A DNA stretch of 64,000 bases from positions 6,572,001 through 6,636,000 of the forward strand of contig NZ_CP070619.1 in the NCBI RefSeq assembly GCF_017068395.1. Reading direction: 5' to 3'. This DNA is from Rhodococcus pseudokoreensis. GTDB taxonomy: Bacteria; Actinomycetota; Actinomycetes; Mycobacteriales; Mycobacteriaceae. Shown here piece after piece: positions 1 through 64,000 of this stretch. The position numbers and the translations under genes were made by a program. Within the stretch, counting starts at the first letter, position 1. Each line of letters opens with the position of its first letter. A model generated the notes under the pieces. The model ran no database searches. It worked only from the letters and a program-made list of their open reading frames with translations, and had not been told where the DNA came from.

Positions 1-390
1 GTCGTGTACTGCTGTGGGCCGGAACCGTTGCTGCAGGCCATCGAATCGGCGTGCCGGGAACGTCCGCACGTCACGCTGCACGTCGAGCGTTTCGCGCCCA
101 AGGCGCTGCCCGAAGGCGACGACGGCGCGTTCGAGGTCGAACTCGGCCGATCCGGGCGGACGGTGCAGGTCGCCGCGGACGAAACGCTTCTCGACGCCGT
201 CCTCCGGGTAGGCGTCGATGCCGACTTCTCCTGCCGGGAGGGTACCTGCGGAACGTGCGAGGTCGCCGTGCTCGGCGGCACCCCCGACCACCGGGACTCC
301 GTTCTCAGTGAGGACGAGCAGGCGGAGAACGACGCCATGATGATCTGCGTGTCCCGGAGTTGCACACCCAAGCTGATCCTGGATCTCTGA
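1..390 (+). CDS. 2Fe-2S ferredoxin:reductase, C-terminal part (5' truncated)
   Basis: This is the C-terminal end of a phthalate-dioxygenase-reductase/VanB-type electron-transfer protein whose start lies off the window. The first visible residues (YCCGPEPLL) match the NAD-ribose-binding CGP motif that ends the reductase domain. A plant-type ferredoxin domain follows with ligands arranged C-x4-C-x2-C (SCREGTCGTC) and a fourth Cys in MICVSRS. Such proteins pass electrons from NAD(P)H through FMN or FAD to a Rieske oxygenase or P450. The partner oxygenase is not in the window. The stop lies 3 bp before the next start, so it is probably co-transcribed with the MFS gene. Confidence 0.88.
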   Translation, partial: VVYCCGPEPLLQAIESACRERPHVTLHVERFAPKALPEGDDGAFEVELGRSGRTVQVAADETLLDAVLRVGVDADFSCREGTCGTCEVAVLGGTPDHRDSVLSEDEQAENDAMMICVSRSCTPKLILDL

Positions 391-393
391 CGG

Positions 394-1875
394 ATGGTGA
401 CGACGGGCGCCGGGTCGGTCACGGTCACGGTCCCGGCCCGGCGGTCCGGAACGCGCGATCGGCTGCTGGTCCCGGCGCTGTGCTTCGTCGTCATGACCAC
501 GGCCGTCATACAGACGGCGGTCGTGCCGCTGCTCCCCGCGATGGCGTCGCAACTCGGGGTCGATTCGGCCGCCGTGGGCTGGGTGGTCACCGCGAACCTG
601 CTCGCCGCGGCAGTGTGCACTCCGGTTCTCGGCAGACTGGCCGATCGGCGTGGTCCGCGCCCGGTGCTGCTGGGGACGCTCGTCCTGGTGCTCCTCGGTT
701 CGGTGCTGTGCACCGTCACCGAGTACCTCCCGTTCCTCGTGCTCGGCCGAATTCTTCAGGGGGTGTCGTTCGCGCTGTTCCCGATCGGCGTCGCCGTGTT
801 GAGAGGACGCCTCGAACCGCGCCGGCTACTGGGCGCCATCGGGCTGATGTCGGGGATCCTGGCCGTGGGCGGGGGACTCGGCATGGTCGCCGCCGGCGTC
901 CTGCACACCGAGGGTGCGGACTTCCGGCGAGTGTTCGCCCTGCTCGCCGGGCTGAATCTCGCCGCGCTCGTCGTCGCCTGGGTGACCGTTCCTCGCGGCG
1001 GCGCGGCGCGGACCCGCGACGGCATGGACCCGGTCGGCGTCGGTCTCATGGCCGTGGGCCTGTCCGCGATCCTGATCGCCCTCGCCGAAGGCGGCCGGTG
1101 GGGCTGGGCCTCACCGCCGACGATCGGCGTGGCGGCACTGGGGATCGCCGTCACCGCGGGGTGGTACCTGCACGAGCGGCGGACCCGGGCGCCCCTCGTC
1201 CCGCCGATGCTGCTGTCCGGGCGGCGGGTTGCGGGCACGCACCTCGCGGCGTTTCTCGTCGGGATGGCCATGTACATCCAGTTTCTCGGTTCGGCGCAGT
1301 TCGTGCAGGCCTCGCGCGCCGCCGTCGGATACGGCTTCGACGCCTCGGTGCTGCGCACCAGCCTCCTCGTGCTGCTTCCCGGTTCGGTCGCGGGGGTGGT
1401 GGCGGCGTCGGCGAGCGGCCGATTCGTTCACCGCTTCCGCGCCGACCGCGTGCTCGTCGCGGCCTGCGGGATCGGGGTGGCCGGATTCGCGATGCTGGCG
1501 CTGGCCCACTCCCGGTTGTGGCAGGTGGTCGTGGCACTCGTCGTGATCAACGTTTTCGTGAGCGGGTCGTACGCGGTGCTGCCCGCGTTGCTCGTCGACG
1601 CCGTGCCTGCCGAATTCACCGGGGTCACCAACGGCATCAACGCGATTGCGCGGACCTTCGGTAGTTCGCTCGCCAGCGCGCTGGTCGCGACACTGCTCGC
1701 GTCCGTGACGGTCGCCGGCACTGATCTGGCGTCCGAGCGGGCGTTCGTGATCGCGTTCTGGGTGGGCAGCGCGGCGGCGGGAGGGGCCGGGCTGGCAATC
1801 GCTCGAGCGGAACACGTTTCGAGAAAACGTGCCGATCGGGGTGTCCGATTCGGTGCAACATCAGTTAATCTATAG
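394..1875 (+). CDS. MFS drug/metabolite exporter (DHA2/EmrB-like)
   Basis: Integral membrane transporter of 493 residues with about 14 hydrophobic segments, the length and layout of the DHA2 (EmrB/QacA) family of proton antiporters. Residues near 80-90 (GRLADRRGPRPVLL) match the MFS loop 2-3 signature and an MFS motif-C-like stretch follows. Start ATG lies 3 bp after the reductase stop, suggesting one transcript. Substrate cannot be told from sequence; neighbours in acyl-CoA metabolism suggest export of an aromatic or fatty catabolic compound, but this is inference. Confidence 0.85.
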   Translation: MVTTGAGSVTVTVPARRSGTRDRLLVPALCFVVMTTAVIQTAVVPLLPAMASQLGVDSAAVGWVVTANLLAAAVCTPVLGRLADRRGPRPVLLGTLVLVLLGSVLCTVTEYLPFLVLGRILQGVSFALFPIGVAVLRGRLEPRRLLGAIGLMSGILAVGGGLGMVAAGVLHTEGADFRRVFALLAGLNLAALVVAWVTVPRGGAARTRDGMDPVGVGLMAVGLSAILIALAEGGRWGWASPPTIGVAALGIAVTAGWYLHERRTRAPLVPPMLLSGRRVAGTHLAAFLVGMAMYIQFLGSAQFVQASRAAVGYGFDASVLRTSLLVLLPGSVAGVVAASASGRFVHRFRADRVLVAACGIGVAGFAMLALAHSRLWQVVVALVVINVFVSGSYAVLPALLVDAVPAEFTGVTNGINAIARTFGSSLASALVATLLASVTVAGTDLASERAFVIAFWVGSAAAGGAGLAIARAEHVSRKRADRGVRFGATSVNL

Positions 1876-1957
1876 ATCGTAGGTTTGTAGCGGTGGCGCG
1901 AGGCGTCTGCCGTGACATCGATGTCGCCCGGCGGCGACGGCGGAAGGTTGAGTGGAG

Positions 1958-3475
1958 ATGGCTGCGACAATCGGGTCGGCATTGCACTGGTGGGCGGCGA
2001 CGAAGGGCGACCAGCGGGCGATCGTCGTCGACGACGACGCGCTCACGTACCGGGAACTGCAGGACTGGTCGAGCCGCGTTGCTCGCCGGGTCGTCGAGGC
2101 CGGGATCGAGCCGGGTGACCGAGTCGGCGTCCTCGGCCCGAACTCGCTCGAGTGGCCTGCCGTCGCGCTCGGAGTCCTCAAGGCGGGCGCGGTCCTCGTG
2201 CCGCTGAACCCCCGGCTCAAGCCCGCGGAACTCCGCAAGGTCGTCGACGACGCGGGAGCCCGGCTGGTGCTGGCGCCCGCCGAATTCGGCGACGCGGTCG
2301 AGAAGACCCGCGCCCTGGGAACGACGTTCGATTCGCTGCCCTTCGACGAATTCGCGGCGCTGCGCAGTGGCGGTGCGGACGACTTCCGGATCGACGTCGG
2401 TCCCGAAGACCCGACGGCGCTGCTGTTCACCAGCGGGTCGACCGGACTCTCCAAGGGCGTGATCTGCACCAATCGCACCCTGCTCAACATCGTCTTCGAG
2501 GCGTCGCTGACGGAAGAGGGGCTGCGGCCCGGGGCGACGACCCTGCTGGTCCTCCCGCTCGTCTTCACCCCGGGCCTCGTGTGGGGTCTGCTCATGACCA
2601 CCGTGCTCGGCGGCACCATCATCATCGAACGCGAGTTGAAGCCGGGACGCGCGGCGGCACTGCTGAGTGAACACAAGGTCCAGGCCCTCTTCGGTGTCCC
2701 GTTGATCTTCGAGGCCATCTCCCGTGCCCCGGAATTCGACAACGCGGATCTCGATTCCCTGCGCACGGCGATTGTCGGCGGCGCTGCCGTCGCACCCGCC
2801 CTGCTGCAGCGGTGGGCGGACAAGGGAGTGGCGCTCCGGCAGATCTACGGAATGACCGAGGCCGGGGGAGTCGCGACCGCCACGCTGGTGAGCGAGGCAT
2901 TCGACCACCCTGGGACGTGCGGAAACGGCTCCATCTTCACCGAGATGAAAGTCGTCCGCCCGGACGGGACCGAGGCCGACCCCGGAGAGGAAGGCGAAAT
3001 CCTCCTCAGCGGGCCCGGCGTCACGCCCGGCTATTGGAACGACGAGGAGTCCACCGCGGCCGCACTGCGGGACGGCTGGCTGCACAGCGGTGACCTGGGA
3101 ACCCGGGACGCCGAAGGGCGCCTGCAGTTCGTCGACCGGCTCAAGGACCTCATCATCACCGGAGGAATCAACATCTCTCCGGTGGAACTCGAACGCGTGA
3201 TCGGTGAGATCGAGGGAGTGGAGGAAGTGGCGGTGATCGCCGCGAAGGACCCACGGTTCGGTGAGACGCCCGCCGCGATCGTGACGGTGACCGGCGACGT
3301 CGACGAGGTCGCCATCGTCGAGCACTGCGACCGCCTCGTCGCCGACTACAAGGTGCCCCGGTACGTCGTGATCCGCAACGAACCCCTGCCGCGTCTTCCC
3401 AGCGGAAAGCTGTCGAAGACCGCCATCAGATCCGAGTATCGGGACGTATCCGAACGGTTCTCGAAGGTGCGCTGA
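1958..3475 (+). CDS. acyl-CoA synthetase (AMP-forming)
   Basis: ANL-superfamily enzyme that adenylates a carboxylic acid and transfers it to CoA. The P-loop-like A3 motif (LLFTSGSTGLSKG), the A5 motif (IYGMTEAGG), the A7 motif (LHSGDLG) and the C-terminal A10 lysine region (PSGKLSKT) are all present, and about 505 residues is the normal length. The in-frame GTG at 1952 is only 4 bp from the GGAAGG ribosome-binding site, so the ATG at 1958 is preferred. The enoyl-CoA hydratase 40 bp downstream suggests a small catabolic operon. Acid substrate unknown. Confidence 0.88.
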   Translation: MAATIGSALHWWAATKGDQRAIVVDDDALTYRELQDWSSRVARRVVEAGIEPGDRVGVLGPNSLEWPAVALGVLKAGAVLVPLNPRLKPAELRKVVDDAGARLVLAPAEFGDAVEKTRALGTTFDSLPFDEFAALRSGGADDFRIDVGPEDPTALLFTSGSTGLSKGVICTNRTLLNIVFEASLTEEGLRPGATTLLVLPLVFTPGLVWGLLMTTVLGGTIIIERELKPGRAAALLSEHKVQALFGVPLIFEAISRAPEFDNADLDSLRTAIVGGAAVAPALLQRWADKGVALRQIYGMTEAGGVATATLVSEAFDHPGTCGNGSIFTEMKVVRPDGTEADPGEEGEILLSGPGVTPGYWNDEESTAAALRDGWLHSGDLGTRDAEGRLQFVDRLKDLIITGGINISPVELERVIGEIEGVEEVAVIAAKDPRFGETPAAIVTVTGDVDEVAIVEHCDRLVADYKVPRYVVIRNEPLPRLPSGKLSKTAIRSEYRDVSERFSKVR

Positions 3476-3515
3476 CACACCGCGACACGGAACCACGACG
3501 AAAAGAGAACAGTTC

Positions 3516-4358
3516 ATGACGAGTATCGCCACCGAGAGCGTCGTCCAACTCGAGCGGGACGGTGAGATCGCGATCGTGCGGCTGAATCGCCCGGATCGAC
3601 TCAACGCCTTCACTCTCGAGGTGCGGGACCGCATCATCGAGGTCTTCGACGAATGCGATGCCGACGACACCATCCGTGCGATCGTCCTCACGGGAACCGG
3701 CCGCGCCTTCTGCGCCGGGGCCGACCTCGCGAAGGGCGGCGACACGTTCGTCACGGAGGACGACCCGGACAGCGGCGAGGCGCCACCCGATTCGGGCGGT
3801 CAGGCGTCGCTGCGGATCTACCGGTCGACGAAGCCGGTGATCGCCGCGATCAACGGTCCGGCAGCGGGAGTCGGCGTGACGATGACACTGCCCGCCGACA
3901 TCCGGATCGCCTCCGACACAGCCAAGTTCGGATTCGTATTCACCCGTCGCGGGCTCGTGCCCGAGGCCTGTTCCACCTGGTTCCTGCCCCGGATCGTCGG
4001 GATCTCGACCGCCGTCGAGTGGGCCGTGGGCGGGAAGATGGTGTCGGCGGCGGAGGCGCTCGAACGCGGCCTCGTCCGCGAGGTCGTCCCCGCCGACGAA
4101 GTGCTGCCGCGGGCGATCGAGGTGGCGCGCGAACTGGCGACGGGCACCTCACCGGTCTCCGTCGCGCTGACCCGGCAGTTGATGTGGAGGATGCTCGGCG
4201 CCGACAGCCCGGAGGTCGCGCACCGGGCCGAGTCGATCGCCATCCACGTCCGCGGAACGTCGGCGGACGTCCGCGAAGGGGTCGCGGCGTTCCTCGACAA
4301 GCGGCAGCCCGACTTCCCCCAGTCGGTGTCCGACGGCCTGCCTGACCTCTTCCGCTGA
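3516..4358 (+). CDS. enoyl-CoA hydratase/isomerase family protein
   Basis: Crotonase-fold protein of 280 residues. It contains the CoA-binding and oxyanion-hole segments AFCAGADLAKG (near residues 65-75) and INGPAAGVG (near 113-121). The region that carries the second catalytic Glu in true hydratases reads LVPEACSTWFLPR, so hydratase activity is plausible. It probably hydrates the enoyl-CoA made from the product of the upstream synthetase. An 18-bp hairpin follows and separates it from the convergent nitrilase-family gene. Confidence 0.85.
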   Translation: MTSIATESVVQLERDGEIAIVRLNRPDRLNAFTLEVRDRIIEVFDECDADDTIRAIVLTGTGRAFCAGADLAKGGDTFVTEDDPDSGEAPPDSGGQASLRIYRSTKPVIAAINGPAAGVGVTMTLPADIRIASDTAKFGFVFTRRGLVPEACSTWFLPRIVGISTAVEWAVGGKMVSAAEALERGLVREVVPADEVLPRAIEVARELATGTSPVSVALTRQLMWRMLGADSPEVAHRAESIAIHVRGTSADVREGVAAFLDKRQPDFPQSVSDGLPDLFR

Positions 4359-4375
4359 ACACCGTTGCCCGGGAA

Positions 4376-4415
4376 TTGGTCAGGTTCACACGCTATTGCG
4401 TGTGAGCCTGACCAA
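4376..4415. terminator. bidirectional hairpin between convergent genes
   Basis: An inverted repeat of 18 bp with a single G-U pair and a TATT loop lies exactly between the stop codons of the convergent enoyl-CoA hydratase and nitrilase-family genes. It has no U-tract, as is common in actinobacteria, and would be read as a hairpin on both strands. Confidence 0.75.
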
Positions 4416-4426
4416 TGCGCCGGAAT

Positions 4427-5227
4427 CTACGGCTTGGCGACCACGCCGAAGCGGCGCAGCGACAGCGCCGGGTTCTTGGCGCGGACCTCGGCGATGCGCT
4501 CGGCGGAGACGGTCCCGATCGCGGTTCCGGTCCGTTCGCCGAGGGACGCGATCACCACGCCCATCGGATCCACGATCATGGAGGCACCCGAACCCACCGG
4601 AGCGCACTGATCGGCCGCGAGGACGTAGAGGGTGTTCTCGATGGCCCGGGCGCGGACGAGCGTGGTCCAGTGGTCCTCCTTGAGCGGGCCCGGCATCCAC
4701 GCGGCCGGCAGGACCAGGACGTCGGCGCCCGCGTCGACGATGCGCCGGGTCACCTCCGGGAACCGCAGGTCGTAACACGTCTGCATGCCGAACGTGATGC
4801 CGTCGACCGTGAACGTCTCGGGATCGTCGATCGTCCCCGCCTGCACGAACTCCGACTCCTGGTAGCCGAATGCGTCGAACAGGTGCAGCTTCCGGTACGT
4901 GGCGGCGATGCCGCCGTCGGGGGCGACCGCGACGAGGGTGTTGAAGATCCTGCGCTCGCCCGGGATCGCCTCGTTGATCCCGGTGACGAGGGTCAGCCCG
5001 TGCCGGACGGCGATCTCGCGCAGGCCGGTGACGAATTCACCGCCGAGGGATTCGGCAGTGTCCACGAATCGCTCGTCGATCACCGGGAGCGCGAACATCG
5101 CGTATTCGGTCGTCGCGAGTACCCGGGCGCCGCCCGCGGCCGCCGCCCCGGCGAACGTCGCGATCTGCCCGAGGTTGTCGCGCTTGTCCGAACCCGATGC
5201 GAACTGTGCGATGGCGACGTCGATCAT
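4427..5227 (-). CDS. carbon-nitrogen hydrolase (nitrilase superfamily amidase)
   Basis: Cytosolic amidohydrolase of 266 residues with the complete nitrilase-superfamily triad: Glu in TTEYAMF (near residue 40), Lys in YRKLHLFD (near 110) and nucleophilic Cys in GMQTCYDLRFPE (near 147). The length and the DLRFPE context resemble the Nit1/omega-amidase and Rv0480c-type group. Substrate is not determinable; deamination of a damaged or alpha-keto amide is a reasonable guess. It reads toward the hairpin at 4376-4415. Confidence 0.87.
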   Translation of the reverse strand: MIDVAIAQFASGSDKRDNLGQIATFAGAAAAGGARVLATTEYAMFALPVIDERFVDTAESLGGEFVTGLREIAVRHGLTLVTGINEAIPGERRIFNTLVAVAPDGGIAATYRKLHLFDAFGYQESEFVQAGTIDDPETFTVDGITFGMQTCYDLRFPEVTRRIVDAGADVLVLPAAWMPGPLKEDHWTTLVRARAIENTLYVLAADQCAPVGSGASMIVDPMGVVIASLGERTGTAIGTVSAERIAEVRAKNPALSLRRFGVVAKP

Positions 5228-5283
5228 GTCGGTACCTTTCCGCGGTGACGGGTCCGGACGGCTTGCCCGCCTCGGCGACGAAA

Positions 5284-6168
5284 CTAGCTGAATACCACCG
5301 TCTTACGGCCGTGTACGAGCACGCGGTCCTCGAGGTGCCAGCGCAGCCCGCGGGACAGCACCAGCTTCTCGATGTCGCGACCCTGCCGGACCATGTCGGC
5401 GACCTCGTCGGCGTGGTCGACGCGGATCACGTCCTGCTCGATGATGGGGCCCGCGTCGAGTTCGGCCGTCACGTAGTGGCAGGTCGCGCCGATCAGCTTC
5501 ACACCGCGGGCGAATGCCTGGTGGTACGGCCGGGCGCCGACGAACGACGGCAGGAAGCTGTGGTGGATGTTGATCGCCCGGCCGGCCCAGTGCTCGCACA
5601 GTTCCGACGGCAGCACCTGCATGAACCGCGCCAGCACCACGGCATGGGGGTCGTGGGCGTCGACGAGTTCACGCACCTGCTCGAACGCAGGCCCGCGCTC
5701 GGCGGGATCCTTCGGGAACGGCACGTGATGGAAGTCGATGCCGTGCTGGCGCGTGACGGCCTCGAGGTCGCGGTGGTTGCCGATCACCGCGCAGATGTCG
5801 GCGGGCAACTCGCCGCCTGCGGCGCGGCCCAGCAGGTCGTGGAGGCAGTGCGCCTCCTTGCTCACCAGCAGCACCACCCGCTTGCGCTCGCCCGTGCCGG
5901 ACACGGTCCACTCGGTCTCGGGGCCGAGTTCGGCGGCGACGGCGGCGAACCGCTCCCGGAGTTCCCCGATCGACATGTCGACCGACGACGCCCGCACCGC
6001 CTGACGGGTGAAGAACCAGCCGGTGTCGGCGTCGGCGTGGTACGCCGCCTCGACGATCCAGCCGCCGACCTCGGCGAGGAACGTCGAGATCCGGGCCACG
6101 ATGCCGGTGCGGTCGGGGCAGCCGAGAGACAGAACGTACCGGTGGTCCTCGGTCGAAGCAGCGCTCAT
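5284..6168 (-). CDS. purU: formyltetrahydrofolate deformylase
   Basis: Hydrolyses 10-formyl-THF to THF and formate, balancing one-carbon pools and feeding PurT. An N-terminal ACT domain (SLGCPDRTGIVARIS) precedes a formyltransferase domain with the catalytic segment INIHHSFLPSF and the GATCHYVTAELDAGPII region. Length of about 294 residues is typical. The ATG at 6168 gives MSAAST; an in-frame TTG at 6174 is less likely. It lies 13 bp downstream of the methyltransferase gene on the same strand. Confidence 0.93.
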   Translation of the reverse strand: MSAASTEDHRYVLSLGCPDRTGIVARISTFLAEVGGWIVEAAYHADADTGWFFTRQAVRASSVDMSIGELRERFAAVAAELGPETEWTVSGTGERKRVVLLVSKEAHCLHDLLGRAAGGELPADICAVIGNHRDLEAVTRQHGIDFHHVPFPKDPAERGPAFEQVRELVDAHDPHAVVLARFMQVLPSELCEHWAGRAINIHHSFLPSFVGARPYHQAFARGVKLIGATCHYVTAELDAGPIIEQDVIRVDHADEVADMVRQGRDIEKLVLSRGLRWHLEDRVLVHGRKTVVFS

Positions 6169-6181
6169 GGGCAACAGTCTT

Positions 6182-7015
6182 TCAGGTCGTGCTCCGGCCG
6201 TTCACCACGGCGGTGCCGACGAGGGTGCCGGCGTCGACGTCGTGGATCGCGCGTTCGGTGAGCACCTGCAGGAAATCGAGTCGGATCTGCTCGACCGTCC
6301 GGTCGTCGAACGGGGACAGCGCGCGGCGCAGGTTCCCGCCCATGACCAGGTCCCACGCGAACTCGGGCGTCGCGGGAATGATGTTGGACAGCTCCCGGAC
6401 CTCGGTCGAGTGCGCGCCCAGCTCGCCCAGCCACTGATGCAGCCCGTCCGGGGTGTCGATGTGTTCGAGCGCGTCGAACGGCGACCCGCCGGAGTCCGCC
6501 TCCGGCTCCCGGTGCCGCGCGACGGCGTCGTGGAGCGCCTCCGCGAAATCCCGTAACGCGCCCCGCCGCCACACCGTGATCCCGACCTTCCCGCCCGGCC
6601 GGACGAGGCCCGTGAGCCGGGTGAACGAGGCGTCCATGTGGGGCAGGAAGAACACGCCGTACGAACAGGCGAGCGCGTCGTAGCCTGCCGCAGGGACGGT
6701 GCTCGGCGGCTCCCAGGTGGTGGCGTCCGCGCGGACGAACTCGATGTTCTGCAGCCCGCGGTCCGACGCCTTCAGCCGCCCCACCTCCAGGAGTTCGTCG
6801 GACAGGTCGACACCGTGGACGAGACCCGACGGACCCACCGCGGTGGCCGCGGGAAGCGCCGAAGACCCTGCGCCGCAGCACACGTCGAGGACGGCGTCCC
6901 CGGGGCGCAACCCGAGCTGGAAGGTGAGGGACTGCCCGGCCGGTCCCCACACGGCCGTCGTCAGCCGGTCGAATTCGAGCCGTGCCTCGTCGAAGACCGA
7001 TCCCGGATCACTCAT
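6182..7015 (-). CDS. class I SAM-dependent methyltransferase
   Basis: Rossmann-fold methyltransferase of 277 residues. The SAM-binding motif I is [16 protein letters not shown] (near residues 42-57), followed by an acidic motif II (GVDLSDELL) and a motif with ADATTW. It is UbiE/Coq5-like in the N-terminal half. It precedes purU on the same strand and diverges from deoC. Acceptor substrate unknown. Confidence 0.82.
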
Positions 7016-7072
7016 ACGGCGATGCTAGGCCGTGCAGCGGGCCGGGGAAGGCGTTGTGCGAAGCTCACAGGT

Positions 7073-7738
7073 ATGTCCGACGTTGCACTGACCCGCTCCC
7101 AGGTGGCCGACCTCGTCGACCACACGCTCCTCAAGCCCGAGGCCACCACCGACGACGTGAAGGCGCTGATCACCGAAGCGCGCTCGCTCGGTGTGCTCGC
7201 AGTCTGCGTGTCGCCGTCGATGCTGCCGGTCAAGGCGCCCGGACTGGTGACCGCCGCGGTGGTCGGGTTCCCGTCGGGGAAGCACCACTCGCTGGTCAAG
7301 GGGGCCGAGGCCAGGCTCGCCGTGGATCAGGGCGCCCAGGAGATCGACATGGTGATCGACATCGGTGCCGCCGTGGCGGGCGACTTCAACGCGGTGCTCG
7401 CCGACGTCCTCACCGTCCGCGAGGCCGTCGGCGACCGCACCGTTCTCAAGGTGATCCTCGAGACCGCCGCGCTGAGCGACGAGGCGATCGTGGAAGCGTG
7501 CCGGGCCGCCGAGCGGGCAGGCGCGAACTTCGTGAAGACGTCGACCGGGTTCCACCCGGCCGGGGGAGCCACCGTGGAAGCGGTGCGGTTGATGGCGCAG
7601 ACCGTCGGCGGGCGGATCGGGGTCAAGGCGAGCGGCGGGATCCGCACCGCAGCGGCCGCGCTCGACATGATCGCGGCCGGTGCGACGCGGCTCGGCCTGT
7701 CGGGCACCCGTGCCGTCCTGGACGGGCTGCCCGACTGA
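7073..7738 (+). CDS. deoC: deoxyribose-phosphate aldolase
   Basis: Cleaves 2-deoxyribose-5-phosphate to glyceraldehyde-3-phosphate and acetaldehyde in deoxynucleoside salvage. The TIM-barrel contains the Schiff-base Lys region [10 protein letters not shown] (near 150) and the second catalytic Lys region GVKASGGIR (near 182). The family's [10 protein letters not shown] motif sits at the N-terminus. The ATG at 7073 gives [10 protein letters not shown] and 221 residues. Its adjacency to a DUF2993 gene matches the Rv0478-Rv0479c arrangement. Confidence 0.95.
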
Positions 7739-7747
7739 CCCGGCCGA

Positions 7748-8514
7748 TCAGACGAGAAGACCGCAGCTGCTCTGCTGTTCCTGCTGCTGTTGCTGGGTGG
7801 GGGCGGCAGGCATCGTGTAGGCGCCGCCTTCGAGGGTGATCTCGATGGCGTCGTCGGTGACCTTCAGCGTCGTCGGCTGCATGCCCAGCGGGTAGGTCTG
7901 CAGGCTCGAGGTCAGGATCTGGACCACGCCGTCGACGAGGTCGGTGGGGAGCCCGAAACCGAGGATCTCGGCACCCACCGTGTTCACTTTCACGGTCCCG
8001 TTCACGACCTCCGGTTTGACGGTCAGATCCGCGAGTCCGGCCGGGCCGACGGAGAATCTCAGGGTTCCCGCGCTCGAATCGGCGGTGACACCGCTGATCA
8101 GCGAGCCGAACGCCTGCTGCTGCAGCGTCGCGAGGATGCCGGCGGTCGACCAGGTGATGTCCGCGTCGGAACTGCCGATGGTGCCGCTGCTGTCCGCGGT
8201 GTTCTCGATCCGGATGTCGTTGACCTGGGCGTGCACCTGCATTCCCTGCGCGGGGCCGAACTTGGTGTCGTCGCTGTCGATGGTGATGTAGGGGACGTTC
8301 TTGTCGACGGACTGGAGCAGGACCGGCTTCCAGCTCAGTCCCACGTCGACCTGCGAGCCGAGTTGGCTCTCGAACTGGTCGGCCATGCAGGTCTTCACTC
8401 TGTGGCGGACGAAGAGTTCGCCGCCGACGAGTACCGCCACGAGCGCGGCGATGACGACCAGAGAGATGACGAGCACACGGTTACTTCGGGGTGCGGAGTT
8501 CGTTCGGGCTGCCA
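7748..8514 (-). CDS. DUF2993 (LmeA-like) exported lipid-binding protein
   Basis: About 255 residues: a short basic N-terminus, one membrane anchor or uncleaved signal (VLVISLVVIAALVAVLVGG) and a periplasmic DUF2993 domain. Mycobacterial LmeA, of this family, binds phospholipid and supports lipomannan elongation; that role here is inference. The start is set at the ATG giving MAARTNSAP; a longer open frame upstream would lack a signal at the N-terminus and run into the divergent promoter region. A Gln-rich tail ends the protein. Confidence 0.8.
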
Positions 8515-8628
8515 TTACACGGATTCTTCCCGACAACTCTGAACAAATTCTGTGAATGCGTCGGCGGCGCGTCGCCGAGATCCGCAGAAATTGTGATACG
8601 TGCCACAATTGCCCAGTAATGTAGGGGA

Positions 8629-9246
8629 ATGTCCGGATGGTTGGCTCCACGTCCCGGTGACCCGGAGCGCGAAGGTGTCGGTGAAGAGCTGACACGCGTC
8701 GCGACGGCTCAGGCGGGTTTCTTCACCACTGCGCAGGTGCTGCGCCTCGGTTTCGCTGCCGACGAGATCGGCGAGCGACTCGCCGACGGCTCGTGGATCA
8801 AGATAGAGCGAGACCTGTTCCGCTTGAAGGATTGTCCGCACTCCGATCTCGAGGAGTTCGCGAAGTGGTGTACCTGGTTCGGTGCCGCCGCCGCGGTCTC
8901 CCACCAGAGTGCCGCCGAACTTCACGGTCTCGGGCACCTGTACCCGCGCTTCATCCACCTCTCGACGGTGCTGTCGCCGCCCTCGCCGACTCAGCAGTTG
9001 GCGCTGCACCGGCGGTCACTCCGCCCGGAGGACTGCGAGCAGGTCGGCCCGCTGCGCATCACAACGCCGTTGTGCACGGCACTCGACCTCGCCGCCAGCG
9101 GAATCTCGCAGGAACTGCTGGACGAGGTGGTCGCCGACGGCGTCGCGATCGGGCGACTCGACGCGCGCGCACTGCACAGCGAATGCGGATCCCTGCCGGC
9201 GCAGGTGGCGCAGCGCGTCGAACACGCACTGGCCACCTGCACCTGA
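8629..9246 (+). CDS. AbiEi-antitoxin-domain protein, no visible toxin partner
   Basis: 205 residues. The N-terminal 60 residues (TAQAGFFTTAQVLRLGF) match the winged-helix domain of AbiEi-type antitoxins, and the rest (AVSHQSAAELHGLGHL, TTPLCTALDLA) matches the AbiEi C-terminal fold. Type IV antitoxins act as transcriptional repressors and normally sit next to an AbiEii nucleotidyltransferase toxin, which is absent here. Such solitary genes are common in actinobacteria, so a plain regulatory role is as likely as a toxin-antitoxin one. Confidence 0.7.
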   Translation: MSGWLAPRPGDPEREGVGEELTRVATAQAGFFTTAQVLRLGFAADEIGERLADGSWIKIERDLFRLKDCPHSDLEEFAKWCTWFGAAAAVSHQSAAELHGLGHLYPRFIHLSTVLSPPSPTQQLALHRRSLRPEDCEQVGPLRITTPLCTALDLAASGISQELLDEVVADGVAIGRLDARALHSECGSLPAQVAQRVEHALATCT

Positions 9247-9262
9247 CGGGTCGCCGTTCGAG

Positions 9263-10810
9263 TCAGAACGGCCACTCGCCGTCCCGGGTGCCCTCCAGGA
9301 GCGGGATCATCGAGAACCCCGCGTCCGACAGTCCGCCGAACGTGTGACGGTTCGCGGACCCCGCCGGTCCGTGTCCGTGCCGGTAGCCCGCCACGTTCCA
9401 GGTGTAGACGGGGACGTCGGCCGGGACGTGCCGGGTCGGATCACCCCACGCCGCCTGCTCGTCGGTGACGATGACGACGCGATCGTGGCCGCGGTAGTGC
9501 TTCCGCACCGCCGCCGCAGTGTCCGTGCCGCCGAGGTCGCCGAAGCTGTCGACCACGCGCAGCACCGCCTGATTCGCGAACGGCACGGCCCGGCTGTTCG
9601 TGCCGAACTCGACGAGGTCCGCGCGCGCGGCGCGTGCCGCCAGCACGGTGCCGAACACGGCGGCCGCGTCCGCCCTCGTCAGCTCCGACCGCGCCGAGAC
9701 GCGGCTGTAGAACATCGATCCGGACCGGTCGACGAGAACCAGGGTGCGGCCGGGCAGCGACGGGACCGCGGACAGCGACGCCCCGAGCGCACGCTCGAGC
9801 GCATGTCCCCACCGCAGGCTCGGCGCGTTCCGGTACGCCGCGAGAAATCGCATCGGCAGCTGCCGCGACTGCGCGACCTCGCCCGGATCGGCGATCCTGG
9901 CCGCCACCTGCTCCGCAACGTGGTCGGGGATCCCGGCCTCGTCGAAGTTCCGCAGGTTACGGAGAAGCGCCATGAACCCCATGGACGGGATCACCGCCTG
10001 CCAGGCCGCGGCATCCATCGGTCCCTGCAGCCAGCCGGCGAGCGACTCCCACGTCATGCCGGCCGCCGACAGCCGCTCCGGGGTCCGGAGGACGGCACGC
10101 CGGTCCTCCGGCGGGAGTGCCGCCAGCGCCGCCCGCTCCGTGAGCACGCGCAGACCGGCAGGCACGGCGTTCTCACGCCCCTGCCGCCGGTCGATCGCGT
10201 GCCGGAACAGCTCGCCCTGCCACGCCGCCGACGGCGACGCGTGGGTGAGCTCGAGAACGTCGCCGAAGCGGACGTCCCTGGCCTCGGAATCCCACTTCAG
10301 CAGTGAGCGTTCCGAATACAGCCGGGCGGCGGCGTCGGCGACACCGCGCTTGACCGGCTTCGGAATCGAACGACCGTGCCGGGACATCCAGTACGCGAGG
10401 ATCTCGCCCGGCTCGTCGGCCCGCTCCAGTGCGGAAGAGATGACGGCACGGTTGCCGCCGTGCAGTCCGGCACCCAGCCGGGCCCGGACGAACTCGGCCG
10501 CGGCCACCACCGACGCGGAACGCAGATGCGCATCGCGGCGCAGCCACCCGATCAGGCGGGCGGTCCACTCCGGATCCGACAGTGCGACCTCGTGGATCAG
10601 CGCGACGAACCGTCCGTCGCGGTCCGACGCCGACTCGTAGAACGTGTGTTCACCGACCATGTTCGTGACCGCGAGGAGGAACAACTCGCTCTTCGCGTCG
10701 CGGGCGTAGCCGCTGCCGCCCTCGAAGGTGCGGCCCGACGGTTGCGTCTCCGACGCGATGGGGCTCCGTACCTTGGTGCGGCGCAGCGTCTTCGGGTTGA
10801 ACTTGCTCAT
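9263..10810 (-). CDS. rsr: Ro60/Rsr homologue (TROVE + von Willebrand A domain)
   Basis: Ring-shaped RNA-binding protein of 515 residues. The N-terminal about 340 residues form the TROVE domain of alpha-helical repeats (ELFLLAVTNMVGE, RLIGWLRRDAHLR, MGFMALLRNLRNF). The C-terminal vWA domain keeps the MIDAS motif VDRSGSMF (DxSxS) and the T/D residues (GGTDT, IVTDEQ). In Deinococcus and Salmonella, Rsr binds Y RNAs that tether it to PNPase for structured-RNA decay. The start MSKFNPKT is fixed by a strong AGGAGG 8 bp upstream; a longer open frame to 11062 overlaps the RNA elements and is not coding. Two Y-RNA-like elements lie just upstream on the same strand. Confidence 0.95.
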   Translation of the reverse strand: MSKFNPKTLRRTKVRSPIASETQPSGRTFEGGSGYARDAKSELFLLAVTNMVGEHTFYESASDRDGRFVALIHEVALSDPEWTARLIGWLRRDAHLRSASVVAAAEFVRARLGAGLHGGNRAVISSALERADEPGEILAYWMSRHGRSIPKPVKRGVADAAARLYSERSLLKWDSEARDVRFGDVLELTHASPSAAWQGELFRHAIDRRQGRENAVPAGLRVLTERAALAALPPEDRRAVLRTPERLSAAGMTWESLAGWLQGPMDAAAWQAVIPSMGFMALLRNLRNFDEAGIPDHVAEQVAARIADPGEVAQSRQLPMRFLAAYRNAPSLRWGHALERALGASLSAVPSLPGRTLVLVDRSGSMFYSRVSARSELTRADAAAVFGTVLAARAARADLVEFGTNSRAVPFANQAVLRVVDSFGDLGGTDTAAAVRKHYRGHDRVVIVTDEQAAWGDPTRHVPADVPVYTWNVAGYRHGHGPAGSANRHTFGGLSDAGFSMIPLLEGTRDGEWPF

Positions 10811-10847
10811 GGTTGTTCCTCCTTCCGGGAGGTGTCGGTGCTCGTGG

Positions 10848-10954
10848 GTGCGCGCCACCCGAGGTCGAGGCGACGACGGGGTGCGGAGTCGAACCGCGTG
10901 CTTGCGCACTTCACCTGAGAAGTATCCGTCGTCTGCGCACCGGGTGGCGCGCAC
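10848..10954 (-). ncRNA. Y-RNA-like element 2 (cloverleaf-like tRNA mimic)
   Basis: Read on the minus strand, 107 nt closed by a perfect 14-bp stem (10941-10954 with 10848-10861). Inside, an 8-bp helix (10926-10933 with 10872-10879) encloses a D-arm-like hairpin (stem ACTTC/GAAGT, loop TCAGGT with the conserved GG, 10908-10923), a short GCAA-loop hairpin, and a T-arm (stem GCGG/CCGC, loop TTCGACT, 10883-10897). This is a Ro-binding-type stem topped by a tRNA-like module, as in bacterial YrlA RNAs. The 5' motif CCGGTGCGCAG...TACTTC is shared (22 of 25 nt) with element 1. It ends 37 nt before the rsr start codon, inside the likely rsr leader. Confidence 0.72.
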
Positions 10955-10955
10955 G

Positions 10956-11100
10956 CATGTCGTGCCGAGTTCGGAGTCGGCGGAGGCACGGACGCGCTCT
11001 ACCACTGAGCTACAGGGACCTGCGTCCCTGACCGGATTCGAACCGGCGACCACGCGATCCACAGTCGAAGTAGCCCTCGCCTGCGCACCGGCACAACATG
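10956..11100 (-). ncRNA. Y-RNA-like element 1 (circularly permuted tRNA mimic)
   Basis: Read on the minus strand, 145 nt closed by a 12-bp stem with one G-U (11089-11100 with 10956-10967). Within it come, in order, a T-arm (GCCGG-TTCGAAT-CCGGT, 11031-11047), the 3' acceptor strand CAGGGAC (11024-11030), a GCAG loop, the 5' acceptor strand GTCCCTG (11013-11019), TA, and a D-arm (GCTC-AGTGGTA-GAGC, 10996-11010). A helix of 6-7 bp with one bulged U (11054-11060 with 10990-10995) takes the anticodon-stem place. So the tRNA fold is permuted: acceptor ends are joined and the anticodon loop is opened into the Y-RNA stem. Another 7-bp helix with a bulged C joins 11075-11081 to 10979-10986. Confidence 0.78.
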
Positions 11101-11112
11101 TTTCGTGAACCG

Positions 11113-11141
11113 ACTCTACGGGCCGCGTCGGGGGATGTCGC
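11113..11141 (-). promoter_or_regulatory. predicted promoter of the Y-RNA/rsr unit
   Basis: On the minus strand, GCGACA (11136-11141; four of six match TTGACA) is followed after exactly 17 nt by TAGAGT (11113-11118, TANNNT class). The predicted start is an A at 11106, six nt before the closing stem of element 1. That placement supports the 5' end assigned to the RNA. Confidence 0.6.
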
Positions 11142-11146
11142 GTGAA

Positions 11147-11944
11147 TTAATTCGTGCCGGAACCGGGCGCGACCAGATCCCACGGAACGGTGAGGATGTT
11201 GTCGCGGATCCGCCGGCGCTGCGGCTGCACGGGAAGTCCCTGCGCGCGCAGCAGTTCGAGGGCGGCGCGCCACCGCACCCGCGGTCCGAACGAGCCGTGC
11301 GGCGCCGCGGTGGCCCATGCGCGATCCGCCGCAGCGAGGAGAGCGTGGACCGGCTCACCCGGGACGTTGCGATGGATCAGCGCCTTGGGCAGTCGTTCGG
11401 CGATGTCCGACGGCTTCTCCACGGCGAACGGATCCCACGCCAGCGTCAGCGACAGCGGGCGGGTGGCGTCGAGCAGCACCCACGCGCAGCGGCGGCCCAG
11501 TTCGTCACACGTGCCGTCGAGGATCAACCCGCCCGGTGCGAGCCCGGACTGCATCCGCGCCCACGCCGGCCCGACCGCATCCTCGGGGTACTGCCGCAGC
11601 ACGTTGAACGCACGGACCAGGACGGGACGCAGTCCGGAGAGCTCGAACCCGCCGCGGGCGAAACTCACTCCGTTCCTGCTCTCGACCACACGCTCGGGGT
11701 CGATCTCGAGCCCGACCACCCGGCGGTCGCCGCGCACCGCGGTCAACCGGTCGGCGAGCTCGAACGTGGTGTGCGGCCGGGCGCCGTACCCGAGGTCGAC
11801 GACGAGCGGGTCAGCGGACGCGTGCAGCGTCCGGCGCACCAGCGCGTCGTGGACGAGCCAGCGGTCGCTGCGGCGCAGCCGGTTGATGCCTGTCGTACCC
11901 CGGGTGATGACACCGTGAGGCCGCCTCAGCGTCGCTGAAGTCAT
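11147..11944 (-). CDS. SAM-methyltransferase-like protein
   Basis: 265 residues. The segment LVVDLGYGARPHTTFEL (near residues 46-62) is a motif-I-like SAM-binding loop, and VVGLEIDPERV near 77-87 fits motif II. I recognise it as a conserved actinobacterial methyltransferase-fold protein of unknown acceptor. It ends directly upstream of the predicted Y-RNA promoter, and the upstream DUF2505 gene reads in the same direction 21 bp away. A link to RNA metabolism is possible by position only. Confidence 0.62.
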   Translation of the reverse strand: MTSATLRRPHGVITRGTTGINRLRRSDRWLVHDALVRRTLHASADPLVVDLGYGARPHTTFELADRLTAVRGDRRVVGLEIDPERVVESRNGVSFARGGFELSGLRPVLVRAFNVLRQYPEDAVGPAWARMQSGLAPGGLILDGTCDELGRRCAWVLLDATRPLSLTLAWDPFAVEKPSDIAERLPKALIHRNVPGEPVHALLAAADRAWATAAPHGSFGPRVRWRAALELLRAQGLPVQPQRRRIRDNILTVPWDLVAPGSGTN

Positions 11945-11965
11945 GGGAAATCCGTGCAGTGGGTG

Positions 11966-12466
11966 CTAGTGCTGCGACAACCACGTTTCGGTGATCTCGG
12001 CCTCGGCGCGGAAGAGGTCGATCAGATTCACGAGCATCAGCTGCTCGAGCTTCCCGCCGATGAACGGCAGGTACACCTTCGCCTCGGACGAGGTGCGGAA
12101 CGTGCACCCCGTCTCGGTGGCGAACAGCTTCATGGTGCCCGTGAGACTGCCGGGACCCGCCGGGATCGACGCCTCGTACGTGCCCGTGGTCGGCTCACCG
12201 AAGGGCGTGTACGACTCCTTGCGCGTGATGACCATGTCCTTCTTCATCACGGTCTGCGCGACCTCGGGGAGTTCCGACCGCGGCAGGATGTGGTGCAGGA
12301 CGATGTCGATCCCGTCGTCGTTCACGTCGAAGTGCTCGATGTGATTCTCGGAGTACTTCCGCATCTCCTCGATGCGCGCATCCCAGTAGTCACGGTTGGT
12401 GAACGCGTTGTACACCTCTTTGGGGGTGTGCTTGTAACGGGCTGAGTAGTCGATGCGGCGAGCCAT
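11966..12466 (-). CDS. DUF2505 family protein (copy 1)
   Basis: 166 residues with the START/SRPBCC-like pattern of DUF2505: N-terminal RIDYSARYKHTPKEVYNAF, a central beta-rich part, and a C-terminal helix (FIGGKLEQLMLVNL). These proteins bind hydrophobic ligands in related families, but no function is assigned. A paralogue lies 51 bp upstream on the same strand; the pair corresponds to the position of Rv0481c. Confidence 0.78.
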   Translation of the reverse strand: MARRIDYSARYKHTPKEVYNAFTNRDYWDARIEEMRKYSENHIEHFDVNDDGIDIVLHHILPRSELPEVAQTVMKKDMVITRKESYTPFGEPTTGTYEASIPAGPGSLTGTMKLFATETGCTFRTSSEAKVYLPFIGGKLEQLMLVNLIDLFRAEAEITETWLSQH

Positions 12467-12517
12467 GATCGCCTAGGTTACCGGCTGGGACCTGACACAA
12501 CGGACACCCGCCCCAGG

Positions 12518-13015
12518 TCAGCCCCCGAGCCACTGCTCGGTGAACTCCTGCTCCTTCGCGATCAGGCGGAGGACCTCGTCCGCGATCGCGTTCTCGATCT
12601 TGCCGCCGATCAGCGGGATCCTGACCTCGGCCTTGCCTTCGACCTGCACGTTCGCCCGGGAACCGTCGGCTTTCAGCGTCTGAGTTCCGGAGATCGTCGC
12701 AGGCGCACCCACCACCTCGGCCGTGAACGTGCCCTCGGCGTGATCGCCGTCGAGCGTGCCCCACGTCTCCGTGCGCTTGATCACGAGGTCGCCCGGACGG
12801 ACCTTCGAGACGATACTGGGCAGGTGCTCGGCGGGGATCGACTGCGACATGGCCACCGAGATGGTGCCCGGCCCGGTCGTGACCTGGTCCAGGGCGGCCC
12901 CCGGTCCGCCGACCTCGTCCAGACGGTCGCGCCAGTACTGCTCGGTGATCAGGCCCGCATGGACCTGGGCGACGGGAAACGCATAGGACGACGAATGCTC
13001 GATGCGGCGGCTCAC
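12518..13015 (-). CDS. DUF2505 family protein (copy 2)
   Basis: 165 residues, paralogous to the neighbour: RIEHSSSYAFPVAQVHAGL at the N-terminus and IPLIGGKIENAIADEVL near the C-terminus align with the same positions of copy 1. It starts with GTG and diverges from murB with only 26 bp between starts, so the two genes share a compact promoter region. The tandem pair probably arose by duplication. Function unknown. Confidence 0.77.
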   Translation of the reverse strand: MSRRIEHSSSYAFPVAQVHAGLITEQYWRDRLDEVGGPGAALDQVTTGPGTISVAMSQSIPAEHLPSIVSKVRPGDLVIKRTETWGTLDGDHAEGTFTAEVVGAPATISGTQTLKADGSRANVQVEGKAEVRIPLIGGKIENAIADEVLRLIAKEQEFTEQWLGG

Positions 13016-13041
13016 GATCGGCCACGCTACCGTTTGCGGTT

Positions 13042-14133
13042 GTGTGGGATGTGAGCATTGTCAGTCAACTCGTCGATTCGGGCGCGTTCGTGTCGGAAAA
13101 CCTCGAACTGTCGGGGATGACCACGCTGCGGGTCGGCGGGCCGGCGCGGATCGTGGCGGAGTGCCCGACCACGCAGGTCCTCGTCGACGTGGTGCGTCTT
13201 CTCGACGCCGCGCACATCCCGACGCTGATCCTCGCGGGCGGCTCCAATCTCGTCGTCGGGGACGACGGATTCGACGGTGTGGTGGTGCGTGTGTGCAACA
13301 CCACTGTCGGTCTGGAGGAGGGATTCGTCACTGCGGAGGCTGGCGCCGAGTGGGATCAGGTGGTCGCGCAGACCGTCGCCGCCGAACTGGGCGGGCTCGA
13401 ATGCCTGTCGGGGATCCCCGGGTCGACCGGGGCCACCCCGGTGCAGAACGTCGGTGCGTACGGCGTCGAGATCGGGTCGATGCTGCGGCGGGTGCACCTC
13501 CTCGATCGGCGGACCGGTGAGGCGCGCTGGGTCGAACCCGCCGCGCTGGGCCTCGGGTACCGCACGAGCGTCCTCAAGCACTCCGACGCGGCACTCGTAC
13601 TGGCCGTCGAACTGACCGTGCATCCCGACGGACTGTCCGAGCCGCTGCGCTACCGCGAACTCGTCTCGGCGCTCGACGGTTCCGAGGGCGACCGGTTGCC
13701 GTCGGCGCAGGTCCGGGGCGCCGTGCTGGATCTCCGCCGGGGCAAGGGCATGGTGCTGGACCCCGACGACCACGACACCTGGAGCGCGGGCTCGTTCTTC
13801 ACCAACCCCGTCGTCTCCGACGGCGAGCTGGCGGGCGTCCTCGCCGCGATCGAGACCCGCCTCGGCGACGTCACCGTTCCGCAGTACCCGGCCGACGGCG
13901 GAACGAAGTTGTCTGCCGGTTGGCTGATCGAGCGGTCCGGCTTTTCGAAGGGGTATCCCGGCGAGAGCGCCGTCGCGCGGCTGTCGACCAAGCACACCCT
14001 CGCGTTGACCAACCGGGGCGCCGCGAAGACCGAAGACCTGCTGGCACTGGCTCGCGACGTGCGGGACGGCGTCCAGTCGGCATTCGGTGTCCGGCTCGAA
14101 CCCGAACCCGTGACGGTCGGCTGCGCGATCTGA
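13042..14133 (+). CDS. murB: UDP-N-acetylenolpyruvoylglucosamine reductase
   Basis: FAD enzyme reducing UDP-GlcNAc-enolpyruvate to UDP-MurNAc, the second committed step of peptidoglycan precursor synthesis. FAD-binding motifs TTLRVGGPA and [14 protein letters not shown] are near the N-terminus, [18 protein letters not shown] in the middle, and the catalytic Ser lies in [10 protein letters not shown]. 363 residues is normal. It is followed by an L,D-transpeptidase lipoprotein, another cell-wall gene, as in Rv0482-Rv0483. Confidence 0.95.
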
Positions 14134-14165
14134 GGCAGGTCGGTAGCGCAGGTAACCTGTTAGCT

Positions 14166-15347
14166 GTGCATGAACTGGGTTCCCGGACAAGTCGGTCGCG
14201 CGTCGCGCTGATCGCGACGGCGCTGATCGCGTTTCTCCTTTTGCTGACCGGATGCACGGTCTCCGAGCCGGGAACCGCCACCGCGCCCCCCGAACCGGCG
14301 GTCGAGGTCACCCAGAATCCGGCGTCCGGCACCGAGGACGTCAGCCCGGTGGCGCCGATCTCCGCGACCGCGTCGCAGGGCACGTTCACCGACATCTCCC
14401 TCGTCAACGCCGACGGGCGTGCCGTGCAGGGTGTGCTGTCACCCGACCGGACCACGTTCACCGTCGGGGAGGCGCTGGGCTACGGCGCGACCTACACGTG
14501 GAAGGGCACGGCGCTCGGCACGGACGGCAAGTCCGTCACCGTCGACGGCAGCTTCACCACGCTCGAACCCGACGAGACGATCGGCGCGACCCTCAACATC
14601 GGCGACGGCCAGGAGGTCGGGATCGCCGCCCCGATCATCGTGCAGTTCCACGAGTCCGTCGAGGACAAGGCGGCGGTCGAGAAGGCGATGACCGTCACGA
14701 CCAACCCGCCCACCCCCGGCTCCTGGGCGTGGCTGCCCGACGACAACGGATCGCGGGCGCACTGGCGTCCCCAGAACTACTGGGCGCCCGGCACCACCGT
14801 CGCCCTGGACGCGAAGCTGTACGGAGTGGACTTCGGCGGGGGAGCTTACGGCGAGCAGGACCTGTCGCTGAACTTCACTGTCGGGCGCAGTCAGATCGTG
14901 ATCGCGAACGCCCCCAGCCACCGCATGCAGGTGGTGCGCGGCGGCGAAACCATCATGGACATCCCCGTCAGCTACGGCGAGGGCAACGAGGCGCGCAACG
15001 TCACCCGCAGCGGCATCCACATGGTGACCGAGAAGCACGAGGACTTCCTCATGTCCAACCCGCCGTTCTACGAGAACGTCCGCGAACGGTGGGCGGTCCG
15101 CATCTCCAACAACGGCGAGTTCATCCACGCCAACCCGGAGACCATCGGCGTCCAGGGTTCGTCGAACGTCACCAACGGCTGCATCAACCTGTCCCTCGGC
15201 GACGCTCAGGAGTACTTCGGCACCGCGCTGTACGGCGACCCCGTCGAGGTGACCGGGACGTCCATCGACCTGTCGGCCGCCGACGGCGACATCTACGACT
15301 GGGCTGTCAGCTGGCCCGATTGGCAGTCCCTCTCGGCCCTCGCATAG
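14166..15347 (+). CDS. lipoprotein L,D-transpeptidase (LdtMt5/LprQ-like)
   Basis: 393 residues. A lipoprotein signal (hydrophobic 13-27, lipobox LTGC with Cys30) anchors it outside the cell. Ig-like domains lie at about 65-250 and the YkuD catalytic domain at about 250-380. The family motif H-x14-17-[S/T]-H-G-C is present as His321, Thr336-Asn337-Gly338-Cys339: the usual His before GC is Asn. It forms 3-3 cross-links in peptidoglycan or attaches partners to it. The GTG at 14166 directly precedes the signal peptide; upstream in-frame codons lie inside murB. Position matches Rv0483 (LdtMt5), a divergent class, so the Asn may be subfamily-typical. Confidence 0.9.
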
Positions 15348-15390
15348 GTGAGCGGCAAAGCGTGCTCGGGCACACTTTGCCGCTCACCTA
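15345..15390. terminator. long hairpin including the ldt stop codon
   Basis: A 16-bp perfect stem (15345-15360 with 15375-15390), one mismatch, then 4 bp and a TCGG loop. The stop codon of the transpeptidase gene is the first triplet of the stem. The remaining stretch to 15583 holds no other clear signal. Confidence 0.65.
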
Positions 15391-15583
15391 CGGGTCGGCG
15401 AACTTTCTCCACATTCGGTGGAACCGAAAGCGGATCCGGTGCGTCTACCTGAATGAGGACGCGTCAACGGCGCCGCGTTCTCGGGTGACACAACTGTGGG
15501 GAGTCGTCCGCTGTCGAGGGGTCGACGGACGACCCCGACAGTCCGTTTCGGTCGAAAGTCGTTGATCGGCAGGGGGCTGTGGG

Positions 15584-15733
15584 ATGGGATGGATGTTGCT
15601 GGGTGTGGCGTCGATCGTCGCGGGACTGTGGGCGGTGGTCCTGTTCCTCGAACACCAGGACAGGAGGATCGCCGCGAAGTTGCCTACGTCGTACGGTGAA
15701 AACGCCCGGACGAAGCCTGATCTCGTGGCTTGA
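15584..15733 (+). CDS. small single-span membrane protein (49 aa)
   Basis: A short open frame encodes 49 residues: one hydrophobic segment (MLLGVASIVAGLWAVVLFL) followed by a charged cytoplasmic tail (EHQDRRIAAKLPTSYGE). A GGGGG stretch lies about 7 bp before the ATG. Its last 50 bp overlap the 3' end of the convergent SDR gene, which lowers confidence. No family recognised. Confidence 0.42.
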   Translation: MGWMLLGVASIVAGLWAVVLFLEHQDRRIAAKLPTSYGENARTKPDLVA

Positions 15734-16430
15734 CGACGATCTGGTCGATGTTCACGTGGGACGGCCGGGAGGCGACGAACCCGATGACGTCCGCGACGTC
15801 TGCGGCCACCAGCGGCGTGATGCCCTCGTAGACCTTGTCGGCCCGGTCCTGATCGCCCTCGAACCGCACGAGCGAGAACTCGGTTTCCACTGCGCCCGGA
15901 GCGATCTCGGTGAGACGGACCGGCTTGCCGAGCAGTTCCCCGCGCAGCGTGCGGTGCAGGACACCCTCCGCGTGCTTGGCCGTCGTGTACCCGGCACCGT
16001 TGTCGTACGCCTCGATCGCGGCCAGGGACGTGACGGTGACGACGAGGCCGTCGCCCGACTCGATCAACTTGGGCAGCAGCGCCTTGGTGATCCGAAGGGT
16101 GCCCAGGACATTGGTCTCCCACATCCACCGCCAGTCGTCGAGGTCGGCCTCGGCGACGGTGGCCAGTCCTTTGGCGCCGCCCGCGTTGTTCACGAGCACG
16201 TCGACCCTCGGCAGTACCGCGGCGAACGCGTCCACGGAATCCTGGTCCGTGACGTCGAGTTCGAGCGCGGTACCGCCGATGTCTTCGGCGATCTTCTCCA
16301 GACGATCCAGTCGCCGAGCCCCGATCACCACATGAAATCCCTGCTCGGCCAGGGTGCGGGCGGTGGCTTCGCCGATTCCGGAGCTCGCTCCGGTGACGAC
16401 GGCGATGCGGGTGTCAGGTGAAAAGGTCAT
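15684..16430 (-). CDS. short-chain dehydrogenase/reductase
   Basis: Classical SDR of 248 residues with the cofactor motif TGASSGIG (near 15-22), NNAG, a catalytic Ser in TVTSLAA and Tyr/Lys in YTTAK. It catalyses NAD(P)H-dependent carbonyl/alcohol conversion; Arg residues after the second strand (GARRLDRL) favour NADP(H). Orthologous by position to Rv0484c. Substrate unknown. Confidence 0.88.
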   Translation of the reverse strand: MTFSPDTRIAVVTGASSGIGEATARTLAEQGFHVVIGARRLDRLEKIAEDIGGTALELDVTDQDSVDAFAAVLPRVDVLVNNAGGAKGLATVAEADLDDWRWMWETNVLGTLRITKALLPKLIESGDGLVVTVTSLAAIEAYDNGAGYTTAKHAEGVLHRTLRGELLGKPVRLTEIAPGAVETEFSLVRFEGDQDRADKVYEGITPLVAADVADVIGFVASRPSHVNIDQIVVKPRDQASSGRFHRTT

Positions 16431-16439
16431 GCCGACATG

Positions 16440-17387
16440 TTAGGGCTCGTCGATGACGGAGTAGTCACTCGCGTCGCCTGCGACGCTGCGGCTGCGTTCG
16501 CCCCGGACGTCGACGGGGACGTCGCCGGCCAGGGTGATGCGGTGGAGTCGCCGGTACTGGTCGTCGTAGTCGGCGACGGCGTAGTGCTGAGTGGCACGGT
16601 TGTCCCAGATTGCGACGTCGCCCGACTGCCAGTTCCACCGGGTGGTGAACTCGAGCGAGATGGCGTGATCCTGCAGGACCTTGAACAGCGCCTGCGACTG
16701 CGTGCTGCTCAGTCCGACCAGCTTCTTGACGAAGTGGCCGAGCAGCAGTGTGCGCTCGCCGGTCTCGGGGTGGACCCGCACCACCGGGTGCTCCGTCTCG
16801 AAGTACGTGGACTGGAACTCGGCGCGGTACTCCTGCGACTTCTCGTCCTGCGCGCGTTCGGCGCTCGTCGCCGCGTAGTCGTAGACGTTGGTGTGCGTCG
16901 CCCACAGGTTGTCGGCGAGGACCTTCAGCGGCTCGGGCAGCGCGTTGTAGGCGGCGACACCCGACGCCCAGGTGGTGGTTCCGCCGTACGTGGGGAGTTC
17001 CACGGCGCGCAGGATCGACGCCTTCGGGATGCGGTCGACGAACGTGACGTCGGTGTGCCAGCTGTTGGCCTTGCCGTAGTCGGAGTCGATGGGCAGCACC
17101 TTGGCGCCGCGCGAGGTGACGGTCGGGTGCGCCGTGGTGGGGGAGCCGAGAAGTTCCGCGAACTCGTATTGCGAGTCGTCGGTGAGATGTTCCTGGCCGC
17201 GGAAGAAGATCACCTTGTGCTCGAGCAGGGCCTGACGGATGAGGGAGACGGTGGCGGGGTCGAGCTGGCCGCCGAGCTGGACGCCGTCGATCCGGGCGCC
17301 GATGTGGGCGCCCAGCTTGACGACGCTCGCCGCGTTCTGGGAACCCTCGGCGTCGGTCACGGGCTCGGGCGCGAAATCGATGGACAT
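16440..17387 (-). CDS. TauD/TfdA-family Fe(II)/2-oxoglutarate dioxygenase
   Basis: 315 residues with the facial triad HxD...H: WHTDVTF (near 113-119) and [12 protein letters not shown] (near 263-274), and the 2-oxoglutarate-binding Arg in RRLHRITL. Typical members oxidise taurine, alkyl sulfates or sulfonates and release sulfite, or attack aryloxyacetates. The ATG at 17387 follows a GAAAGG site. An MHS transporter lies upstream on the same strand, making a sulfur-scavenging pair plausible but unproven. Confidence 0.87.
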
Positions 17388-17500
17388 GGTGGGCCTTTCG
17401 GATACCGGAGACGGTGTGGAGTCCTGTAACCGAACCATCGGGGCTGTGTCGCCGGAAGGATTTGCGTCACCCTGATCGCAACGGGCGGGCGCACGACGAC

Positions 17501-17535
17501 GTCTCCGCCGCACCGGCGGGCGGTGCGGCGGAGAC
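17501..17535 (-). terminator. hairpin downstream of the MHS transporter gene
   Basis: A perfect 14-bp inverted repeat (17501-17514 with 17522-17535) with a 7-nt loop lies between the stop of the MHS transporter and the start of the dioxygenase gene. It may end the transporter transcript or modulate read-through into the dioxygenase. Confidence 0.6.
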
Positions 17536-17557
17536 GGGTGGATCCATCGTGTCGGTG

Positions 17558-18856
17558 CTACGCGGCGGCGCGGACCTTCCGGGTGATCGCGACGACGCAC
17601 AGCAGGCTGAGCAGCGTGACCGCGGTGAGGTACACGGAGATCGGTGCCGACGAACCCCAGCTCGCGTACAGCGCGGCGGCCACCGTCGGGGCGAGCCCGC
17701 CACCGAGAACCGAACCGATCTGGTAGCCGAGCGACGCACCGCTGTACCGGACCTCGGCGCTGAACAATTCGGTGAACAGTGCGGCGATCGGCCCGTACAC
17801 GATGCCCATGAACACGGCCGTGCCGAGAAGCGCGACCATCATCACCGCGGGGTTCCCGAGATCGATCAGCGGAAACAGCGCCGCCGCCCAAAACGTCAGC
17901 CCGACCGAGCCGGTGACGAGCAGTCGCCGGCGGCCGTACCGGTCCGACAGCATCGACGCGACGGGGATGACGATCAGCCACACGAACGAGGCGACCAGCG
18001 TGAAGACGAGCACCAGCGTCTTGCTCATGCCCAGGACCTTCGTCGAATAGGACAGCAGGTACGCCATGAAGATGTATCCGACGGTGTTGATGCCGATGAA
18101 CGCGCCCGCGGACAGCAGCACTTCGCGCAGGTTCTCCCGCAGGACGGTGACGATCGGCAGTCGCTGATCGCGGTGCGTGTCCTTGACCTTCTCGAAGTCG
18201 GGGCTCTCGGTGATGGTGAACCGGATGACGAGACCCATCAGCACCATCACCGCGCTGGCCAGGAACGGGATCCGCCAGCCCCACGCCAGGAACGCTTCCT
18301 CGCTGAGGCTCGTCGACACCCCGAGGAACACGAGATTCGCCAGGATCAGACCGCCGGGCACACCCATCTGCGGGAAGCTCCCGTAGAAGCCCTTCCGGTT
18401 GGCGGGTGCGTGTTCCACCGCCATCAGCACGGCGCCGCCCCACTCCCCGCCGACGCCGATTCCCTGAACGAAACGCAGGGTGACCAGCAGAATCGGCGCC
18501 CAGACGCCGATGGTGGCGTAGGTGGGCAGCAGCCCGATGCCGACGGTCGCGCCGCCCATCAGCATCAGCGACAGTACGAGCATGGACTTGCGTCCGATGC
18601 GGTCACCGAAGTGGCCCATCACGACGCCGCCGATCGGCCGCGCGACGAAGCCGACGGAGAACGTCGCGAACGCGGCCAGCGTGCCCGCGATCGAGGAGAA
18701 GGACGGGAAGAACAGCGGGCCGAACACGATCGCGGCGGCCATGCCGTAGATGAAGTAGTCGTACCACTCGATGGCGGTCCCGATGAGGCTGGCGCCGGCC
18801 ACCTTCAGCGGCCGGACGGGCGCCTGCGGTGTCACGGAGATCTGCGTGGAGGTCAT
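17558..18856 (-). CDS. MFS metabolite:H+ symporter (MHS family)
   Basis: 432 residues with 12 predicted membrane spans. The N-terminal signature [13 protein letters not shown] and the loop motif [13 protein letters not shown] identify the MHS (ProP/ShiA/citrate-type) family of proton symporters. The final spans are intact. Its place beside a TauD-type enzyme suggests uptake of that enzyme's substrate. The substrate cannot be predicted from sequence. Confidence 0.87.
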
Positions 18857-18874
18857 GTCGATGTCCTTCGAGGG

Positions 18875-18904
18875 TGCCGGGGCGGCGGAGGTGCCGCCCC
18901 GGCA
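18875..18904 (-). terminator. hairpin between acylase and transporter genes
   Basis: A perfect 12-bp GC-rich stem (18875-18886 with 18893-18904) with a six-nt loop lies in the 84-bp gap downstream of the acylase stop on the minus strand, so it can act as the acylase terminator. Confidence 0.55.
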
Positions 18905-18940
18905 GGGGGATGAGGAATGCCTACCGAACTGCCGAACCCG

Positions 18941-21376
18941 CTAGTTCAACGTCACCTCGCCGGTCGTGTTCGCATCAACCGACTGTTCGGTCAGCGGGTC
19001 GGTCTTGCACTGGAAGTTCCGGTACATGTCCATCTGGTCGCTGTAGTGCGGTGACCGCGTGCCGTCCGGTGCGATGAAACCGCTCTGGCCGGGCGGCCCG
19101 ACGGTGCAGAGGTCGGCGATGCCGTCGCCGAGCACGATGCGGTCGTTCTGGGTTCCGCGGTTCATGTACGGCGACAGCGACAGCACCTCGTCGGCACCGG
19201 CCTGGGGAACGCCCAGGTAGTTCTTGTAGTCGAACCGGTTCGCGGCGACCGGCAACTTCCAGCCGGCGGGGTCGGGGCCCTGCTCGGCGCGCAGCCGGTC
19301 CATCGCCTGGCCGAACGTCGTACGCAGGACGGACATGCGGTCCGCTCCGTTGAAGAAGTCGGTGGTCTGCGGAACGCCGGACTCGTCACCGCGCAGGGCG
19401 TTGTAGACGAGTTTCGTCGCCTCGGCGGGACGTGCGGTGCCCGCGGCGGGGTACACCTTGGCCGCGTACGACGCGTACACGTCTTCCGGAAGGTCGTCCC
19501 GGATCACCGCATCGAACAGGATCGGCAGCCACGTGCGCATGATCACCGGTTCCGGTCCGTCGTACACGCCGTCCGCGTTGTCGTCGGTGGCCTGCCCGTC
19601 CCAGCCGCGGAGCAGGTTCACGACCGCGGCGACCGGGTCGCTGCCCGGCAGTTGCCCGGTGGCCTGCTCCAGGTACGGCAGCAGATAGTCGACGTTGAGG
19701 TCCGCGAACGACGTCTGCCGGTTGATGTCCCAGATCTCTCCGGGCGTGAGCTTGTCCTTGGCCTCGAGACGAGTGGTGATGGCCCGCACGCGGTCGACGG
19801 GGGACCAGTTGTAGCCGTCTGCGAGTGCGCCCGCCGCGGACTGGTTGTTCCAATTCGCCAGGTAGCCCTGCTCGGGGTTGTACGACTGCGGGTTGTCCTC
19901 GAAGGGCCGGATGCCCTCCCACTCCATGCTGCCGTCACCGATCGCGGGAAGCCGAAGGTCCTGGCCGGCCGGGCGGACGGGCAGTCGACCGGGGGAGACG
20001 TAGCCGATATTTCCCTCGTTGTCGGCGTAGTACCAGTTGATGGTGATGGCGACCTTCTTCGCCTGCTCGAGGAACTCGTCCCAGGTCGTGGCCTTCATGA
20101 TGTCGATCCAGGCGACCAGCGACTGGATCTCGTACCCCGCCCAGCTCTCCTTCAGCGAGTACGCGCTTGCGTTCGGGGTGTCGAAGCTGGTGACGCGGCC
20201 GTGCACAGTCGAATAGACCGGATATGCGACGTCGGCCCCGCCCCGGACCTTGATCGTCTCGTTCCGGACCCCCATCGGGCGGTACTCGCCGTCGAATCGG
20301 TAGGCGTGCTCGTTCGAGGGGTCGAGGACTTCCTGATAGACGTCGTTGACGTCGAGCGGGCCGGCGGTCGCTCCCCACGAGATCGTCTTGTTGGTGCCGA
20401 ACAGAACGGTCGGGACGGCATAGGGCGTGTTGCCCGCGACGTCCAAGCCGGCTCCGTGCAAACCCACGCCGTACACATAGGAGGGGTTGAACCAGCCGAA
20501 CTGCGGTCCGTTCATGAGGACGGATGTGCCGTCGGTGGTCTTGTCGGCGCCGACCATCCACAGGTTGCTGGCCTCGGGCTTCATGTGCGGCCACTCGCCC
20601 CCGCCCGCGGTCTTCATGCGGGTCAGATTCGCGTCGGGGAGCGCCTGCGTCACGTCGGAGAGCCCGGCTTCCCGGGACATCGCGTGCGGTTCGTCGTCGG
20701 ATGAAGTCGACTGGTCGCGGGGGACCGTGGTCGGGGCGGCGGGGTCTTCCTCGGCCCAGATCAGCTGGTCGAAGAGTTGCCGGCCCTTCTCGTCGCCGTT
20801 CTTCGCCTGCAGGCTCTTCAGGACCTGGAGGTTCGCGAGTTCACTGCTCGACTGCGAGAACCTGTTGGCCATGGTCTGCACCCAGACCATCGCCACGTCG
20901 TACCCGGTCCAGTGCTCCGGCCGGAAATCGCCGTCCAGGAACTGCTTCGGCATCAGGTGTTCCGGGTCTGCGGCGACCTCGTCGATCCGCTTGTTGAACC
21001 CCTCGGCGTAGCCGTCGAAGATGTCGCGTTCGTCCTGCGGCAGTCGGGCGAGTTGATCCTCGATCGACTGCGGATCGATGCTGTTGCGGGCCGTCTTGTC
21101 GATCTCGACGTAATCGGGTCCGAGCACCTCGGCGGCCGTGCCGATCGACGACCGCTTGGCCATCTCCATCTGGAACAGCCGATCCTCGGCGACGGAGTAG
21201 CCGTAGCCGGAGTAGAGCGCGCGCGTGGTGTCGGCGTACACGTGGGGGATTCCGTAGCCGTCCCGCTTGACGGTGATTCCGGCTGCGGTGGAGTTCTGCG
21301 TTCCGGTGGTCGTGCAGGCCGTCAGCAGCACGGTGAGTCCCACTCCGAGGGCGAGCGCCGCCCTCGTCGTCTTCAT
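18941..21376 (-). CDS. lipoprotein penicillin-acylase-family (Ntn) acylase
   Basis: 811 residues. A lipoprotein signal (ALALGVGLTVLLTAC, Cys21) puts it on the outer face of the membrane. It then has the small-subunit start (RDGYGIPHVYADT), a linker, and the large-subunit N-terminus EASNLW, where Ser270 is the expected autocatalytic nucleophile. Family members cut amide bonds in beta-lactams, acyl-homoserine lactones, aculeacin and cyclic lipopeptides. The ATG at 21376 is chosen because it starts the signal peptide and has GGAG upstream; an ATG at 21418 would add 14 residues. Divergent from the Cys-leader/ROK unit. Confidence 0.9.
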   Translation of the reverse strand: MKTTRAALALGVGLTVLLTACTTTGTQNSTAAGITVKRDGYGIPHVYADTTRALYSGYGYSVAEDRLFQMEMAKRSSIGTAAEVLGPDYVEIDKTARNSIDPQSIEDQLARLPQDERDIFDGYAEGFNKRIDEVAADPEHLMPKQFLDGDFRPEHWTGYDVAMVWVQTMANRFSQSSSELANLQVLKSLQAKNGDEKGRQLFDQLIWAEEDPAAPTTVPRDQSTSSDDEPHAMSREAGLSDVTQALPDANLTRMKTAGGGEWPHMKPEASNLWMVGADKTTDGTSVLMNGPQFGWFNPSYVYGVGLHGAGLDVAGNTPYAVPTVLFGTNKTISWGATAGPLDVNDVYQEVLDPSNEHAYRFDGEYRPMGVRNETIKVRGGADVAYPVYSTVHGRVTSFDTPNASAYSLKESWAGYEIQSLVAWIDIMKATTWDEFLEQAKKVAITINWYYADNEGNIGYVSPGRLPVRPAGQDLRLPAIGDGSMEWEGIRPFEDNPQSYNPEQGYLANWNNQSAAGALADGYNWSPVDRVRAITTRLEAKDKLTPGEIWDINRQTSFADLNVDYLLPYLEQATGQLPGSDPVAAVVNLLRGWDGQATDDNADGVYDGPEPVIMRTWLPILFDAVIRDDLPEDVYASYAAKVYPAAGTARPAEATKLVYNALRGDESGVPQTTDFFNGADRMSVLRTTFGQAMDRLRAEQGPDPAGWKLPVAANRFDYKNYLGVPQAGADEVLSLSPYMNRGTQNDRIVLGDGIADLCTVGPPGQSGFIAPDGTRSPHYSDQMDMYRNFQCKTDPLTEQSVDANTTGEVTLN

Positions 21377-21437
21377 CGACAACTCCGGGCCCGGTGTGCC
21401 GACCTGTGAGGATCCCATCGATACATCTCGCTCCTAT

Positions 21438-21453
21438 AACCGTACGTTCGGTT
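21438..21453. promoter_or_regulatory. palindromic operator-like site upstream of the acylase
   Basis: AACCG-TACGTT-CGGTT, a perfect 5+6+5 inverted repeat, lies 60 bp upstream of the acylase start, within a locally AT-richer promoter stretch. The spacing and CGTACG-like centre resemble TetR-family operators, but no TetR gene is in the window. The rest of the gap to 21597 shows nothing clear. Confidence 0.45.
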
Positions 21454-21597
21454 GGTATCTCGGCGTATTGTGTCGTGAAACACGGTCCCCCGTCAAGAGT
21501 GGTGTCGGTCTCCCGGTGCTGCCGGTGCCCCCGCCCCGCAGCAGCGGGAACTGGGGAAGCGGGGTGTCACGCCGGTGCACGCCGTCGCGCCTTCGGA

Positions 21598-21626
21598 TTG
21601 GTGAAACCGACCGAAGCTGCTACTTT
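21598..21626 (+). promoter_or_regulatory. promoter of the cysteine-rich leader ORF
   Basis: TTGGTG (21598-21603), 17 nt, then TACTTT (21621-21626). The first base of the leader's ATG (21633) sits exactly at +1 if the -10 box spans -12 to -7, predicting a leaderless transcript. Confidence 0.55.
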
Positions 21627-21632
21627 CGTGGC

Positions 21633-21746
21633 ATGTCCTCAGGCCAGTCGACCGCTCCGCGGGTCACCTACGTGACTTCCGCGCTGGGTTCGCGGCTGCC
21701 CTTGGCGCGGGAACTGTGTTGTCGCTGTCTCAGCATCTGCAGCTAA
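21633..21746 (+). CDS. cysteine-rich leader peptide (37 aa), probably an attenuator
   Basis: Encodes 37 residues ending in ELCCRCLSICS, with Cys at 29, 30, 32 and 36, four of the last nine positions. No ribosome-binding site precedes it; a -10 box seven nt upstream predicts leaderless translation. Leaderless ORFs with C-terminal polycysteine tracts are known in mycobacteria as cysteine-responsive attenuators, where stalling on Cys codons changes expression of the downstream gene. The downstream gene here is the ROK regulator, 111 bp away. I see no convincing terminator/antiterminator pair between them, so the coupling mechanism is open. Confidence 0.6.
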   Translation: MSSGQSTAPRVTYVTSALGSRLPLARELCCRCLSICS

Positions 21747-21857
21747 TTCGCGCAATCTTCTCCTGATCGATCGTCCTCGGTCGCCCCCATCTCCACCCGG
21801 GGCCGATGCAGCGTTCGGACGAAGGTGCGCACCGCCTCCGCATGCAAGGACTGCCAC

Positions 21858-23132
21858 GTGTCTACCCCCACCCTTTCCAGCCCCATCCGCACCGGATCCG
21901 CGTCTCGATTCCAGCGGCCCGTGTCCCGACCCCGTCTCCACATCGTTCCCCCCGAACTGCGGATCAGCGACGGCCCCGCCGCCGGCGTTCTGCGGGTGGC
22001 CCGGTCACGCGGGCCGCTGTCCCGGGACGTCGCGGCGAAGGCGACCGGACTGAGCATCGCCACCGTCAACCGTCAGGTATCGGCACTCCTCGACCTCGGG
22101 TTGCTGCGCGAGCGTGGCGATCTCACGCCCTCCGGCGCGATCGGCCGTCCGCGTGTTCCGTTCGAGGTCAACCACGAGCCGTACCTGACCGTGGGTATCC
22201 ACATCGGCGCCGTCGTGACCAGCATCATCGCCAGCGACCTCCGCGGGAAGGTCCTCGGGGTGGTCGAGGTGCCCACCCCGCAGGGCGCATCCGCCGACGC
22301 GCTGACCGGCATCGCCCGCAGCGCAAGGGCTTTCGCGTCCCGCTGGCACCGGCGTCGCCCGCTGTGGGCGGGTGTCGCGCTCGGCGGGCGCGTCGATGCG
22401 CAGACCGGTGTCGTCGACCACCCCCGGCTGGGGTGGAAGTCCGCTCAGGTCGGCGCCATCATCGCGACCGGACTCGGGTTGCCCGTCTCCGTCGCGGCGC
22501 ACGTCGAGGCGATGGCCGCCTCCGAGCTGCTGCTGAGCCCGGACAGCGAAGACGGTGTCGCGCAAGGCGAAACGGGCCTCTACTTCTACGCCCGTGAGAC
22601 TGCCGGAATCGCGATCACCATCGACGGCCGCGTCCACACGCCGTCGAGCGGACCCGGTTCCATCGCGCACCTGCCGACCGGCTCGTCGGCGCAGTGCTCG
22701 TGCGGTTCACGCGGATGCCTCGAGGCGACGATCAGCGATCGCGCGGTCATCTCCGCCGCGCTCGACGCCGGCATCCTCCCCGAGTCGAATCAGCGTCCGA
22801 CGATGAGTGCGCTCTACAAGGCGGCGTCCTCGGGTTCCGCTCCCGCGCACGAGATTCTGGTGGAACGCGCGCAGGTGCTCGGCAAGACCGTCGCGATGCT
22901 GCGGGACCTGTTCAACCCGGACCGCGTGATCCTCGGTGGCCAGGCGTTCACCGAGTACCCGGCCGGTATCCCGCACGTCGCGGAGGCCTTCGCGCAGGCA
23001 TCGTCTTTGGAGCGCAGGGACATTCGCATTTCCGGTTTCGGCAACCGGGTGCAGGAGTACGCGTCGACGGTGGTGTCGCTGAGCACCATCTACTCCGACC
23101 CGGTCGGGGCGATGCGCCGGACGTCGCCGTAG
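21858..23132 (+). CDS. ROK-family transcriptional regulator
   Basis: About 424 residues: an N-terminal winged helix-turn-helix (RGPLSRDVAAKATGLSIATVNRQ) followed by the ROK sugar-kinase-like domain with the Zn-binding cluster CSCGSRGCLE. It is similar in size and location to Rv0485, a regulator next to mshA. The GTG at 21858 (MSTPTLSSP) follows AAGGA at suitable distance; a GTG at 21825 is less likely. The phosphate-loop region is degraded (HIGAVVTS), so it likely senses rather than phosphorylates a ligand. Confidence 0.86.
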   Translation: MSTPTLSSPIRTGSASRFQRPVSRPRLHIVPPELRISDGPAAGVLRVARSRGPLSRDVAAKATGLSIATVNRQVSALLDLGLLRERGDLTPSGAIGRPRVPFEVNHEPYLTVGIHIGAVVTSIIASDLRGKVLGVVEVPTPQGASADALTGIARSARAFASRWHRRRPLWAGVALGGRVDAQTGVVDHPRLGWKSAQVGAIIATGLGLPVSVAAHVEAMAASELLLSPDSEDGVAQGETGLYFYARETAGIAITIDGRVHTPSSGPGSIAHLPTGSSAQCSCGSRGCLEATISDRAVISAALDAGILPESNQRPTMSALYKAASSGSAPAHEILVERAQVLGKTVAMLRDLFNPDRVILGGQAFTEYPAGIPHVAEAFAQASSLERRDIRISGFGNRVQEYASTVVSLSTIYSDPVGAMRRTSP

Positions 23133-23141
23133 TTTCACAGC

Positions 23142-23185
23142 AATTCGTCAGCCGCGCAAGCAATTTCCTGTGCGGCTGACGAATT
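23142..23185. repeat. dispersed palindrome, copy 1
   Basis: A 17-bp inverted repeat (core AATTCGTCAGCCGC and its complement, 23142-23155 with 23172-23185) directly after the ROK stop. Nearly the same element recurs at 35303-35354. It probably acts as terminator between the convergent ROK and DUF742 genes. Confidence 0.7.
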
Positions 23186-23213
23186 CGTGTGCATCTGCCC
23201 GGCGACCGCGCTT

Positions 23214-23798
23214 TCAGAGTTTGCGCAGCCCGTCGAGGACGCGTTCCATCAGCTTCCGGTCCGGGCCGGTGGATCCGGCCGTCTCGTTCACGGTGACCGC
23301 CCCGGCCGCCGCGAGGTCGCCGACGAGTACCCGCGCGACCCCGAGCGGGATCGACGCGAGCGACGCGATCTCGGCCACCGACCGCGGTTCCGAGCACAGC
23401 GCGAACACGCGGCGCGGTTCGTCCGGCGCCGGCATCGCGTCCACGACGGCGTCCCCGTCGGCGCGGGCGACGATGACCGCCTCCAACGGCAGATCGACCC
23501 CGGACTCCGTCCGCCCACCCGTGAGAATGAACGGCCGGACGATGGAGACCGTCTCCTCGGGTTCCGCCCACTCTGAAGGCTCTGCAATCTCGGGCGCCCG
23601 ACCGGTAGGTTCGGACACGGCCTCTGCCTGCTCGGGAACGGCCTCGGCGCGCCCGGGCTCCACCCACTCGACCGACTGCGACGGGCTCGGTTCGGCCGTC
23701 GGCGACTGCTCTTTCCTGCCGCTCCGGCGGCGGCCGGCCGATCCGAAGCGCGCCCCTGTCGCGCCGATCATCGGCCAGTTCTCATCGCTCACAGTCAT
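23214..23798 (-). CDS. DUF742 domain protein (orphan)
   Basis: 194 residues. The first 110 are low-complexity Pro/Glu/Ala-rich; the last 80 (VRPFILTGGRTES, SVAEIASLASIPLGVARVLVGDLAAAG) are a clear DUF742 winged-helix-like domain. In actinobacterial conservon operons DUF742 proteins accompany a histidine kinase, a roadblock protein and a small GTPase. None of these partners is present here, so this is an orphan member with unknown role. Confidence 0.82.
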   Translation of the reverse strand: MTVSDENWPMIGATGARFGSAGRRRSGRKEQSPTAEPSPSQSVEWVEPGRAEAVPEQAEAVSEPTGRAPEIAEPSEWAEPEETVSIVRPFILTGGRTESGVDLPLEAVIVARADGDAVVDAMPAPDEPRRVFALCSEPRSVAEIASLASIPLGVARVLVGDLAAAGAVTVNETAGSTGPDRKLMERVLDGLRKL

Positions 23799-23918
23799 CG
23801 GTCGGGACCCTTCTCGAACTACCCCACCCGTTCCATCGTCCCAAACTCGCGTTTCATGCCCATGGTCCGGTCCCTGTGATTCCCGCTACAGGGACCGCGT
23901 GAGCGTTAGATTTGCTGC

Positions 23919-24584
23919 GTGACGCACTGGCGGCAGAACTCGGATCCGTTCCTCGCTCCCGATCTCGGCCGGTCCGCGCTGCTCGTCGTCGACATGCAGG
24001 TGGACTTCGCGAACGGCGGGACGGCCCCGATCCCGGGCACGTCGGCGGTGCTGCCCGCGATCGCCCGTCTCGTGGACGCCTACCGGGAGTCCATGGCCCC
24101 GATCGTGCACGTCGTCCGGTTGTACGAGGGCGACGACGTGGACCTGTGCCGGCGCCGCGTGATCGCCGCCGGGCTCGATCTGGTCAGGCCGGGCACCGCC
24201 GGATCCCAGGTGGCCCCCGAGTTGGGTGTGCCGGTCCTCGACCCCGGATCGCTCCTGGCCGGTGACCTCCAGGCCGTCTCGCCCACCGAGCACATCCTGT
24301 TCAAGCCGCGGTGGAGTGCGTTCTACCGCACCTGCCTCGACGACCACCTGCGCCGGTGGCGGGTCGACACCGTCGTGATCGCGGGGTGCAACTACCCCAA
24401 CTGTCCGCGCGCCACGATCGTCGATGCCGGCGAACGGGACTACAAGGTGCTCGTCGCCGCCGATGCGATCTCCGGCGTCGACGCGCGTCACCTGGAGGAG
24501 GCCGGACGAATCGGGGTTCTGCACGCGGAGACCGACGAGATCGTCGAGGCGTTGCAGCCACCCGAACTCGAGGTGATCAGCTGA
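23919..24584 (+). CDS. isochorismatase-family cysteine hydrolase
   Basis: 221 residues with the complete triad: Asp in LLVVDMQVDF (near 26), Lys in LFKPRWSAF (near 130) and Cys in IAGCNYPNCPRAT (near 156-161). Members hydrolyse N-carbamoyl compounds, nicotinamide or isochorismate. The start is GTG. Its last 8 bp overlap the convergent tocopherol-cyclase-like gene. Substrate unknown. Confidence 0.86.
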   Translation: MTHWRQNSDPFLAPDLGRSALLVVDMQVDFANGGTAPIPGTSAVLPAIARLVDAYRESMAPIVHVVRLYEGDDVDLCRRRVIAAGLDLVRPGTAGSQVAPELGVPVLDPGSLLAGDLQAVSPTEHILFKPRWSAFYRTCLDDHLRRWRVDTVVIAGCNYPNCPRATIVDAGERDYKVLVAADAISGVDARHLEEAGRIGVLHAETDEIVEALQPPELEVIS

Positions 24585-25608
24585 GGGGCGGCGCCGACGT
24601 CGCGTCCGGCGGCGCGCCTCGCTTGCGCAGTTCCGCCCGCGCCCGCTCGATCCCGCCGTGCTCCAACGCGGCGAGCGGCGATTCGTCCGCCCAGACGAGC
24701 GCGCCACGGCGGCGGACCGTGACACTCATCGAACCCGCCAGATGCTCGAGGGCGCCGGGAATGTTGCGACGCTCGGCGGGGAGCGGAACCGGCAGCACGT
24801 GGGCCGAGCCCAGCGGGGAGGCGCCCTCGATCTCGACGCTCCACGTGCGGCCGCGGCCGCGCAGCGACCACCGCTCGTCCGTCACGTGCGCCCGGACGGG
24901 GGAGGTGACCGGGTTGCCGAGGCGGAATACTGTGCCGTCGGGCAGCGCGACGACGACGGCCGTGACCTCGGTGCGCAGCCCGCGCGCGGTGATCTCGCCG
25001 CCGGCGAACGCGACGCACGCCCGCCGGTCGGCGAATCCCTGGGCCTGGCCCCACCACCACGAGTCGGGGAATCCGCCCCTGCCCCAGTTCTTCTCGGCGT
25101 AGACCTGGGCGCCGTCGAGGTCGATGTCGGTGCCGCCCAGCACCGCGGTTCCCTCGGCCCGTCCGCCGAGCAACCACGGATGCCAGTACTGGTTCAGTGC
25201 GGGCACGGTCTGGAACACGCTCGACCCGCCGAGCCTGCGCCGCGGCCACGGGACCTGGCCGCGGATCCGGACGTCGAGGCGGGCGTCCGGTCCGAGATCC
25301 ACCCGCACGCGGTCGACGGACCCGCGGAACGCGTCGCCGGCGAACGCGCCGAGTCCGGCCGGGTTGGCGTAGCCCTCTGGATGCGCGGCGGTCCGCAGGA
25401 ACCGGGTGGGGTGACCGGCCAGACCGAGTGTCGCCCAGTGGCCGTCCGCGGCCCTGTTGATTCCGGCCAGCGCGATGACGACCTGTCCTGTCGCGGGCTG
25501 GGTGAACCGCCAGAAATAGCCCTCCATCGCGACGTCGTGCGCGGCGAGGACGTTGCCGAACGGCAGATCCGCACCCGTGGACCGGTACGCCCGCAGCAGT
25601 CTCGACAC
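24577..25608 (-). CDS. tocopherol-cyclase-like protein
   Basis: 343 residues with the family hallmarks YWHPWLLGG (near 141-149) and YAEKNWGRGGFPDSWWWGQ (near 170-188). In plants and cyanobacteria such lipocalin-related proteins cyclise the prenylquinol tail of vitamin E precursors. No other tocopherol pathway gene is nearby, although HPPD, which makes homogentisate, lies at 59 kb as a tyrosine-catabolism enzyme. Function in this organism is unknown; binding or modifying a hydrophobic prenyl compound is the best inference. It lies 6 bp downstream of the thioesterase gene. Confidence 0.75.
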   Translation of the reverse strand: MSRLLRAYRSTGADLPFGNVLAAHDVAMEGYFWRFTQPATGQVVIALAGINRAADGHWATLGLAGHPTRFLRTAAHPEGYANPAGLGAFAGDAFRGSVDRVRVDLGPDARLDVRIRGQVPWPRRRLGGSSVFQTVPALNQYWHPWLLGGRAEGTAVLGGTDIDLDGAQVYAEKNWGRGGFPDSWWWGQAQGFADRRACVAFAGGEITARGLRTEVTAVVVALPDGTVFRLGNPVTSPVRAHVTDERWSLRGRGRTWSVEIEGASPLGSAHVLPVPLPAERRNIPGALEHLAGSMSVTVRRRGALVWADESPLAALEHGGIERARAELRKRGAPPDATSAPPLS

Positions 25609-25614
25609 GAGGTC

Positions 25615-26019
25615 TCAGCTTCCCGGCTGGGGGTAGAGCACCGCCTGCGACTGCGTCACCTGCGCCACCAGCCGGTCCTCGTCGTCCCGCAGTTCGGTGA
25701 CGACGGCGACCGTGGTGCGCCCGGCGTGCAGCGGACGCGCCGTCGCGGTGACGGTGCCCTTGCGGACGCCGCGGGTGAACACGGTGCTCGAACTCGTGGT
25801 CGACGTGGATGCCCCCGCCGGAAGATTCAGAAACGCGCAGACGGCGCCGACACTGTCGGCGAGTGTCATCAGCGCCCCGCCGTGCATGCTGTTTCCCGCC
25901 GTGGTGCGGTGCTGGTCCCACTCGAGGTGCCCGACGACCTCCTCGGGCGCGGCCTTGGTGAGGCGAACCCCGGTATGCACGGCGAACGGCATGGTCGCGA
26001 CGAGATCAGCGGGATCCAT
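25615..26019 (-). CDS. PaaI-family hotdog thioesterase
   Basis: 134 residues, a single hotdog domain with the HGG motif (SMHGGALMTLADSVG, near 44-58). Such enzymes hydrolyse aryl- or acyl-CoA esters. The ATG at 26019 excludes a long upstream read-through frame. It is followed closely by the tocopherol-cyclase-like gene on the same strand. Confidence 0.85.
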   Translation of the reverse strand: MDPADLVATMPFAVHTGVRLTKAAPEEVVGHLEWDQHRTTAGNSMHGGALMTLADSVGAVCAFLNLPAGASTSTTSSSTVFTRGVRKGTVTATARPLHAGRTTVAVVTELRDDEDRLVAQVTQSQAVLYPQPGS

Positions 26020-26066
26020 ACCCGTGGATGCTAGGCGCGGACCCGAACCCGCGCAGGCAGTTCCGG

Positions 26067-26840
26067 TCAGAGCGGAAGCGAGGACTCCGCGAGCCCCGCA
26101 GGCGCCCCGCGACGGCGGAACCATTCCTGACCGAACGCCGCCTGCAACTGCTCCTCGGGCATCTGCAGGAACGGGCCGAAGTCCCCGATCTGGGTGGCGT
26201 GCGCGTGCATCGCGGCGCGTTTGGCGCCCATCGCCGAGGAGACGTCGACGACCGTGGTGATCTCGGAGTCCGGCAGACCGAACGTGTCGAGGTCCGGTGG
26301 CTGGGCGTTCTCGGACCATTCCGGATTCGCGGCCATCAGTCGCCGGATGTGGTCGCGGCTGACGGCCGCCTCGTAGACGTGCGGCACACCGGCCAGTTCG
26401 GCGGCGCGGAGACCCACGTGATGCACCTGGACGTGATCGGGGTGCCCGTAACCCCCGTTGGGGTCGTAGATCGTGATTACGTCGGCGGATTCCTCGACGA
26501 GGATCGCGGCCAGCCGGGCGGCTGCCTCCTCGACGTCGACGTTGCAGAACGCCGCCGGGTTCTCGTTCTCCGGCGTACCCGCCATCCCGGAATCCGCGTA
26601 GTGCAGCAACACCACACGCTGGGCGCCGAGCAGCGACGTCGACTCCTCGAGTTCGCGGCGCCGGCGCTCGGCGAGCGTCTCGCCGTCGATCAGGATCCCC
26701 TCGGGCGCCTCGCCGAGCGCCCCGTCCGTCGCGGTCACCACGACGACGCGGTGACCGGCGTCGGCGGCCTGCCGCATCACGCCGCCGGTGGTGAACACTT
26801 CGTCGTCGGGATGGGCGTGGAAACACACCAGGACACTCAT
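26067..26840 (-). CDS. PIG-L/LmbE-family deacetylase
   Basis: 257 residues with the zinc motif AHPDDE (near 9-14) and the second His cluster YGHPDHVQVHH (near 131-141). The family includes MshB and Mca of mycothiol metabolism. The N-terminus here (CFHAHPDDEVFTTGG) and length favour a general PIG-L hydrolase rather than classical MshB or Mca. mshA is 2 kb away, so a mycothiol-related role remains possible. Confidence 0.8.
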   Translation of the reverse strand: MSVLVCFHAHPDDEVFTTGGVMRQAADAGHRVVVVTATDGALGEAPEGILIDGETLAERRRRELEESTSLLGAQRVVLLHYADSGMAGTPENENPAAFCNVDVEEAAARLAAILVEESADVITIYDPNGGYGHPDHVQVHHVGLRAAELAGVPHVYEAAVSRDHIRRLMAANPEWSENAQPPDLDTFGLPDSEITTVVDVSSAMGAKRAAMHAHATQIGDFGPFLQMPEEQLQAAFGQEWFRRRGAPAGLAESSLPL

Positions 26841-26896
26841 GAGCGCAATACTTGCACGTGCTGGAAGTCGCGGCCACGATCTGTGAGGCTCGACGC

Positions 26897-28099
26897 GTGC
26901 TCGGTACCTATCGTCAGATCTTCGCCGCCCCCGGCTCCGCAGCGTTCTCGGCAGCAGGATTCGTCGCGCGCGTACCGATCGCCATGGTCGGCATCGGCAT
27001 CGTCACCATGCTGTCCGAACTGCGCGGCGACTACGCGCTCGCCGGCGCCCTGGCCGCGGTGTTCGCACTGACCTACGCGTTCATCACGCCGGTCGTGTCC
27101 CGGGCGGTCGACCGCTACGGGCAGTCACGCGTCCTGCCCGTCGCGTCGGGGATCAGCGCGACGTCCCTCGCCGCGATGCTGCTGTGCGTCCGGTTCGGGA
27201 CCCCCGACTGGGTGCTGTTCGTGTGGGCCGTCCCGGCCGGCTGCATGCCCACGATCGGTGCGATGGTGCGCGCCCGCTGGACCGAGCTGTACCGCGGGAC
27301 GCCACTGCTGCGGACGGCGTTCGCGTTCGAGGCGGTGGTGGACGAACTGTGCTTCATCGCCGGACCGGTGGTCTCCGTCGGGCTCTCCGTCACGGTGTTC
27401 CCCGAGGCGGGACCACTCGCGGGACTCGTGCTGCTGGTGGTCGGCACCCTCGCGCTCGTCGCGCAGCGCGGCACGGAGCCGCCCGTGCACTCGTCGCCGG
27501 ACGACGGCCGCCCGTCCGTCGTCCGGACGCCCGCGCTGTGGATCCTGGTGGCGGTGATGGTGTCGATGGGCACGATATTCGGCGTCATCGACGTCGGTGC
27601 CATCGCCTTCACCCGGAGCCACGACGCGCCCGCCTCCGCCACGGTGGTGCTGGCCCTGTTCGCGGCCGGGTCCGCCGCGGCGGGCCTCGTGTTCGGCGCG
27701 GTCAGGGTGTCGGCGTCGCTCCGGAAACAACTGATGGTCGCGGTCCTCGCGGTAGTGGTGCTGATGGTGCCGCTGCTGCTGGCGGGGAGCATCCCGGCGC
27801 TCGCCGTCGCCTACGCGGTGGCGGGGATGACGGTGGCTCCGATCATGATCGTCACCACCGGTCTGGTCGAGCAGATCGTGCCCGCGGCCGCGCTCACCGA
27901 AGGCATCACCTGGATCGTCACCGGACTCGGTGTCGGCGTCGCCGTCGGGTCGGCGCTCGCAGGCCGGATGATCGACGAATTCGGCACCACCGCCGGGTAC
28001 GCGGTGGCGGCGGTCGCCGCACTGCTGGCCTCTATGGTGACCCCATGGCTATTCGTGAAGCAGTCGGCGTCGACGGAACGCCCCTCGTCTACTCGGTGA
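26897..28099 (+). CDS. MFS transporter
   Basis: About 400 residues and 12 predicted spans, with the loop motif SRAVDRYGQSRVLP. The GTG at 26897 (MLGTYRQIF) has GAGG upstream; a frame opening at 26852 is less likely. The gene's last 55 bp overlap the start of the next gene in another frame, so the two are translationally coupled. Resembles uncharacterised actinobacterial MFS proteins; substrate unknown. Confidence 0.82.
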   Translation: MLGTYRQIFAAPGSAAFSAAGFVARVPIAMVGIGIVTMLSELRGDYALAGALAAVFALTYAFITPVVSRAVDRYGQSRVLPVASGISATSLAAMLLCVRFGTPDWVLFVWAVPAGCMPTIGAMVRARWTELYRGTPLLRTAFAFEAVVDELCFIAGPVVSVGLSVTVFPEAGPLAGLVLLVVGTLALVAQRGTEPPVHSSPDDGRPSVVRTPALWILVAVMVSMGTIFGVIDVGAIAFTRSHDAPASATVVLALFAAGSAAAGLVFGAVRVSASLRKQLMVAVLAVVVLMVPLLLAGSIPALAVAYAVAGMTVAPIMIVTTGLVEQIVPAAALTEGITWIVTGLGVGVAVGSALAGRMIDEFGTTAGYAVAAVAALLASMVTPWLFVKQSASTERPSSTR

Positions 28100-28872
28100 C
28101 CGGTGACCCCGACGCGCGGGCCCTGGTTCTCCTGCACGGCTGGGCGCAGTCGTCGAAGTGCTGGGGTCCCACGGTGCTCGACGAACTCGCCGCCCGCTAC
28201 CGCGTCATCGCCGTCGACCTTCGCGGACACGGCTACTCGGGTGCGCCGGCCGCAGGCTACGACGACTCCGCGATCTGGGCCGGGGACGTCGAAGCCGTGC
28301 TCACGGCCGAAGGCGTCACGTCCGGTGCGGTGCTCCTCGGCTGGTCCTACGGCGGCCTCGTGATCTGCGACTACCTGGCGTCCCACGGCACGTCCGCCGT
28401 CGACGGCGTCGTCCTCGTCGGAGCCATCACCAGCATCGGCCGCGGGGAGGCCGGCGGCAAGGTCGGTGCGGCGATGCGCGCCGCGATCCCCGGCGCGATG
28501 TCCGAGGAACCGCGCGAGGCGATCCGCGCGCTGGGCGCGTTCGGCAACGCGCTCACCGGACCGCCGGAAGGCAAGGGCGCGCAGTCGCAGGCGCTGTTCG
28601 GCGCCAGCCTCGCCACCCCGCCACACGTGCGGGCCGCACTGTTCAACCGCTCCGCGAGCCACGACGACCTGCTCCGGTCGCTCGACGTGCCGGTGCTCGT
28701 CCTGCACGGCACCGAGGACTCCGTCGTCGACGTCTCGGCTGGTAGGCACGCCGCAGACCTGATCCCGCAGGCGCGGGCGTCGTTCTGGGAAGGCTGCGAC
28801 CACGGGCCGTTCGTCGAGGATCCCGGCCGGTTCGTGAAAGAGGTCGGCGCGTTCGTCGACAACCTCGGTTAA
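28045..28872 (+). CDS. alpha/beta hydrolase
   Basis: 275 residues. Oxyanion segment LHGWAQSS, nucleophile elbow GWSYGG, acid Asp in GTEDSVVD and base His in GCDHGPF form a full triad. Similar in layout to haloperoxidase- or esterase-type hydrolases. It starts inside the MFS gene (55-bp overlap) and precedes mshA. Substrate unknown. Confidence 0.86.
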   Translation: MAIREAVGVDGTPLVYSVTGDPDARALVLLHGWAQSSKCWGPTVLDELAARYRVIAVDLRGHGYSGAPAAGYDDSAIWAGDVEAVLTAEGVTSGAVLLGWSYGGLVICDYLASHGTSAVDGVVLVGAITSIGRGEAGGKVGAAMRAAIPGAMSEEPREAIRALGAFGNALTGPPEGKGAQSQALFGASLATPPHVRAALFNRSASHDDLLRSLDVPVLVLHGTEDSVVDVSAGRHAADLIPQARASFWEGCDHGPFVEDPGRFVKEVGAFVDNLG

Positions 28873-28902
28873 AGGCGCCGATCGGTGGGGGAGCACTATG
28901 GA

Positions 28903-30243
28903 GTGGTGACGCCCTTGCACAACTCGCGCCCCCGCAGGGTGGCCGTCCTCTCGGTCCACACCTCACCCCTGGCGCAGCCCGGTACCGGAGACGCGGGCGG
29001 CATGAACGTCTACGTGCTGCAGTCCGCCATCCAGATGGCCCGCCGTGGCGTGGAGGTGGAGATCTTCACCCGGGCCACGTCGTCCGCCGACGCCCCGGTC
29101 CAGGAAGCAGCGCCGGGCGTCCTCGTCCGCAACGTCGTGGCCGGCCCGTTCGAGGGGCTCGACAAGCAGGATCTGCCGACGCAACTCTGCGCGTTCGTGG
29201 CCGGGGTGCTCCGCGAGGAGGCCCGCCACGAACCGGGCTACTACAACCTGGTGCACTCGCACTACTGGCTGTCGGGGCAGGTCGGCTGGCTCGCCCGCGA
29301 CCGGTGGGGTGTGCCGCTCGTGCACACCGCGCACACGCTCGCCGCGGTCAAGAATCTGTCGCTGGCCGAGGGGGACACCCCCGAACCCGCCGCCCGTCAG
29401 ATCGGTGAACAGCAGGTGGTGGCCGAATCCGACCGGCTCGTGGCCAACACCACCGACGAATCCGATCAGCTGGTCCGCCACTACGGCGCCGACCCGAACC
29501 GGATCGACGTGGTGGCGCCGGGCGCCGACCTGACGCGGTACCGCCCGGGCGACCGGGACGCCGCCCGCGCGAAGCTGGGACTCGACCCCCGCGAGACCGT
29601 CGTGACGTTCGTCGGACGCATCCAGCCGCTCAAGGCTCCCGACGTCCTGCTCCGCGCCGCCGCCGAACTGATCGCCCGGGACCCCGAGTCGACGCTGCGG
29701 GTGCTCGTGGTCGGGGGTCCGTCCGGATCCGGACTGGCCCGGCCGGACGCGCTGATCGAACTCGCGTCCTCGCTCGGCATCGCCGCGCGGGTCACGTTCC
29801 TCCCGCCGCAGGCGCCCGATCGGCTCGCCGACGTGTACCGGGCATCGGATCTCGTTGCGGTGCCGAGCTATTCGGAATCGTTCGGTCTGGTCGCCATCGA
29901 GGCGCAGGCCTGCGGCACACCGGTGATCGCCGCGAACGTCGGCGGACTCGGCGTGGCGGTCCGCAACGGCGAGACCGGGCTCCTCGTGGACGGGCACCGC
30001 ACCGAGGACTGGGCGACGGCGTTGCAGTCGCTGGTCTCCGAACCGGCCCGCCTCGCCGCGCTGGCCGCCGAGGCTCCGCGGCACGCCGAGAATTTCTCCT
30101 GGGAACACACCGCCGACGGACTCCTCGAGAGTTATCGGATGGCGACCGTCAACTACAACTACGGACACGGCCCGAGCGAGTTCTCCCCGCGTCGCGGACG
30201 CGGACTGTGGAAGTTGCGCCGGGTCGGGGGAGTGCGCGCATGA
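28903..30243 (+). CDS. mshA: D-inositol-3-phosphate glycosyltransferase
   Basis: First step of mycothiol synthesis: transfers GlcNAc from UDP-GlcNAc to 1-L-inositol-1-phosphate. GT-B fold with the N-terminal signature [19 protein letters not shown] (near 17-35) that marks MshA, and a C-terminal nucleotide-sugar region ([21 protein letters not shown]). Start codons at 28885, 28903 and 28906 (all GTG) are possible; 28903 or 28906 follow a GGGGGAG site. Its stop overlaps the next ATG. Confidence 0.94.
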
Positions 30244-30731
30244 CCGACCTGACCGACGTGATCGAGTCCGCCCTGACCGACCGGGAGTTGGACTTCACGA
30301 AGAAGGACTCGACGCACTTCGTCGTCGAGTTGCCCGGCGAGCGCAAGCTCAAGACCACCACGCTGCTGACCGTCGGCAAGCACGGCCTGCGCGTCGAGGC
30401 GTTCGTCTGCCGCAAGCCCGACGAGAACTTCGAAGGCGTCTACAAGTACCTGCTGCGGCGCAACCGCCGGCTGTATTCGGTGGCGTACACGATCGACAAG
30501 ATCGGCGACATCTACCTGGTCGGTCAGATCGCCGAGCATGCGGTGACCGCGGACGAACTGGACCGCATTCTCGGACAGGTGCTCGAGGCGGCCGACGGCG
30601 ACTTCAACACCCTTCTCGAACTCGGATTCGCCGGTTCCATCAAGCGGGAGTGGGAATGGCGTGTCTCGCGCGGCGAGTCGCTGGCGAACCTGAAACCGTT
30701 CGAACATCTCATCGAGGACTCGCAGCCCTGA
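30240..30731 (+). CDS. YbjN-domain protein
   Basis: 163 residues with a YbjN-type sensory fold ([39 protein letters not shown]). The ATG overlaps the mshA stop (ATGA), so it is translationally coupled to mshA, as Rv0487 is to Rv0486. YbjN-like proteins act as chaperone-like or regulatory factors; no specific function is established here. Confidence 0.85.
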
Positions 30732-30837
30732 GTGTGGGTTGACCTCCCGCGGAAAGGAATTGCGCGCGGGTAGAGTTGCGGCGAACCTGTGACTGGTATC
30801 ACAACTGCTGCTGCAACACTTCGAGGGAGTGACCCAC

Positions 30838-32433
30838 GTGAGCTTCAAGAGCCCGTTTCCGGACGTCGAGATCCCGAACCTCAGTGTCTACGATTTCCTG
30901 TTCGGTCAGGTCGACCCGGCGGATCGGGAGCGGCCCGCTCTGATCGACGGCGCCTCCGGTACGGTCACCACCTACCAAACCCTGGTGACGCAGATCGGCG
31001 GGGTCGCCGGGGTGTTGGCGGCCCGCGGTCTCGCGGTCGGTGAGGTGGTGGCCCTGCACTCACCGAACGTGCCCGCGTTCGCCGCGGTGTTCCACGGCAT
31101 CCTGCGCGCCGGCGGTGTCGCCACCACGATCAACGCCCTCTACACCGCCGAGGACATCGCCAAACAGCTCACCGACTCGCACGCGAAGTTCCTGTTCACC
31201 GTCTCCCCCCTGCTGCCCCAGGCCCGGGCCGCCGCCGCCACGGTCGGGATCCCGGACGAGAACGTGATCGTCCTCGACGGCGCCGACGGGCACCCGTCGC
31301 TGCGGGATCTGCTCACCGAGGCCCACCCGGCCCCGGAGGTGTCGTTCGACCCGGCCACCCACCTCGCGGTGCTGCCGTATTCGTCGGGGACCACCGGCCG
31401 CCCCAAGGGGGTGATGCTCACCCACCGCAACCTGGTCGCCAACGTCTGTCAGATCAACCCGCGGATGGGCATCGGCGCCGACGACAAACTCCTCGCCGTG
31501 TTGCCGTTCTTCCACATCTACGGGATGACGGTGCTGCTCAACGCCGCCCTCTACAACCGGGCCGCGCTGGTGACGATGCCGAAGTTCGACCTCGTCGAAT
31601 TCCTGCGCATCGTCTCCGGACAGAAATGCACGTACGTGTTCATCGCCCCGCCGGTCGCGGTCGCATTGGCCAAGCACCCGCTGGTCGACGACTACGACCT
31701 GTCGAGTGTGCATTCGATCTTCTCCGGTGCCGCCCCGCTGGATCAGGAACTGGGGAAGGCCGTCGCGAACCGGCTCGGCTGCCGGGTCCGGCAGGGCTAC
31801 GGGATGTCGGAGATGAGCCCGGTCTCGCACGCGATCCCGTTCGACCGCGACGACATCGCCCTCGACTCGGTTGGCCCGACCATCGCGAACATGGAATGCA
31901 AACTCGTCGACCCCGCCACCGGTGAGGAGGTCGACTACCCCACCGAGGGGGTCAGCGCACCGGGTGAGTTGTGGTGTGCGGGTCCGAACATCATGGCCGG
32001 ATACCTCGGCAACGAGCAGGCCACCGCGGAAACCCTGGACGCGGACGGGTTCCTGCACACCGGGGACATCGCGACCGTCGACGCCGACGGGGTCGTCACG
32101 ATCGTGGATCGGATGAAGGAACTCATCAAGTACAAGGGCTATCAGGTGCCGCCCGCCGAACTGGAGGCGCTGCTGCTCACGCACCCGCAGATCGCCGACG
32201 CCGCCGTCATCGGTGTCCTCGACGACGAGGGTGAGGAGGTGCCGAAGGCGTTCGTCGTCGCCCAGCCCGGCGCCGAAGGGCTGGACGAGGCCGCGGTGAT
32301 TGCGTTCGTCGCGGAACGGGTGTCCCCGCACAAGAAGGTCCGCAAGGTCGAGTTCATCGACCTCGTTCCCAAGTCCGCCGCAGGCAAAATCCTCCGCAAG
32401 GACCTCCGGGCCGGCGAGGCCCGCCGGAGCTGA
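30838..32433 (+). CDS. 4-coumarate-CoA ligase-like acyl-CoA synthetase
   Basis: 531 residues. ANL motifs are complete: [19 protein letters not shown] (A3), [10 protein letters not shown] (A5), [10 protein letters not shown] (A7), [17 protein letters not shown] (A8) and [12 protein letters not shown] (A10 Lys). The overall sequence resembles plant 4CL and fatty-acyl-CoA ligases. The GTG at 30838 lies 9 nt after GAGGGA; a GTG at 30829 abuts it and is less likely. It is absent from the mycobacterial backbone order at this point, so it is probably an insertion or duplication. Confidence 0.87.
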
Positions 32434-32485
32434 CGGCGGGGGTTCACGGCGCGAGGGTTCCGGCAGGCATGCCAGGATGAACGGC

Positions 32486-33232
32486 ATGAGTACCGGAACC
32501 CTTGTGCTGCTCCGCCACGGCGAGAGCGAATGGAATGCGCTCAACTTGTTCACCGGCTGGGTGGACGTCCACCTGACCGATAAGGGCATCGCCGAGGGCA
32601 AGCGCGCCGGCGAATTGCTGCTCGAGCACGATCTGCTCCCCGACGTGCTGTACACGTCGCTGCTGCGCCGCGCCATCAGCACCGCCAACATCGCACTCGA
32701 CACGGCAGACCGGCACTGGATTCCCGTCATCCGCGACTGGCGTCTCAACGAGCGCCACTACGGCGCCCTGCAGGGACGCAACAAGGCGCAGGTCAAGGAC
32801 AAGTACGGCGACGAGCAGTTCATGCTGTGGCGCCGCAGCTACGACACCCCGCCGCCCACGATCGAGCCGGGCAGCGAGTACAGCCAGGACACCGATCCCC
32901 GCTACGCGAACCTCGACGAGGTCCCGCTCACGGAGTGCCTGAAGGACGTCGTCGTCCGCCTGATCCCGTACTGGGAAGAGACCATCTCGGCCGACCTGTT
33001 GGCCGGCAAGACCGTCCTGATCACCGCGCACGGCAACTCGCTGCGCGCCCTCGTCAAGCACCTCGACGGAATCTCCGACGAGGACATCGCCGGGCTGAAC
33101 ATCCCCACGGGCATCCCGCTGCGCTACGACCTGGACGAGAACCTGAAGCCGCTCAACCCCGGCGGCACCTACCTGGACCCCGAGGCCGCCGCCGCAGGCG
33201 CCGCCGCGGTCGCGAACCAGGGCGGAAAGTAA
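32486..33232 (+). CDS. gpmA: 2,3-bisphosphoglycerate-dependent phosphoglycerate mutase
   Basis: Glycolytic interconversion of 3- and 2-phosphoglycerate. The phosphohistidine motif [10 protein letters not shown] (near 7-16), [10 protein letters not shown] and the second His in [10 protein letters not shown] are all present; 248 residues is standard. The start MSTGTL at 32486 has AGGA 9 bp upstream; an ATG at 32477 is an alternative. A 14-bp UUCG-loop hairpin ends the transcript. Confidence 0.96.
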
Positions 33233-33243
33233 CCCGTGCAACC

Positions 33244-33275
33244 GGCCGGACGTCCCGTTCGCGGGACGTCCGGCC
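33244..33275 (+). terminator. UUCG-tetraloop terminator after gpmA
   Basis: A perfect 14-bp stem (33244-33257 with 33262-33275) closed by a TTCG tetraloop, 12 bp after the gpmA stop. The tetraloop makes it exceptionally stable. Confidence 0.75.
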
Positions 33276-33381
33276 AACAGCAGGTTAACTGCGGACGAAG
33301 ACTCCGGTTCCCGCGTGTGACGTGCGCGGAAATGCCTGGACCCTGCGTAACCGGCCCGCCGCGCGAACGTACGATTCAGGC

Positions 33382-34590
33382 GTGAGTGTTGTTCAAGCCG
33401 TCTTGCTTGCCATCGTGGGCGGCTTCGTCGGTTACCTCGTCGGTGGCGTGCTGATCCCCATGCTGTCCACCCGGCAGGCGCAGCGAATGGAAGAGACGTC
33501 GGGGCTCACGATGTCGCAGGTCCTCGACCTGATCGTGCTGGCATCCGAGAGCGGCATCGCCGTGGTCGACCAGTTCCACGACGTCGTCCTGTTCAACCCC
33601 CGCGCCGAAGAGCTGGGCCTGGTGCGGAACCGGCTCGTCGACGACCGTGCGTGGGTGGCGGCGCTCCGCGTCCTCGAAACCGGCGAACCCGTCGAGGTCG
33701 ACCTGAGCACCAAGACCCCGCAGCGGGGACGCGACCGGATCGCGGTGCGCGGCACCGCACGCCTGCTCAGCAAGGAAGACCACAACTTCGTGGTCCTGTT
33801 CGCCGACGACGACTCCGAGCAGGTGCGGATGGAAGCGACCCGCCGCGACTTCGTCGCCAACGTCAGCCACGAACTCAAGACCCCCGTCGGCGCGATGGGA
33901 CTGCTGGCGGAGGCGCTCCTCGAATCGGCGGACGACCCCGAGTCGGTCCGGCACTTCGGCGAACGCGTGCTCGGTGAATCCGTCCGGCTCGGCAAGATGG
34001 TCACCGAACTGATCGCGCTGTCCCGGCTGCAGGGCGCCGAGAAACTGCCCGACCTCGAGGCCGTTTCCGTCGATGAAGTGGTCGACGAGGCCCTGCAGCG
34101 GTGCAAGATCTCCGCGGAAGCCGCAGGCATCGCCGTCACCACGGACCACCACAGCGGCTACGAAGTGCTCGGCGACCGCGCGCTGCTCGTCACCGCGCTG
34201 TCCAACCTGGTGCAGAACGCCATCGCCTATTCGCCGAAGGGATCGCCGGTCTCGGTGAGCCGGTCCATCCGCGGCGACAATGTGGCGATCTCGGTGACCG
34301 ACCGCGGCGAAGGCATCGCCAAGGCCGACCAGGAACGCGTCTTCGAACGTTTCTTCCGCGTCGACAAGGCACGGGCCCGGGCGACCGGCGGAACGGGACT
34401 CGGCCTCGCGATCGTCAAGCACGTGGCCGCCAACCACAACGGATCGATCGACCTGTGGAGCAAGCCCGGAACAGGTTCGACGTTTACCCTGCAGATTCCT
34501 GCACACATCGAGACAGTAGAGACGAACGGCGGGGACGCCGACGGCGGAACTGTCGGGAGGAGAGAAACCGGTATGGAGGCCAAGCGATGA
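33382..34590 (+). CDS. senX3: phosphate-responsive sensor histidine kinase
   Basis: 402 residues: an N-terminal membrane segment (2-28), a PAS-like domain (about 45-145), an H-box [14 protein letters not shown] with His163, N-box [11 protein letters not shown]1 DRGEGI, F-box FERFFR and G2 GGTGLGLAI. In mycobacteria SenX3 autophosphorylates under phosphate limitation and passes phosphate to RegX3. The GTG at 33382 (MSVVQAV) starts just before the membrane segment. Its stop overlaps the regX3 start (ATGA). Confidence 0.95.
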
Positions 34591-35276
34591 CAAGTGTGCT
34601 GATCGTGGAAGACGAGGAGTCACTGGCCGACCCATTGGCCTTCCTGCTCCGCAAGGAAGGATTCGAGACGACGATCGTCGGCGACGGACCGTCCGCGCTC
34701 GCCGAATTCGACCGGGCCGGTGCCGACATCGTCCTCCTCGACCTCATGCTGCCCGGCATGAGCGGCACGGACGTCTGCAAGCAACTTCGCAGCCGATCCG
34801 GTGTCCCCGTCATCATGGTGACGGCACGGGACAGCGAGATCGACAAGGTGGTGGGCCTCGAACTCGGCGCCGACGACTACGTCACCAAGCCGTACTCCGC
34901 GCGGGAACTGATCGCCCGCATCCGCGCGGTGCTGCGCCGAGGCGTAGACAGCGAACTCGACGTCGCGCAGGACTCGGCCGTCCTCGAGGCCGGACCGGTC
35001 CGGATGGACGTCGAACGGCACGTGGTCCAGGTGAACGGCGATGCCGTCACGCTACCGCTCAAGGAGTTCGACCTCCTCGAGTACCTGCTGCGGAACTCGG
35101 GCCGGGTGCTCACCCGCGGACAGTTGATCGACCGGGTGTGGGGAGCGGACTACGTCGGCGACACCAAGACCCTCGACGTGCACGTCAAGCGTCTGCGCTC
35201 GAAGATCGAGACCGACCCGGCCAAGCCTGAACACCTCGTCACAGTCCGCGGGCTGGGCTACAAACTGGAGGCGTGA
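34587..35276 (+). CDS. regX3: OmpR/PhoB-type response regulator
   Basis: 229 residues with a receiver domain (phospho-acceptor Asp52 in LLDLMLPG, Lys in YVTKPYS) and a C-terminal winged helix ([28 protein letters not shown]). It partners SenX3, encoded in the overlapping upstream gene, and in mycobacteria controls phosphate-uptake genes. A dispersed palindrome follows the stop. Confidence 0.96.
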
Positions 35277-35302
35277 GCGGACGCCGATCCGCGACAGTTG
35301 CG

Positions 35303-35354
35303 CACGAATTCGTCAGCCGCACAGGCAATTGCCGGTGCGGCTGACGAATTCGTG
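35303..35354. repeat. dispersed palindrome, copy 2
   Basis: A 20-bp perfect stem (35303-35322 with 35335-35354), one mismatch, three more pairs and an AATT loop. The core matches the copy at 23142-23185. It lies between the convergent regX3 and secreted-protein genes, so a terminator role is likely. Confidence 0.75.
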
Positions 35355-35376
35355 GGCTTTGTCGGACGGGCGTCGG

Positions 35377-35712
35377 TCAGAACGGGTTGTACACGTAGAC
35401 ACCGCGGAACGGCGCGGAGATGATCTGCGTGATCGCGTGCTCGCGGCCCTGGTCGTCGAACTGCCTGCAGTAGACGGCGACGTAGTGTCCGTCGCCCTTG
35501 CACTCGATGACCCGGCCGGTTCCGTACGGGCTCAGCACGAGCGCGCGGTCGCCCTTGTCGCCGAACGCGCCGGGATCGAACGGTGCGACGAAGTTCGCCG
35601 TCTTGTCGTAGAAGGTGTTCCAGTCCGGGGTCGGGTCGGCGGACGCCGTCGGCGCGAGGGCGAGCGTGGCAGCGGCGGTCAGCAGGGCACCGGTCAGAAT
35701 GCGAGCGAACAT
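35377..35712 (-). CDS. small secreted protein of unknown function
   Basis: 111 residues with a classical signal peptide (MFARILTGALLTAAATLALAP, cleavage predicted after ASA near 25). The mature part has two Cys (VIECKGDG, AVYCRQF) that could form one disulfide. I do not recognise the family; it resembles small exported proteins of rhodococci and mycobacteria. It reads toward regX3. Confidence 0.75.
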   Translation of the reverse strand: MFARILTGALLTAAATLALAPTASADPTPDWNTFYDKTANFVAPFDPGAFGDKGDRALVLSPYGTGRVIECKGDGHYVAVYCRQFDDQGREHAITQIISAPFRGVYVYNPF

Positions 35713-35781
35713 GGTCTCTCCCGTCGTGGCTGTGCCCGGAATGGGGCCGTGACGGCTAAATCGACCGGTGGGTCCGATCCG

Positions 35782-36567
35782 TTACCCGGCGGCCTTCTTC
35801 TGCGCGGCCACGGTGGCGGGGTGGACGGCGACGAGTCCGAGGCCTGCCCTGCGCTTGCACAGCTTCGCCAATTCCGCGTACGCGGCCTTGCCGAGCAGTT
35901 CCGTCAACTCCGGCGCGTACGACTGCCAGACGGCCTTGGCGCCCACGTGGGCGTCGGGTGAGCCCGAGCAGTACCAGTCCAGGTCCGAGCCGCCCTCACC
36001 CCAGCCGCGCCGGTCGTACTCGGTGATGGTGGTCTTGAGGATCTGCTCGCCGTCCGGACGTTCCACCCACTCCTGGGTGCGGCGGATCGGGAGCTGCCAG
36101 CACACGTCGGGCTTGACCTCGAGCGGCTCGATCCCGCGCTTGAGTGCCATCGAGTGCAGCGCGCAACCGACGCCGCCCTCGAAGCCGGGGCGGTTCAGGA
36201 AGATGCAGGCTCCCTGATACCGGCGGGTGCGCAGCGCGGGCTCGTCCTCGAGGTCGTCCTCCTCGATGTATCCCTTCTTGCCGAGCCCCTTCTCCATGAA
36301 CTGCCAGTCCTCGGGTGTGAGCAGCTTCACTGACTTGTTCAGCTTCTCCAGATCCTCCTCGTCGGAGAGGAACGCGCCGTGCGAACAGCAGCCGTCGTCC
36401 GGTCGGTCGCCGATGATGCCCTGGCAGGCCGGGGTGCCGAACACGCAGGTCCAGTGGGATAGCAGCCACGTCATGTCCGCGGCGATGAGGTGCTCGGCGT
36501 TGTCGGGATCGGGAAATTCGACCCATTCGCGAGCGAAGTCGAGGGGTACTTCGGGGCTGGGTGTCAT
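35782..36567 (-). CDS. cysteine-cluster protein (Rv0495c-like)
   Basis: 261 residues with several Cys motifs: [27 protein letters not shown] and DVCWQLP. The pattern resembles YkgJ/DUF3109-type proteins thought to bind zinc or an iron-sulfur cluster. Its location directly upstream of ppx, divergently transcribed, matches Rv0495c-Rv0496. The ATG at 36567 ([11 protein letters not shown]) is preferred over an upstream in-frame start. Function unknown. Confidence 0.8.
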
Positions 36568-36633
36568 CTTGTGTGAACGCCCTGCGTTACGTGCTGTCAC
36601 AAAGCCCGACGGTAGACCCAGTACCGTGTCAAT

Positions 36634-37587
36634 GTGCGACTAGGGGTACTCGACGTCGGAAGCAACACCGTCCATCTTCTCGTAGTGGACGCCCACAGGG
36701 GCGGCCACCCCACACCGATGAGTTCGACCAAGTCGACTCTGAGGCTGGCGGAGAACACCGACGACAGGGGTGACATCACCACTCAGGGTGCAGATCGCCT
36801 GGTCACGACGGTGGCAGACTTCTCCAGCATCGCGAGGACATCCGGGTGCGGTGAACTCATGGCGTTCGCGACGTCCGCCGTCCGCGACGCCAACAACTCG
36901 GACGACGTGCTGGCGCGCGTCCACGACGAGACCGGCGTGACGCTCGAGGTCCTGTCGGGTGTCGACGAGGCGCGGCTGACGTTCCTCGCCGTGCGCCGCT
37001 GGTTCGGCTGGAGTGCGGGCCGCATCCTGAACCTCGACATCGGCGGCGGATCCCTCGAACTGACGACGGGCGGCGACGAGGACCCGGACGTCGCGCTGTC
37101 GCTGCAACTCGGCGCGGGACGGCTCACTCGGGACTGGCTCGAGGAGGACCCGCCGGGCAAGCGCCGCGTGGCCGTGCTGAGGGACTGGCTGGACGCAGAA
37201 CTGACCGTCCCGTCGAAGGAACTGCGCGCGGCGGGGCAGTGGGACCGGGCCGTCGGCACGTCCAAGACGTTCCGCTCGCTGGCCCGGCTGACGGGCGCCG
37301 CACCGTCCGGTGCCGGCCCGCGGGTCAAGCGCACGCTCACCGCCAGCGGTCTCAGGCAACTCATAGCTTTCATTTCGCGGATGACGGCCTCGGACCGTGC
37401 AGAATTAGAAGGGGTGAGCTCCGACAGGTCGCAGCAGATCGTGGCTGGAGCACTCGTTGCGGAGGCCAGCATGAGAGCACTGGGCGTGGAGGAACTCGAA
37501 ATCTGCCCCTGGGCTCTGCGCGAGGGTTTGATCCTCCGCAAGCTCGATACGGAAATGGGCGGTGAATTGATGGTGGGTGCTCGATGA
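36634..37587 (+). CDS. ppx: Ppx/GppA phosphatase family protein
   Basis: 317 residues, actin-like ATPase fold: [14 protein letters not shown] (near 4-17), [13 protein letters not shown]-type phosphate loop in [12 protein letters not shown] (near 132-143). Members hydrolyse polyphosphate or the 5'-phosphate of pppGpp; the mycobacterial orthologue Rv0496 is a short exopolyphosphatase. Located near SenX3-RegX3, consistent with phosphate control. GTG start; its stop overlaps the next ATG. Confidence 0.9.
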
Positions 37588-38843
37588 CCGAGGACAGTCA
37601 GCAGATCTCTGTGTCAGAACTGCTCAAACGCAACGGGCAACAGGTGGAGTCCCGCGGCGGGCGGCGTCGGCGCGGCGTCGCGGGAGGAATCTCCGTCGCC
37701 GAGTTGACCGGTGAAATTCCGGTGGTCCGGGATCCGTCCGATTCGCGGGCACTCGAACCCGAACCGGAGCAGGAACCCGCCGCGCCCGAGCCGTCACGCA
37801 CGCCCGCGCCGGCAACGCCGTCCGCGCGCGCCGACGAGCGCACGGCGGCCTTCAAGGCTCCGGTCGACGACAGCGACGAGGACGACGACGAGCCCATCGC
37901 CAGTCGCCCCGCCGGCCGCGGCCGCGCCGTGGTGTCGGGCGGGACGTCGCGCGATCACCAGGGAACGTGGGTCAGCCGCGCAGTCCGGAAGGAACCGCCT
38001 GCGCCCGAGGCCGCGGCTTCTGCACCGGCACCGACCGTTGCCGCCCCGGCCGTGAAGAAGCCGGAGCCGGCGCCGACCGTCGCGGCTCCGCGTGTGACAC
38101 CGGCGCCGAAGACCGAAACCCCGGCCAAGCCCGAAACCCCGGCCAAGCCCGACACAGCGGCCGAGGCCGTACCGGCCGCGAAGTCCGACGCACCGGCGAA
38201 GCCCGAGGCTCCGGCGAAATCCGGAGCCCCCGCGAAGGCGCAAAGCGCGGCGAAGGGTGCCGCAGCGGCGTCGAACGGCGCGTCGAAGTTCGTGAAGACA
38301 CCGAAGCCGGAGGCTCCCGCCAAGGCGAAGCCGGAACCCGCGCTGCTGTCCGGATCGACGCTGGCCGGCGACCTGATGCGCCAGTCCCGGGACTCGGATG
38401 CGGCGAACGCGGCCGAGCAGACGGATCTCATCGAGGCCGCCACCGGCGAGGCGGACACCGAGAAGCGTGACGGCGACACGCAGAAGTCCGAGACCCCGCG
38501 CCGTTCCCGCAAGGAGGCGAAGGCAGAGAAGGCCGAGGCCGCGAAAGCGGAGAAGGCAGGCAAGGACGAGGCCGGCGAGAACTCCACCCGCGAGTGGGTC
38601 GTTCTCATCGGTCAGGGCGTCGTGGCCGTGATCGCCGGGGCCCTGCTCTTCAAGGGTTTCGAGAAGCTGTGGGACGTCTTCCCGTGGGTCGCGCTGATTC
38701 TGGCGCTGCTCGTCATCGTGGGCCTGGTCGCCATGGTCCGCATCCTGCGCCGCACCGACGACATCACCAGCTTCGTGATCGCCGTCGTCGTCGGGATGAT
38801 CGTCACTCTGGGGCCGTTAGCCTTCATGCTTGCGTCGGGCTGA
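37584..38843 (+). CDS. Ala/Pro/Lys-rich membrane protein (Rv0497-like)
   Basis: 419 residues. The N-terminus is conserved (SVSELLKRNGQQV, ISVAELTGEIPVV). Residues about 130-330 are low-complexity with imperfect repeats of KPETPAKP/APAKSEAPAKP type, and the C-terminal 80 residues hold two or three membrane spans. The long charged Ala/Pro/Lys region is likely a flexible cytoplasmic linker. Coupled to ppx by a 4-bp overlap. No function known. Confidence 0.8.
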   Translation: MTEDSQQISVSELLKRNGQQVESRGGRRRRGVAGGISVAELTGEIPVVRDPSDSRALEPEPEQEPAAPEPSRTPAPATPSARADERTAAFKAPVDDSDEDDDEPIASRPAGRGRAVVSGGTSRDHQGTWVSRAVRKEPPAPEAAASAPAPTVAAPAVKKPEPAPTVAAPRVTPAPKTETPAKPETPAKPDTAAEAVPAAKSDAPAKPEAPAKSGAPAKAQSAAKGAAAASNGASKFVKTPKPEAPAKAKPEPALLSGSTLAGDLMRQSRDSDAANAAEQTDLIEAATGEADTEKRDGDTQKSETPRRSRKEAKAEKAEAAKAEKAGKDEAGENSTREWVVLIGQGVVAVIAGALLFKGFEKLWDVFPWVALILALLVIVGLVAMVRILRRTDDITSFVIAVVVGMIVTLGPLAFMLASG

Positions 38844-38850
38844 GTTGCTC

Positions 38851-39792
38851 ATGGTCGGGGACAATGGGCACGAGCAGGTTCGACGGTCACCGCCTGGGCG
38901 GAAGGTACTGGTGGGCCTGTCGACGGCCTCGGTGTACCCGGAGAACACCGAGGCGGCCTTCCGGTACGCGGCCGATCTGGGATACGACGGCGTCGAACTG
39001 ATGGTGTGGGCCGAATCGGTCAGCCAGGACGCCGCCGCCGTGGCCGCGCTGGTGCGCAGGTACGCGATCCCGGTCCAGGCGATCCACGCGCCGTGCCTGC
39101 TCATCTCGCAGCGGGTGTGGGGCGCCGACCCGGTCGCGAAGCTGGAGCGTTCCGTCCGCACCGCAGAATCGCTCGGGGCGACGAGCGTCGTGGTGCACCC
39201 CCCGTTCCGCTGGCAGCGCCGGTACGCCGACGGCTTCGCCGATCAGGTGGCCGACCTGGAACAGCGCAGCGACGTGATCGTCGCGGTCGAGAACATGTTC
39301 CCCATGCGGGCGGACGGCTTCTTCGGCAGCAAGGAGAGATCCGCCCAGAGGTTGCGGCGGCGCGGCGGACCCGGGGCGGCGCTGTCGGCGTTCAGCCCGT
39401 CCTACGACCCCACCGATTCGGGGCACGCCCACTACACGCTCGACCTGTCGCACACGGCCACGGCCGGGATGGATGCGATGAAACTGGCGGAGCGGATGGG
39501 GGAGGGCCTCGCGCATCTCCACCTCGCCGACGGCCGGGGTGCGTCGATGGACGAGCACCTCATTCCCGGTCACGGCGCCCAGCCCTGCGCGCAGCTGTGC
39601 CGGCACCTCGTCGACACCGGGTTCGACGGGCAGGCGGTGGTCGAGATCAACACGCAGAACGCCCGCACGCAGCGGGAACGGTCGTCGATGCTCGCGCAGG
39701 CACTGGCCTTCGCCCGTGAACACCTCGAACCGGGCCGCGCCGCGTCGGGATCGCCGCGCAGCCACTCCGGTGGCGATCACGACGACACCTGA
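38851..39792 (+). CDS. sugar phosphate isomerase/epimerase family protein
   Basis: 313 residues, xylose-isomerase-like TIM barrel (GLSTASVYPENTEAAFRYA, IHAPCLLISQ, VAVENMFPM, HLHLADG). Metal-ligand candidates are Glu in VENMF, His in LDLSHT, and Glu in VEINTQ. Orthologous by position to Rv0498. The ATG at 38851 is used; the frame opens at a TTG at 38830. Substrate unknown. Confidence 0.83.
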   Translation: MVGDNGHEQVRRSPPGRKVLVGLSTASVYPENTEAAFRYAADLGYDGVELMVWAESVSQDAAAVAALVRRYAIPVQAIHAPCLLISQRVWGADPVAKLERSVRTAESLGATSVVVHPPFRWQRRYADGFADQVADLEQRSDVIVAVENMFPMRADGFFGSKERSAQRLRRRGGPGAALSAFSPSYDPTDSGHAHYTLDLSHTATAGMDAMKLAERMGEGLAHLHLADGRGASMDEHLIPGHGAQPCAQLCRHLVDTGFDGQAVVEINTQNARTQRERSSMLAQALAFAREHLEPGRAASGSPRSHSGGDHDDT

Positions 39793-39835
39793 GGTGTCTG
39801 CCGGGTTTCTCCTCCGGTAAGCTGGTGGCAACATT

Positions 39836-39852
39836 GGATAGTTTCAGTATCC
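39836..39852 (+). promoter_or_regulatory. operator-like palindrome upstream of the MerR gene
   Basis: GGATA-gtttcag-TATCC, a 5+7+5 inverted repeat 25 bp before the GTG start of the MerR-family gene, in a locally AT-rich stretch. The placement suggests autoregulation by the MerR protein. Confidence 0.45.
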
Positions 39853-39876
39853 AGTCGAGCCGCCGAAGGAGGGGCC

Positions 39877-40512
39877 GTGCGCGTTTCCGAGTTGGTCGCC
39901 CGCACCGGCGTTCCGCTCGCGACGGTGAAGTACTACCTGCGCGAGGGTCTGCTGATGCCCGGCGAGGCGACGAGCGCCACCCAGGCCCGGTACGGCGAGG
40001 AGCACGTACAGCGCCTGGGCCTGGTCAAGGCGCTGGCCGGAGCCGGACTGCCGATTCCCCGCATCCGGGAGATACTCCGCCTCGTCGACCACCCCGACGG
40101 CTCGCTGTTCGACGTGCTCGGCCAGGCCATCGCGCAACTCCCGCCCTACCTCGACACCCCCGCCGACGACGCCGACGAGTTCCCGCGAGCCCGCGCCGTC
40201 CTCGACAGGCTCGGGCAGGTGTACGACCCCCGGTACGTGGCGGTCGGTCAGCTCGAACGTGCCCTCGCGGCACTCGAGGAAGCCGGCATCCCGATGACCG
40301 AGGAGCGACTCGACGCCTACGGGCGCCACGTGCGCGGGATCGCCGAGATCGACATCGGGCTCATGCCCACCGCATCGGCCGAGGACGCGATCCGGTACGC
40401 GGTGCTCGGCACGGCCGTCTACGAGCCGGTGATCGCCGCGATGCGCCGGCTCGCACACCAGGACGTCGCGCAGAAGCGTCTCCGGAACCCCGAAGAACAG
40501 GACCAGCAGTGA
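39877..40512 (+). CDS. MerR-family transcriptional regulator
   Basis: 211 residues. N-terminal MerR helix-turn-helix (VSELVARTGVPLATVKYYLREGLLMPG) with the wing and dimerisation helix (RLGLVKALAGAGLPIPRIREIL). The C-terminal effector domain is of unknown ligand. GTG start. Its TGA overlaps the following GTG (GTGA), so it is co-translated with the thioesterase. Confidence 0.88.
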   Translation: MRVSELVARTGVPLATVKYYLREGLLMPGEATSATQARYGEEHVQRLGLVKALAGAGLPIPRIREILRLVDHPDGSLFDVLGQAIAQLPPYLDTPADDADEFPRARAVLDRLGQVYDPRYVAVGQLERALAALEEAGIPMTEERLDAYGRHVRGIAEIDIGLMPTASAEDAIRYAVLGTAVYEPVIAAMRRLAHQDVAQKRLRNPEEQDQQ

Positions 40513-41351
40513 GCTCAACTCCCTTCCACGATCTCAACGTCCTCACCGCTGCCGGTGACGGGATGTACCGGGCGTCGATCGACCCGATCTGGACGATCGG
40601 CCCCAAGGTGCACGGCGGCTCGATGATGTCGCTCTGCGCCGCTGCCGCCCGCAGGCGACTGCTCGACGAGACCGGCGACGCCGGGCCGTCCCGGGTGCAG
40701 CCCCTCGCGGTCGGGGCCAACTACCTGTCCGCCCCCGATCCGGGTGAGGTGACGCTGTCGACGACGGTGCGCAAGCAGGGCAAGCAGGTGTCGTTCGTCG
40801 ATGTGGAGCTGACGCAGGGCGACCGCGTCGCCGTACACGCGTCGGTCACGCTCGGTGTCCCCGACGTGGGGGAACCGCAGTACAGCGGGGACCACGCCCT
40901 GGCGCAGCTCCCGGTGGAACCGCCCGCCGACGCCGTCGTGCTCACGGCCGACCACCCGATGGGGCAGATCGTCCACGTGGCCCAGGGCTGCGACATGCGG
41001 GTGGACGGGACGTCGGCGCACTTCCTGACCGGCAACCAGGGCGAACCCGAGGTCCGCATGTGGGTGCGACCGCGCGCAGGCGACGAGAGCGATCCCGACA
41101 CGGCGGCGCTGTTCGCGATCATGACCGGCGACATCAGCGCCCCCGTGACGATGAACCGCGGCATGTTCGGCTGGGCGCCCACGGTCCAGCTGACCACCTA
41201 CCTGCGCAGGCAGCCCGCGCCGGGCTGGCTGCGCGTGATGGCCAGCAGCACGGTGCTCGGCGGCGCCTGGTTCGAGGAGGACCACACCGTCCTCGACTCG
41301 ACCGGGGCGATCGTCGTGCAGAGCCGGCAACTGGCGATGATCCCCCGCTAG
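40509..41351 (+). CDS. acyl-CoA thioesterase-like double-hotdog protein
   Basis: 280 residues. The first half contains the hotdog signature WTIGPKVHGGSMMSLCAAA and the second half a related fold ending in GGAWFEEDHTVLDSTG, typical of the TesB-like double-hotdog family (Rv0499-like). Likely cleaves acyl-CoA. Translationally coupled to the MerR gene, which may control it. Confidence 0.82.
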   Translation: MSSTPFHDLNVLTAAGDGMYRASIDPIWTIGPKVHGGSMMSLCAAAARRRLLDETGDAGPSRVQPLAVGANYLSAPDPGEVTLSTTVRKQGKQVSFVDVELTQGDRVAVHASVTLGVPDVGEPQYSGDHALAQLPVEPPADAVVLTADHPMGQIVHVAQGCDMRVDGTSAHFLTGNQGEPEVRMWVRPRAGDESDPDTAALFAIMTGDISAPVTMNRGMFGWAPTVQLTTYLRRQPAPGWLRVMASSTVLGGAWFEEDHTVLDSTGAIVVQSRQLAMIPR

Positions 41352-41387
41352 GAGGGCGCCGCAGAGCGTCGTGGCAGGCTGTTCGCC

Positions 41388-42203
41388 ATGACGAGAATTG
41401 CGGTAATCGGAGGCGGCAAGATCGGCGAGGCCCTCATCTCGGGGCTTCTGCAGGCAGGTCACGCCGTCAAGGATCTGGTGGTGGCCGAGCAGCACCCGGC
41501 GCGCGCCGACGAGCTGGCCGCGGCGTACTCGGTGCGGGTCACCACTCCCACCGACGCCGCCGAAGGCGCCGACGTCATCGTGATGGCCGTCAAGCCGGGA
41601 GACGTCGAGTCCGCGCTCACCGAGGTGTCCAAGGTCGAACTCGACGGCGAGCGCGAGCAGTTGCTCGTCTCGCTCGCTGCCGGCATCCCCACCGCCTTCT
41701 ACGAGACGAGACTGCCCGCCGGGTTCCCCGTGGTCCGGGTCATGCCCAACACGCCCATGCTGGTCGGTGAGGGCGTCAGCGTGCTCGCGCCCGGCAGGCA
41801 CGTGAAGAAGGAACACCTCGACCTGGTCCGCGGCGTCCTGTCGTCGGTCGGCAAGGTCGTCGTCGTTCCCGAATCGCAGATAGACGCCGTCACCGCAGTC
41901 TCCGGCTCCGGTCCGGCCTATTTCTTCCTTGTCGCCGAGGCGATGATCGACGCGGGCGTGGGGCTCGGACTGACCCGGGCGACCGCGACCGAGCTGGTCG
42001 TGCAGACCATGGTCGGCTCCGCGGCCATGCTGGACAGGTCGGGGGAGAGCGCGACCGAACTTCGTGCCGCCGTGACTTCGCCCGGCGGAACCACCGCGGC
42101 GGCAATCCGCCGTCTGGAGGGAAACGGACTCCGAACAGCATTTTTCGACGCCCTCGAAGCCGCGAAAATTCGTTCTGCCGAACTCGGCACGACGACCGAA
42201 TGA
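41388..42203 (+). CDS. proC: pyrroline-5-carboxylate reductase
   Basis: Last step of proline synthesis, NAD(P)H-dependent reduction of P5C. N-terminal Rossmann motif IAVIGGGKIGEALISGL; conserved AVKPGDV, VRVMPNTPMLVGEG and the C-terminal signature SPGGTTAAAIRRLE. 271 residues is standard. Position matches Rv0500. Confidence 0.95.
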   Translation: MTRIAVIGGGKIGEALISGLLQAGHAVKDLVVAEQHPARADELAAAYSVRVTTPTDAAEGADVIVMAVKPGDVESALTEVSKVELDGEREQLLVSLAAGIPTAFYETRLPAGFPVVRVMPNTPMLVGEGVSVLAPGRHVKKEHLDLVRGVLSSVGKVVVVPESQIDAVTAVSGSGPAYFFLVAEAMIDAGVGLGLTRATATELVVQTMVGSAAMLDRSGESATELRAAVTSPGGTTAAAIRRLEGNGLRTAFFDALEAAKIRSAELGTTTE

Positions 42204-42328
42204 ATATTCGATTGCCCACACCCGTCGCAGTAACCCCATCCGTCCCGCTAAGCTCGAAGTAGCACGTGCGTGTCTGTTCCGCCGGAGGGGAAGCCGGCGG
42301 CGCGAGACGTGCCGGAGGTAAGTGGTTG

Positions 42329-42565
42329 ATGACGTCTGCAAAAAAGCCGTCCAAGGGCTCGGCCCCGGACGGACAACCGGCACTGGCCGGAACGCAATTT
42401 CTCACCGTCGCCGAGGTAGCGACGCTGATGAGAGTGTCCAAGATGACTGTGTACCGGTTGGTGCACAGCGGCGAACTGCCCGCCGTCCGCGTGGGCCGTT
42501 CGTTCAGAGTGCATGCGAAAGCAGTGCACGACTACCTCGAAACCTCGTACTTCGACGCCGGTTGA
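42329..42565 (+). CDS. excisionase-type helix-turn-helix protein
   Basis: 78 residues: a basic Lys/Pro leader and a BldC/AlpA-type winged HTH (FLTVAEVATLMRVSKMTVYR, VRVGRSFRVHAKAVHDYL). It corresponds to Rv0500A. The ATG at 42329 follows GGAGGTAAG. Though called excisionase-type, it sits in a conserved housekeeping region with no mobile element, so a regulatory role is likely. Confidence 0.88.
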   Translation: MTSAKKPSKGSAPDGQPALAGTQFLTVAEVATLMRVSKMTVYRLVHSGELPAVRVGRSFRVHAKAVHDYLETSYFDAG

Positions 42566-42764
42566 CCGATCGGCACGAAGAGGGTCATCGACCTCGGTTT
42601 CCGGGGAGACGACCTACACCGGTACGATTAGCGACTGTCGTACCAGCCAGCTGGTGTCGTAAGGCGCTGAGCTAGTTAAAACGAGGCCCAGGCGCCAGAG
42701 TGGCGCGAGCGTACGTGATCGGCGTGCGCAGGAACGCTAGAGAAGAACGTGAGGGACACCCGCT

Positions 42765-42866
42765 ATGGGTTCAGTGATCAAGAAGCGACGCAAGCGCATG
42801 TCGAAGAAGAAGCACCGTAAGCTGCTTCGCCGCACCCGAGTGCAGCGCAGGAAACTCGGTAAGTAA
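42765..42866 (+). CDS. small ribosomal protein bS22 (AURKAIP1/COX24 domain)
   Basis: 33 residues, extremely basic ([19 protein letters not shown]). The sequence matches the mycobacterial bS22 protein (Rv0500B), a homologue of mitochondrial mS38 found near the decoding centre. GAGGGA lies upstream of the ATG and a terminator hairpin follows 14 bp after the stop. Confidence 0.92.
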
Positions 42867-42879
42867 AGAGTTGCGTCTG

Positions 42880-42908
42880 GATGCCCGTCACCTCCGGTGG
42901 CGGGCATC
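42880..42908 (+). terminator. terminator after bS22 gene
   Basis: A 13-bp stem with one wobble pair (GATGCCCGTCACC against GGTGGCGGGCATC) and a three-nt loop, followed by a short T-rich run (CTTCGTTTC). Confidence 0.75.
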
Positions 42909-43027
42909 CTTCGTTTCACGGCGGGCCCGTCGCGTATTGGGCGACCGACCAATTGTCGTTGTGCGGAGCGCCATCCCCCTCCTGCACGTATCGTTGACGT
43001 CACTCGCTACGTGATCGGGGGTCCTTA

Positions 43028-44110
43028 GTGGTTGTGAGTGACGAAGACAGTACTACGCGGACGGCGGTGCCGCGCGTCGTGCTGGTCACTGGGGCAAGCA
43101 GATTTCTGGGTGGATACCTCGTCACCCGGCTCGCTCAGAATCCGGCCATCGAGCGGGTGATCGCGGTGGACGCGGTGTCGCCGAGCAAGGACATGTTGCG
43201 CCGCATGGGCCGCGCCGAGTTCGTGCGCGCCGACATTCGGAATCCCTTGATCGGCAAGGTCATTCGCAACGCCGAGGTCGACACCGTCGTGCACGCGTCG
43301 ACGTTGGCGCGCCCGCCGAAGTCGGGTAGTCGCGCGGCCATGAAAGACATGAACGTCATCGGCGCGATGCAGTTGTTCGCCGTCTGCCAGAAGGCCCCGA
43401 GCGTCCGTAAGGTCGTGTTGCGTTCGGCCTCCGTGGTCTACGGCTGCAGCGCCAAGGACCCGGCCAAGTTCACCGAGGAGATGAGCGCCCGGCGCCGCCC
43501 CGCGGGCGCGTACGCGCGGGACTGCATCGAGATCGAGGGGTATCTGCGCGGAATGGGTCGCAGGCGCCCCGACATCGACGTGTCGATCGTCCGCCTAGCA
43601 CCGCTGGTCGGGCCGCGACTGAACGCGACGGTCGCGCAGTACCTCACCTCACCGGTCGTGCCGACCATTCTCGGACGGGACGCACGCCTGCAGGTCCTGC
43701 ACGAGGAGGACGCGCTGGCCGCACTGGAACGGGCCACGGTGTCGGGTCCGGCGGGCACGTTCAACGTCGCGGGCGACGGCGTCGTCATGATGTCGCAGGC
43801 CATCCGCCGCGCCGGGCGGATCGAGGTCCCGATGCCGTTCGCGTTGTTCCGCAACCTCGGGCGTGCGCTGATGGGTCCGGTGATGCGGTCGTACACCACC
43901 GAGCAACTCGAATACTTTCATTTCGGTTGCGGACTGGACACCACGCGCATGCGAACCGAACTATCCTTCGAGCCACGGTGGACCTCGATGCAGGCACTCG
44001 ACGACTTCGCTCGTGCTGCCGGCGTCAAGGCGATCATCAAGAACGAATGGGTCGACGCAGCAGAGAACGCACTACTCGCTCTTACCGGCACGGCGAAAGG
44101 GGAGAGGTGA
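43028..44110 (+). CDS. NAD-dependent epimerase-like SDR (galE2-like)
   Basis: 360 residues, extended-SDR fold. The cofactor loop is VTGASRFLGGYL, where the usual TGxxGxxG lacks its middle Gly. RSASVVYG supplies the conserved Ser/Tyr region, but the active-site segment reads AYARDC, with Cys where YxxxK has Lys. This suggests a non-canonical or non-enzymatic member. GTG start at 43028 (or 43034). Its stop overlaps the acyltransferase start, as for Rv0501-Rv0502. Confidence 0.8.
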   Translation: MVVSDEDSTTRTAVPRVVLVTGASRFLGGYLVTRLAQNPAIERVIAVDAVSPSKDMLRRMGRAEFVRADIRNPLIGKVIRNAEVDTVVHASTLARPPKSGSRAAMKDMNVIGAMQLFAVCQKAPSVRKVVLRSASVVYGCSAKDPAKFTEEMSARRRPAGAYARDCIEIEGYLRGMGRRRPDIDVSIVRLAPLVGPRLNATVAQYLTSPVVPTILGRDARLQVLHEEDALAALERATVSGPAGTFNVAGDGVVMMSQAIRRAGRIEVPMPFALFRNLGRALMGPVMRSYTTEQLEYFHFGCGLDTTRMRTELSFEPRWTSMQALDDFARAAGVKAIIKNEWVDAAENALLALTGTAKGER

Positions 44111-45126
44111 ACGAAGTGGCGAAGGTCATTCCGTTGCACGGTGCGACAGCCGCGCGCGGGACCGCTATCGGACGTTCGAGGCGTGAGCAGAGCGAGAGCA
44201 GACATCCGTCCGCGATGCCGCCGCCCGCCGTGATCACCCCACCGGAGCCGATTACCGAGTCGTCGGCCGTCGACGCCGTGCGCCACGCCCTGGCCGAGCA
44301 GATCGTCAACACCGCCGAGTTCCTGCGCCGCCGGCTCTCGGGCGACTATCACGTCGACGACTTCGGCTACGACCCCCACTTCGCCGAGAACGTGTGGCTG
44401 CCCATCCTGCGTCCGCTGTTCGACAAGTGGTTCCGCGTCGAGGTCAGCGGTATCGAGAACATCCCGTCGACCGGCGGTGCGCTGGTGGTCGCGAACCATG
44501 CCGGTGTGCTGCCCATCGACGGCCTGATGACCTCGGTCGCCGTTCACGACCATCACCCCGCGCATCGCCCGCTGCGGATGCTGGCCGCCGATATGGCGTT
44601 CGAGATGCCGCTGGTCGGTGGTGTCGCCCGCAAGGCCGGGCACACACTCGCGTGCCATCCGGACGCCGTGCGCCTGCTGCAGGACGGGGAGGTCGCGGCC
44701 GTGTTCCCCGAAGGTTTCAAGGGCATCGGCAAACCGTTCAGCGAACGCTACAAGTTGCAGCGGTTCGGCCGTGGTGGCTTCGTGTCCGCCGCCATGCGGA
44801 CCGGTGCGCCGATCATTCCGTGCTCGATCGTGGGGTCCGAGGAGATCTACCCGAAGATCGGTGAACTCGGGACGCTCGCCCGGCTGCTGGGGATGCCGTA
44901 CTTCCCGGTCACCCCGCTCTTCCCGCACTTCGGCCCGCTCGGCCTCGTGCCGCTGCCGTCGAAGTGGTACATCGAGTTCGGTAAGCCGATCGTCACCGAC
45001 ACGTACGACGCGTCGGCGGCCGACGACCCGATGGAACTGTTCGAGGTCACCGACCATGTCCGGGAGACCATCCAGCAGACGCTGTACCGGCTCCTGGCGA
45101 AGCGCCGGAACGTGTTCCTGGGCTGA
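44107..45126 (+). CDS. lysophospholipid acyltransferase family protein
   Basis: 339 residues. The PlsC-type motifs are VVANHAGVLPIDG (acyl-transfer His/Asp, with wider spacing than the usual Hx4D), VFPEGFKGIGKPF and PIIPCSIVGSEE. An about 80-residue N-terminal extension precedes the domain. Membrane-associated transfer of acyl groups to a phospholipid or similar acceptor is expected. Orthologous by position to Rv0502. GTG start overlapping the upstream stop. Confidence 0.85.
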   Translation: MNEVAKVIPLHGATAARGTAIGRSRREQSESRHPSAMPPPAVITPPEPITESSAVDAVRHALAEQIVNTAEFLRRRLSGDYHVDDFGYDPHFAENVWLPILRPLFDKWFRVEVSGIENIPSTGGALVVANHAGVLPIDGLMTSVAVHDHHPAHRPLRMLAADMAFEMPLVGGVARKAGHTLACHPDAVRLLQDGEVAAVFPEGFKGIGKPFSERYKLQRFGRGGFVSAAMRTGAPIIPCSIVGSEEIYPKIGELGTLARLLGMPYFPVTPLFPHFGPLGLVPLPSKWYIEFGKPIVTDTYDASAADDPMELFEVTDHVRETIQQTLYRLLAKRRNVFLG

Positions 45127-45141
45127 GCCGCGGCGGGCGGC

Positions 45142-46134
45142 TCAGGCCGCCTGTTCGCGGCGTCGCGCGACGATGGCCGCGAGTGCGCCGCCTGCCGCGC
45201 CGAGGAGCAGCGCGGTGGGGACGCCGATCTTGGCGGCCTTGCGTCCGGTCCGGAAGTCGCGGATCTCCCAGCCCCGGTTCTTGGCCAGCTCACGCAGGTC
45301 GGTGTCGGGGTTGATCGCGACCGCGGTCCCGACGAGCGACAGCATCGGCACGTCGTTGTGGCTGTCCGAGTAGGCGGTGCAGCGCTTGAGGTTGAGGCCC
45401 TCGCGGACCGCCAGGGCGCGCACGGCGTGCGCCTTGCCGAGGCCGTGCAGAATGTCGCCGACCAGACGTCCGGTGAACATCCCGTCCTCGCTCTCGGCGA
45501 CCGTGCCGAGGGCGCCGGTGAGACCGAGACGCTTCGCGATGACCTGAGCCAGCTCCACCGGGGTCGCGGTGACCAGCCACACCTGCTGTCCGGCGTCGAG
45601 GTGCATCTGTGCCAGCGCCCGGGTGCCGGGCCAGATCTTGTCGGCGATGACCTCGTCGTAGATCTCCTCACCGAGCCGGGCGAGTTCGGCCGTCGACCGT
45701 CCGGAGACGAACGACAGGGCCTTCTCGCGGCCGGAGGCGACGTCGTCGCTGCTCTCCTTGCCGGTGATGCGGAACTTGACCTGCTTCCACGCGAAGTCGA
45801 CGAGGTCGGAGGTCTTCAGATACTTCCGGGCGGCGAGTCCGCGCGCGAAGTGGATGATCGAGGCGCCCTGGACCATGGTGTTGTCGACGTCGAAGAACGC
45901 GGCAGCCGTCAGGTCGAGGGGAACGTCGTGCTCGACCAGCTCGGTGTCCTCGCCGGACGCGACGTGCAGAGCGAGGGCTGCGTCGGCGCTCGCCTCACCT
46001 GCGACGTTGGCACGTACCTCGGCTTCGCTGGGTCCCAGCGGATTCCTGAACTGGCGCCGGCCCGGGAGGATGATCCCCGCCAGACCTGAACCGAAACCCG
46101 AGCCGTTCGGTAGTGATCGCGCAGGCACTCGCAC
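45142..46134 (-). CDS. HAD-IB phosphatase with C-terminal membrane anchor (SerB1-like)
   Basis: 330 residues. HAD motif I is FFDVDNTMV (near 80), motif II VTATP, and the motif III/IV region is [11 protein letters not shown] hydrophobic C-terminal segment ([16 protein letters not shown]) precedes a basic end. HAD-IB enzymes include phosphoserine phosphatase; Rv0505c is annotated SerB1, but a lipid-phosphate or other substrate is equally possible given the membrane tail. Confidence 0.82.
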
Positions 46135-46307
46135 CTCCCGTATCGCAGAAGCCTCTGGGAGCAGCCTATCCCCCGAATCGGGGACGGGGCGGACGGATGG
46201 CCCCGCAGGGGGAACTGTGTGACGTTCATCTCCGAGCCGATTGGCGTCCGCGGACCCCGAAACGGCACAGTGACTCCACCGGAGGCGTCGAAAGGAAGTG
46301 ACGGGGC

Positions 46308-46568
46308 ATGAGCACGGGCGGACACGAGGTGACGCTTCTCACGAGGGCGGGGTGCGGTGCGTGCGCGCCGGCCCGCGAGCGGTTGCTGGTTCTGTGCGAG
46401 GAGTTCGGGCTGGAACTGACGTGCATAGACGTCGACGAGGCGGCGGCCACGGACCCCGAAATCCGGGCCGAATTCGGCGACCGATTGCCGGTGGTGTTGC
46501 TCGACGGACGTGAGCACAGTTACTGGGAGGTCGACGAAGAGCGCCTTCGCTCGGATTTACGCAAGTAA
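46308..46568 (+). CDS. glutaredoxin-like protein
   Basis: 86 residues, thioredoxin fold with redox motif CGAC ([13 protein letters not shown], near 15-20) and the cis-Pro segment RLPVVLLDG. Corresponds to Rv0508. It lies just upstream of rex, both in redox biology. ATG with a GGAAG site. Confidence 0.87.
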
Positions 46569-46637
46569 GGGAACCCTAAAAGTGGGATCTTCCGATGCCG
46601 TGCAGGTAGGACCGCATGTCGCGCAGTCGCAGCGACT

Positions 46638-46666
46638 TTGTGCATGGGTTCACAAGCAGTTACCGT
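46638..46666 (+). promoter_or_regulatory. rex-hemACDB promoter with overlapping Rex operator
   Basis: TTGTGC-N6-TCACAA (46638-46655) matches the Rex consensus TTGTGA-N6-TCACAA at 11 of 12 fixed bases. Its left half doubles as the -35 box; TACCGT (46661-46666) follows after 17 nt as the -10. The predicted start is A46673. Rex binding here would block RNA polymerase, giving autoregulation and NADH-responsive haem synthesis. Confidence 0.75.
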
Positions 46667-46735
46667 GGTGTGAACAATTCCCCGGAGCATCGTGAAGAAC
46701 GGCATCGAATGCCGGTCGGACGAGGAGCCAACGAC

Positions 46736-47563
46736 GTGACCGAAACGCACCAGACGCATGGGTCTGTGGCCCCTGGCGTCACGGGGGCGGTCGGGCGGTC
46801 TGTGGTCGGGTCACCGGCCCCCTCGGTCACCGGCGCGGCCCCGCTCCCCGAATCGCGGGACATCCCCCAGGCTACGGTGACGCGCCTCGCGACGTACCTG
46901 CGGGTCCTCGGAGTGCTGACCGAACGCGGCACGATCATCGTCTCGAGCGAGGAACTCGCCGCCGCCTCCGGTGTCGGCTCCGCGAAGCTTCGCAAGGACC
47001 TTTCCTTCCTGGGGCCGAACGGCGTGCGCGGCGTCGGCTACGACGTGACGCGCCTGCGGGCCCGCATCGAGCGGGCGCTCGGCCTGGACCGCGGACACAA
47101 GGTGGTGCTCGTCGGCGTCGGCAACCTCGGCCAGGCGCTCGCCGGCTACGGCGGGTTCGGTCGTCGCGGGTTCTCCATGGTCGGACTGTTCGACAGCGAC
47201 CCGGCGCGGGTCGGTGCGCCGGTGGGCGACCTCACCGTGCGGCACGTCGACGAACTCGAGCAGGCCTGCGCCGAACTCGAGGCCACCATCGGCGTCATCT
47301 CGACCCCCGACGAGGCGGCGCAGGAAGTCGCCGACCGCCTCGTGCGCGCCGGACTGCGCTGCATCCTCAGCTTCTCGCCCACCTCCCTCGACGTCCCCGA
47401 CCACGTCGAGATGCGCCGCGTCGACCTCGCGGTCGAAATGCAGGTCCTGTCGTTCAACAGCGCACGCAACACGGAATCGGTACCCACCGCTCCGCGCGTG
47501 CGCATCGGACATTCGGCTGTCCCGTCCACCGCACCAAGAAACGGATCAGTGATCGCGCCGTGA
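46736..47563 (+). CDS. rex: redox-sensing transcriptional repressor Rex
   Basis: 275 residues. N-terminal winged helix ([32 protein letters not shown]) and a Rossmann domain ([16 protein letters not shown]) that binds NADH/NAD+. Rex releases DNA when NADH is high. The GTG at 46736 has GAGGAG 8 bp upstream; an ATG at 46709 would add 9 residues. A 40-residue Thr/Val/Pro-rich N-terminal extension is typical of actinobacterial Rex. In Streptomyces rex heads the hemACD operon, as here. Confidence 0.95.
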
Positions 47564-48996
47564 GTGTTCTGCTTGTCGGGGTCTCGCACAGGACGGCCCC
47601 GGTGCCGGTTCTCGAGCGGGTGGCTGTCACCGACACCGATCGCCCGAAGTTGACGGACAAGCTTCTGGCGTCGTCGCACATCTCGGAGGCGATGATCGTC
47701 TCCACCTGCAACCGGGTGGAGATCTACGCCGTCGTCGATGCGTTCCACGGTGCGCTCGCCGAGGTCGGCGAACTGCTCGCCGACCATTCGGGGCTCGATC
47801 TGACCGATCTGCACCGGCACGCGTACGTCCGGTACAGCGAGGCTGCGGCGGAGCACCTGTTCGCCGTGGCCAGTGGTCTCGACTCGATGGTGATCGGCGA
47901 GCAGCAGATCCTGGGGCAGATCCGGACCGCGTACGCGTCTTCCGACGCCCAGCAGGCCGCGGGCCGCACGCTGCACGAACTCGCGCAGCAGGCGCTGCGC
48001 GTCGGCAAGCGGGTGCACTCGGAGACCGGCATCGACTCCGCGGGCGCGTCCGTCGTGTCCGTGGCCCTCGACCGCGCCGCCGGCATCGTCGGCGCAGGCG
48101 GACTGACCGGACGCACCGCCGTCGTGGTCGGCGCCGGATCGATGGGCGGCCTGTCCGTCGCACACCTCACGCGCGCCGGGATCGGCCGCATCGTCGTCGT
48201 GAACCGCACCAAGGAGCGTGCCGAACACCTCGCCGACACGGCCCGGTCCAACGGTGTCGCGGCGGAGGCTCTCGAACTGGCCGAACTCCCGGACGCGATG
48301 GCCCAGGCAGATGTCCTCGTGACCTGTACCGGCGCGGTCGGCGCCGTCGTCACGCTCGCGGACACCCACCGCGCGCTGGCACAGCCCGGCCGCGACTCCG
48401 AACGCCCCCTCGTCATCTGCGACCTCGGACTGCCCCGCGACGTGGAACCCGCCGTGTCGGGTCTGCCCGGGGTCACCGTCCTCGACATGGAATCGCTGCA
48501 GCGCGATCCCGCCGCGGGCGCGGCCGCATCCGACGCGGACGCCGCGCGGACGATCGTCGCCGCCGAACTCGCCAACTACCTCGCGGGCCAGCGGCTGGCG
48601 GAGGTCACGCCGACCGTCACGGCCCTGCGCCAGCGCGCGGCGGACGTGGTCGAGGCGGAGCTGCTGCGACTGGATTCGCGTCTGCCCGGACTCGACGATC
48701 CCGAGCGCGACGAGGTCGCGCGCACGGTCCGGCGAGTGGTCGACAAGCTCCTGCACGCGCCCACCGTCCGGGTGAAGCAGCTCGCCTCCGCGCCCGGTGG
48801 CGACTCCTACGCCGCCGCCCTGCGCGAACTGTTCGAACTCAGCCCCGGATCCGTCGAGGCCGTCGCGAAGCCCACCGAACTCGGTGGCGCCGACCTGAGC
48901 GCTATCGACATCACGGACGGCTTCTTCGCAGGCCAGGACCCGCTCCTGCGCCGCTTCGTCACAGACGACAACCATGGGAAGGAATCGCAGGCATGA
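47560..48996 (+). CDS. hemA: glutamyl-tRNA reductase
   Basis: First step of C5-pathway tetrapyrrole synthesis, reducing glutamyl-tRNA to glutamate-1-semialdehyde. Catalytic Cys50 in [16 protein letters not shown] at the N-terminus, NADPH-binding [12 protein letters not shown], and a C-terminal dimerisation helix. 478 residues. GTG start overlaps the rex stop. The partner aminotransferase hemL is 11 kb downstream. Confidence 0.96.
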
Positions 48997-49958
48997 GCGC
49001 CGTCGGCACCCGTACGCTGCGGATCGGAACCCGTGGCAGTGAGCTCGCGACCACCCAGGCCGGAACCGTGCGCGACGCACTGATCTCGGCCGGGCACGAC
49101 GCCGAACTCGTCATCATCAAGACCAAGGGCGACCAGTCCATGGAATCGGTGGAGAAGATCGGTGTCGGCGTCTTCACCGCCGAACTCCGGGAAGCGCTCG
49201 CCGACGGCCGGGTCGACGTGGCCGTCCACTCCTACAAGGACCTGCCGACCGCCCGCGACGAGCGGTTCACGATCGCGGCCATCCCGCCGCGCGAGGATCC
49301 CCGCGACGCACTCGTGGCGCGCGACGGACTGGTCCTCGGTGAGCTGCCCGCCGGTTCGAAGGTCGGCACGTCCGCACCCCGGCGCACGTCGCAGTTGCGG
49401 GCTCTGGGCCTCGGCCTCGACATCCAGCCGCTGCGCGGCAACCTGCAGCGTCGCCTCGGCAAGGTCGAATCCGGCGAACTCGACGCCGTCGTCCTGGCCC
49501 GGGCCGGCCTGGCGCGGATCGGCCGACTGGACCTGATCACCGAGTCCCTCGAACCGGTCCAGATGCTGCCCGCGCCCGCGCAGGGCGCGCTCGCCGTCGA
49601 ATGCCTGTCGGTCAACACGGCACTTGTCGCGATCCTGTCCGAGCTCGACGACCCGAACAGCCGCGCCGCCGTCACGGCGGAACGCGCCTTGCTCGCGGAA
49701 CTCGAGGCCGGCTGCACCGCGCCTGTCGGCGCCATCGCCGAGGTCGTCGAATCCCTCGACGACGACGGCCGCATCTTCGACGAATTGTCCGTCCGGGGCT
49801 GCGCCGCGGCCATCGACGGTTCCGACGTCATACGCACGGGGGCCGTGGGCTCCCCGGAGAACGCCGAAGAACTCGGCCGCTCCGTCGCGCGGGAGCTTCT
49901 CGAGCTCGGTGCGCGGGAGCTGATGAATGTCACCGAGGCCGGTGATGCCGATGTTTGA
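48993..49958 (+). CDS. hemC: porphobilinogen deaminase
   Basis: Polymerises four porphobilinogens into hydroxymethylbilane. Substrate-binding Arg region [12 protein letters not shown], active-site Asp in HSYKDLPT and dipyrromethane-attachment Cys241 in [11 protein letters not shown]. 321 residues. The ATG overlaps the hemA stop. Confidence 0.96.
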
Positions 49959-50033
49959 TGTGCGAAGGCCGACTGATCGGCCGATCCGCTTCCTGTACCC
50001 ATCTCGACACATGATCGCACTGGAGAATTACCG

Positions 50034-51599
50034 ATGAGCCGAGTCCGTAAGAACACCCCCGGACGAATCCTGTTCGTGGGATCCGGACCGGGCGATCCGG
50101 CACTGCTCACCGTGCACGCACGGGACGTCCTTGCCGCAGCCACCCTCGCCTTCACCGACCCCGACGTCGACAAGGGCGTCACCGTCCTCGTGGGCACCGA
50201 CCTCGGCGTCGACGCCGAGACCGGTGAGCCGCTCGCCGAGGTCCGTCCCGCGCTGGGTGAGCCGGCGGAGGTCGCGAAGACCCTCGTCCACGAGGCGCGG
50301 AACGGCCACGACGTCGTGCGTTTGGTGTCCGGCGACCCGCTGACCACCGACTCCGTGATCGCCGAGGTCACCGCCGTCGCCCGCACCCAGGTGCAGTTCG
50401 AGGTCCTGCCGGGCCTGCCGTCCGCGTCCGCCGTCCCGTCCTACGCCGGTATGGCACTGGGATCGGGACACACCGAGGCCGACGTCCGCGGCGAGGTCGA
50501 CTGGGCCGCCCTGGCCGCCGCACCCGGACCGCTGGTCCTGCATGCCACGTCGGGTCACCTCGCCGAGACGGCGAGCGCGCTCGTCGAGCACGGTCTGGCC
50601 CCGCAGACCCCGGCCGCCATCACCGTCCGCGGCACCACCCGGCAGCAGCGCACCGTGGAGGCCACCCTCGCGACGTTGAACGAGGCCGGTTCCGAACTGG
50701 TCGGTTCGCTGGTAGTGACGGTCGGCAAGGTCGTCGCCCAGCGCAACAAGATGTCCTGGTGGGAGTCGCGCGCGCTGTACGGCTGGAAGGTCCTGGTGCC
50801 GCGCACCAAGGATCAGGCAGGCGAGATGAGCGACCGCCTCGTCACCCACGGCGCCATCCCGATCGAGGTGCCCACCATCGCCGTCGAGCCGCCCCGCAGC
50901 CCGGCGCAGATGGAACGGTCCGTGAAGGGCCTCGTCGACGGCCGCTACCAGTGGGTGGTCTTCACCTCCACCAACGCGGTGCGTGCGGTGTGGGAGAAGT
51001 TCGAGGAGTTCGGGCTCGACGCCCGCGCATTCTCCGGCGTCAAGATCGCCTGCATCGGTGAGGCCACCGCCGCCAAGGTGCGCTCGTTCGGAATCAACCC
51101 CGAACTCGTGCCGTCCGGTGAGCAGTCGAGCGAGGGCCTGCTGGCCGAATTCGCCCCGTACGACGACGTTTTCGACCCGGTCAACCGGGTTCTGCTGCCC
51201 CGCGCCGACATCGCCACCGAGACCCTCGCCGAGGGCCTGCGCGAACGCGGCTGGGAAATCGACGATGTCACCGCGTACCGCACGGTCCGGGCCGCGCCGC
51301 CGCCGGCCGAGACCCGCGAGATGATCAAGACCGGTGGGTTCGACGCCGTCTGCTTCACCTCGTCCTCGACGGTCCGCAACCTCGTCGGCATCGCCGGAAA
51401 GCCGCACGCGCGCACCCTCGTTGCCTGCATCGGTCCGAAGACTGCCGAGACGGCCATCGAGTTCGGCCTGCGCGTGGACGTGCAGCCGGAGACCGCTCAG
51501 GTCGGCCCGCTGGTGGAGGCTCTCGCAGAGCACGCCGCGCGCCTGCGCGCCGAGGGTGCACTGCCCCCGCCGCGCAAGAAGTCCCGCGCACGGCGATAG
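50034..51599 (+). CDS. hemD: bifunctional SUMT-like/uroporphyrinogen-III synthase
   Basis: 521 residues. The N-terminal about 240 residues resemble uroporphyrinogen-III C-methyltransferase (FVGSGPGDPALLTV, VRLVSGDPL), though the usual substrate loop is partly divergent. The C-terminal about 260 residues are HemD (VLVPRTKDQAGEMSDRL, VFTSTNAVRAVWEKF, VCFTSSSTVRNL), which cyclises hydroxymethylbilane. This fusion is common in actinobacteria. A basic tail ends the protein and a 17-bp hairpin follows. Confidence 0.92.
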   Translation: MSRVRKNTPGRILFVGSGPGDPALLTVHARDVLAAATLAFTDPDVDKGVTVLVGTDLGVDAETGEPLAEVRPALGEPAEVAKTLVHEARNGHDVVRLVSGDPLTTDSVIAEVTAVARTQVQFEVLPGLPSASAVPSYAGMALGSGHTEADVRGEVDWAALAAAPGPLVLHATSGHLAETASALVEHGLAPQTPAAITVRGTTRQQRTVEATLATLNEAGSELVGSLVVTVGKVVAQRNKMSWWESRALYGWKVLVPRTKDQAGEMSDRLVTHGAIPIEVPTIAVEPPRSPAQMERSVKGLVDGRYQWVVFTSTNAVRAVWEKFEEFGLDARAFSGVKIACIGEATAAKVRSFGINPELVPSGEQSSEGLLAEFAPYDDVFDPVNRVLLPRADIATETLAEGLRERGWEIDDVTAYRTVRAAPPPAETREMIKTGGFDAVCFTSSSTVRNLVGIAGKPHARTLVACIGPKTAETAIEFGLRVDVQPETAQVGPLVEALAEHAARLRAEGALPPPRKKSRARR

Positions 51600-51612
51600 G
51601 CGCTACGCACCT

Positions 51613-51652
51613 GTGAGTGGTTGAGGAGTCCAGGCACTCCTCAACCACTCAC
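51613..51652 (+). terminator. 17-bp hairpin between hemD and hemB
   Basis: Perfect 17-bp inverted repeat (51613-51629 with 51636-51652) with a six-nt loop, starting 14 bp after the hemD stop. It separates two genes of one pathway, so it may act as an intra-operon terminator or processing site. hemB has its own strong AAGGAGGG site just after it. Confidence 0.7.
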
Positions 51653-51671
51653 GGGCCCGACGAAGGAGGGC

Positions 51672-52652
51672 ATGTCCTTGTTCCCGACCCACCGGCCGCG
51701 ACGGCTCCGCAGGACGCCGGCGCTGCGCCGGCTCGTGGCCGAGACTTCGCTCGAGCCACGGCATCTCGTGCTGCCGATGTTCGTCGCGGACGGGATCGAC
51801 GAGCCTCGTGAGATCTCGTCGATGCCCGGCGTGTTCCAGCACACCCCCGACTCGCTGCGGCGGGCGGCCACGGAAGCGGCCGAGGCGGGGCTCGGTGGGC
51901 TCATGCTCTTCGGGGTGCCGCGTCCCGACGACAAGGACGCCGAGGGTTCGGGCGCGTCCGATCCGGACGGCATCCTGAACCGCGGATTGCGCTGGCTCGC
52001 TGACGAAGTCGGCGACGCTACGGTGATCATGGCGGACACCTGCCTGGACGAGTTCACCGACCACGGCCACTGCGGTGTTCTCGACGCGAACGGTGCGGTG
52101 GACAACGACCTCACGTTGCAGCGGTACGTCGACATGGCGGTCGCGCAGGCCGAGGCCGGTGCGCATCTGCTCGGGCCGAGCGGCATGATGGACGGCCAGG
52201 TCGGCGCCATCCGGAAGGCGCTCGACGGCGCGGGCTACACCGACGTCGGTCAGCTCGCGTACTCGGCGAAGTACGCCTCCGCGTTCTACGGGCCGTTCCG
52301 TGAAGCGGTGGGCTCGTCGTTGCAGGGCGACCGCCGTACGTATCAACAGGATTCGGCGAACCGTCGCGAATCGTTGCGTGAAGTGGAACTCGACATCGAC
52401 GAGGGTGCCGACATGGTGATGGTGAAGCCGGCGATGTCCTACCTGGACATCCTGCGCGAGACGGCGGACCGCTCTCCGGTGCCCGTTGCGGCGTATCAGA
52501 TCTCGGGTGAGTACTCGATGATCACGGCCGCCGCGCAGAACGGCTGGATCGACCGGGACGCCGCGATCCTCGAATCGCTCACCAGCATCCGTCGCGCGGG
52601 CGCCGACGTCGTGCTGACGTACTGGGCGACCGAAGCGGCGGGCTGGTTGTGA
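51672..52652 (+). CDS. hemB: delta-aminolevulinic acid dehydratase
   Basis: Condenses two ALA into porphobilinogen. 326 residues with the two Schiff-base Lys in [10 protein letters not shown] and [12 protein letters not shown]. The metal-site region reads [14 protein letters not shown], with fewer Cys than the zinc type, so a magnesium-dependent form is likely. AAGGAGGG precedes the ATG. Confidence 0.95.
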
Positions 52653-52680
52653 TCGCCGCGCAGGCGGATACGGTGGTGCC

Positions 52681-53286
52681 ATGACCCAGCAGTGGCCACC
52701 GACACCGCCGCACCAGGCCCCGCATCAGCAGGGCCCGTCGCAGCACAATTTCCCGTACCCCCCGCCGGTGCCGCAGCCGGAGCCCGAACGTCCGGCACCG
52801 GTCGACGTGGGCACCGCGGCCCAGTTGCTGTGGGCGGTGGCCGTGCTCGGCCTGATCCAGGCGCTGGGCGCGATGGTTCTGGTGGTGGGGGAGAAGTCGA
52901 CGTTCGTCGACGAACTGATGAAGAACCCCAGCTTCACGTCCGGCGAGGTCGACATGACCCGCGACAGCGTGGAGAAGCTGTTCTACGTGGGTATCGGGTT
53001 CACGGTCGTCCTCATCCTGATCCTCACCGGGCTCTTCCTCCTGTTCGTGCACTTCATGCGGAAGGGCCGGAACTGGGCCAGGATGCTGATCACCATCGCG
53101 TGCGTGATGATGGTGGTGTGGACGATCCCGGTGCTCTTCGGCATCGGATCGGACGGAAGCGGTTCCGCGCTCGCACTCGGCGGCGTGCAGATCCTGCAGG
53201 CCGTGGTGGCCGTCGGCGCCGTCGTGCTGATGCACCGGAAGGAATCCAACAGCTACTTCCTGAGGTTGCCCCCCTCCGCCGAGTAG
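52681..53286 (+). CDS. Pro/Gln-rich four-span membrane protein
   Basis: 201 residues: a Pro/Gln/His-rich cytoplasmic N-terminus (1-42) and four membrane spans. The pattern resembles actinobacterial proteins of unknown function encoded after hemB (Rv0513-like position). No catalytic motif. Confidence 0.75.
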   Translation: MTQQWPPTPPHQAPHQQGPSQHNFPYPPPVPQPEPERPAPVDVGTAAQLLWAVAVLGLIQALGAMVLVVGEKSTFVDELMKNPSFTSGEVDMTRDSVEKLFYVGIGFTVVLILILTGLFLLFVHFMRKGRNWARMLITIACVMMVVWTIPVLFGIGSDGSGSALALGGVQILQAVVAVGAVVLMHRKESNSYFLRLPPSAE

Positions 53287-53379
53287 CTTCGATTTGCTCG
53301 TGAAATATAAAGATGTACCGTGAAGTACGTCACAAGAGGTAGAACGGCAGACTTCATTTCGACCGAAGGACTTTTCTCC

Positions 53380-53496
53380 ATGCGCGCTGACGATCGAGCA
53401 CACGGGTCTCGCAAAGAAGCAATGATGTTCGCGATCATCGTGGCCTTCGTGCTGCTGACTCTGTTGCTCGTCGTGATCCCCGGCGTCCTCTCCTGA
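53380..53496 (+). CDS. small membrane protein (38 aa)
   Basis: 38 residues: a charged N-terminus (MRADDRAHGSRKEA) and one span (MMFAIIVAFVLLTLLLVVIPG). GAAGGA lies 9 bp before the ATG and an AT-rich stretch (53297-53330) upstream could hold a promoter. No family recognised. Clear codon structure and context make it credible. Confidence 0.55.
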   Translation: MRADDRAHGSRKEAMMFAIIVAFVLLTLLLVVIPGVLS

Positions 53497-53525
53497 CGAG
53501 CCCCACGTTTTCCTCGCGGACCGCG

Positions 53526-54026
53526 ATGTCGCAGGATGAGCGTGTGAGCGAACCAGCCGTCCTGTTCACTGAGCCGGGCGCCCGCTGGCGGATGGTGGCG
53601 TTCGGTCCGGTGTTCTGCCTGATCGCCTTGATCATCGAACTCCTGACCGGCCCTGTGGTGCACTGGTTCGCGCTGTCGCTGTTCGCGGTGCTGCTCAGCG
53701 GGTTCGTCTACGTGCAGGTGGTGGCCGCCCGCAGGCATGCGAGCGTCGAACTCACGACGTCGTCGTTGCGGCAGGGCACCGAAGACCTGCCGATCGCCGA
53801 GATTCTGAAGATCATGCCCCCCGCCGACCCCGAGTCGTACGAGCAGCAGCCGTGGGAAACCGCCCGGAGTCTCGGTGAACTGTCCGCGGTTCCGCGGCGC
53901 CGGAAGGGCATCGGACTGCGACTGCGGGGAGGCGCCCTGGTGCAGGCGTGGGCGAAGGACGATGTGGCACTGCGCGCGCAACTCGAATCGCTGCTCGCGA
54001 AGTCGGCGGGAGGATCCGCCGAATGA
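53526..54026 (+). CDS. two-span membrane protein of unknown function
   Basis: 166 residues with two spans (about 25-62) and a soluble C-terminal domain (SVELTTSSLRQGTEDLPIAEI) that looks like a PH-like beta domain. The following gene overlaps by an ATGA, so the two are likely made together. I do not recognise a named family. Confidence 0.72.
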   Translation: MSQDERVSEPAVLFTEPGARWRMVAFGPVFCLIALIIELLTGPVVHWFALSLFAVLLSGFVYVQVVAARRHASVELTTSSLRQGTEDLPIAEILKIMPPADPESYEQQPWETARSLGELSAVPRRRKGIGLRLRGGALVQAWAKDDVALRAQLESLLAKSAGGSAE

Positions 54027-54358
54027 ACCGCCGGACCGTGACGGCGGCAGCGGAGTGGTTCGGCGCGGTGGCCGCCCTCGCCGTCGCAGTGTGGTGCTGG
54101 AACCACGCCCGGTTCACATCGGAATTCGGTCCCGTCGCGCCGGGAGCGCCCTCGTTCGAGGGCACCGCGTATTCGGGGTCGTGGATCGCCGTCGCCGCGG
54201 GGCTGGTGGCGGTCGCCGGACTGCTGGTGATCGATTCGGTGCGCCGGCTGCGGCGCGGCCCGGCGGGCGAACCCGCCGAGCCGGCCTCGTCACCGGAAGA
54301 TCTGGGTCTTGCGGACGGTGTCGGTCCCGGGACCGTCGAGCATCGCGGAGCCGAGTAG
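54023..54358 (+). CDS. small two-span membrane protein
   Basis: 111 residues: spans at about 10-26 and 52-70, a loop (HARFTSEFGPVAPGAPSFEG) and an acidic tail. Coupled to the preceding gene. Its last 69 bp overlap the 3' end of the convergent acyl-CoA oxidase-like gene, which is unusual; a tail shared on both strands constrains both sequences. Confidence 0.65.
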   Translation: MNRRTVTAAAEWFGAVAALAVAVWCWNHARFTSEFGPVAPGAPSFEGTAYSGSWIAVAAGLVAVAGLLVIDSVRRLRRGPAGEPAEPASSPEDLGLADGVGPGTVEHRGAE

Positions 54359-56236
54359 CGCCTCGGGAACCCCGAGCCCCTCGATCAGCGTCTGCGCGTG
54401 CGGCCGCAACGACCGGCACCGCTCGTTGATTCCCCGCTGCACCGCCTTCGACCGCTCCACCGACAGCTGCCGGTGTTCCATGAACCACGCCTTGTCCTCT
54501 TCGATCACGCTCAGCGCGTAGAGGTCGCAGACATCGCTCAGCAGGTCGCGGGCCTCGTCGTCCTCGCACTCGTCGATGCCCGCGACGAACGCCTCGAGCA
54601 CGACCCGGTCGATGTGGGCCTGCGCGGCGTGCAGCACATGGTCCTGCACGAAATTGAAGGCGTCGAACGGGTTCTCCTCACGCTTCTGCGCACCCTGCAG
54701 GCGGCGGGCGGCGGTCGAGAGCAGGTACTGCTCCCGATCCTCGAACATCGTGAGCTGGGTGCCGCGGTTGAAGAGGCTGCCGTCCTCCTCGTTGTCCTGA
54801 CGGGTGTCGAGGATCGTCTGGATGATCTGCTGTGCGGCGGTGCGCTTCTTGACGACGTCGGAGACCGTCGTGGCCGCGAACCGCATCCATTCGACGGGGC
54901 TCATGCCGCGCACCTCGTCCGCGTACGACGTGAGCAGTTCCTTGGCCACCAGCTGGGTCAGGACGTGGTTGTCGCCCTCGAACGTGGTGAACACGTCCGT
55001 GTCCGCCTTCAGTGCCGTGAGCCGGTTCTCGGCCATGTACCCGGCGCCGCCGCACGCTTCCCGCGCCTCCTGGATCGCGCGGGTGGCGTGCCAGGTGTTC
55101 GCCACCTTGAGCCCGGCGGCGCGGCCCTCGAGTTCGCGCTGTTCCTGAGGGTCGGCGTCGTCCCGGCTCTGGATCTCGTGCATCTTCGCGACGAGCTCGT
55201 TCTGGGCGAATTGCAGTGCGTAGGAGCGTGCGATCAGGGGGAACAGCCTGCGCTGATGGACGAGGTAATCCATGAGCAGCACTTCGTCTTCGGCCTGCGG
55301 TGCGTTGAACTGCCTGCGCTGCAAGGCATATCGCGTGGCGATCGCCAGCGCGACACGGGCGGCGGCGCCCGCGGACCCGCCGACGGTGACGCGTCCGCGC
55401 ACGAGAGTGCCCACCATCGTGAAGAAGCGGCGGTTCGCGTTGTCGATCGGCGACGTGTACGTGCCGTCCGGCTCGACGTCGGCGTACTTGTTGAGCAGGT
55501 TCTCCCGCGGAATTCGCACCTGGTCGAACGTGATTCGGCCGTTGTCGACGCCGGGGAGGCCGCCCTTGTATCCGCAGTCCGAGGTGTGGACGCCGGGGAG
55601 GTCGTTGCCGTCCTCGTCCCGGATCGGCACCACGAAGCAGTGCACGCCCCGGGACTCGCCGCCCGTGATCAACTGCGCGAACACCGCGGCCGTCGTCGCG
55701 TGCTGTGCCGCGCCGCCGATGTAGTCCTTGCGGGAGGACGGTGTGGGGGAATGGACGACGAATTCGGCCGTGTCGGGGTCGTACGTGGCGGTGGTCTCGA
55801 GCGCCTGCACGTCGCTGCCGTGACCCGTCTCGGTCATCGCGAAACACCCCAGCAGATCCAGGTCGACGAGACGCTTCACGTACGCCTCGTGATGACGCGC
55901 CGTGCCGAGGTTCTCGATCGCGCCGCCGAACAGTCCCCACTGCACGCCGGCCTTGACCATCAGCGACAGGTCGGACATCGCCAGCATCTCGATGCTCGTG
56001 ACGGCGGCGCCGGCGTCACCGGTGCCGCCGTGGTCCTTCGCGAATCCGGCGGCCGCGTAGCCGTTGCTTGCGAGCAGGCGCAACTGTGCCAGCGTCTTCG
56101 CGCGGGCCTCGTCGAGGTCGGGGGTGTAGTGCGGGGCGAAGTCGGGGGTGCCGGACAATTCCGCCCTGACGCGCTCGCGTACCTCCCGCCAGCGTCCGTC
56201 GAGTGTGCTTCTCAGGTGGTCAGCTGTGGTGGCCAT
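54290..56236 (-). CDS. acyl-CoA oxidase/dehydrogenase-like flavoprotein
   Basis: 648 residues, longer than acyl-CoA dehydrogenases (about 380-400) and matching acyl-CoA oxidase length. FAD motifs CFAMTETGHGSDV (near 129-141), SPTPSSRKDYIGGAA and the acid/base region TTFEGDNHVLTQL (near 420) are present. Catalyses alpha,beta-dehydrogenation of acyl-CoA. Which electron acceptor it uses cannot be judged here. Confidence 0.87.
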   Translation of the reverse strand: MATTADHLRSTLDGRWREVRERVRAELSGTPDFAPHYTPDLDEARAKTLAQLRLLASNGYAAAGFAKDHGGTGDAGAAVTSIEMLAMSDLSLMVKAGVQWGLFGGAIENLGTARHHEAYVKRLVDLDLLGCFAMTETGHGSDVQALETTATYDPDTAEFVVHSPTPSSRKDYIGGAAQHATTAAVFAQLITGGESRGVHCFVVPIRDEDGNDLPGVHTSDCGYKGGLPGVDNGRITFDQVRIPRENLLNKYADVEPDGTYTSPIDNANRRFFTMVGTLVRGRVTVGGSAGAAARVALAIATRYALQRRQFNAPQAEDEVLLMDYLVHQRRLFPLIARSYALQFAQNELVAKMHEIQSRDDADPQEQRELEGRAAGLKVANTWHATRAIQEAREACGGAGYMAENRLTALKADTDVFTTFEGDNHVLTQLVAKELLTSYADEVRGMSPVEWMRFAATTVSDVVKKRTAAQQIIQTILDTRQDNEEDGSLFNRGTQLTMFEDREQYLLSTAARRLQGAQKREENPFDAFNFVQDHVLHAAQAHIDRVVLEAFVAGIDECEDDEARDLLSDVCDLYALSVIEEDKAWFMEHRQLSVERSKAVQRGINERCRSLRPHAQTLIEGLGVPEALLGSAMLDGPGTDTVRKTQIFR

Positions 56237-56306
56237 GACTCGACACTAGACGGCCCCCGCGAGGGGTTGTGCGGTTCGGTTCGCCGGTGCCGGGTACTCC
56301 TGCCTG

Positions 56307-56549
56307 GTGAGTGCTCACCGCCATCCGATCAGCATCACCAGTGCGTCGGTGTCACTGGACGAACGGCATCGGCTGCGGGTGCGCCGGTACGTGATCGTGT
56401 CGGCAGGCAGGCTTCTCGCATTCGTGCTGTCGGCGGTGGTCTACGGACTCACCGGCAACCCATGGCTGGCGGTGGGGGTCATCGGGATGTCGATTCCCCT
56501 GCCGTGGTTCGTCGCCCTCGTCGTCGACGACCTGCCGCCGTGGGGGTAA
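56307..56549 (+). CDS. DUF3099-like small membrane protein
   Basis: 80 residues with an N-terminal basic region (DERHRLRVRRYVIVS) and two spans. The pattern ITSAS-VSLDER...RRYVI fits DUF3099. Function unknown. Confidence 0.72.
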   Translation: MSAHRHPISITSASVSLDERHRLRVRRYVIVSAGRLLAFVLSAVVYGLTGNPWLAVGVIGMSIPLPWFVALVVDDLPPWG

Positions 56550-56553
56550 GGGT

Positions 56554-57057
56554 TCACCAGAAACGACTGCCGGGTCCGCCCTTGAACGGGCCGGCCACCC
56601 GATCGGTGATCCAGCCGCCGTAGAAGCCCCCTGTCTGGGGTCGCGCCCGCTCGCCGTCGACGAAACAGCCGTCCATCGAAACCGGCGTGACCGCCACGTG
56701 GCCGAGGAGGAGGTCGTAGCGGGCAACCGGCCGCGGATAGTGCCACGCCGCACGCTCGGCGACGTGCTCGCCCGCGACGACGTCGAAATAATCCGCCCGC
56801 CCCTTCCACTCGCACACCGTGCTGCCGGCGACCGGACGCAGGACGCCGTCGGCGAAGCACGACCGCGGCAGGTAGTACGTCGGCGGGTGGCTCGTCTCGA
56901 GCACTTGCAACGAGGTGCGGGTGCGTGCGACGAGTTGGCCGCCGAACCACACCTCCACCAACTCGTCGCTCCGCCGGACCGCGGGCGGACGCGGGTAGTC
57001 CCACACCGACTCCTGCCCCGGACCGACGGGGTCCGGCACCGGACGGCCGCTCGTCAC
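56554..57057 (-). CDS. DUF427 domain protein
   Basis: 167 residues with the DUF427 beta-tandem pattern (VWFGGQLVARTRTSLQVLETSHPPTYYLP, CEWKGRADYFDV, AWHYPRP). Such proteins are small and enzymatic roles are not established. Its GTG overlaps the stop of the upstream hydrolase gene (GTGA), so the two are coupled. Confidence 0.85.
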   Translation of the reverse strand: MTSGRPVPDPVGPGQESVWDYPRPPAVRRSDELVEVWFGGQLVARTRTSLQVLETSHPPTYYLPRSCFADGVLRPVAGSTVCEWKGRADYFDVVAGEHVAERAAWHYPRPVARYDLLLGHVAVTPVSMDGCFVDGERARPQTGGFYGGWITDRVAGPFKGGPGSRFW

Positions 57058-57911
57058 GGCAGATCCGCCGACGCGGTGATCACGGTGCGGTCCGGGTCAC
57101 GCCAGAACGCGGTGATCACGTCGGCGAGCGTGCCCGGATCCGCGATCAGCGGTGTGACGTGGCCGGCGCCGTCCACCGTGGTGGCCGCGGCGTGCGGCAT
57201 CGTCGCCGCGGCGGCCCGTGCCTGCTCGAGGGAGATCATCGTGTCTGCGCGGGGGACGATCATCAGCGTCGGTGCCGCGATCCGGGGGAGCAGGGGGTCC
57301 AGCCCCTCTCGGTGCAGCATGACCGACTGCATCGCCTCGTGCATGCCACGCCGCGGCGACTGCCGGAATGTCCGGGAGACGGCTTGGAACTGTTGCGGGT
57401 GCGTCCGTGAAAGCTCCTTGCCGAGAAGGACGTTCATCACCGCGGTCGTGAGCGGTGGAACCGGCCCGGCGAGGCGGTAGGCCCACACCATCGGCACGAT
57501 CCGGGCGCGTTCCCGGCGGGTGAGGGCTTGGGTCGGCGTCCCGATCGTGACGACGGTGCGGCACCGGTCGGGACTGTGGGCGGCCGCGACGAGTCCGACG
57601 TGCCCACCCCACGCATTGCCCACCCAGTCGACTGGTTCGGTGACGTCGAGCACGTCGAGGACGGCGACGGCTGCCGCGGCGCACTCCTCCACCGTGAACC
57701 GTCGCTGCACGGCGGTGCTCGCCCCGTGGCCGGGTCCGTCGATCGAGATCAGCTGCCGGTGCGCGACCAGGTGGCTGCGCAGGGGAGCCCACGTCGTCGA
57801 GTCGACGAACAGGCTGTGCCACAGGACAGTGGGCGGTCCGCTGCCGGTGACGTGGACGGCGAGGTTCCCGACGCTCGTCGGGATCGTGCGGGTGATCGTT
57901 CGTGTGTCCAT
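57054..57911 (-). CDS. alpha/beta-hydrolase-fold protein lacking the nucleophile
   Basis: About 285 residues. The oxyanion segment (LWHSLFVDSTTW), acid Asp222 in PRADTM and His250 in GAGHVTP fit a hydrolase, but the nucleophile elbow GxSxG reads GNAWGG, with Ala100 in the Ser place (codon GCG). It is either a non-hydrolytic member or uses another residue. Divergent from a MarR gene with an operator-like palindrome between, so it is likely controlled by that MarR. Confidence 0.8.
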   Translation of the reverse strand: MDTRTITRTIPTSVGNLAVHVTGSGPPTVLWHSLFVDSTTWAPLRSHLVAHRQLISIDGPGHGASTAVQRRFTVEECAAAAVAVLDVLDVTEPVDWVGNAWGGHVGLVAAAHSPDRCRTVVTIGTPTQALTRRERARIVPMVWAYRLAGPVPPLTTAVMNVLLGKELSRTHPQQFQAVSRTFRQSPRRGMHEAMQSVMLHREGLDPLLPRIAAPTLMIVPRADTMISLEQARAAAATMPHAAATTVDGAGHVTPLIADPGTLADVITAFWRDPDRTVITASADLP

Positions 57912-57951
57912 GGGATGCCCCAGGTGAGTGTCTTCGAGAATTGCTTCGGAA

Positions 57952-57976
57952 ACCGAAACTTCGGTAACCGTAGTAT
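57952..57976 (+). promoter_or_regulatory. MarR operator-like palindrome and -10 box
   Basis: ACCGAA-AC-TTCGGT (57952-57965) is a perfect inverted repeat, followed by TAGTAT (57971-57976), a fitting -10 for the marR gene with a start about 5 nt before its ATG. A flanking repeat of AACCG extends the site. It lies between the divergent hydrolase and marR genes. Confidence 0.55.
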
Positions 57977-57987
57977 TCTCCTGTGTC

Positions 57988-58446
57988 ATGGAACGGTCAA
58001 GAGGTCTGCCGACCGATCGGCCGGCGGTAGGGCAGTTGCTCGTCCGTCTGCTGCACGAGTTCCGCCGGGAGCTGAGCGAGCCCATGGCCGAGCGGGGGTA
58101 CGGCGACATCCGGCCACCGCATCTGCAGATCTTCGGCAACATCGGCTGGGACGGGCGGCGGCTGACCGAAATCGCCGCCCTGGCCGAATTGAGTCTGTCC
58201 GCCACGTCCGAACTGATCAATGATCTCGCGGAACTCGGGTACGTCGAGCGGGTGCCGGACACGCGGGACCGGCGGGCCAAACTCGTCGTCCCGACCGCGC
58301 GCGGGCGGCAGGCGCTGCAGGACGCCGCCGTCCGGGTCGCCGAGATCGAGCACCACTGGGGCAGCCTCGTCGGCCACGACCGTTTCGACGACGCCTGTCA
58401 CCTGCTCAGTTCGCTGCTCGACGAGCTGAGTCCCGAGGACCGCTAG
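57988..58446 (+). CDS. MarR-family transcriptional regulator
   Basis: 152 residues with a winged helix (LTEIAALAELSLSATSELINDL, GYVERVPDTRDRRAKLV) in MarR style. The ATG at 57988 gives MERSRGLPT. Likely represses itself and the divergent hydrolase. Its last 4 bp overlap the convergent Lrp gene. Confidence 0.86.
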   Translation: MERSRGLPTDRPAVGQLLVRLLHEFRRELSEPMAERGYGDIRPPHLQIFGNIGWDGRRLTEIAALAELSLSATSELINDLAELGYVERVPDTRDRRAKLVVPTARGRQALQDAAVRVAEIEHHWGSLVGHDRFDDACHLLSSLLDELSPEDR

Positions 58447-58922
58447 GCAGGCGGCGGAGCGACCGCTGCGCGGACGAGCTGGTCGTGCCGCAGCGCGATC
58501 TGGGTCTGCGTCGCGATGACCGTCGACGAACGAAGGACGTTGTGCCCGTCGACGATCGAGTTGATCACCCGCTGCAGGTCGGCGTGGGTGCGGGCCACCA
58601 CCCGGACGAGGACGTCGCCGGCGCCGGTGATCGTGTGCGCCTCGAGCACTTCGGGTATGGCGCTCAGGTGCTCGACGACCGCGGCGTGCCCGTTGCCCTG
58701 GGCGATCTCGAGGGTGGCGAACGCGACGACCGGAAACCCGAGCGCCTCCGGGTCGAGGGTCGGTGCCGAACTGGTGATCACGCCGGTGCGTTCGAGCCGG
58801 TCGAGTCGCGCCTGGACGGTGCCGCGGGCCACTCCCAGGCGTCGCGAGGCCTCGAGCACCCCGACCTTCGGTTCGGCGTGGAGCAGGTCCAGCAGTGCGG
58901 CGTCGAGTTGATCGATGTTCAT
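58443..58922 (-). CDS. Lrp/AsnC-family regulator
   Basis: 159 residues: N-terminal HTH (LDAALLDLLHAEPKVGVLEASRRLGVARGTVQ) and C-terminal RAM effector domain (TLEIAQGNGHAAV, AHTITGAGDVLVRVVA). Divergent from HPPD with 115 bp between, so it is probably the amino-acid-sensing regulator of tyrosine catabolism. The ATG at 58922 is used. Confidence 0.87.
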   Translation of the reverse strand: MNIDQLDAALLDLLHAEPKVGVLEASRRLGVARGTVQARLDRLERTGVITSSAPTLDPEALGFPVVAFATLEIAQGNGHAAVVEHLSAIPEVLEAHTITGAGDVLVRVVARTHADLQRVINSIVDGHNVLRSSTVIATQTQIALRHDQLVRAAVAPPPA

Positions 58923-58944
58923 GGCGTCCCTGGTCAATATGTAG

Positions 58945-60246
<1,302 letters not shown>

Positions 60247-60337
60247 ACCTCCGAACGGCACGCGGTGGCAGAGTGATCCTGGCCACCCACTACACCCTGT
60301 CGTTGGCAAATTCGACAGAACTGGGACACTGGAGGCC

Positions 60338-61663
60338 GTGACTGTTTCCTCCGGTGACCCCGACGTGCACGCTTCCCGCTCCGCCCAGCTCTTCGAGAGG
60401 GCTGATCTGGTCATTCCCGGCGGCGTCAACTCCCCGGTGCGGGCCTTCCACTCGGTCGGCGGCACCCCGCGGTTCATCAGGGAAGCGTCCGGCTACACGC
60501 TCACCGACGTCGACGGCAACGACTACGTGGACCTCATCTGCTCCTGGGGGCCGATGATCCTCGGGCACGCGCACCCCGCCGTCGTCGAGGCCGTGCAGAA
60601 GGCGGCCACCACCGGCCTCTCGTTCGGCGCGCCCACCGAGGGTGAGATCGAACTGGCCGAGGAGATCGTCCGCCGCGTCGCGCCGGTGGAGAAGGTGCGG
60701 CTGGTCAACTCCGGCACCGAAGCCACCATGAGCGCCGTCCGCCTCGCCCGCGGATTCACCGGCCGGACCAAGGTCCTCAAGTTCTCCGGCTGCTACCACG
60801 GACACGTCGACGCACTGCTGGCCGACGCCGGTTCGGGACTCGCCACGTTCGGCCTCCCCACGTCGCCCGGCGTGACCGGCGCGCAGGCCGAGGACACCAT
60901 CGTCGTGCCCTACAACGATCTCGACGCCGTCGCTCAGGCGTTCGCCGCGAACGACGGCCAGATCGCGTGCGTCATCACCGAGGCCGCCGCCGGCAACATG
61001 GGCGCGGTGGCGCCGCAGCCCGGATTCAACGAGAGCCTGCGCACGCTGACCCGCGACAACGGCGCGCTGCTCATCATGGACGAGGTGATGACCGGATTCC
61101 GGGTCAGCTCCGCCGGCTGGTACGGACTCGACGGCGTCGCCGGTGACCTCTACACGTTCGGCAAGGTGATGAGCGGCGGTCTGCCCGCCGCGGCGTTCGG
61201 TGGCCGCGCCGACGTCATGGCTCACCTCGCCCCCGCCGGACCCGTCTATCAGGCAGGAACCCTGTCCGGTAACCCCGTCGCCGTCGCCGCCGGGCTCGCC
61301 AGCCTGCGCGCCGCGGACCAGGGCGTGTACGACGCCCTCGAGCGCAACAGCGCCACCCTCCGGACGCTCCTGTCCGACGCACTGACCGCGGCGAGCGTGC
61401 CGCACCGCGTGCAGACCGCGGGCACCATGCTCAGCGTGTTCTTCAGCGAAGACCCGGTCACCAACTACGCCGAGGCCAAGGCCGCGCAGACCTGGCGCTT
61501 CCCGGCCTTCTTCCACGGACTGCTCTCGCGCGGGGTGTACCCGCCGCCGAGCGCGTTCGAGGCGTGGTTCGTCTCCGCCGCCATGGACGACACCGCATTC
61601 TCGATCATCGCCGACGCCCTGCCGCACGCCGCGAAGGCCGCCGCCGCGGCCGTCCAGCCCTGA
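60338..61663 (+). CDS. hemL: glutamate-1-semialdehyde 2,1-aminomutase
   Basis: PLP enzyme forming ALA from the HemA product. 441 residues with [34 protein letters not shown] and the PLP-Lys region [14 protein letters not shown] start. It completes the C5 pathway with hemA/C/D/B upstream. Confidence 0.95.
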
Positions 61664-61742
61664 CGAGTCTTCCCCTCCGGGGGCCGGCGGCCCCGCCGCC
61701 GACACCCACCTGACCTCCCGCCCCGACCCGAGGAACCGCAAC

Positions 61743-62402
61743 GTGACCGAAGCCGATCATCCCGACCACACACAGACCCGCACCATCGTGCACGTGCTCC
61801 GGCACGGCGAGGTGCACAACCCGCGAGGGATCCTCTACGGCAGGCTCCCCGGGTTCCGGCTGTCGGTGACGGGTGAGGCGCAGGCCCGCGCGGTGGCGTC
61901 GGTGCTGGCCAAGCACGACATCACGCACGTGGTGTCGTCGCCGCTGCAGCGGGCACAGGAGACGGCCGCCCCGATCGCCGACGCGCACGGCGTCGACATC
62001 GCGACCGACGAGAACCTCATCGAGGCCGGCAACGAATTCGAGGGACTCAAGGTCTCCGTCGGCGACGGCGCGCTGTCGCGTCCCCGGCACTGGTGGAAAC
62101 TGCGCGACCCGTTCACACCGTCCTGGGGCGAGCCGTACCTGCAGATCGCGCACCGCATGCTGGCCGCCGTCAACACCGCCCGCGTGTCGGCGGTCGGTCA
62201 CGAGGCCGTCGTCGTCAGCCACCAACTCCCCGTCTGGACCCTCCGCCGGTTCCTGCAGGGGGAGCGGCTGTGGCACGATCCGCGCCACCGGCAGTGCGGT
62301 CTCGCGTCGCTGACGTCGCTCGTCTACGAGGGCGACACCCTCATCGACATCGTGTACTCGGAGCCCGCGGGCGCGTCGGATCCGAGGGTGACCGGGGCAT
62401 GA
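61743..62402 (+). CDS. histidine phosphatase family protein
   Basis: 219 residues with the RHG motif (VLRHGEVHNPRGIL) and a second His in VVVSHQLPVWTLR. Phosphoglycerate-mutase-like fold; likely phosphatase. Corresponds to Rv0525 and heads the ccs gene group; stop overlaps the next ATG. Confidence 0.88.
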   Translation: MTEADHPDHTQTRTIVHVLRHGEVHNPRGILYGRLPGFRLSVTGEAQARAVASVLAKHDITHVVSSPLQRAQETAAPIADAHGVDIATDENLIEAGNEFEGLKVSVGDGALSRPRHWWKLRDPFTPSWGEPYLQIAHRMLAAVNTARVSAVGHEAVVVSHQLPVWTLRRFLQGERLWHDPRHRQCGLASLTSLVYEGDTLIDIVYSEPAGASDPRVTGA

Positions 62403-62998
62403 ATCGGGGGCGCTTCGCCGGGCTTCTCGCGGTGATCTGTACGGCCGCGGTGTCGCTGTCGGCGTGTGCGTCCGGCGACGACGCCGTGGCCCAGGGCGGC
62501 ACGTTCGACTTCGTATCGCCGGGCGGTCAGACGGAGATTTTCTACGACCCGCCTGCCGACCGCGGCACCATCGGCACGGTGTCCGGACCCGACCTGATGA
62601 CCGAGGGCAAGACCACCTCGCTCGACGATTTCGAGGGTCAGGTGGTGGTCCTCAACGTGTGGGGCCAGTGGTGCGGGCCGTGCCGCGGTGAGGCGAACGA
62701 CCTCGAGCAGGTGTACGAGGAGACCAAGGACCAGGGCGTGTCGTTCCTCGGGATCAACGTGCGGGACAACCAGCAGGACAAGGCGCAGGACTTCGTGATC
62801 GACAACAAGGTGTCGTACCCGTCGATCTACGACCCCGCCATGCGGACGATGATCGCGCTGGGCCAGAACTACCCCACGAGCGTCATCCCCACCACGATCG
62901 TGCTCGACCGGGAACACCGCGTGGCCGCGGTGTTCCTGAAGGAACTACTGACCGAGGACCTGAAGCCGGTGGTCGAACGGGTGGCGCAGGAATCGTGA
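62399..62998 (+). CDS. ccsX: thioredoxin-like lipoprotein (CcsX/ResA-type)
   Basis: 199 residues. Lipoprotein signal ([10 protein letters not shown], Cys near 23) and a TlpA/ResA domain with redox motif WCGPC (near 95). Extracytoplasmic reductant of apocytochrome c CXXCH cysteines. Translationally linked to the upstream phosphatase and downstream ccdA. Confidence 0.9.
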
Positions 62999-63825
62999 AC
63001 ACCAGCACTGCCCTTCTCGCCGGCGGCGTCGGCGACGCCTTCCAGTCCACCGCGGCAACCGGACCGCTGCTGCTCGCGCTCGGCGCGTGCGTCCTCGCCG
63101 GCCTGGTGTCGTTCGCGTCGCCGTGCGTCGTGCCGCTCGTCCCCGGCTACCTCTCCTACCTCGCGGGTGTCGTCGGTGCGGACGCCCCGGCCGTCACCGC
63201 GGAGGAAGCAGCCACCCGGACGAAGACCGTGTCGGACGGACGGTTGCGGGTCGCGGGCGCCGCGGCCCTGTTCGTCGCCGGATTCACCGTGGTGTTCGTG
63301 CTGGCCACCGCGTCGGTGTTCGGCGCCATCTCGGCCCTCGCGATCAACCGCGACATCCTGATGCGGGTCGGCGGGGTGGTCACCATCGCCATGGGCCTGG
63401 TGTTCATCGGTCTGATCCCGGCCCTGCAGCGGGACACCCGGCTCGAGCCGCGGCGCATCTCCAGCCTGGCCGGGGCGCCTCTGCTCGGTGCCGTGTTCGC
63501 GCTGGGCTGGACCCCGTGCCTCGGCCCGACCCTCGCGGGCGTCATCTCCCTCGCCGCAGGCACCGACGGTGCCACCGCGGCCCGCGGAGTGGCCCTGATC
63601 GTCGCGTACTGCCTCGGCCTCGGGTTGCCGTTCGTGATCCTGGCGCTCGGCTCGTCCCGCGCGCTGCGCGGCGTCGGCTGGCTGCGCCGCAACGCGCGCA
63701 CGATTCAAATCTTTGGCGGAATCATGCTGGTGGCCGTGGGCGTCGCCCTCGTCACCGGCGCGTGGGACCAGTTCGTCGGCTGGGTTCGCGACGCCTTCAT
63801 CTCGGAAGTGACCTTGCCAATATGA
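62995..63825 (+). CDS. ccdA: cytochrome c biogenesis protein CcdA
   Basis: 276 residues, about six to seven spans, with conserved Cys in [12 protein letters not shown] and [10 protein letters not shown]. Carries electrons from cytoplasmic thioredoxin to CcsX. GTG start overlaps the ccsX stop; its stop overlaps resB. Confidence 0.93.
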
Positions 63826-64000
63826 GCGACATCCAGACCCCCGAGGCCCCGGAAGCCGCACCGGTGCCCCGTCAATCGTTGCCGGGCCGCGCGTTCGCGG
63901 TGGTCCGTAACACCTGGCGCGGCCTCACGTCGATGCGCACGGCGCTGGTGCTGCTGTTCCTGCTCGCCCTCGCCGCGATCCCGGGCGCGCTGCTGCCGCA
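63822..64000 (+). CDS. resB: ResB-family cytochrome c biogenesis protein (3' truncated)
   Basis: Only the first 59 residues are visible: a Pro-rich tail, then [33 protein letters not shown], the ResB N-terminal span. With CcsA it forms the haem delivery/ligation complex. ATG overlaps the ccdA stop. Confidence 0.85.

Follow-up and report, generated by a model that had tools for sequence, protein, structure and literature searches.

Two adjacent structured elements, E1 and E2, lie upstream of rsr, a Ro60 homologue, on the minus strand of the window (the whole stretch of 64,000 nucleotides analysed here), and both are very probably noncoding Y RNAs and putative partners of Rsr. The initial annotation had placed elements of 145 and 107 nt, 1 nt apart, ahead of a TROVE/vWA gene on the same strand, and had read them as Y RNAs of an Rsr system with two different head designs. 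These coordinates are confirmed, with a single base (10955) between the elements and 37 nt from the end of E2 to the ATG of rsr, and covariance models built without Rhodococcus support the Y RNA reading of both. The two designs also hold: E1 is quite probably a Y RNA of YrlA type, with a four-armed circularly permuted tRNA as its head (T, acceptor, D and anticodon-like arms), whereas E2 is, by its sequence, a second Y RNA that has the core of E1 and a T-arm only.

9263..10810 (-), rsr, TROVE and vWA-like, Ro60 homologue, 515 aa from the ATG at 10810
10956..11100 (-), E1, probable YrlA-type Y RNA with permuted-tRNA head, 145 nt (models, Rfam YrlA, family covariation)
11067..11089 (-), E1 Ro-box GGTGCG..TACTTC, presumed Rsr-binding strand (box-rsr co-occurrence in the genus)
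11055..11067 (-), E1 anticodon-like stem-loop CGA-CTGTGGA-TCG (tRNA register)
11031..11047 (-), E1 T-arm (Rfam YrlA alignment, covariation)
11013..11030 (-), E1 acceptor-like hairpin CAGGGAC-GCAG-GTCCCTG (Rfam YrlA alignment, covariation)
10996..11010 (-), E1 D-arm GCTCAGTGGTAGAGC (Rfam YrlA alignment, covariation)
10848..10954 (-), E2, probable second Y RNA with T-arm-only head, 107 nt (models R2 and R3, without Rhodococcus)
10919..10941 (-), E2 Ro-box, 20/23 identical to the E1 box
10926..10933 (-), E2 upper stem, 5' strand GACGACGG (8/8 pairs with 10879-10872)
10872..10879 (-), E2 upper stem, 3' strand CCGTCGTC, partner of 10926..10933
10909..10922 (-), E2 hairpin CTTC-TCAGGT-GAAG, with an invariant GG, possible D-loop substitute (hairpin unspecific)
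10883..10897 (-), E2 T-arm GCGG-TTCGACT-CCGC, 7-nt loop
11136..11141 (-), -35-like hexamer GCGACA (by eye; 8 Rhodococcus loci and L013)
11113..11118 (-), -10-like hexamer TAGAGT, 12 nt before the E1 closing stem

The rsr locus and its two Y RNAs

Counted from its first GTG, the open frame of rsr covers 9263-11062 (-) and would then span E2 and part of E1. We took the ATG at 10810 as the likely start instead of the upstream GTG, since it is preceded by AAGGAGGAAC and agrees with the starts of relatives (MSKF.. or MAKF..). The protein matches Pfam TROVE (51.3 bits, E 1.4e-13), and both its halves align to the PDB entries 9l5y/9kop, 'TROVE domain-containing protein' (98.8 bits). DRSGSM, GGT and TDE, which we take to be the vWA metal-site motif, are present in that alignment; in the Pfam search itself, none of the vWA families passed the limit. 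Against the NCBIfam Rsr equivalog NF041674 the protein scores 21.2 bits, far from the cut-off of 900, and its function is therefore carried over by analogy. It has no match in the defence-system library.

Each element has its own closing stem, as had been proposed (12-14 bp): 12 pairs in E1, one of them G-U (CATGTTGTGCCG/CGGCACGACATG), and 14 in E2 (GTGCGCGCCACCCG/CGGGTGGCGCGCAC). The shared 25-nt motif of the initial annotation is likewise present, as CC + GGTGCGCAGxCGAxGGxTACTTC with 22 identical positions. We name its box the 'Ro-box' by analogy, presuming that it binds Rsr. The core of E1 and E2 (closing stem, box, upper stem, ..CTCGG) matches the one that is the hallmark of Y RNAs beside rsr in actinobacteria. 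Model R2, built without Rhodococcus, finds E1 with 117.7 bits (E 7e-27) and E2 with 49.1 bits (E 4e-10); they are its only strong matches in the window, the next best scoring 12.6 bits. Model R3, built from short Y RNAs and also without Rhodococcus, gives E2 57.9 bits. Paired ends and a conserved box are thus found in both elements, for E1 by covariation in its family and for E2 by R2 and R3, and contact with Rsr would follow by analogy. In folding, the stretches holding one element each beat all 200 shuffles (z -2.9 and -4.9).

A promoter had been fitted before the first element. Judged by eye, the hexamers GCGACA-17-TAGAGT are conserved in 8 Rhodococcus loci, with TAGAGT in 7/8 and TGGAGT at L009, and a similar form at L013 has TACGGT; the promoter scanner, for its part, found no promoter-like site.

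Heads of E1 and E2

The head of E1 holds a T-arm, an acceptor hairpin and a D-arm in the permuted order of YrlA. In the E1 family (A3), 32 sequences show compensatory changes at 21/33 pairs, or at 14/23 without the closing stem, a second count made because the 3' end of that stem was picked by script via complementarity. The initial annotation had held that stems not conserved across related genomes would speak against the elements; for the E1 family the covariation points the other way. RNAfold favours a different fold of E1 (-71.3 kcal/mol vs -56.5 kcal/mol for the permuted-tRNA model), which counts against our reading. In the Rfam search that had been suggested, E1 is the top YrlA (RF02553) match genome-wide (E 4e-7), but its 41.2 bits lie under the gathering cut-off of 69, which no Y RNA reached at the 20 actinobacterial loci searched. 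Like E1, YrlA as known from RF02553 and from Salmonella (structure 6CU1) combines a Y stem with a permuted T/acceptor/D head beside the Rsr gene. E1 differs from it in falling under the Rfam cut-off, in its box (GGTGCG..TACTTC vs CGAAUGC..AACUAC in the Rfam consensus) and in an extra anticodon-like arm.

This anticodon-like arm was missed by the initial annotation. C32, U33, R37 and A38 are kept in 8/8 Rhodococcus E1 sequences while the triplet varies (GTG, ATG, GTT, GTA). The arm occurs in 5/5 of the distinct heads retained by the T-arm filter in Rhodococcus and, by a register test, in 41/103 bacterial heads outside the genus and 36/61 heads from viral contigs, against 0-3 in shifted registers and a mean of 0.07-1.1 (maximum 5) in shuffles; under the rule used, 62/103 bacterial heads have no recognisable anticodon arm. 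Among 49 bacterial loops there are 21 different triplets, and among 36 loops from viral contigs there are 16; the stem covaries. U33 and R37/A38 belong to the rule by which these loops were selected. The Rfam YrlA consensus is without the arm, which lies within a 13-nt insert when two proteobacterial YrlA are aligned to the Rfam model, and no mention of it was found in the accessible portions of PMC8394870, PMC9569102, PMC7790460, PMC4726728, PMC11472068 and PMC7824862. Conservation of form but not of triplet, in bacteria and viral contigs, suggests that some of these Y RNAs imitate a tRNA in full, and bears on the question why bacterial Y RNAs resemble tRNAs.

In E2, the T-arm proposed for both elements is present (T-loop of 7 nt in 6/7 Rhodococcus E2, 8 nt in L007), but at the proposed D-arm there is a TTC/GAA hairpin of 3-4 bp, which we rejected as a D-arm since it is equally frequent in Y RNAs without tRNA parts (29/66; 5/13 among E2-like heads). 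Acceptor and D arms being absent, E2 does not follow the permuted YrlA order and was not filed as YrlA. The seven Rhodococcus E2 sequences, too alike to discriminate, show 0 compensatory changes; in a wider, hand-sorted E2 class the upper stem changes in sequence but stays paired, its partner strand having been picked by best pairing.

Distribution and linkage to rsr

Chen 2014 reportedly describes Y RNAs close to Ro60 in over 250 species, each species with at least one that bears a tRNA-like domain. Within the genus, the box is present in exactly those 9/28 genomes that have an rsr match, always at most 4.3 kb away (9/9 linked); a reversed-box control gave 0/28. In one genome (G008), an insertion of ~4 kb interrupts E1, the box of E2 has changed and rsr lacks residues 52-89 with its frame still open, and another (G027) has lost E2 and most of rsr while retaining E1. 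E1, E2 and rsr appear to change together in these genomes, which we counted for the Y RNA reading. A third genome (G007) has an E1 minus one T-stem pair and an E2 loop of 8 nt beside an intact rsr, arguing against the T-arm being strictly required.

In the family draw, the exact box is missing from 5/22 genomes with an rsr match (G068, G099, G180, G182, G207). One of them, G182, carries Y RNAs with other boxes (L020); the loci of G099 (L021) and G180 (L022) gave no model match and one weak match, so that rsr need not have such Y RNAs close by. The tandem pair had been thought unusual, yet tandem Y RNAs are the rule, occurring at 43/51 of the later-drawn actinobacterial rsr loci. By these counts the pairing is ordinary and the diversity of heads less so, with the reservation that D-arms were counted by our own regular expressions, which miss variants and over-count the classes without a D-arm and the 'mixed' arrays. 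Some model matches are fragments, and 7 elements have no readable box. At L266, where hit 2 overlaps tRNA genes and hit 1 resembles tRNA-gene pieces by reading, we counted the three hits as one Y RNA. Among viral sequences, 62/120 box-bearing stretches also contain an rsr match, and actinophage records carry rsr.

Proposed mode of action and alternative readings

We consider it likely that the whole is best explained by a pair of noncoding Y RNAs, with tether and gate as their proposed roles. E1 and E2 would be made from the transcript of the rsr mRNA itself or just ahead of it, and Rsr would bind the Y core described above, as work on relatives implies. The E1 head, a permuted tRNA opened between nt 26 and 27 and perhaps modified like tRNA, would hold PNPase on the Rsr ring, while E2 would occupy Rsr without a tether or with a different one; the E1:E2 ratio could then set the share of Rsr coupled to the nuclease. 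The specific roles, E1 tethering Rsr to PNPase and E2 gating Rsr, we regard as an evenly balanced proposal made by analogy. Excerpts of PMC8394870 and PMC4726728 describe an Rsr-Y RNA-PNPase tether, and those of PMC4726728 a Y RNA as Rsr gate. The Deinococcus complex (RYPER) has the mode of action proposed here; the present Rsr differs in scoring far under the NCBIfam equivalog. The Salmonella rsr-yrlBA-rtcBA operon also has two Y RNAs beside rsr; there, according to the parts of PMC7790460 available, their genes lie between rsr and rtcBA under RtcR, whereas here they are upstream of rsr. The Salmonella-type gene order also occurs at L285, L286, L289 and L290. If correct, the head-swapped pair would provide a natural experiment on tether versus gate.

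The elements could instead serve chiefly as a cis-acting leader of the rsr mRNA, with Rsr binding the Y cores to shut off or stabilize its own message. They do share the strand of rsr and stand 37-42 nt upstream of its ATG at 7 Rhodococcus loci, and no terminator-like site was found in 10780-11320. We hold this to be unlikely: it is the box-to-box spacing that is constant (148 nt, 7/7) and the gap to the ATG that varies, an orphan YrlA in G090 lies 2.5 Mb from the (partial) rsr match, and the RNAs of Salmonella and M. smegmatis are described in the accessible text of PMC4726728 as noncoding RNAs bound by Rsr.

We are similarly doubtful that E2 mimics a tRNA elbow in natural order, with the upper Y stem as acceptor, the GG hairpin as D-arm, a middle hairpin and the T-arm. 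The GG of the hairpin is invariant among variable neighbours in 7 Rhodococcus E2, and GG directly follows TACTTC in 7/7 bacterial T-arm heads without a following hairpin vs 8/110 with one (sorted by a structural rule), a motif chosen after seeing the same bacterial data. This link was not repeated in the viral set (0/4 vs 5/61; by another sorting, 2/18 vs 3/47), and the hairpin stem is unspecific. GG as a D-loop substitute (14/17 hand-sorted heads vs 3/107, figures entered by hand and with T-arm distance screened in the 17 only) was rejected and retained as a rival only; a first count of the motif was inflated where GG is part of the T-stem. One viral-contig Y RNA (L140) encloses a natural-order tRNA-Thr, and Rfam tRNA-Sec aligns to E2 in natural order at chance level (E 2.1).

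A decoy or bait function of the heads, directed at tRNA-attacking or tRNA-modifying enzymes and especially at anticodon nucleases, seems rather improbable. The loops keep the tRNA form (U33, R37 or A38) on a covarying stem with triplets that differ even among Rhodococcus E1 orthologues, and rsr accompanies the box in the viral stretches and phages noted above; varied triplets, however, equally fit plain drift, and most bacterial heads show no recognisable anticodon arm. The consulted sections of PMC7790460 consider that YrlA might competitively inhibit an anticodon nuclease, and report no YrlA fragments when the nuclease acted. An extended version is just as improbable to us: the arrays at rsr of actinobacteria and phages would be banks of complete permuted tRNAs, with anticodon loops varied in triplet and D-arms following different tRNA families, that present a whole-tRNA surface (including the anticodon arm) to tRNA-damaging or -modifying enzymes, thereby linking the Rsr-nuclease machinery to attacks on tRNA, e.g. 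in phage infection, E2-type and short Y RNAs being the untethered counterparts.

That E1 and E2 are tRNA-gene remnants, or a split or permuted gene giving a working tRNA, is hardly credible: E1 has all tRNA arms, and ARAGORN (tRNA-His on isolated E1) and phage annotators call tRNAs on such RNAs, but the conserved box, closing stem and rsr linkage are foreign to tRNA, the triplet changes among E1 orthologues, ARAGORN finds 0 tRNA genes in the window, Rfam tRNA reaches 16.3 bits of 29 there, short of recognition as a tRNA gene, and ARAGORN calls on re-ordered heads, discarded as evidence, do not discriminate (122/138 real vs 123-125 with a shuffled arm).

Returning to the Y RNA reading, Streptomyces phage Alone3 and Gordonia phage VanLee resemble the present locus in that their rsr is preceded by Y RNAs with the box and a tRNA-like head, and differ in that these are phage-borne and that one Y RNA in each is annotated as a tRNA gene. 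Given these two mislabelled phage records and the Rfam YrlA cut-off missed at 20 loci, the class is probably under-counted and mislabelled.

The rsr locus and its two probable Y RNAs

Two structured elements, which we read as Y RNAs, lie directly ahead of the Ro60 homologue gene rsr:

11100-10956, minus strand: E1, first element of the locus
10954-10848, minus strand: E2, separated from E1 by a single base
10810 (ATG) to 9263, minus strand: rsr, starting 37 bases after E2, these including a ribosome-binding stretch

None of 200 shuffles reached the folding stability of E1 or of E2. The rsr reading frame stays open as far as 11062. In its product, which is 96% identical to Rsr of Rhodococcus koreensis, a TROVE domain was found, and the second half aligns with a solved TROVE protein and carries vWA-type motifs. 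Upstream of the locus lies a tandem pair of DUF2505 genes (11966-13015, minus strand). Convergent with rsr is a gene (8629-9246, plus strand) with a weak match, 20 bits against a cut-off of 25, to the AbiEi_4 antitoxin domain; a sequence resembling it also adjoins rsr at another locus, L007.

No Rfam family was matched anywhere in the window at Rfam's own cut-offs. The YrlA search proposed in the initial annotation succeeded in part: at a loose limit YrlA was matched within E1, the best YrlA match across the whole 9.9 Mb genome, but its 41.2 bits fall below the cut-off of 69. Two covariance models were built without Rhodococcus: R2, trained on 27 YrlA-type elements taken from other genera, and R3, trained on 13 short elements. 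In the window R2 gives E1 117.7 bits and E2 49.1 bits, the next match reaching 12.6, and R3 gives E2 57.9 bits. The scores of E2 with both models indicate that it has a Y-RNA core despite its different head, the tRNA-like distal part.

The tRNA-like heads of E1 and E2

Compensatory changes, which the initial annotation had suggested looking for in the two closing stems, are present in the E1 family. We aligned 32 YrlA-type elements chosen by an expression for the box (the motif common to E1 and E2), T-arm and D-arm, with 3' ends set by complementarity; the invariance of these three parts is uninformative, since the elements were selected on them. Both sides change with pairing kept in 21 of 33 predicted pairs, and in 14 of 23 without the closing stem, whose 3' end was picked by complementarity; these 14 lie in the upper stem, T-stem and acceptor hairpin. 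RNAfold did not prefer the permuted-tRNA fold for E1.

Between box and T-arm, E1 has an extra stem-loop with tRNA spacing (5-base 3' stem, 4-5-base variable region, T-stem). An anticodon-arm rule (Y32, U33, R37 and three inner pairs), applied to heads passing a T-arm filter, fits all five distinct Rhodococcus E1 heads, 41 of 103 other bacterial heads and 36 of 61 heads from viral contigs. With five pairs of shifted registers 0-3 heads fit; for shuffled segments the mean was 0.07-1.1 and the maximum 5. The viral contigs were gathered separately via the box; tRNA-like calls had been seen earlier in both sets, which makes them a second sample and not a blind one. The head at L007 fails the T-arm filter, yet its anticodon-like loop, CTGTAGA, fits. 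In the 49 passing bacterial and Rhodococcus loops, pair 31:39 is A-U in 33, G-C in 7, C-G in 5 and U-A in 4; triplets number 21 in these 49 and 16 in the 36 viral loops. Across eight E1 sequences from Rhodococcus, C32, U33, A38 and a purine at 37 are retained, and the triplet is GTG, ATG, GTT or GTA.

Of 14 YrlA matches from proteobacteria and their phages, 4 fit a similar rule (A38 replacing R37) when the register is the true one; with eleven other registers no match fits. In two Rfam alignments the arm region is a 13-nt insert, of which one fits the rule and the other has C at 33. The anticodon-like arm is thus not confined to actinobacteria, and in many heads it is missing or unrecognisable. 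YrlA is likened to D, T and acceptor arms in a review (PMC8394870), and its circular permutation is already known (PMC11472068). The curated YrlA consensus lacks an anticodon-like arm, whereas E1 has one. E1 belongs to a known kind, its anticodon-like arm lying beyond the curated consensus; the arm may already be described in primary papers on bacterial Y RNAs.

E2 bears a T-arm atop an 8-pair upper stem, with a 7-nt T-loop in 6 of 7 Rhodococcus sequences. In nineteen hand-sorted E2-like heads, where the partner strand was chosen by best pairing (and is probably misplaced at L018), the upper stem pairs 8/8 in 16, with more than one pair type at positions 2 to 7. Outside the genus, 87 heads lack both the acceptor hairpin and the D-arm, and 9 of these have a T-arm, more than expected by chance (shuffled mean 0.06, maximum 2). 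The GG hairpin ahead of the T-arm may substitute for a D-loop: in bacteria GG goes with heads that have a T-arm and no following hairpin (7/7, vs 8/110 with such a hairpin), an association noticed in the same data and not repeated in viral contigs. As judged from sequence, E2 is a variant head on a known Y-RNA core. On one viral contig, a Y RNA that precedes rsr (L140, IMG/VR UViG_3300045836_000108, about 445-285, minus strand) has as its head a natural-order tRNA-Thr(GGT) (ARAGORN 397-322) enclosed by the Y stem, its acceptor stem weak by eye; the usual head thus has a counterpart here in unpermuted form.

Distribution of the box and of tandem Y RNAs

Of the 28 genomes drawn for the window's genus, nine gave an rsr match in a protein search. 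The box GGTGCGNNGNNNNNGGNTACTTC is present in the same nine and absent from the remaining 19; the reversed box occurs in 0/28. Of the 401 genomes in the family draw, 22 have rsr and 26 the box, 17 having both. Five genomes have rsr without the exact box. One, G182 (L020, counted as outside the genus), has Y RNAs with variant boxes; near the full-length rsr of G099 and G180 (L021 and L022), the model search gave no Y RNA match and one weak match, respectively. Partial rsr matches of G068 and G207, both without the exact box, were left out of that search. Nine others carry the box but not rsr, at about the rate at which the reversed control matches, and the rest of the element is absent in all four of these nine that were read (G172, G387, G389, G399). 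G090 has a complete orphan YrlA-type element (G090:C1:1211245-1211267, L093), 2.5 Mb from its partial rsr match. In R. opacus ATCC 51881 (G008; L092, about 600-4550), some 4 kb of other DNA is inserted inside the E1 D-arm, the E2 box and upper stem are changed, and rsr lacks residues 52-89 with its frame still open; G027 has kept E1 and lost most of rsr and E2. The G008 frame and the genomes with rsr but no box concern linkage beyond the genus, not the nature of E1 and E2.

To the initial annotation, two different tRNA-mimic designs in one leader looked unusual; in the wider sample the tandem arrangement itself is common. Models were run on 96 stretches, partial or duplicate ones being left out (L008, L010-L012, L016, L024, L025, L029-L032, L051); removal of L092 (degraded), L093 (orphan), L022 (one weak match) and L232 (duplicate of L048) left 92 loci, which include near relatives and several loci per genome and so are not independent. 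At least one match was found at 91, L021 being the sole locus with none. Outside the genus, two or more occur at 74 of 83 loci as printed (73 after taking off L266), the largest array, in Nocardia, having six. The training elements of R2 and R3 come from part of the counted loci; 51 later-drawn loci (a protein-only draw, 52 of 56 places fetched, minus L232) were not in training, and 43 of them have two or more Y RNAs, with the same L266 correction. Nothing indicates that tandem Y RNAs are novel. A full head (T, acceptor and D) is combined with another class at 62 of 83 loci and is absent at 16 of 91, both counts being too high because the D-arm expression is narrow.

At L266 (G412:C174:25349-27409), twelve tRNA genes (ARAGORN) lie upstream of the Y RNA and rsr. 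Extra rsr copies in three genomes (L254, L257, L260) have one short Y RNA without a tRNA-like part in the 2 kb fetched. Among arrays with at least two full heads, our own regular expressions find D-arms of different tRNA families within one array at 16 of 32 loci (L252, L255, L256, L258, L259, L271, L274-L276 and others).

Possible expression and phage counterparts

A promoter-like GCGACA-17-TAGAGT ahead of E1 is conserved by eye and was not matched by a promoter scanner; no terminator-like site was found in 10780-11320. The single candidate promoter and the lack of a terminator-like site suggest one transcript, from which the Y RNAs would be cut out. By analogy with RYPER, the Deinococcus Rsr-Y RNA-PNPase complex, E1 would bridge Rsr and PNPase, and E2 would occupy Rsr without a full tRNA head.

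Two annotated phage tRNA genes stand just before Ro-like genes: 'tRNA-Ser(gct)' of Streptomyces phage Alone3 (OR725492.1:10920-10993; L293 1774-1847) and 'tRNA-Arg(tct)' of Gordonia phage VanLee (NC_073474.1:65454-65525; L294 1704-1775). A variant Y-RNA box is present in each, and on our reading both are Y RNAs; the VanLee gene overlaps a sub-threshold Rfam YrlA match.
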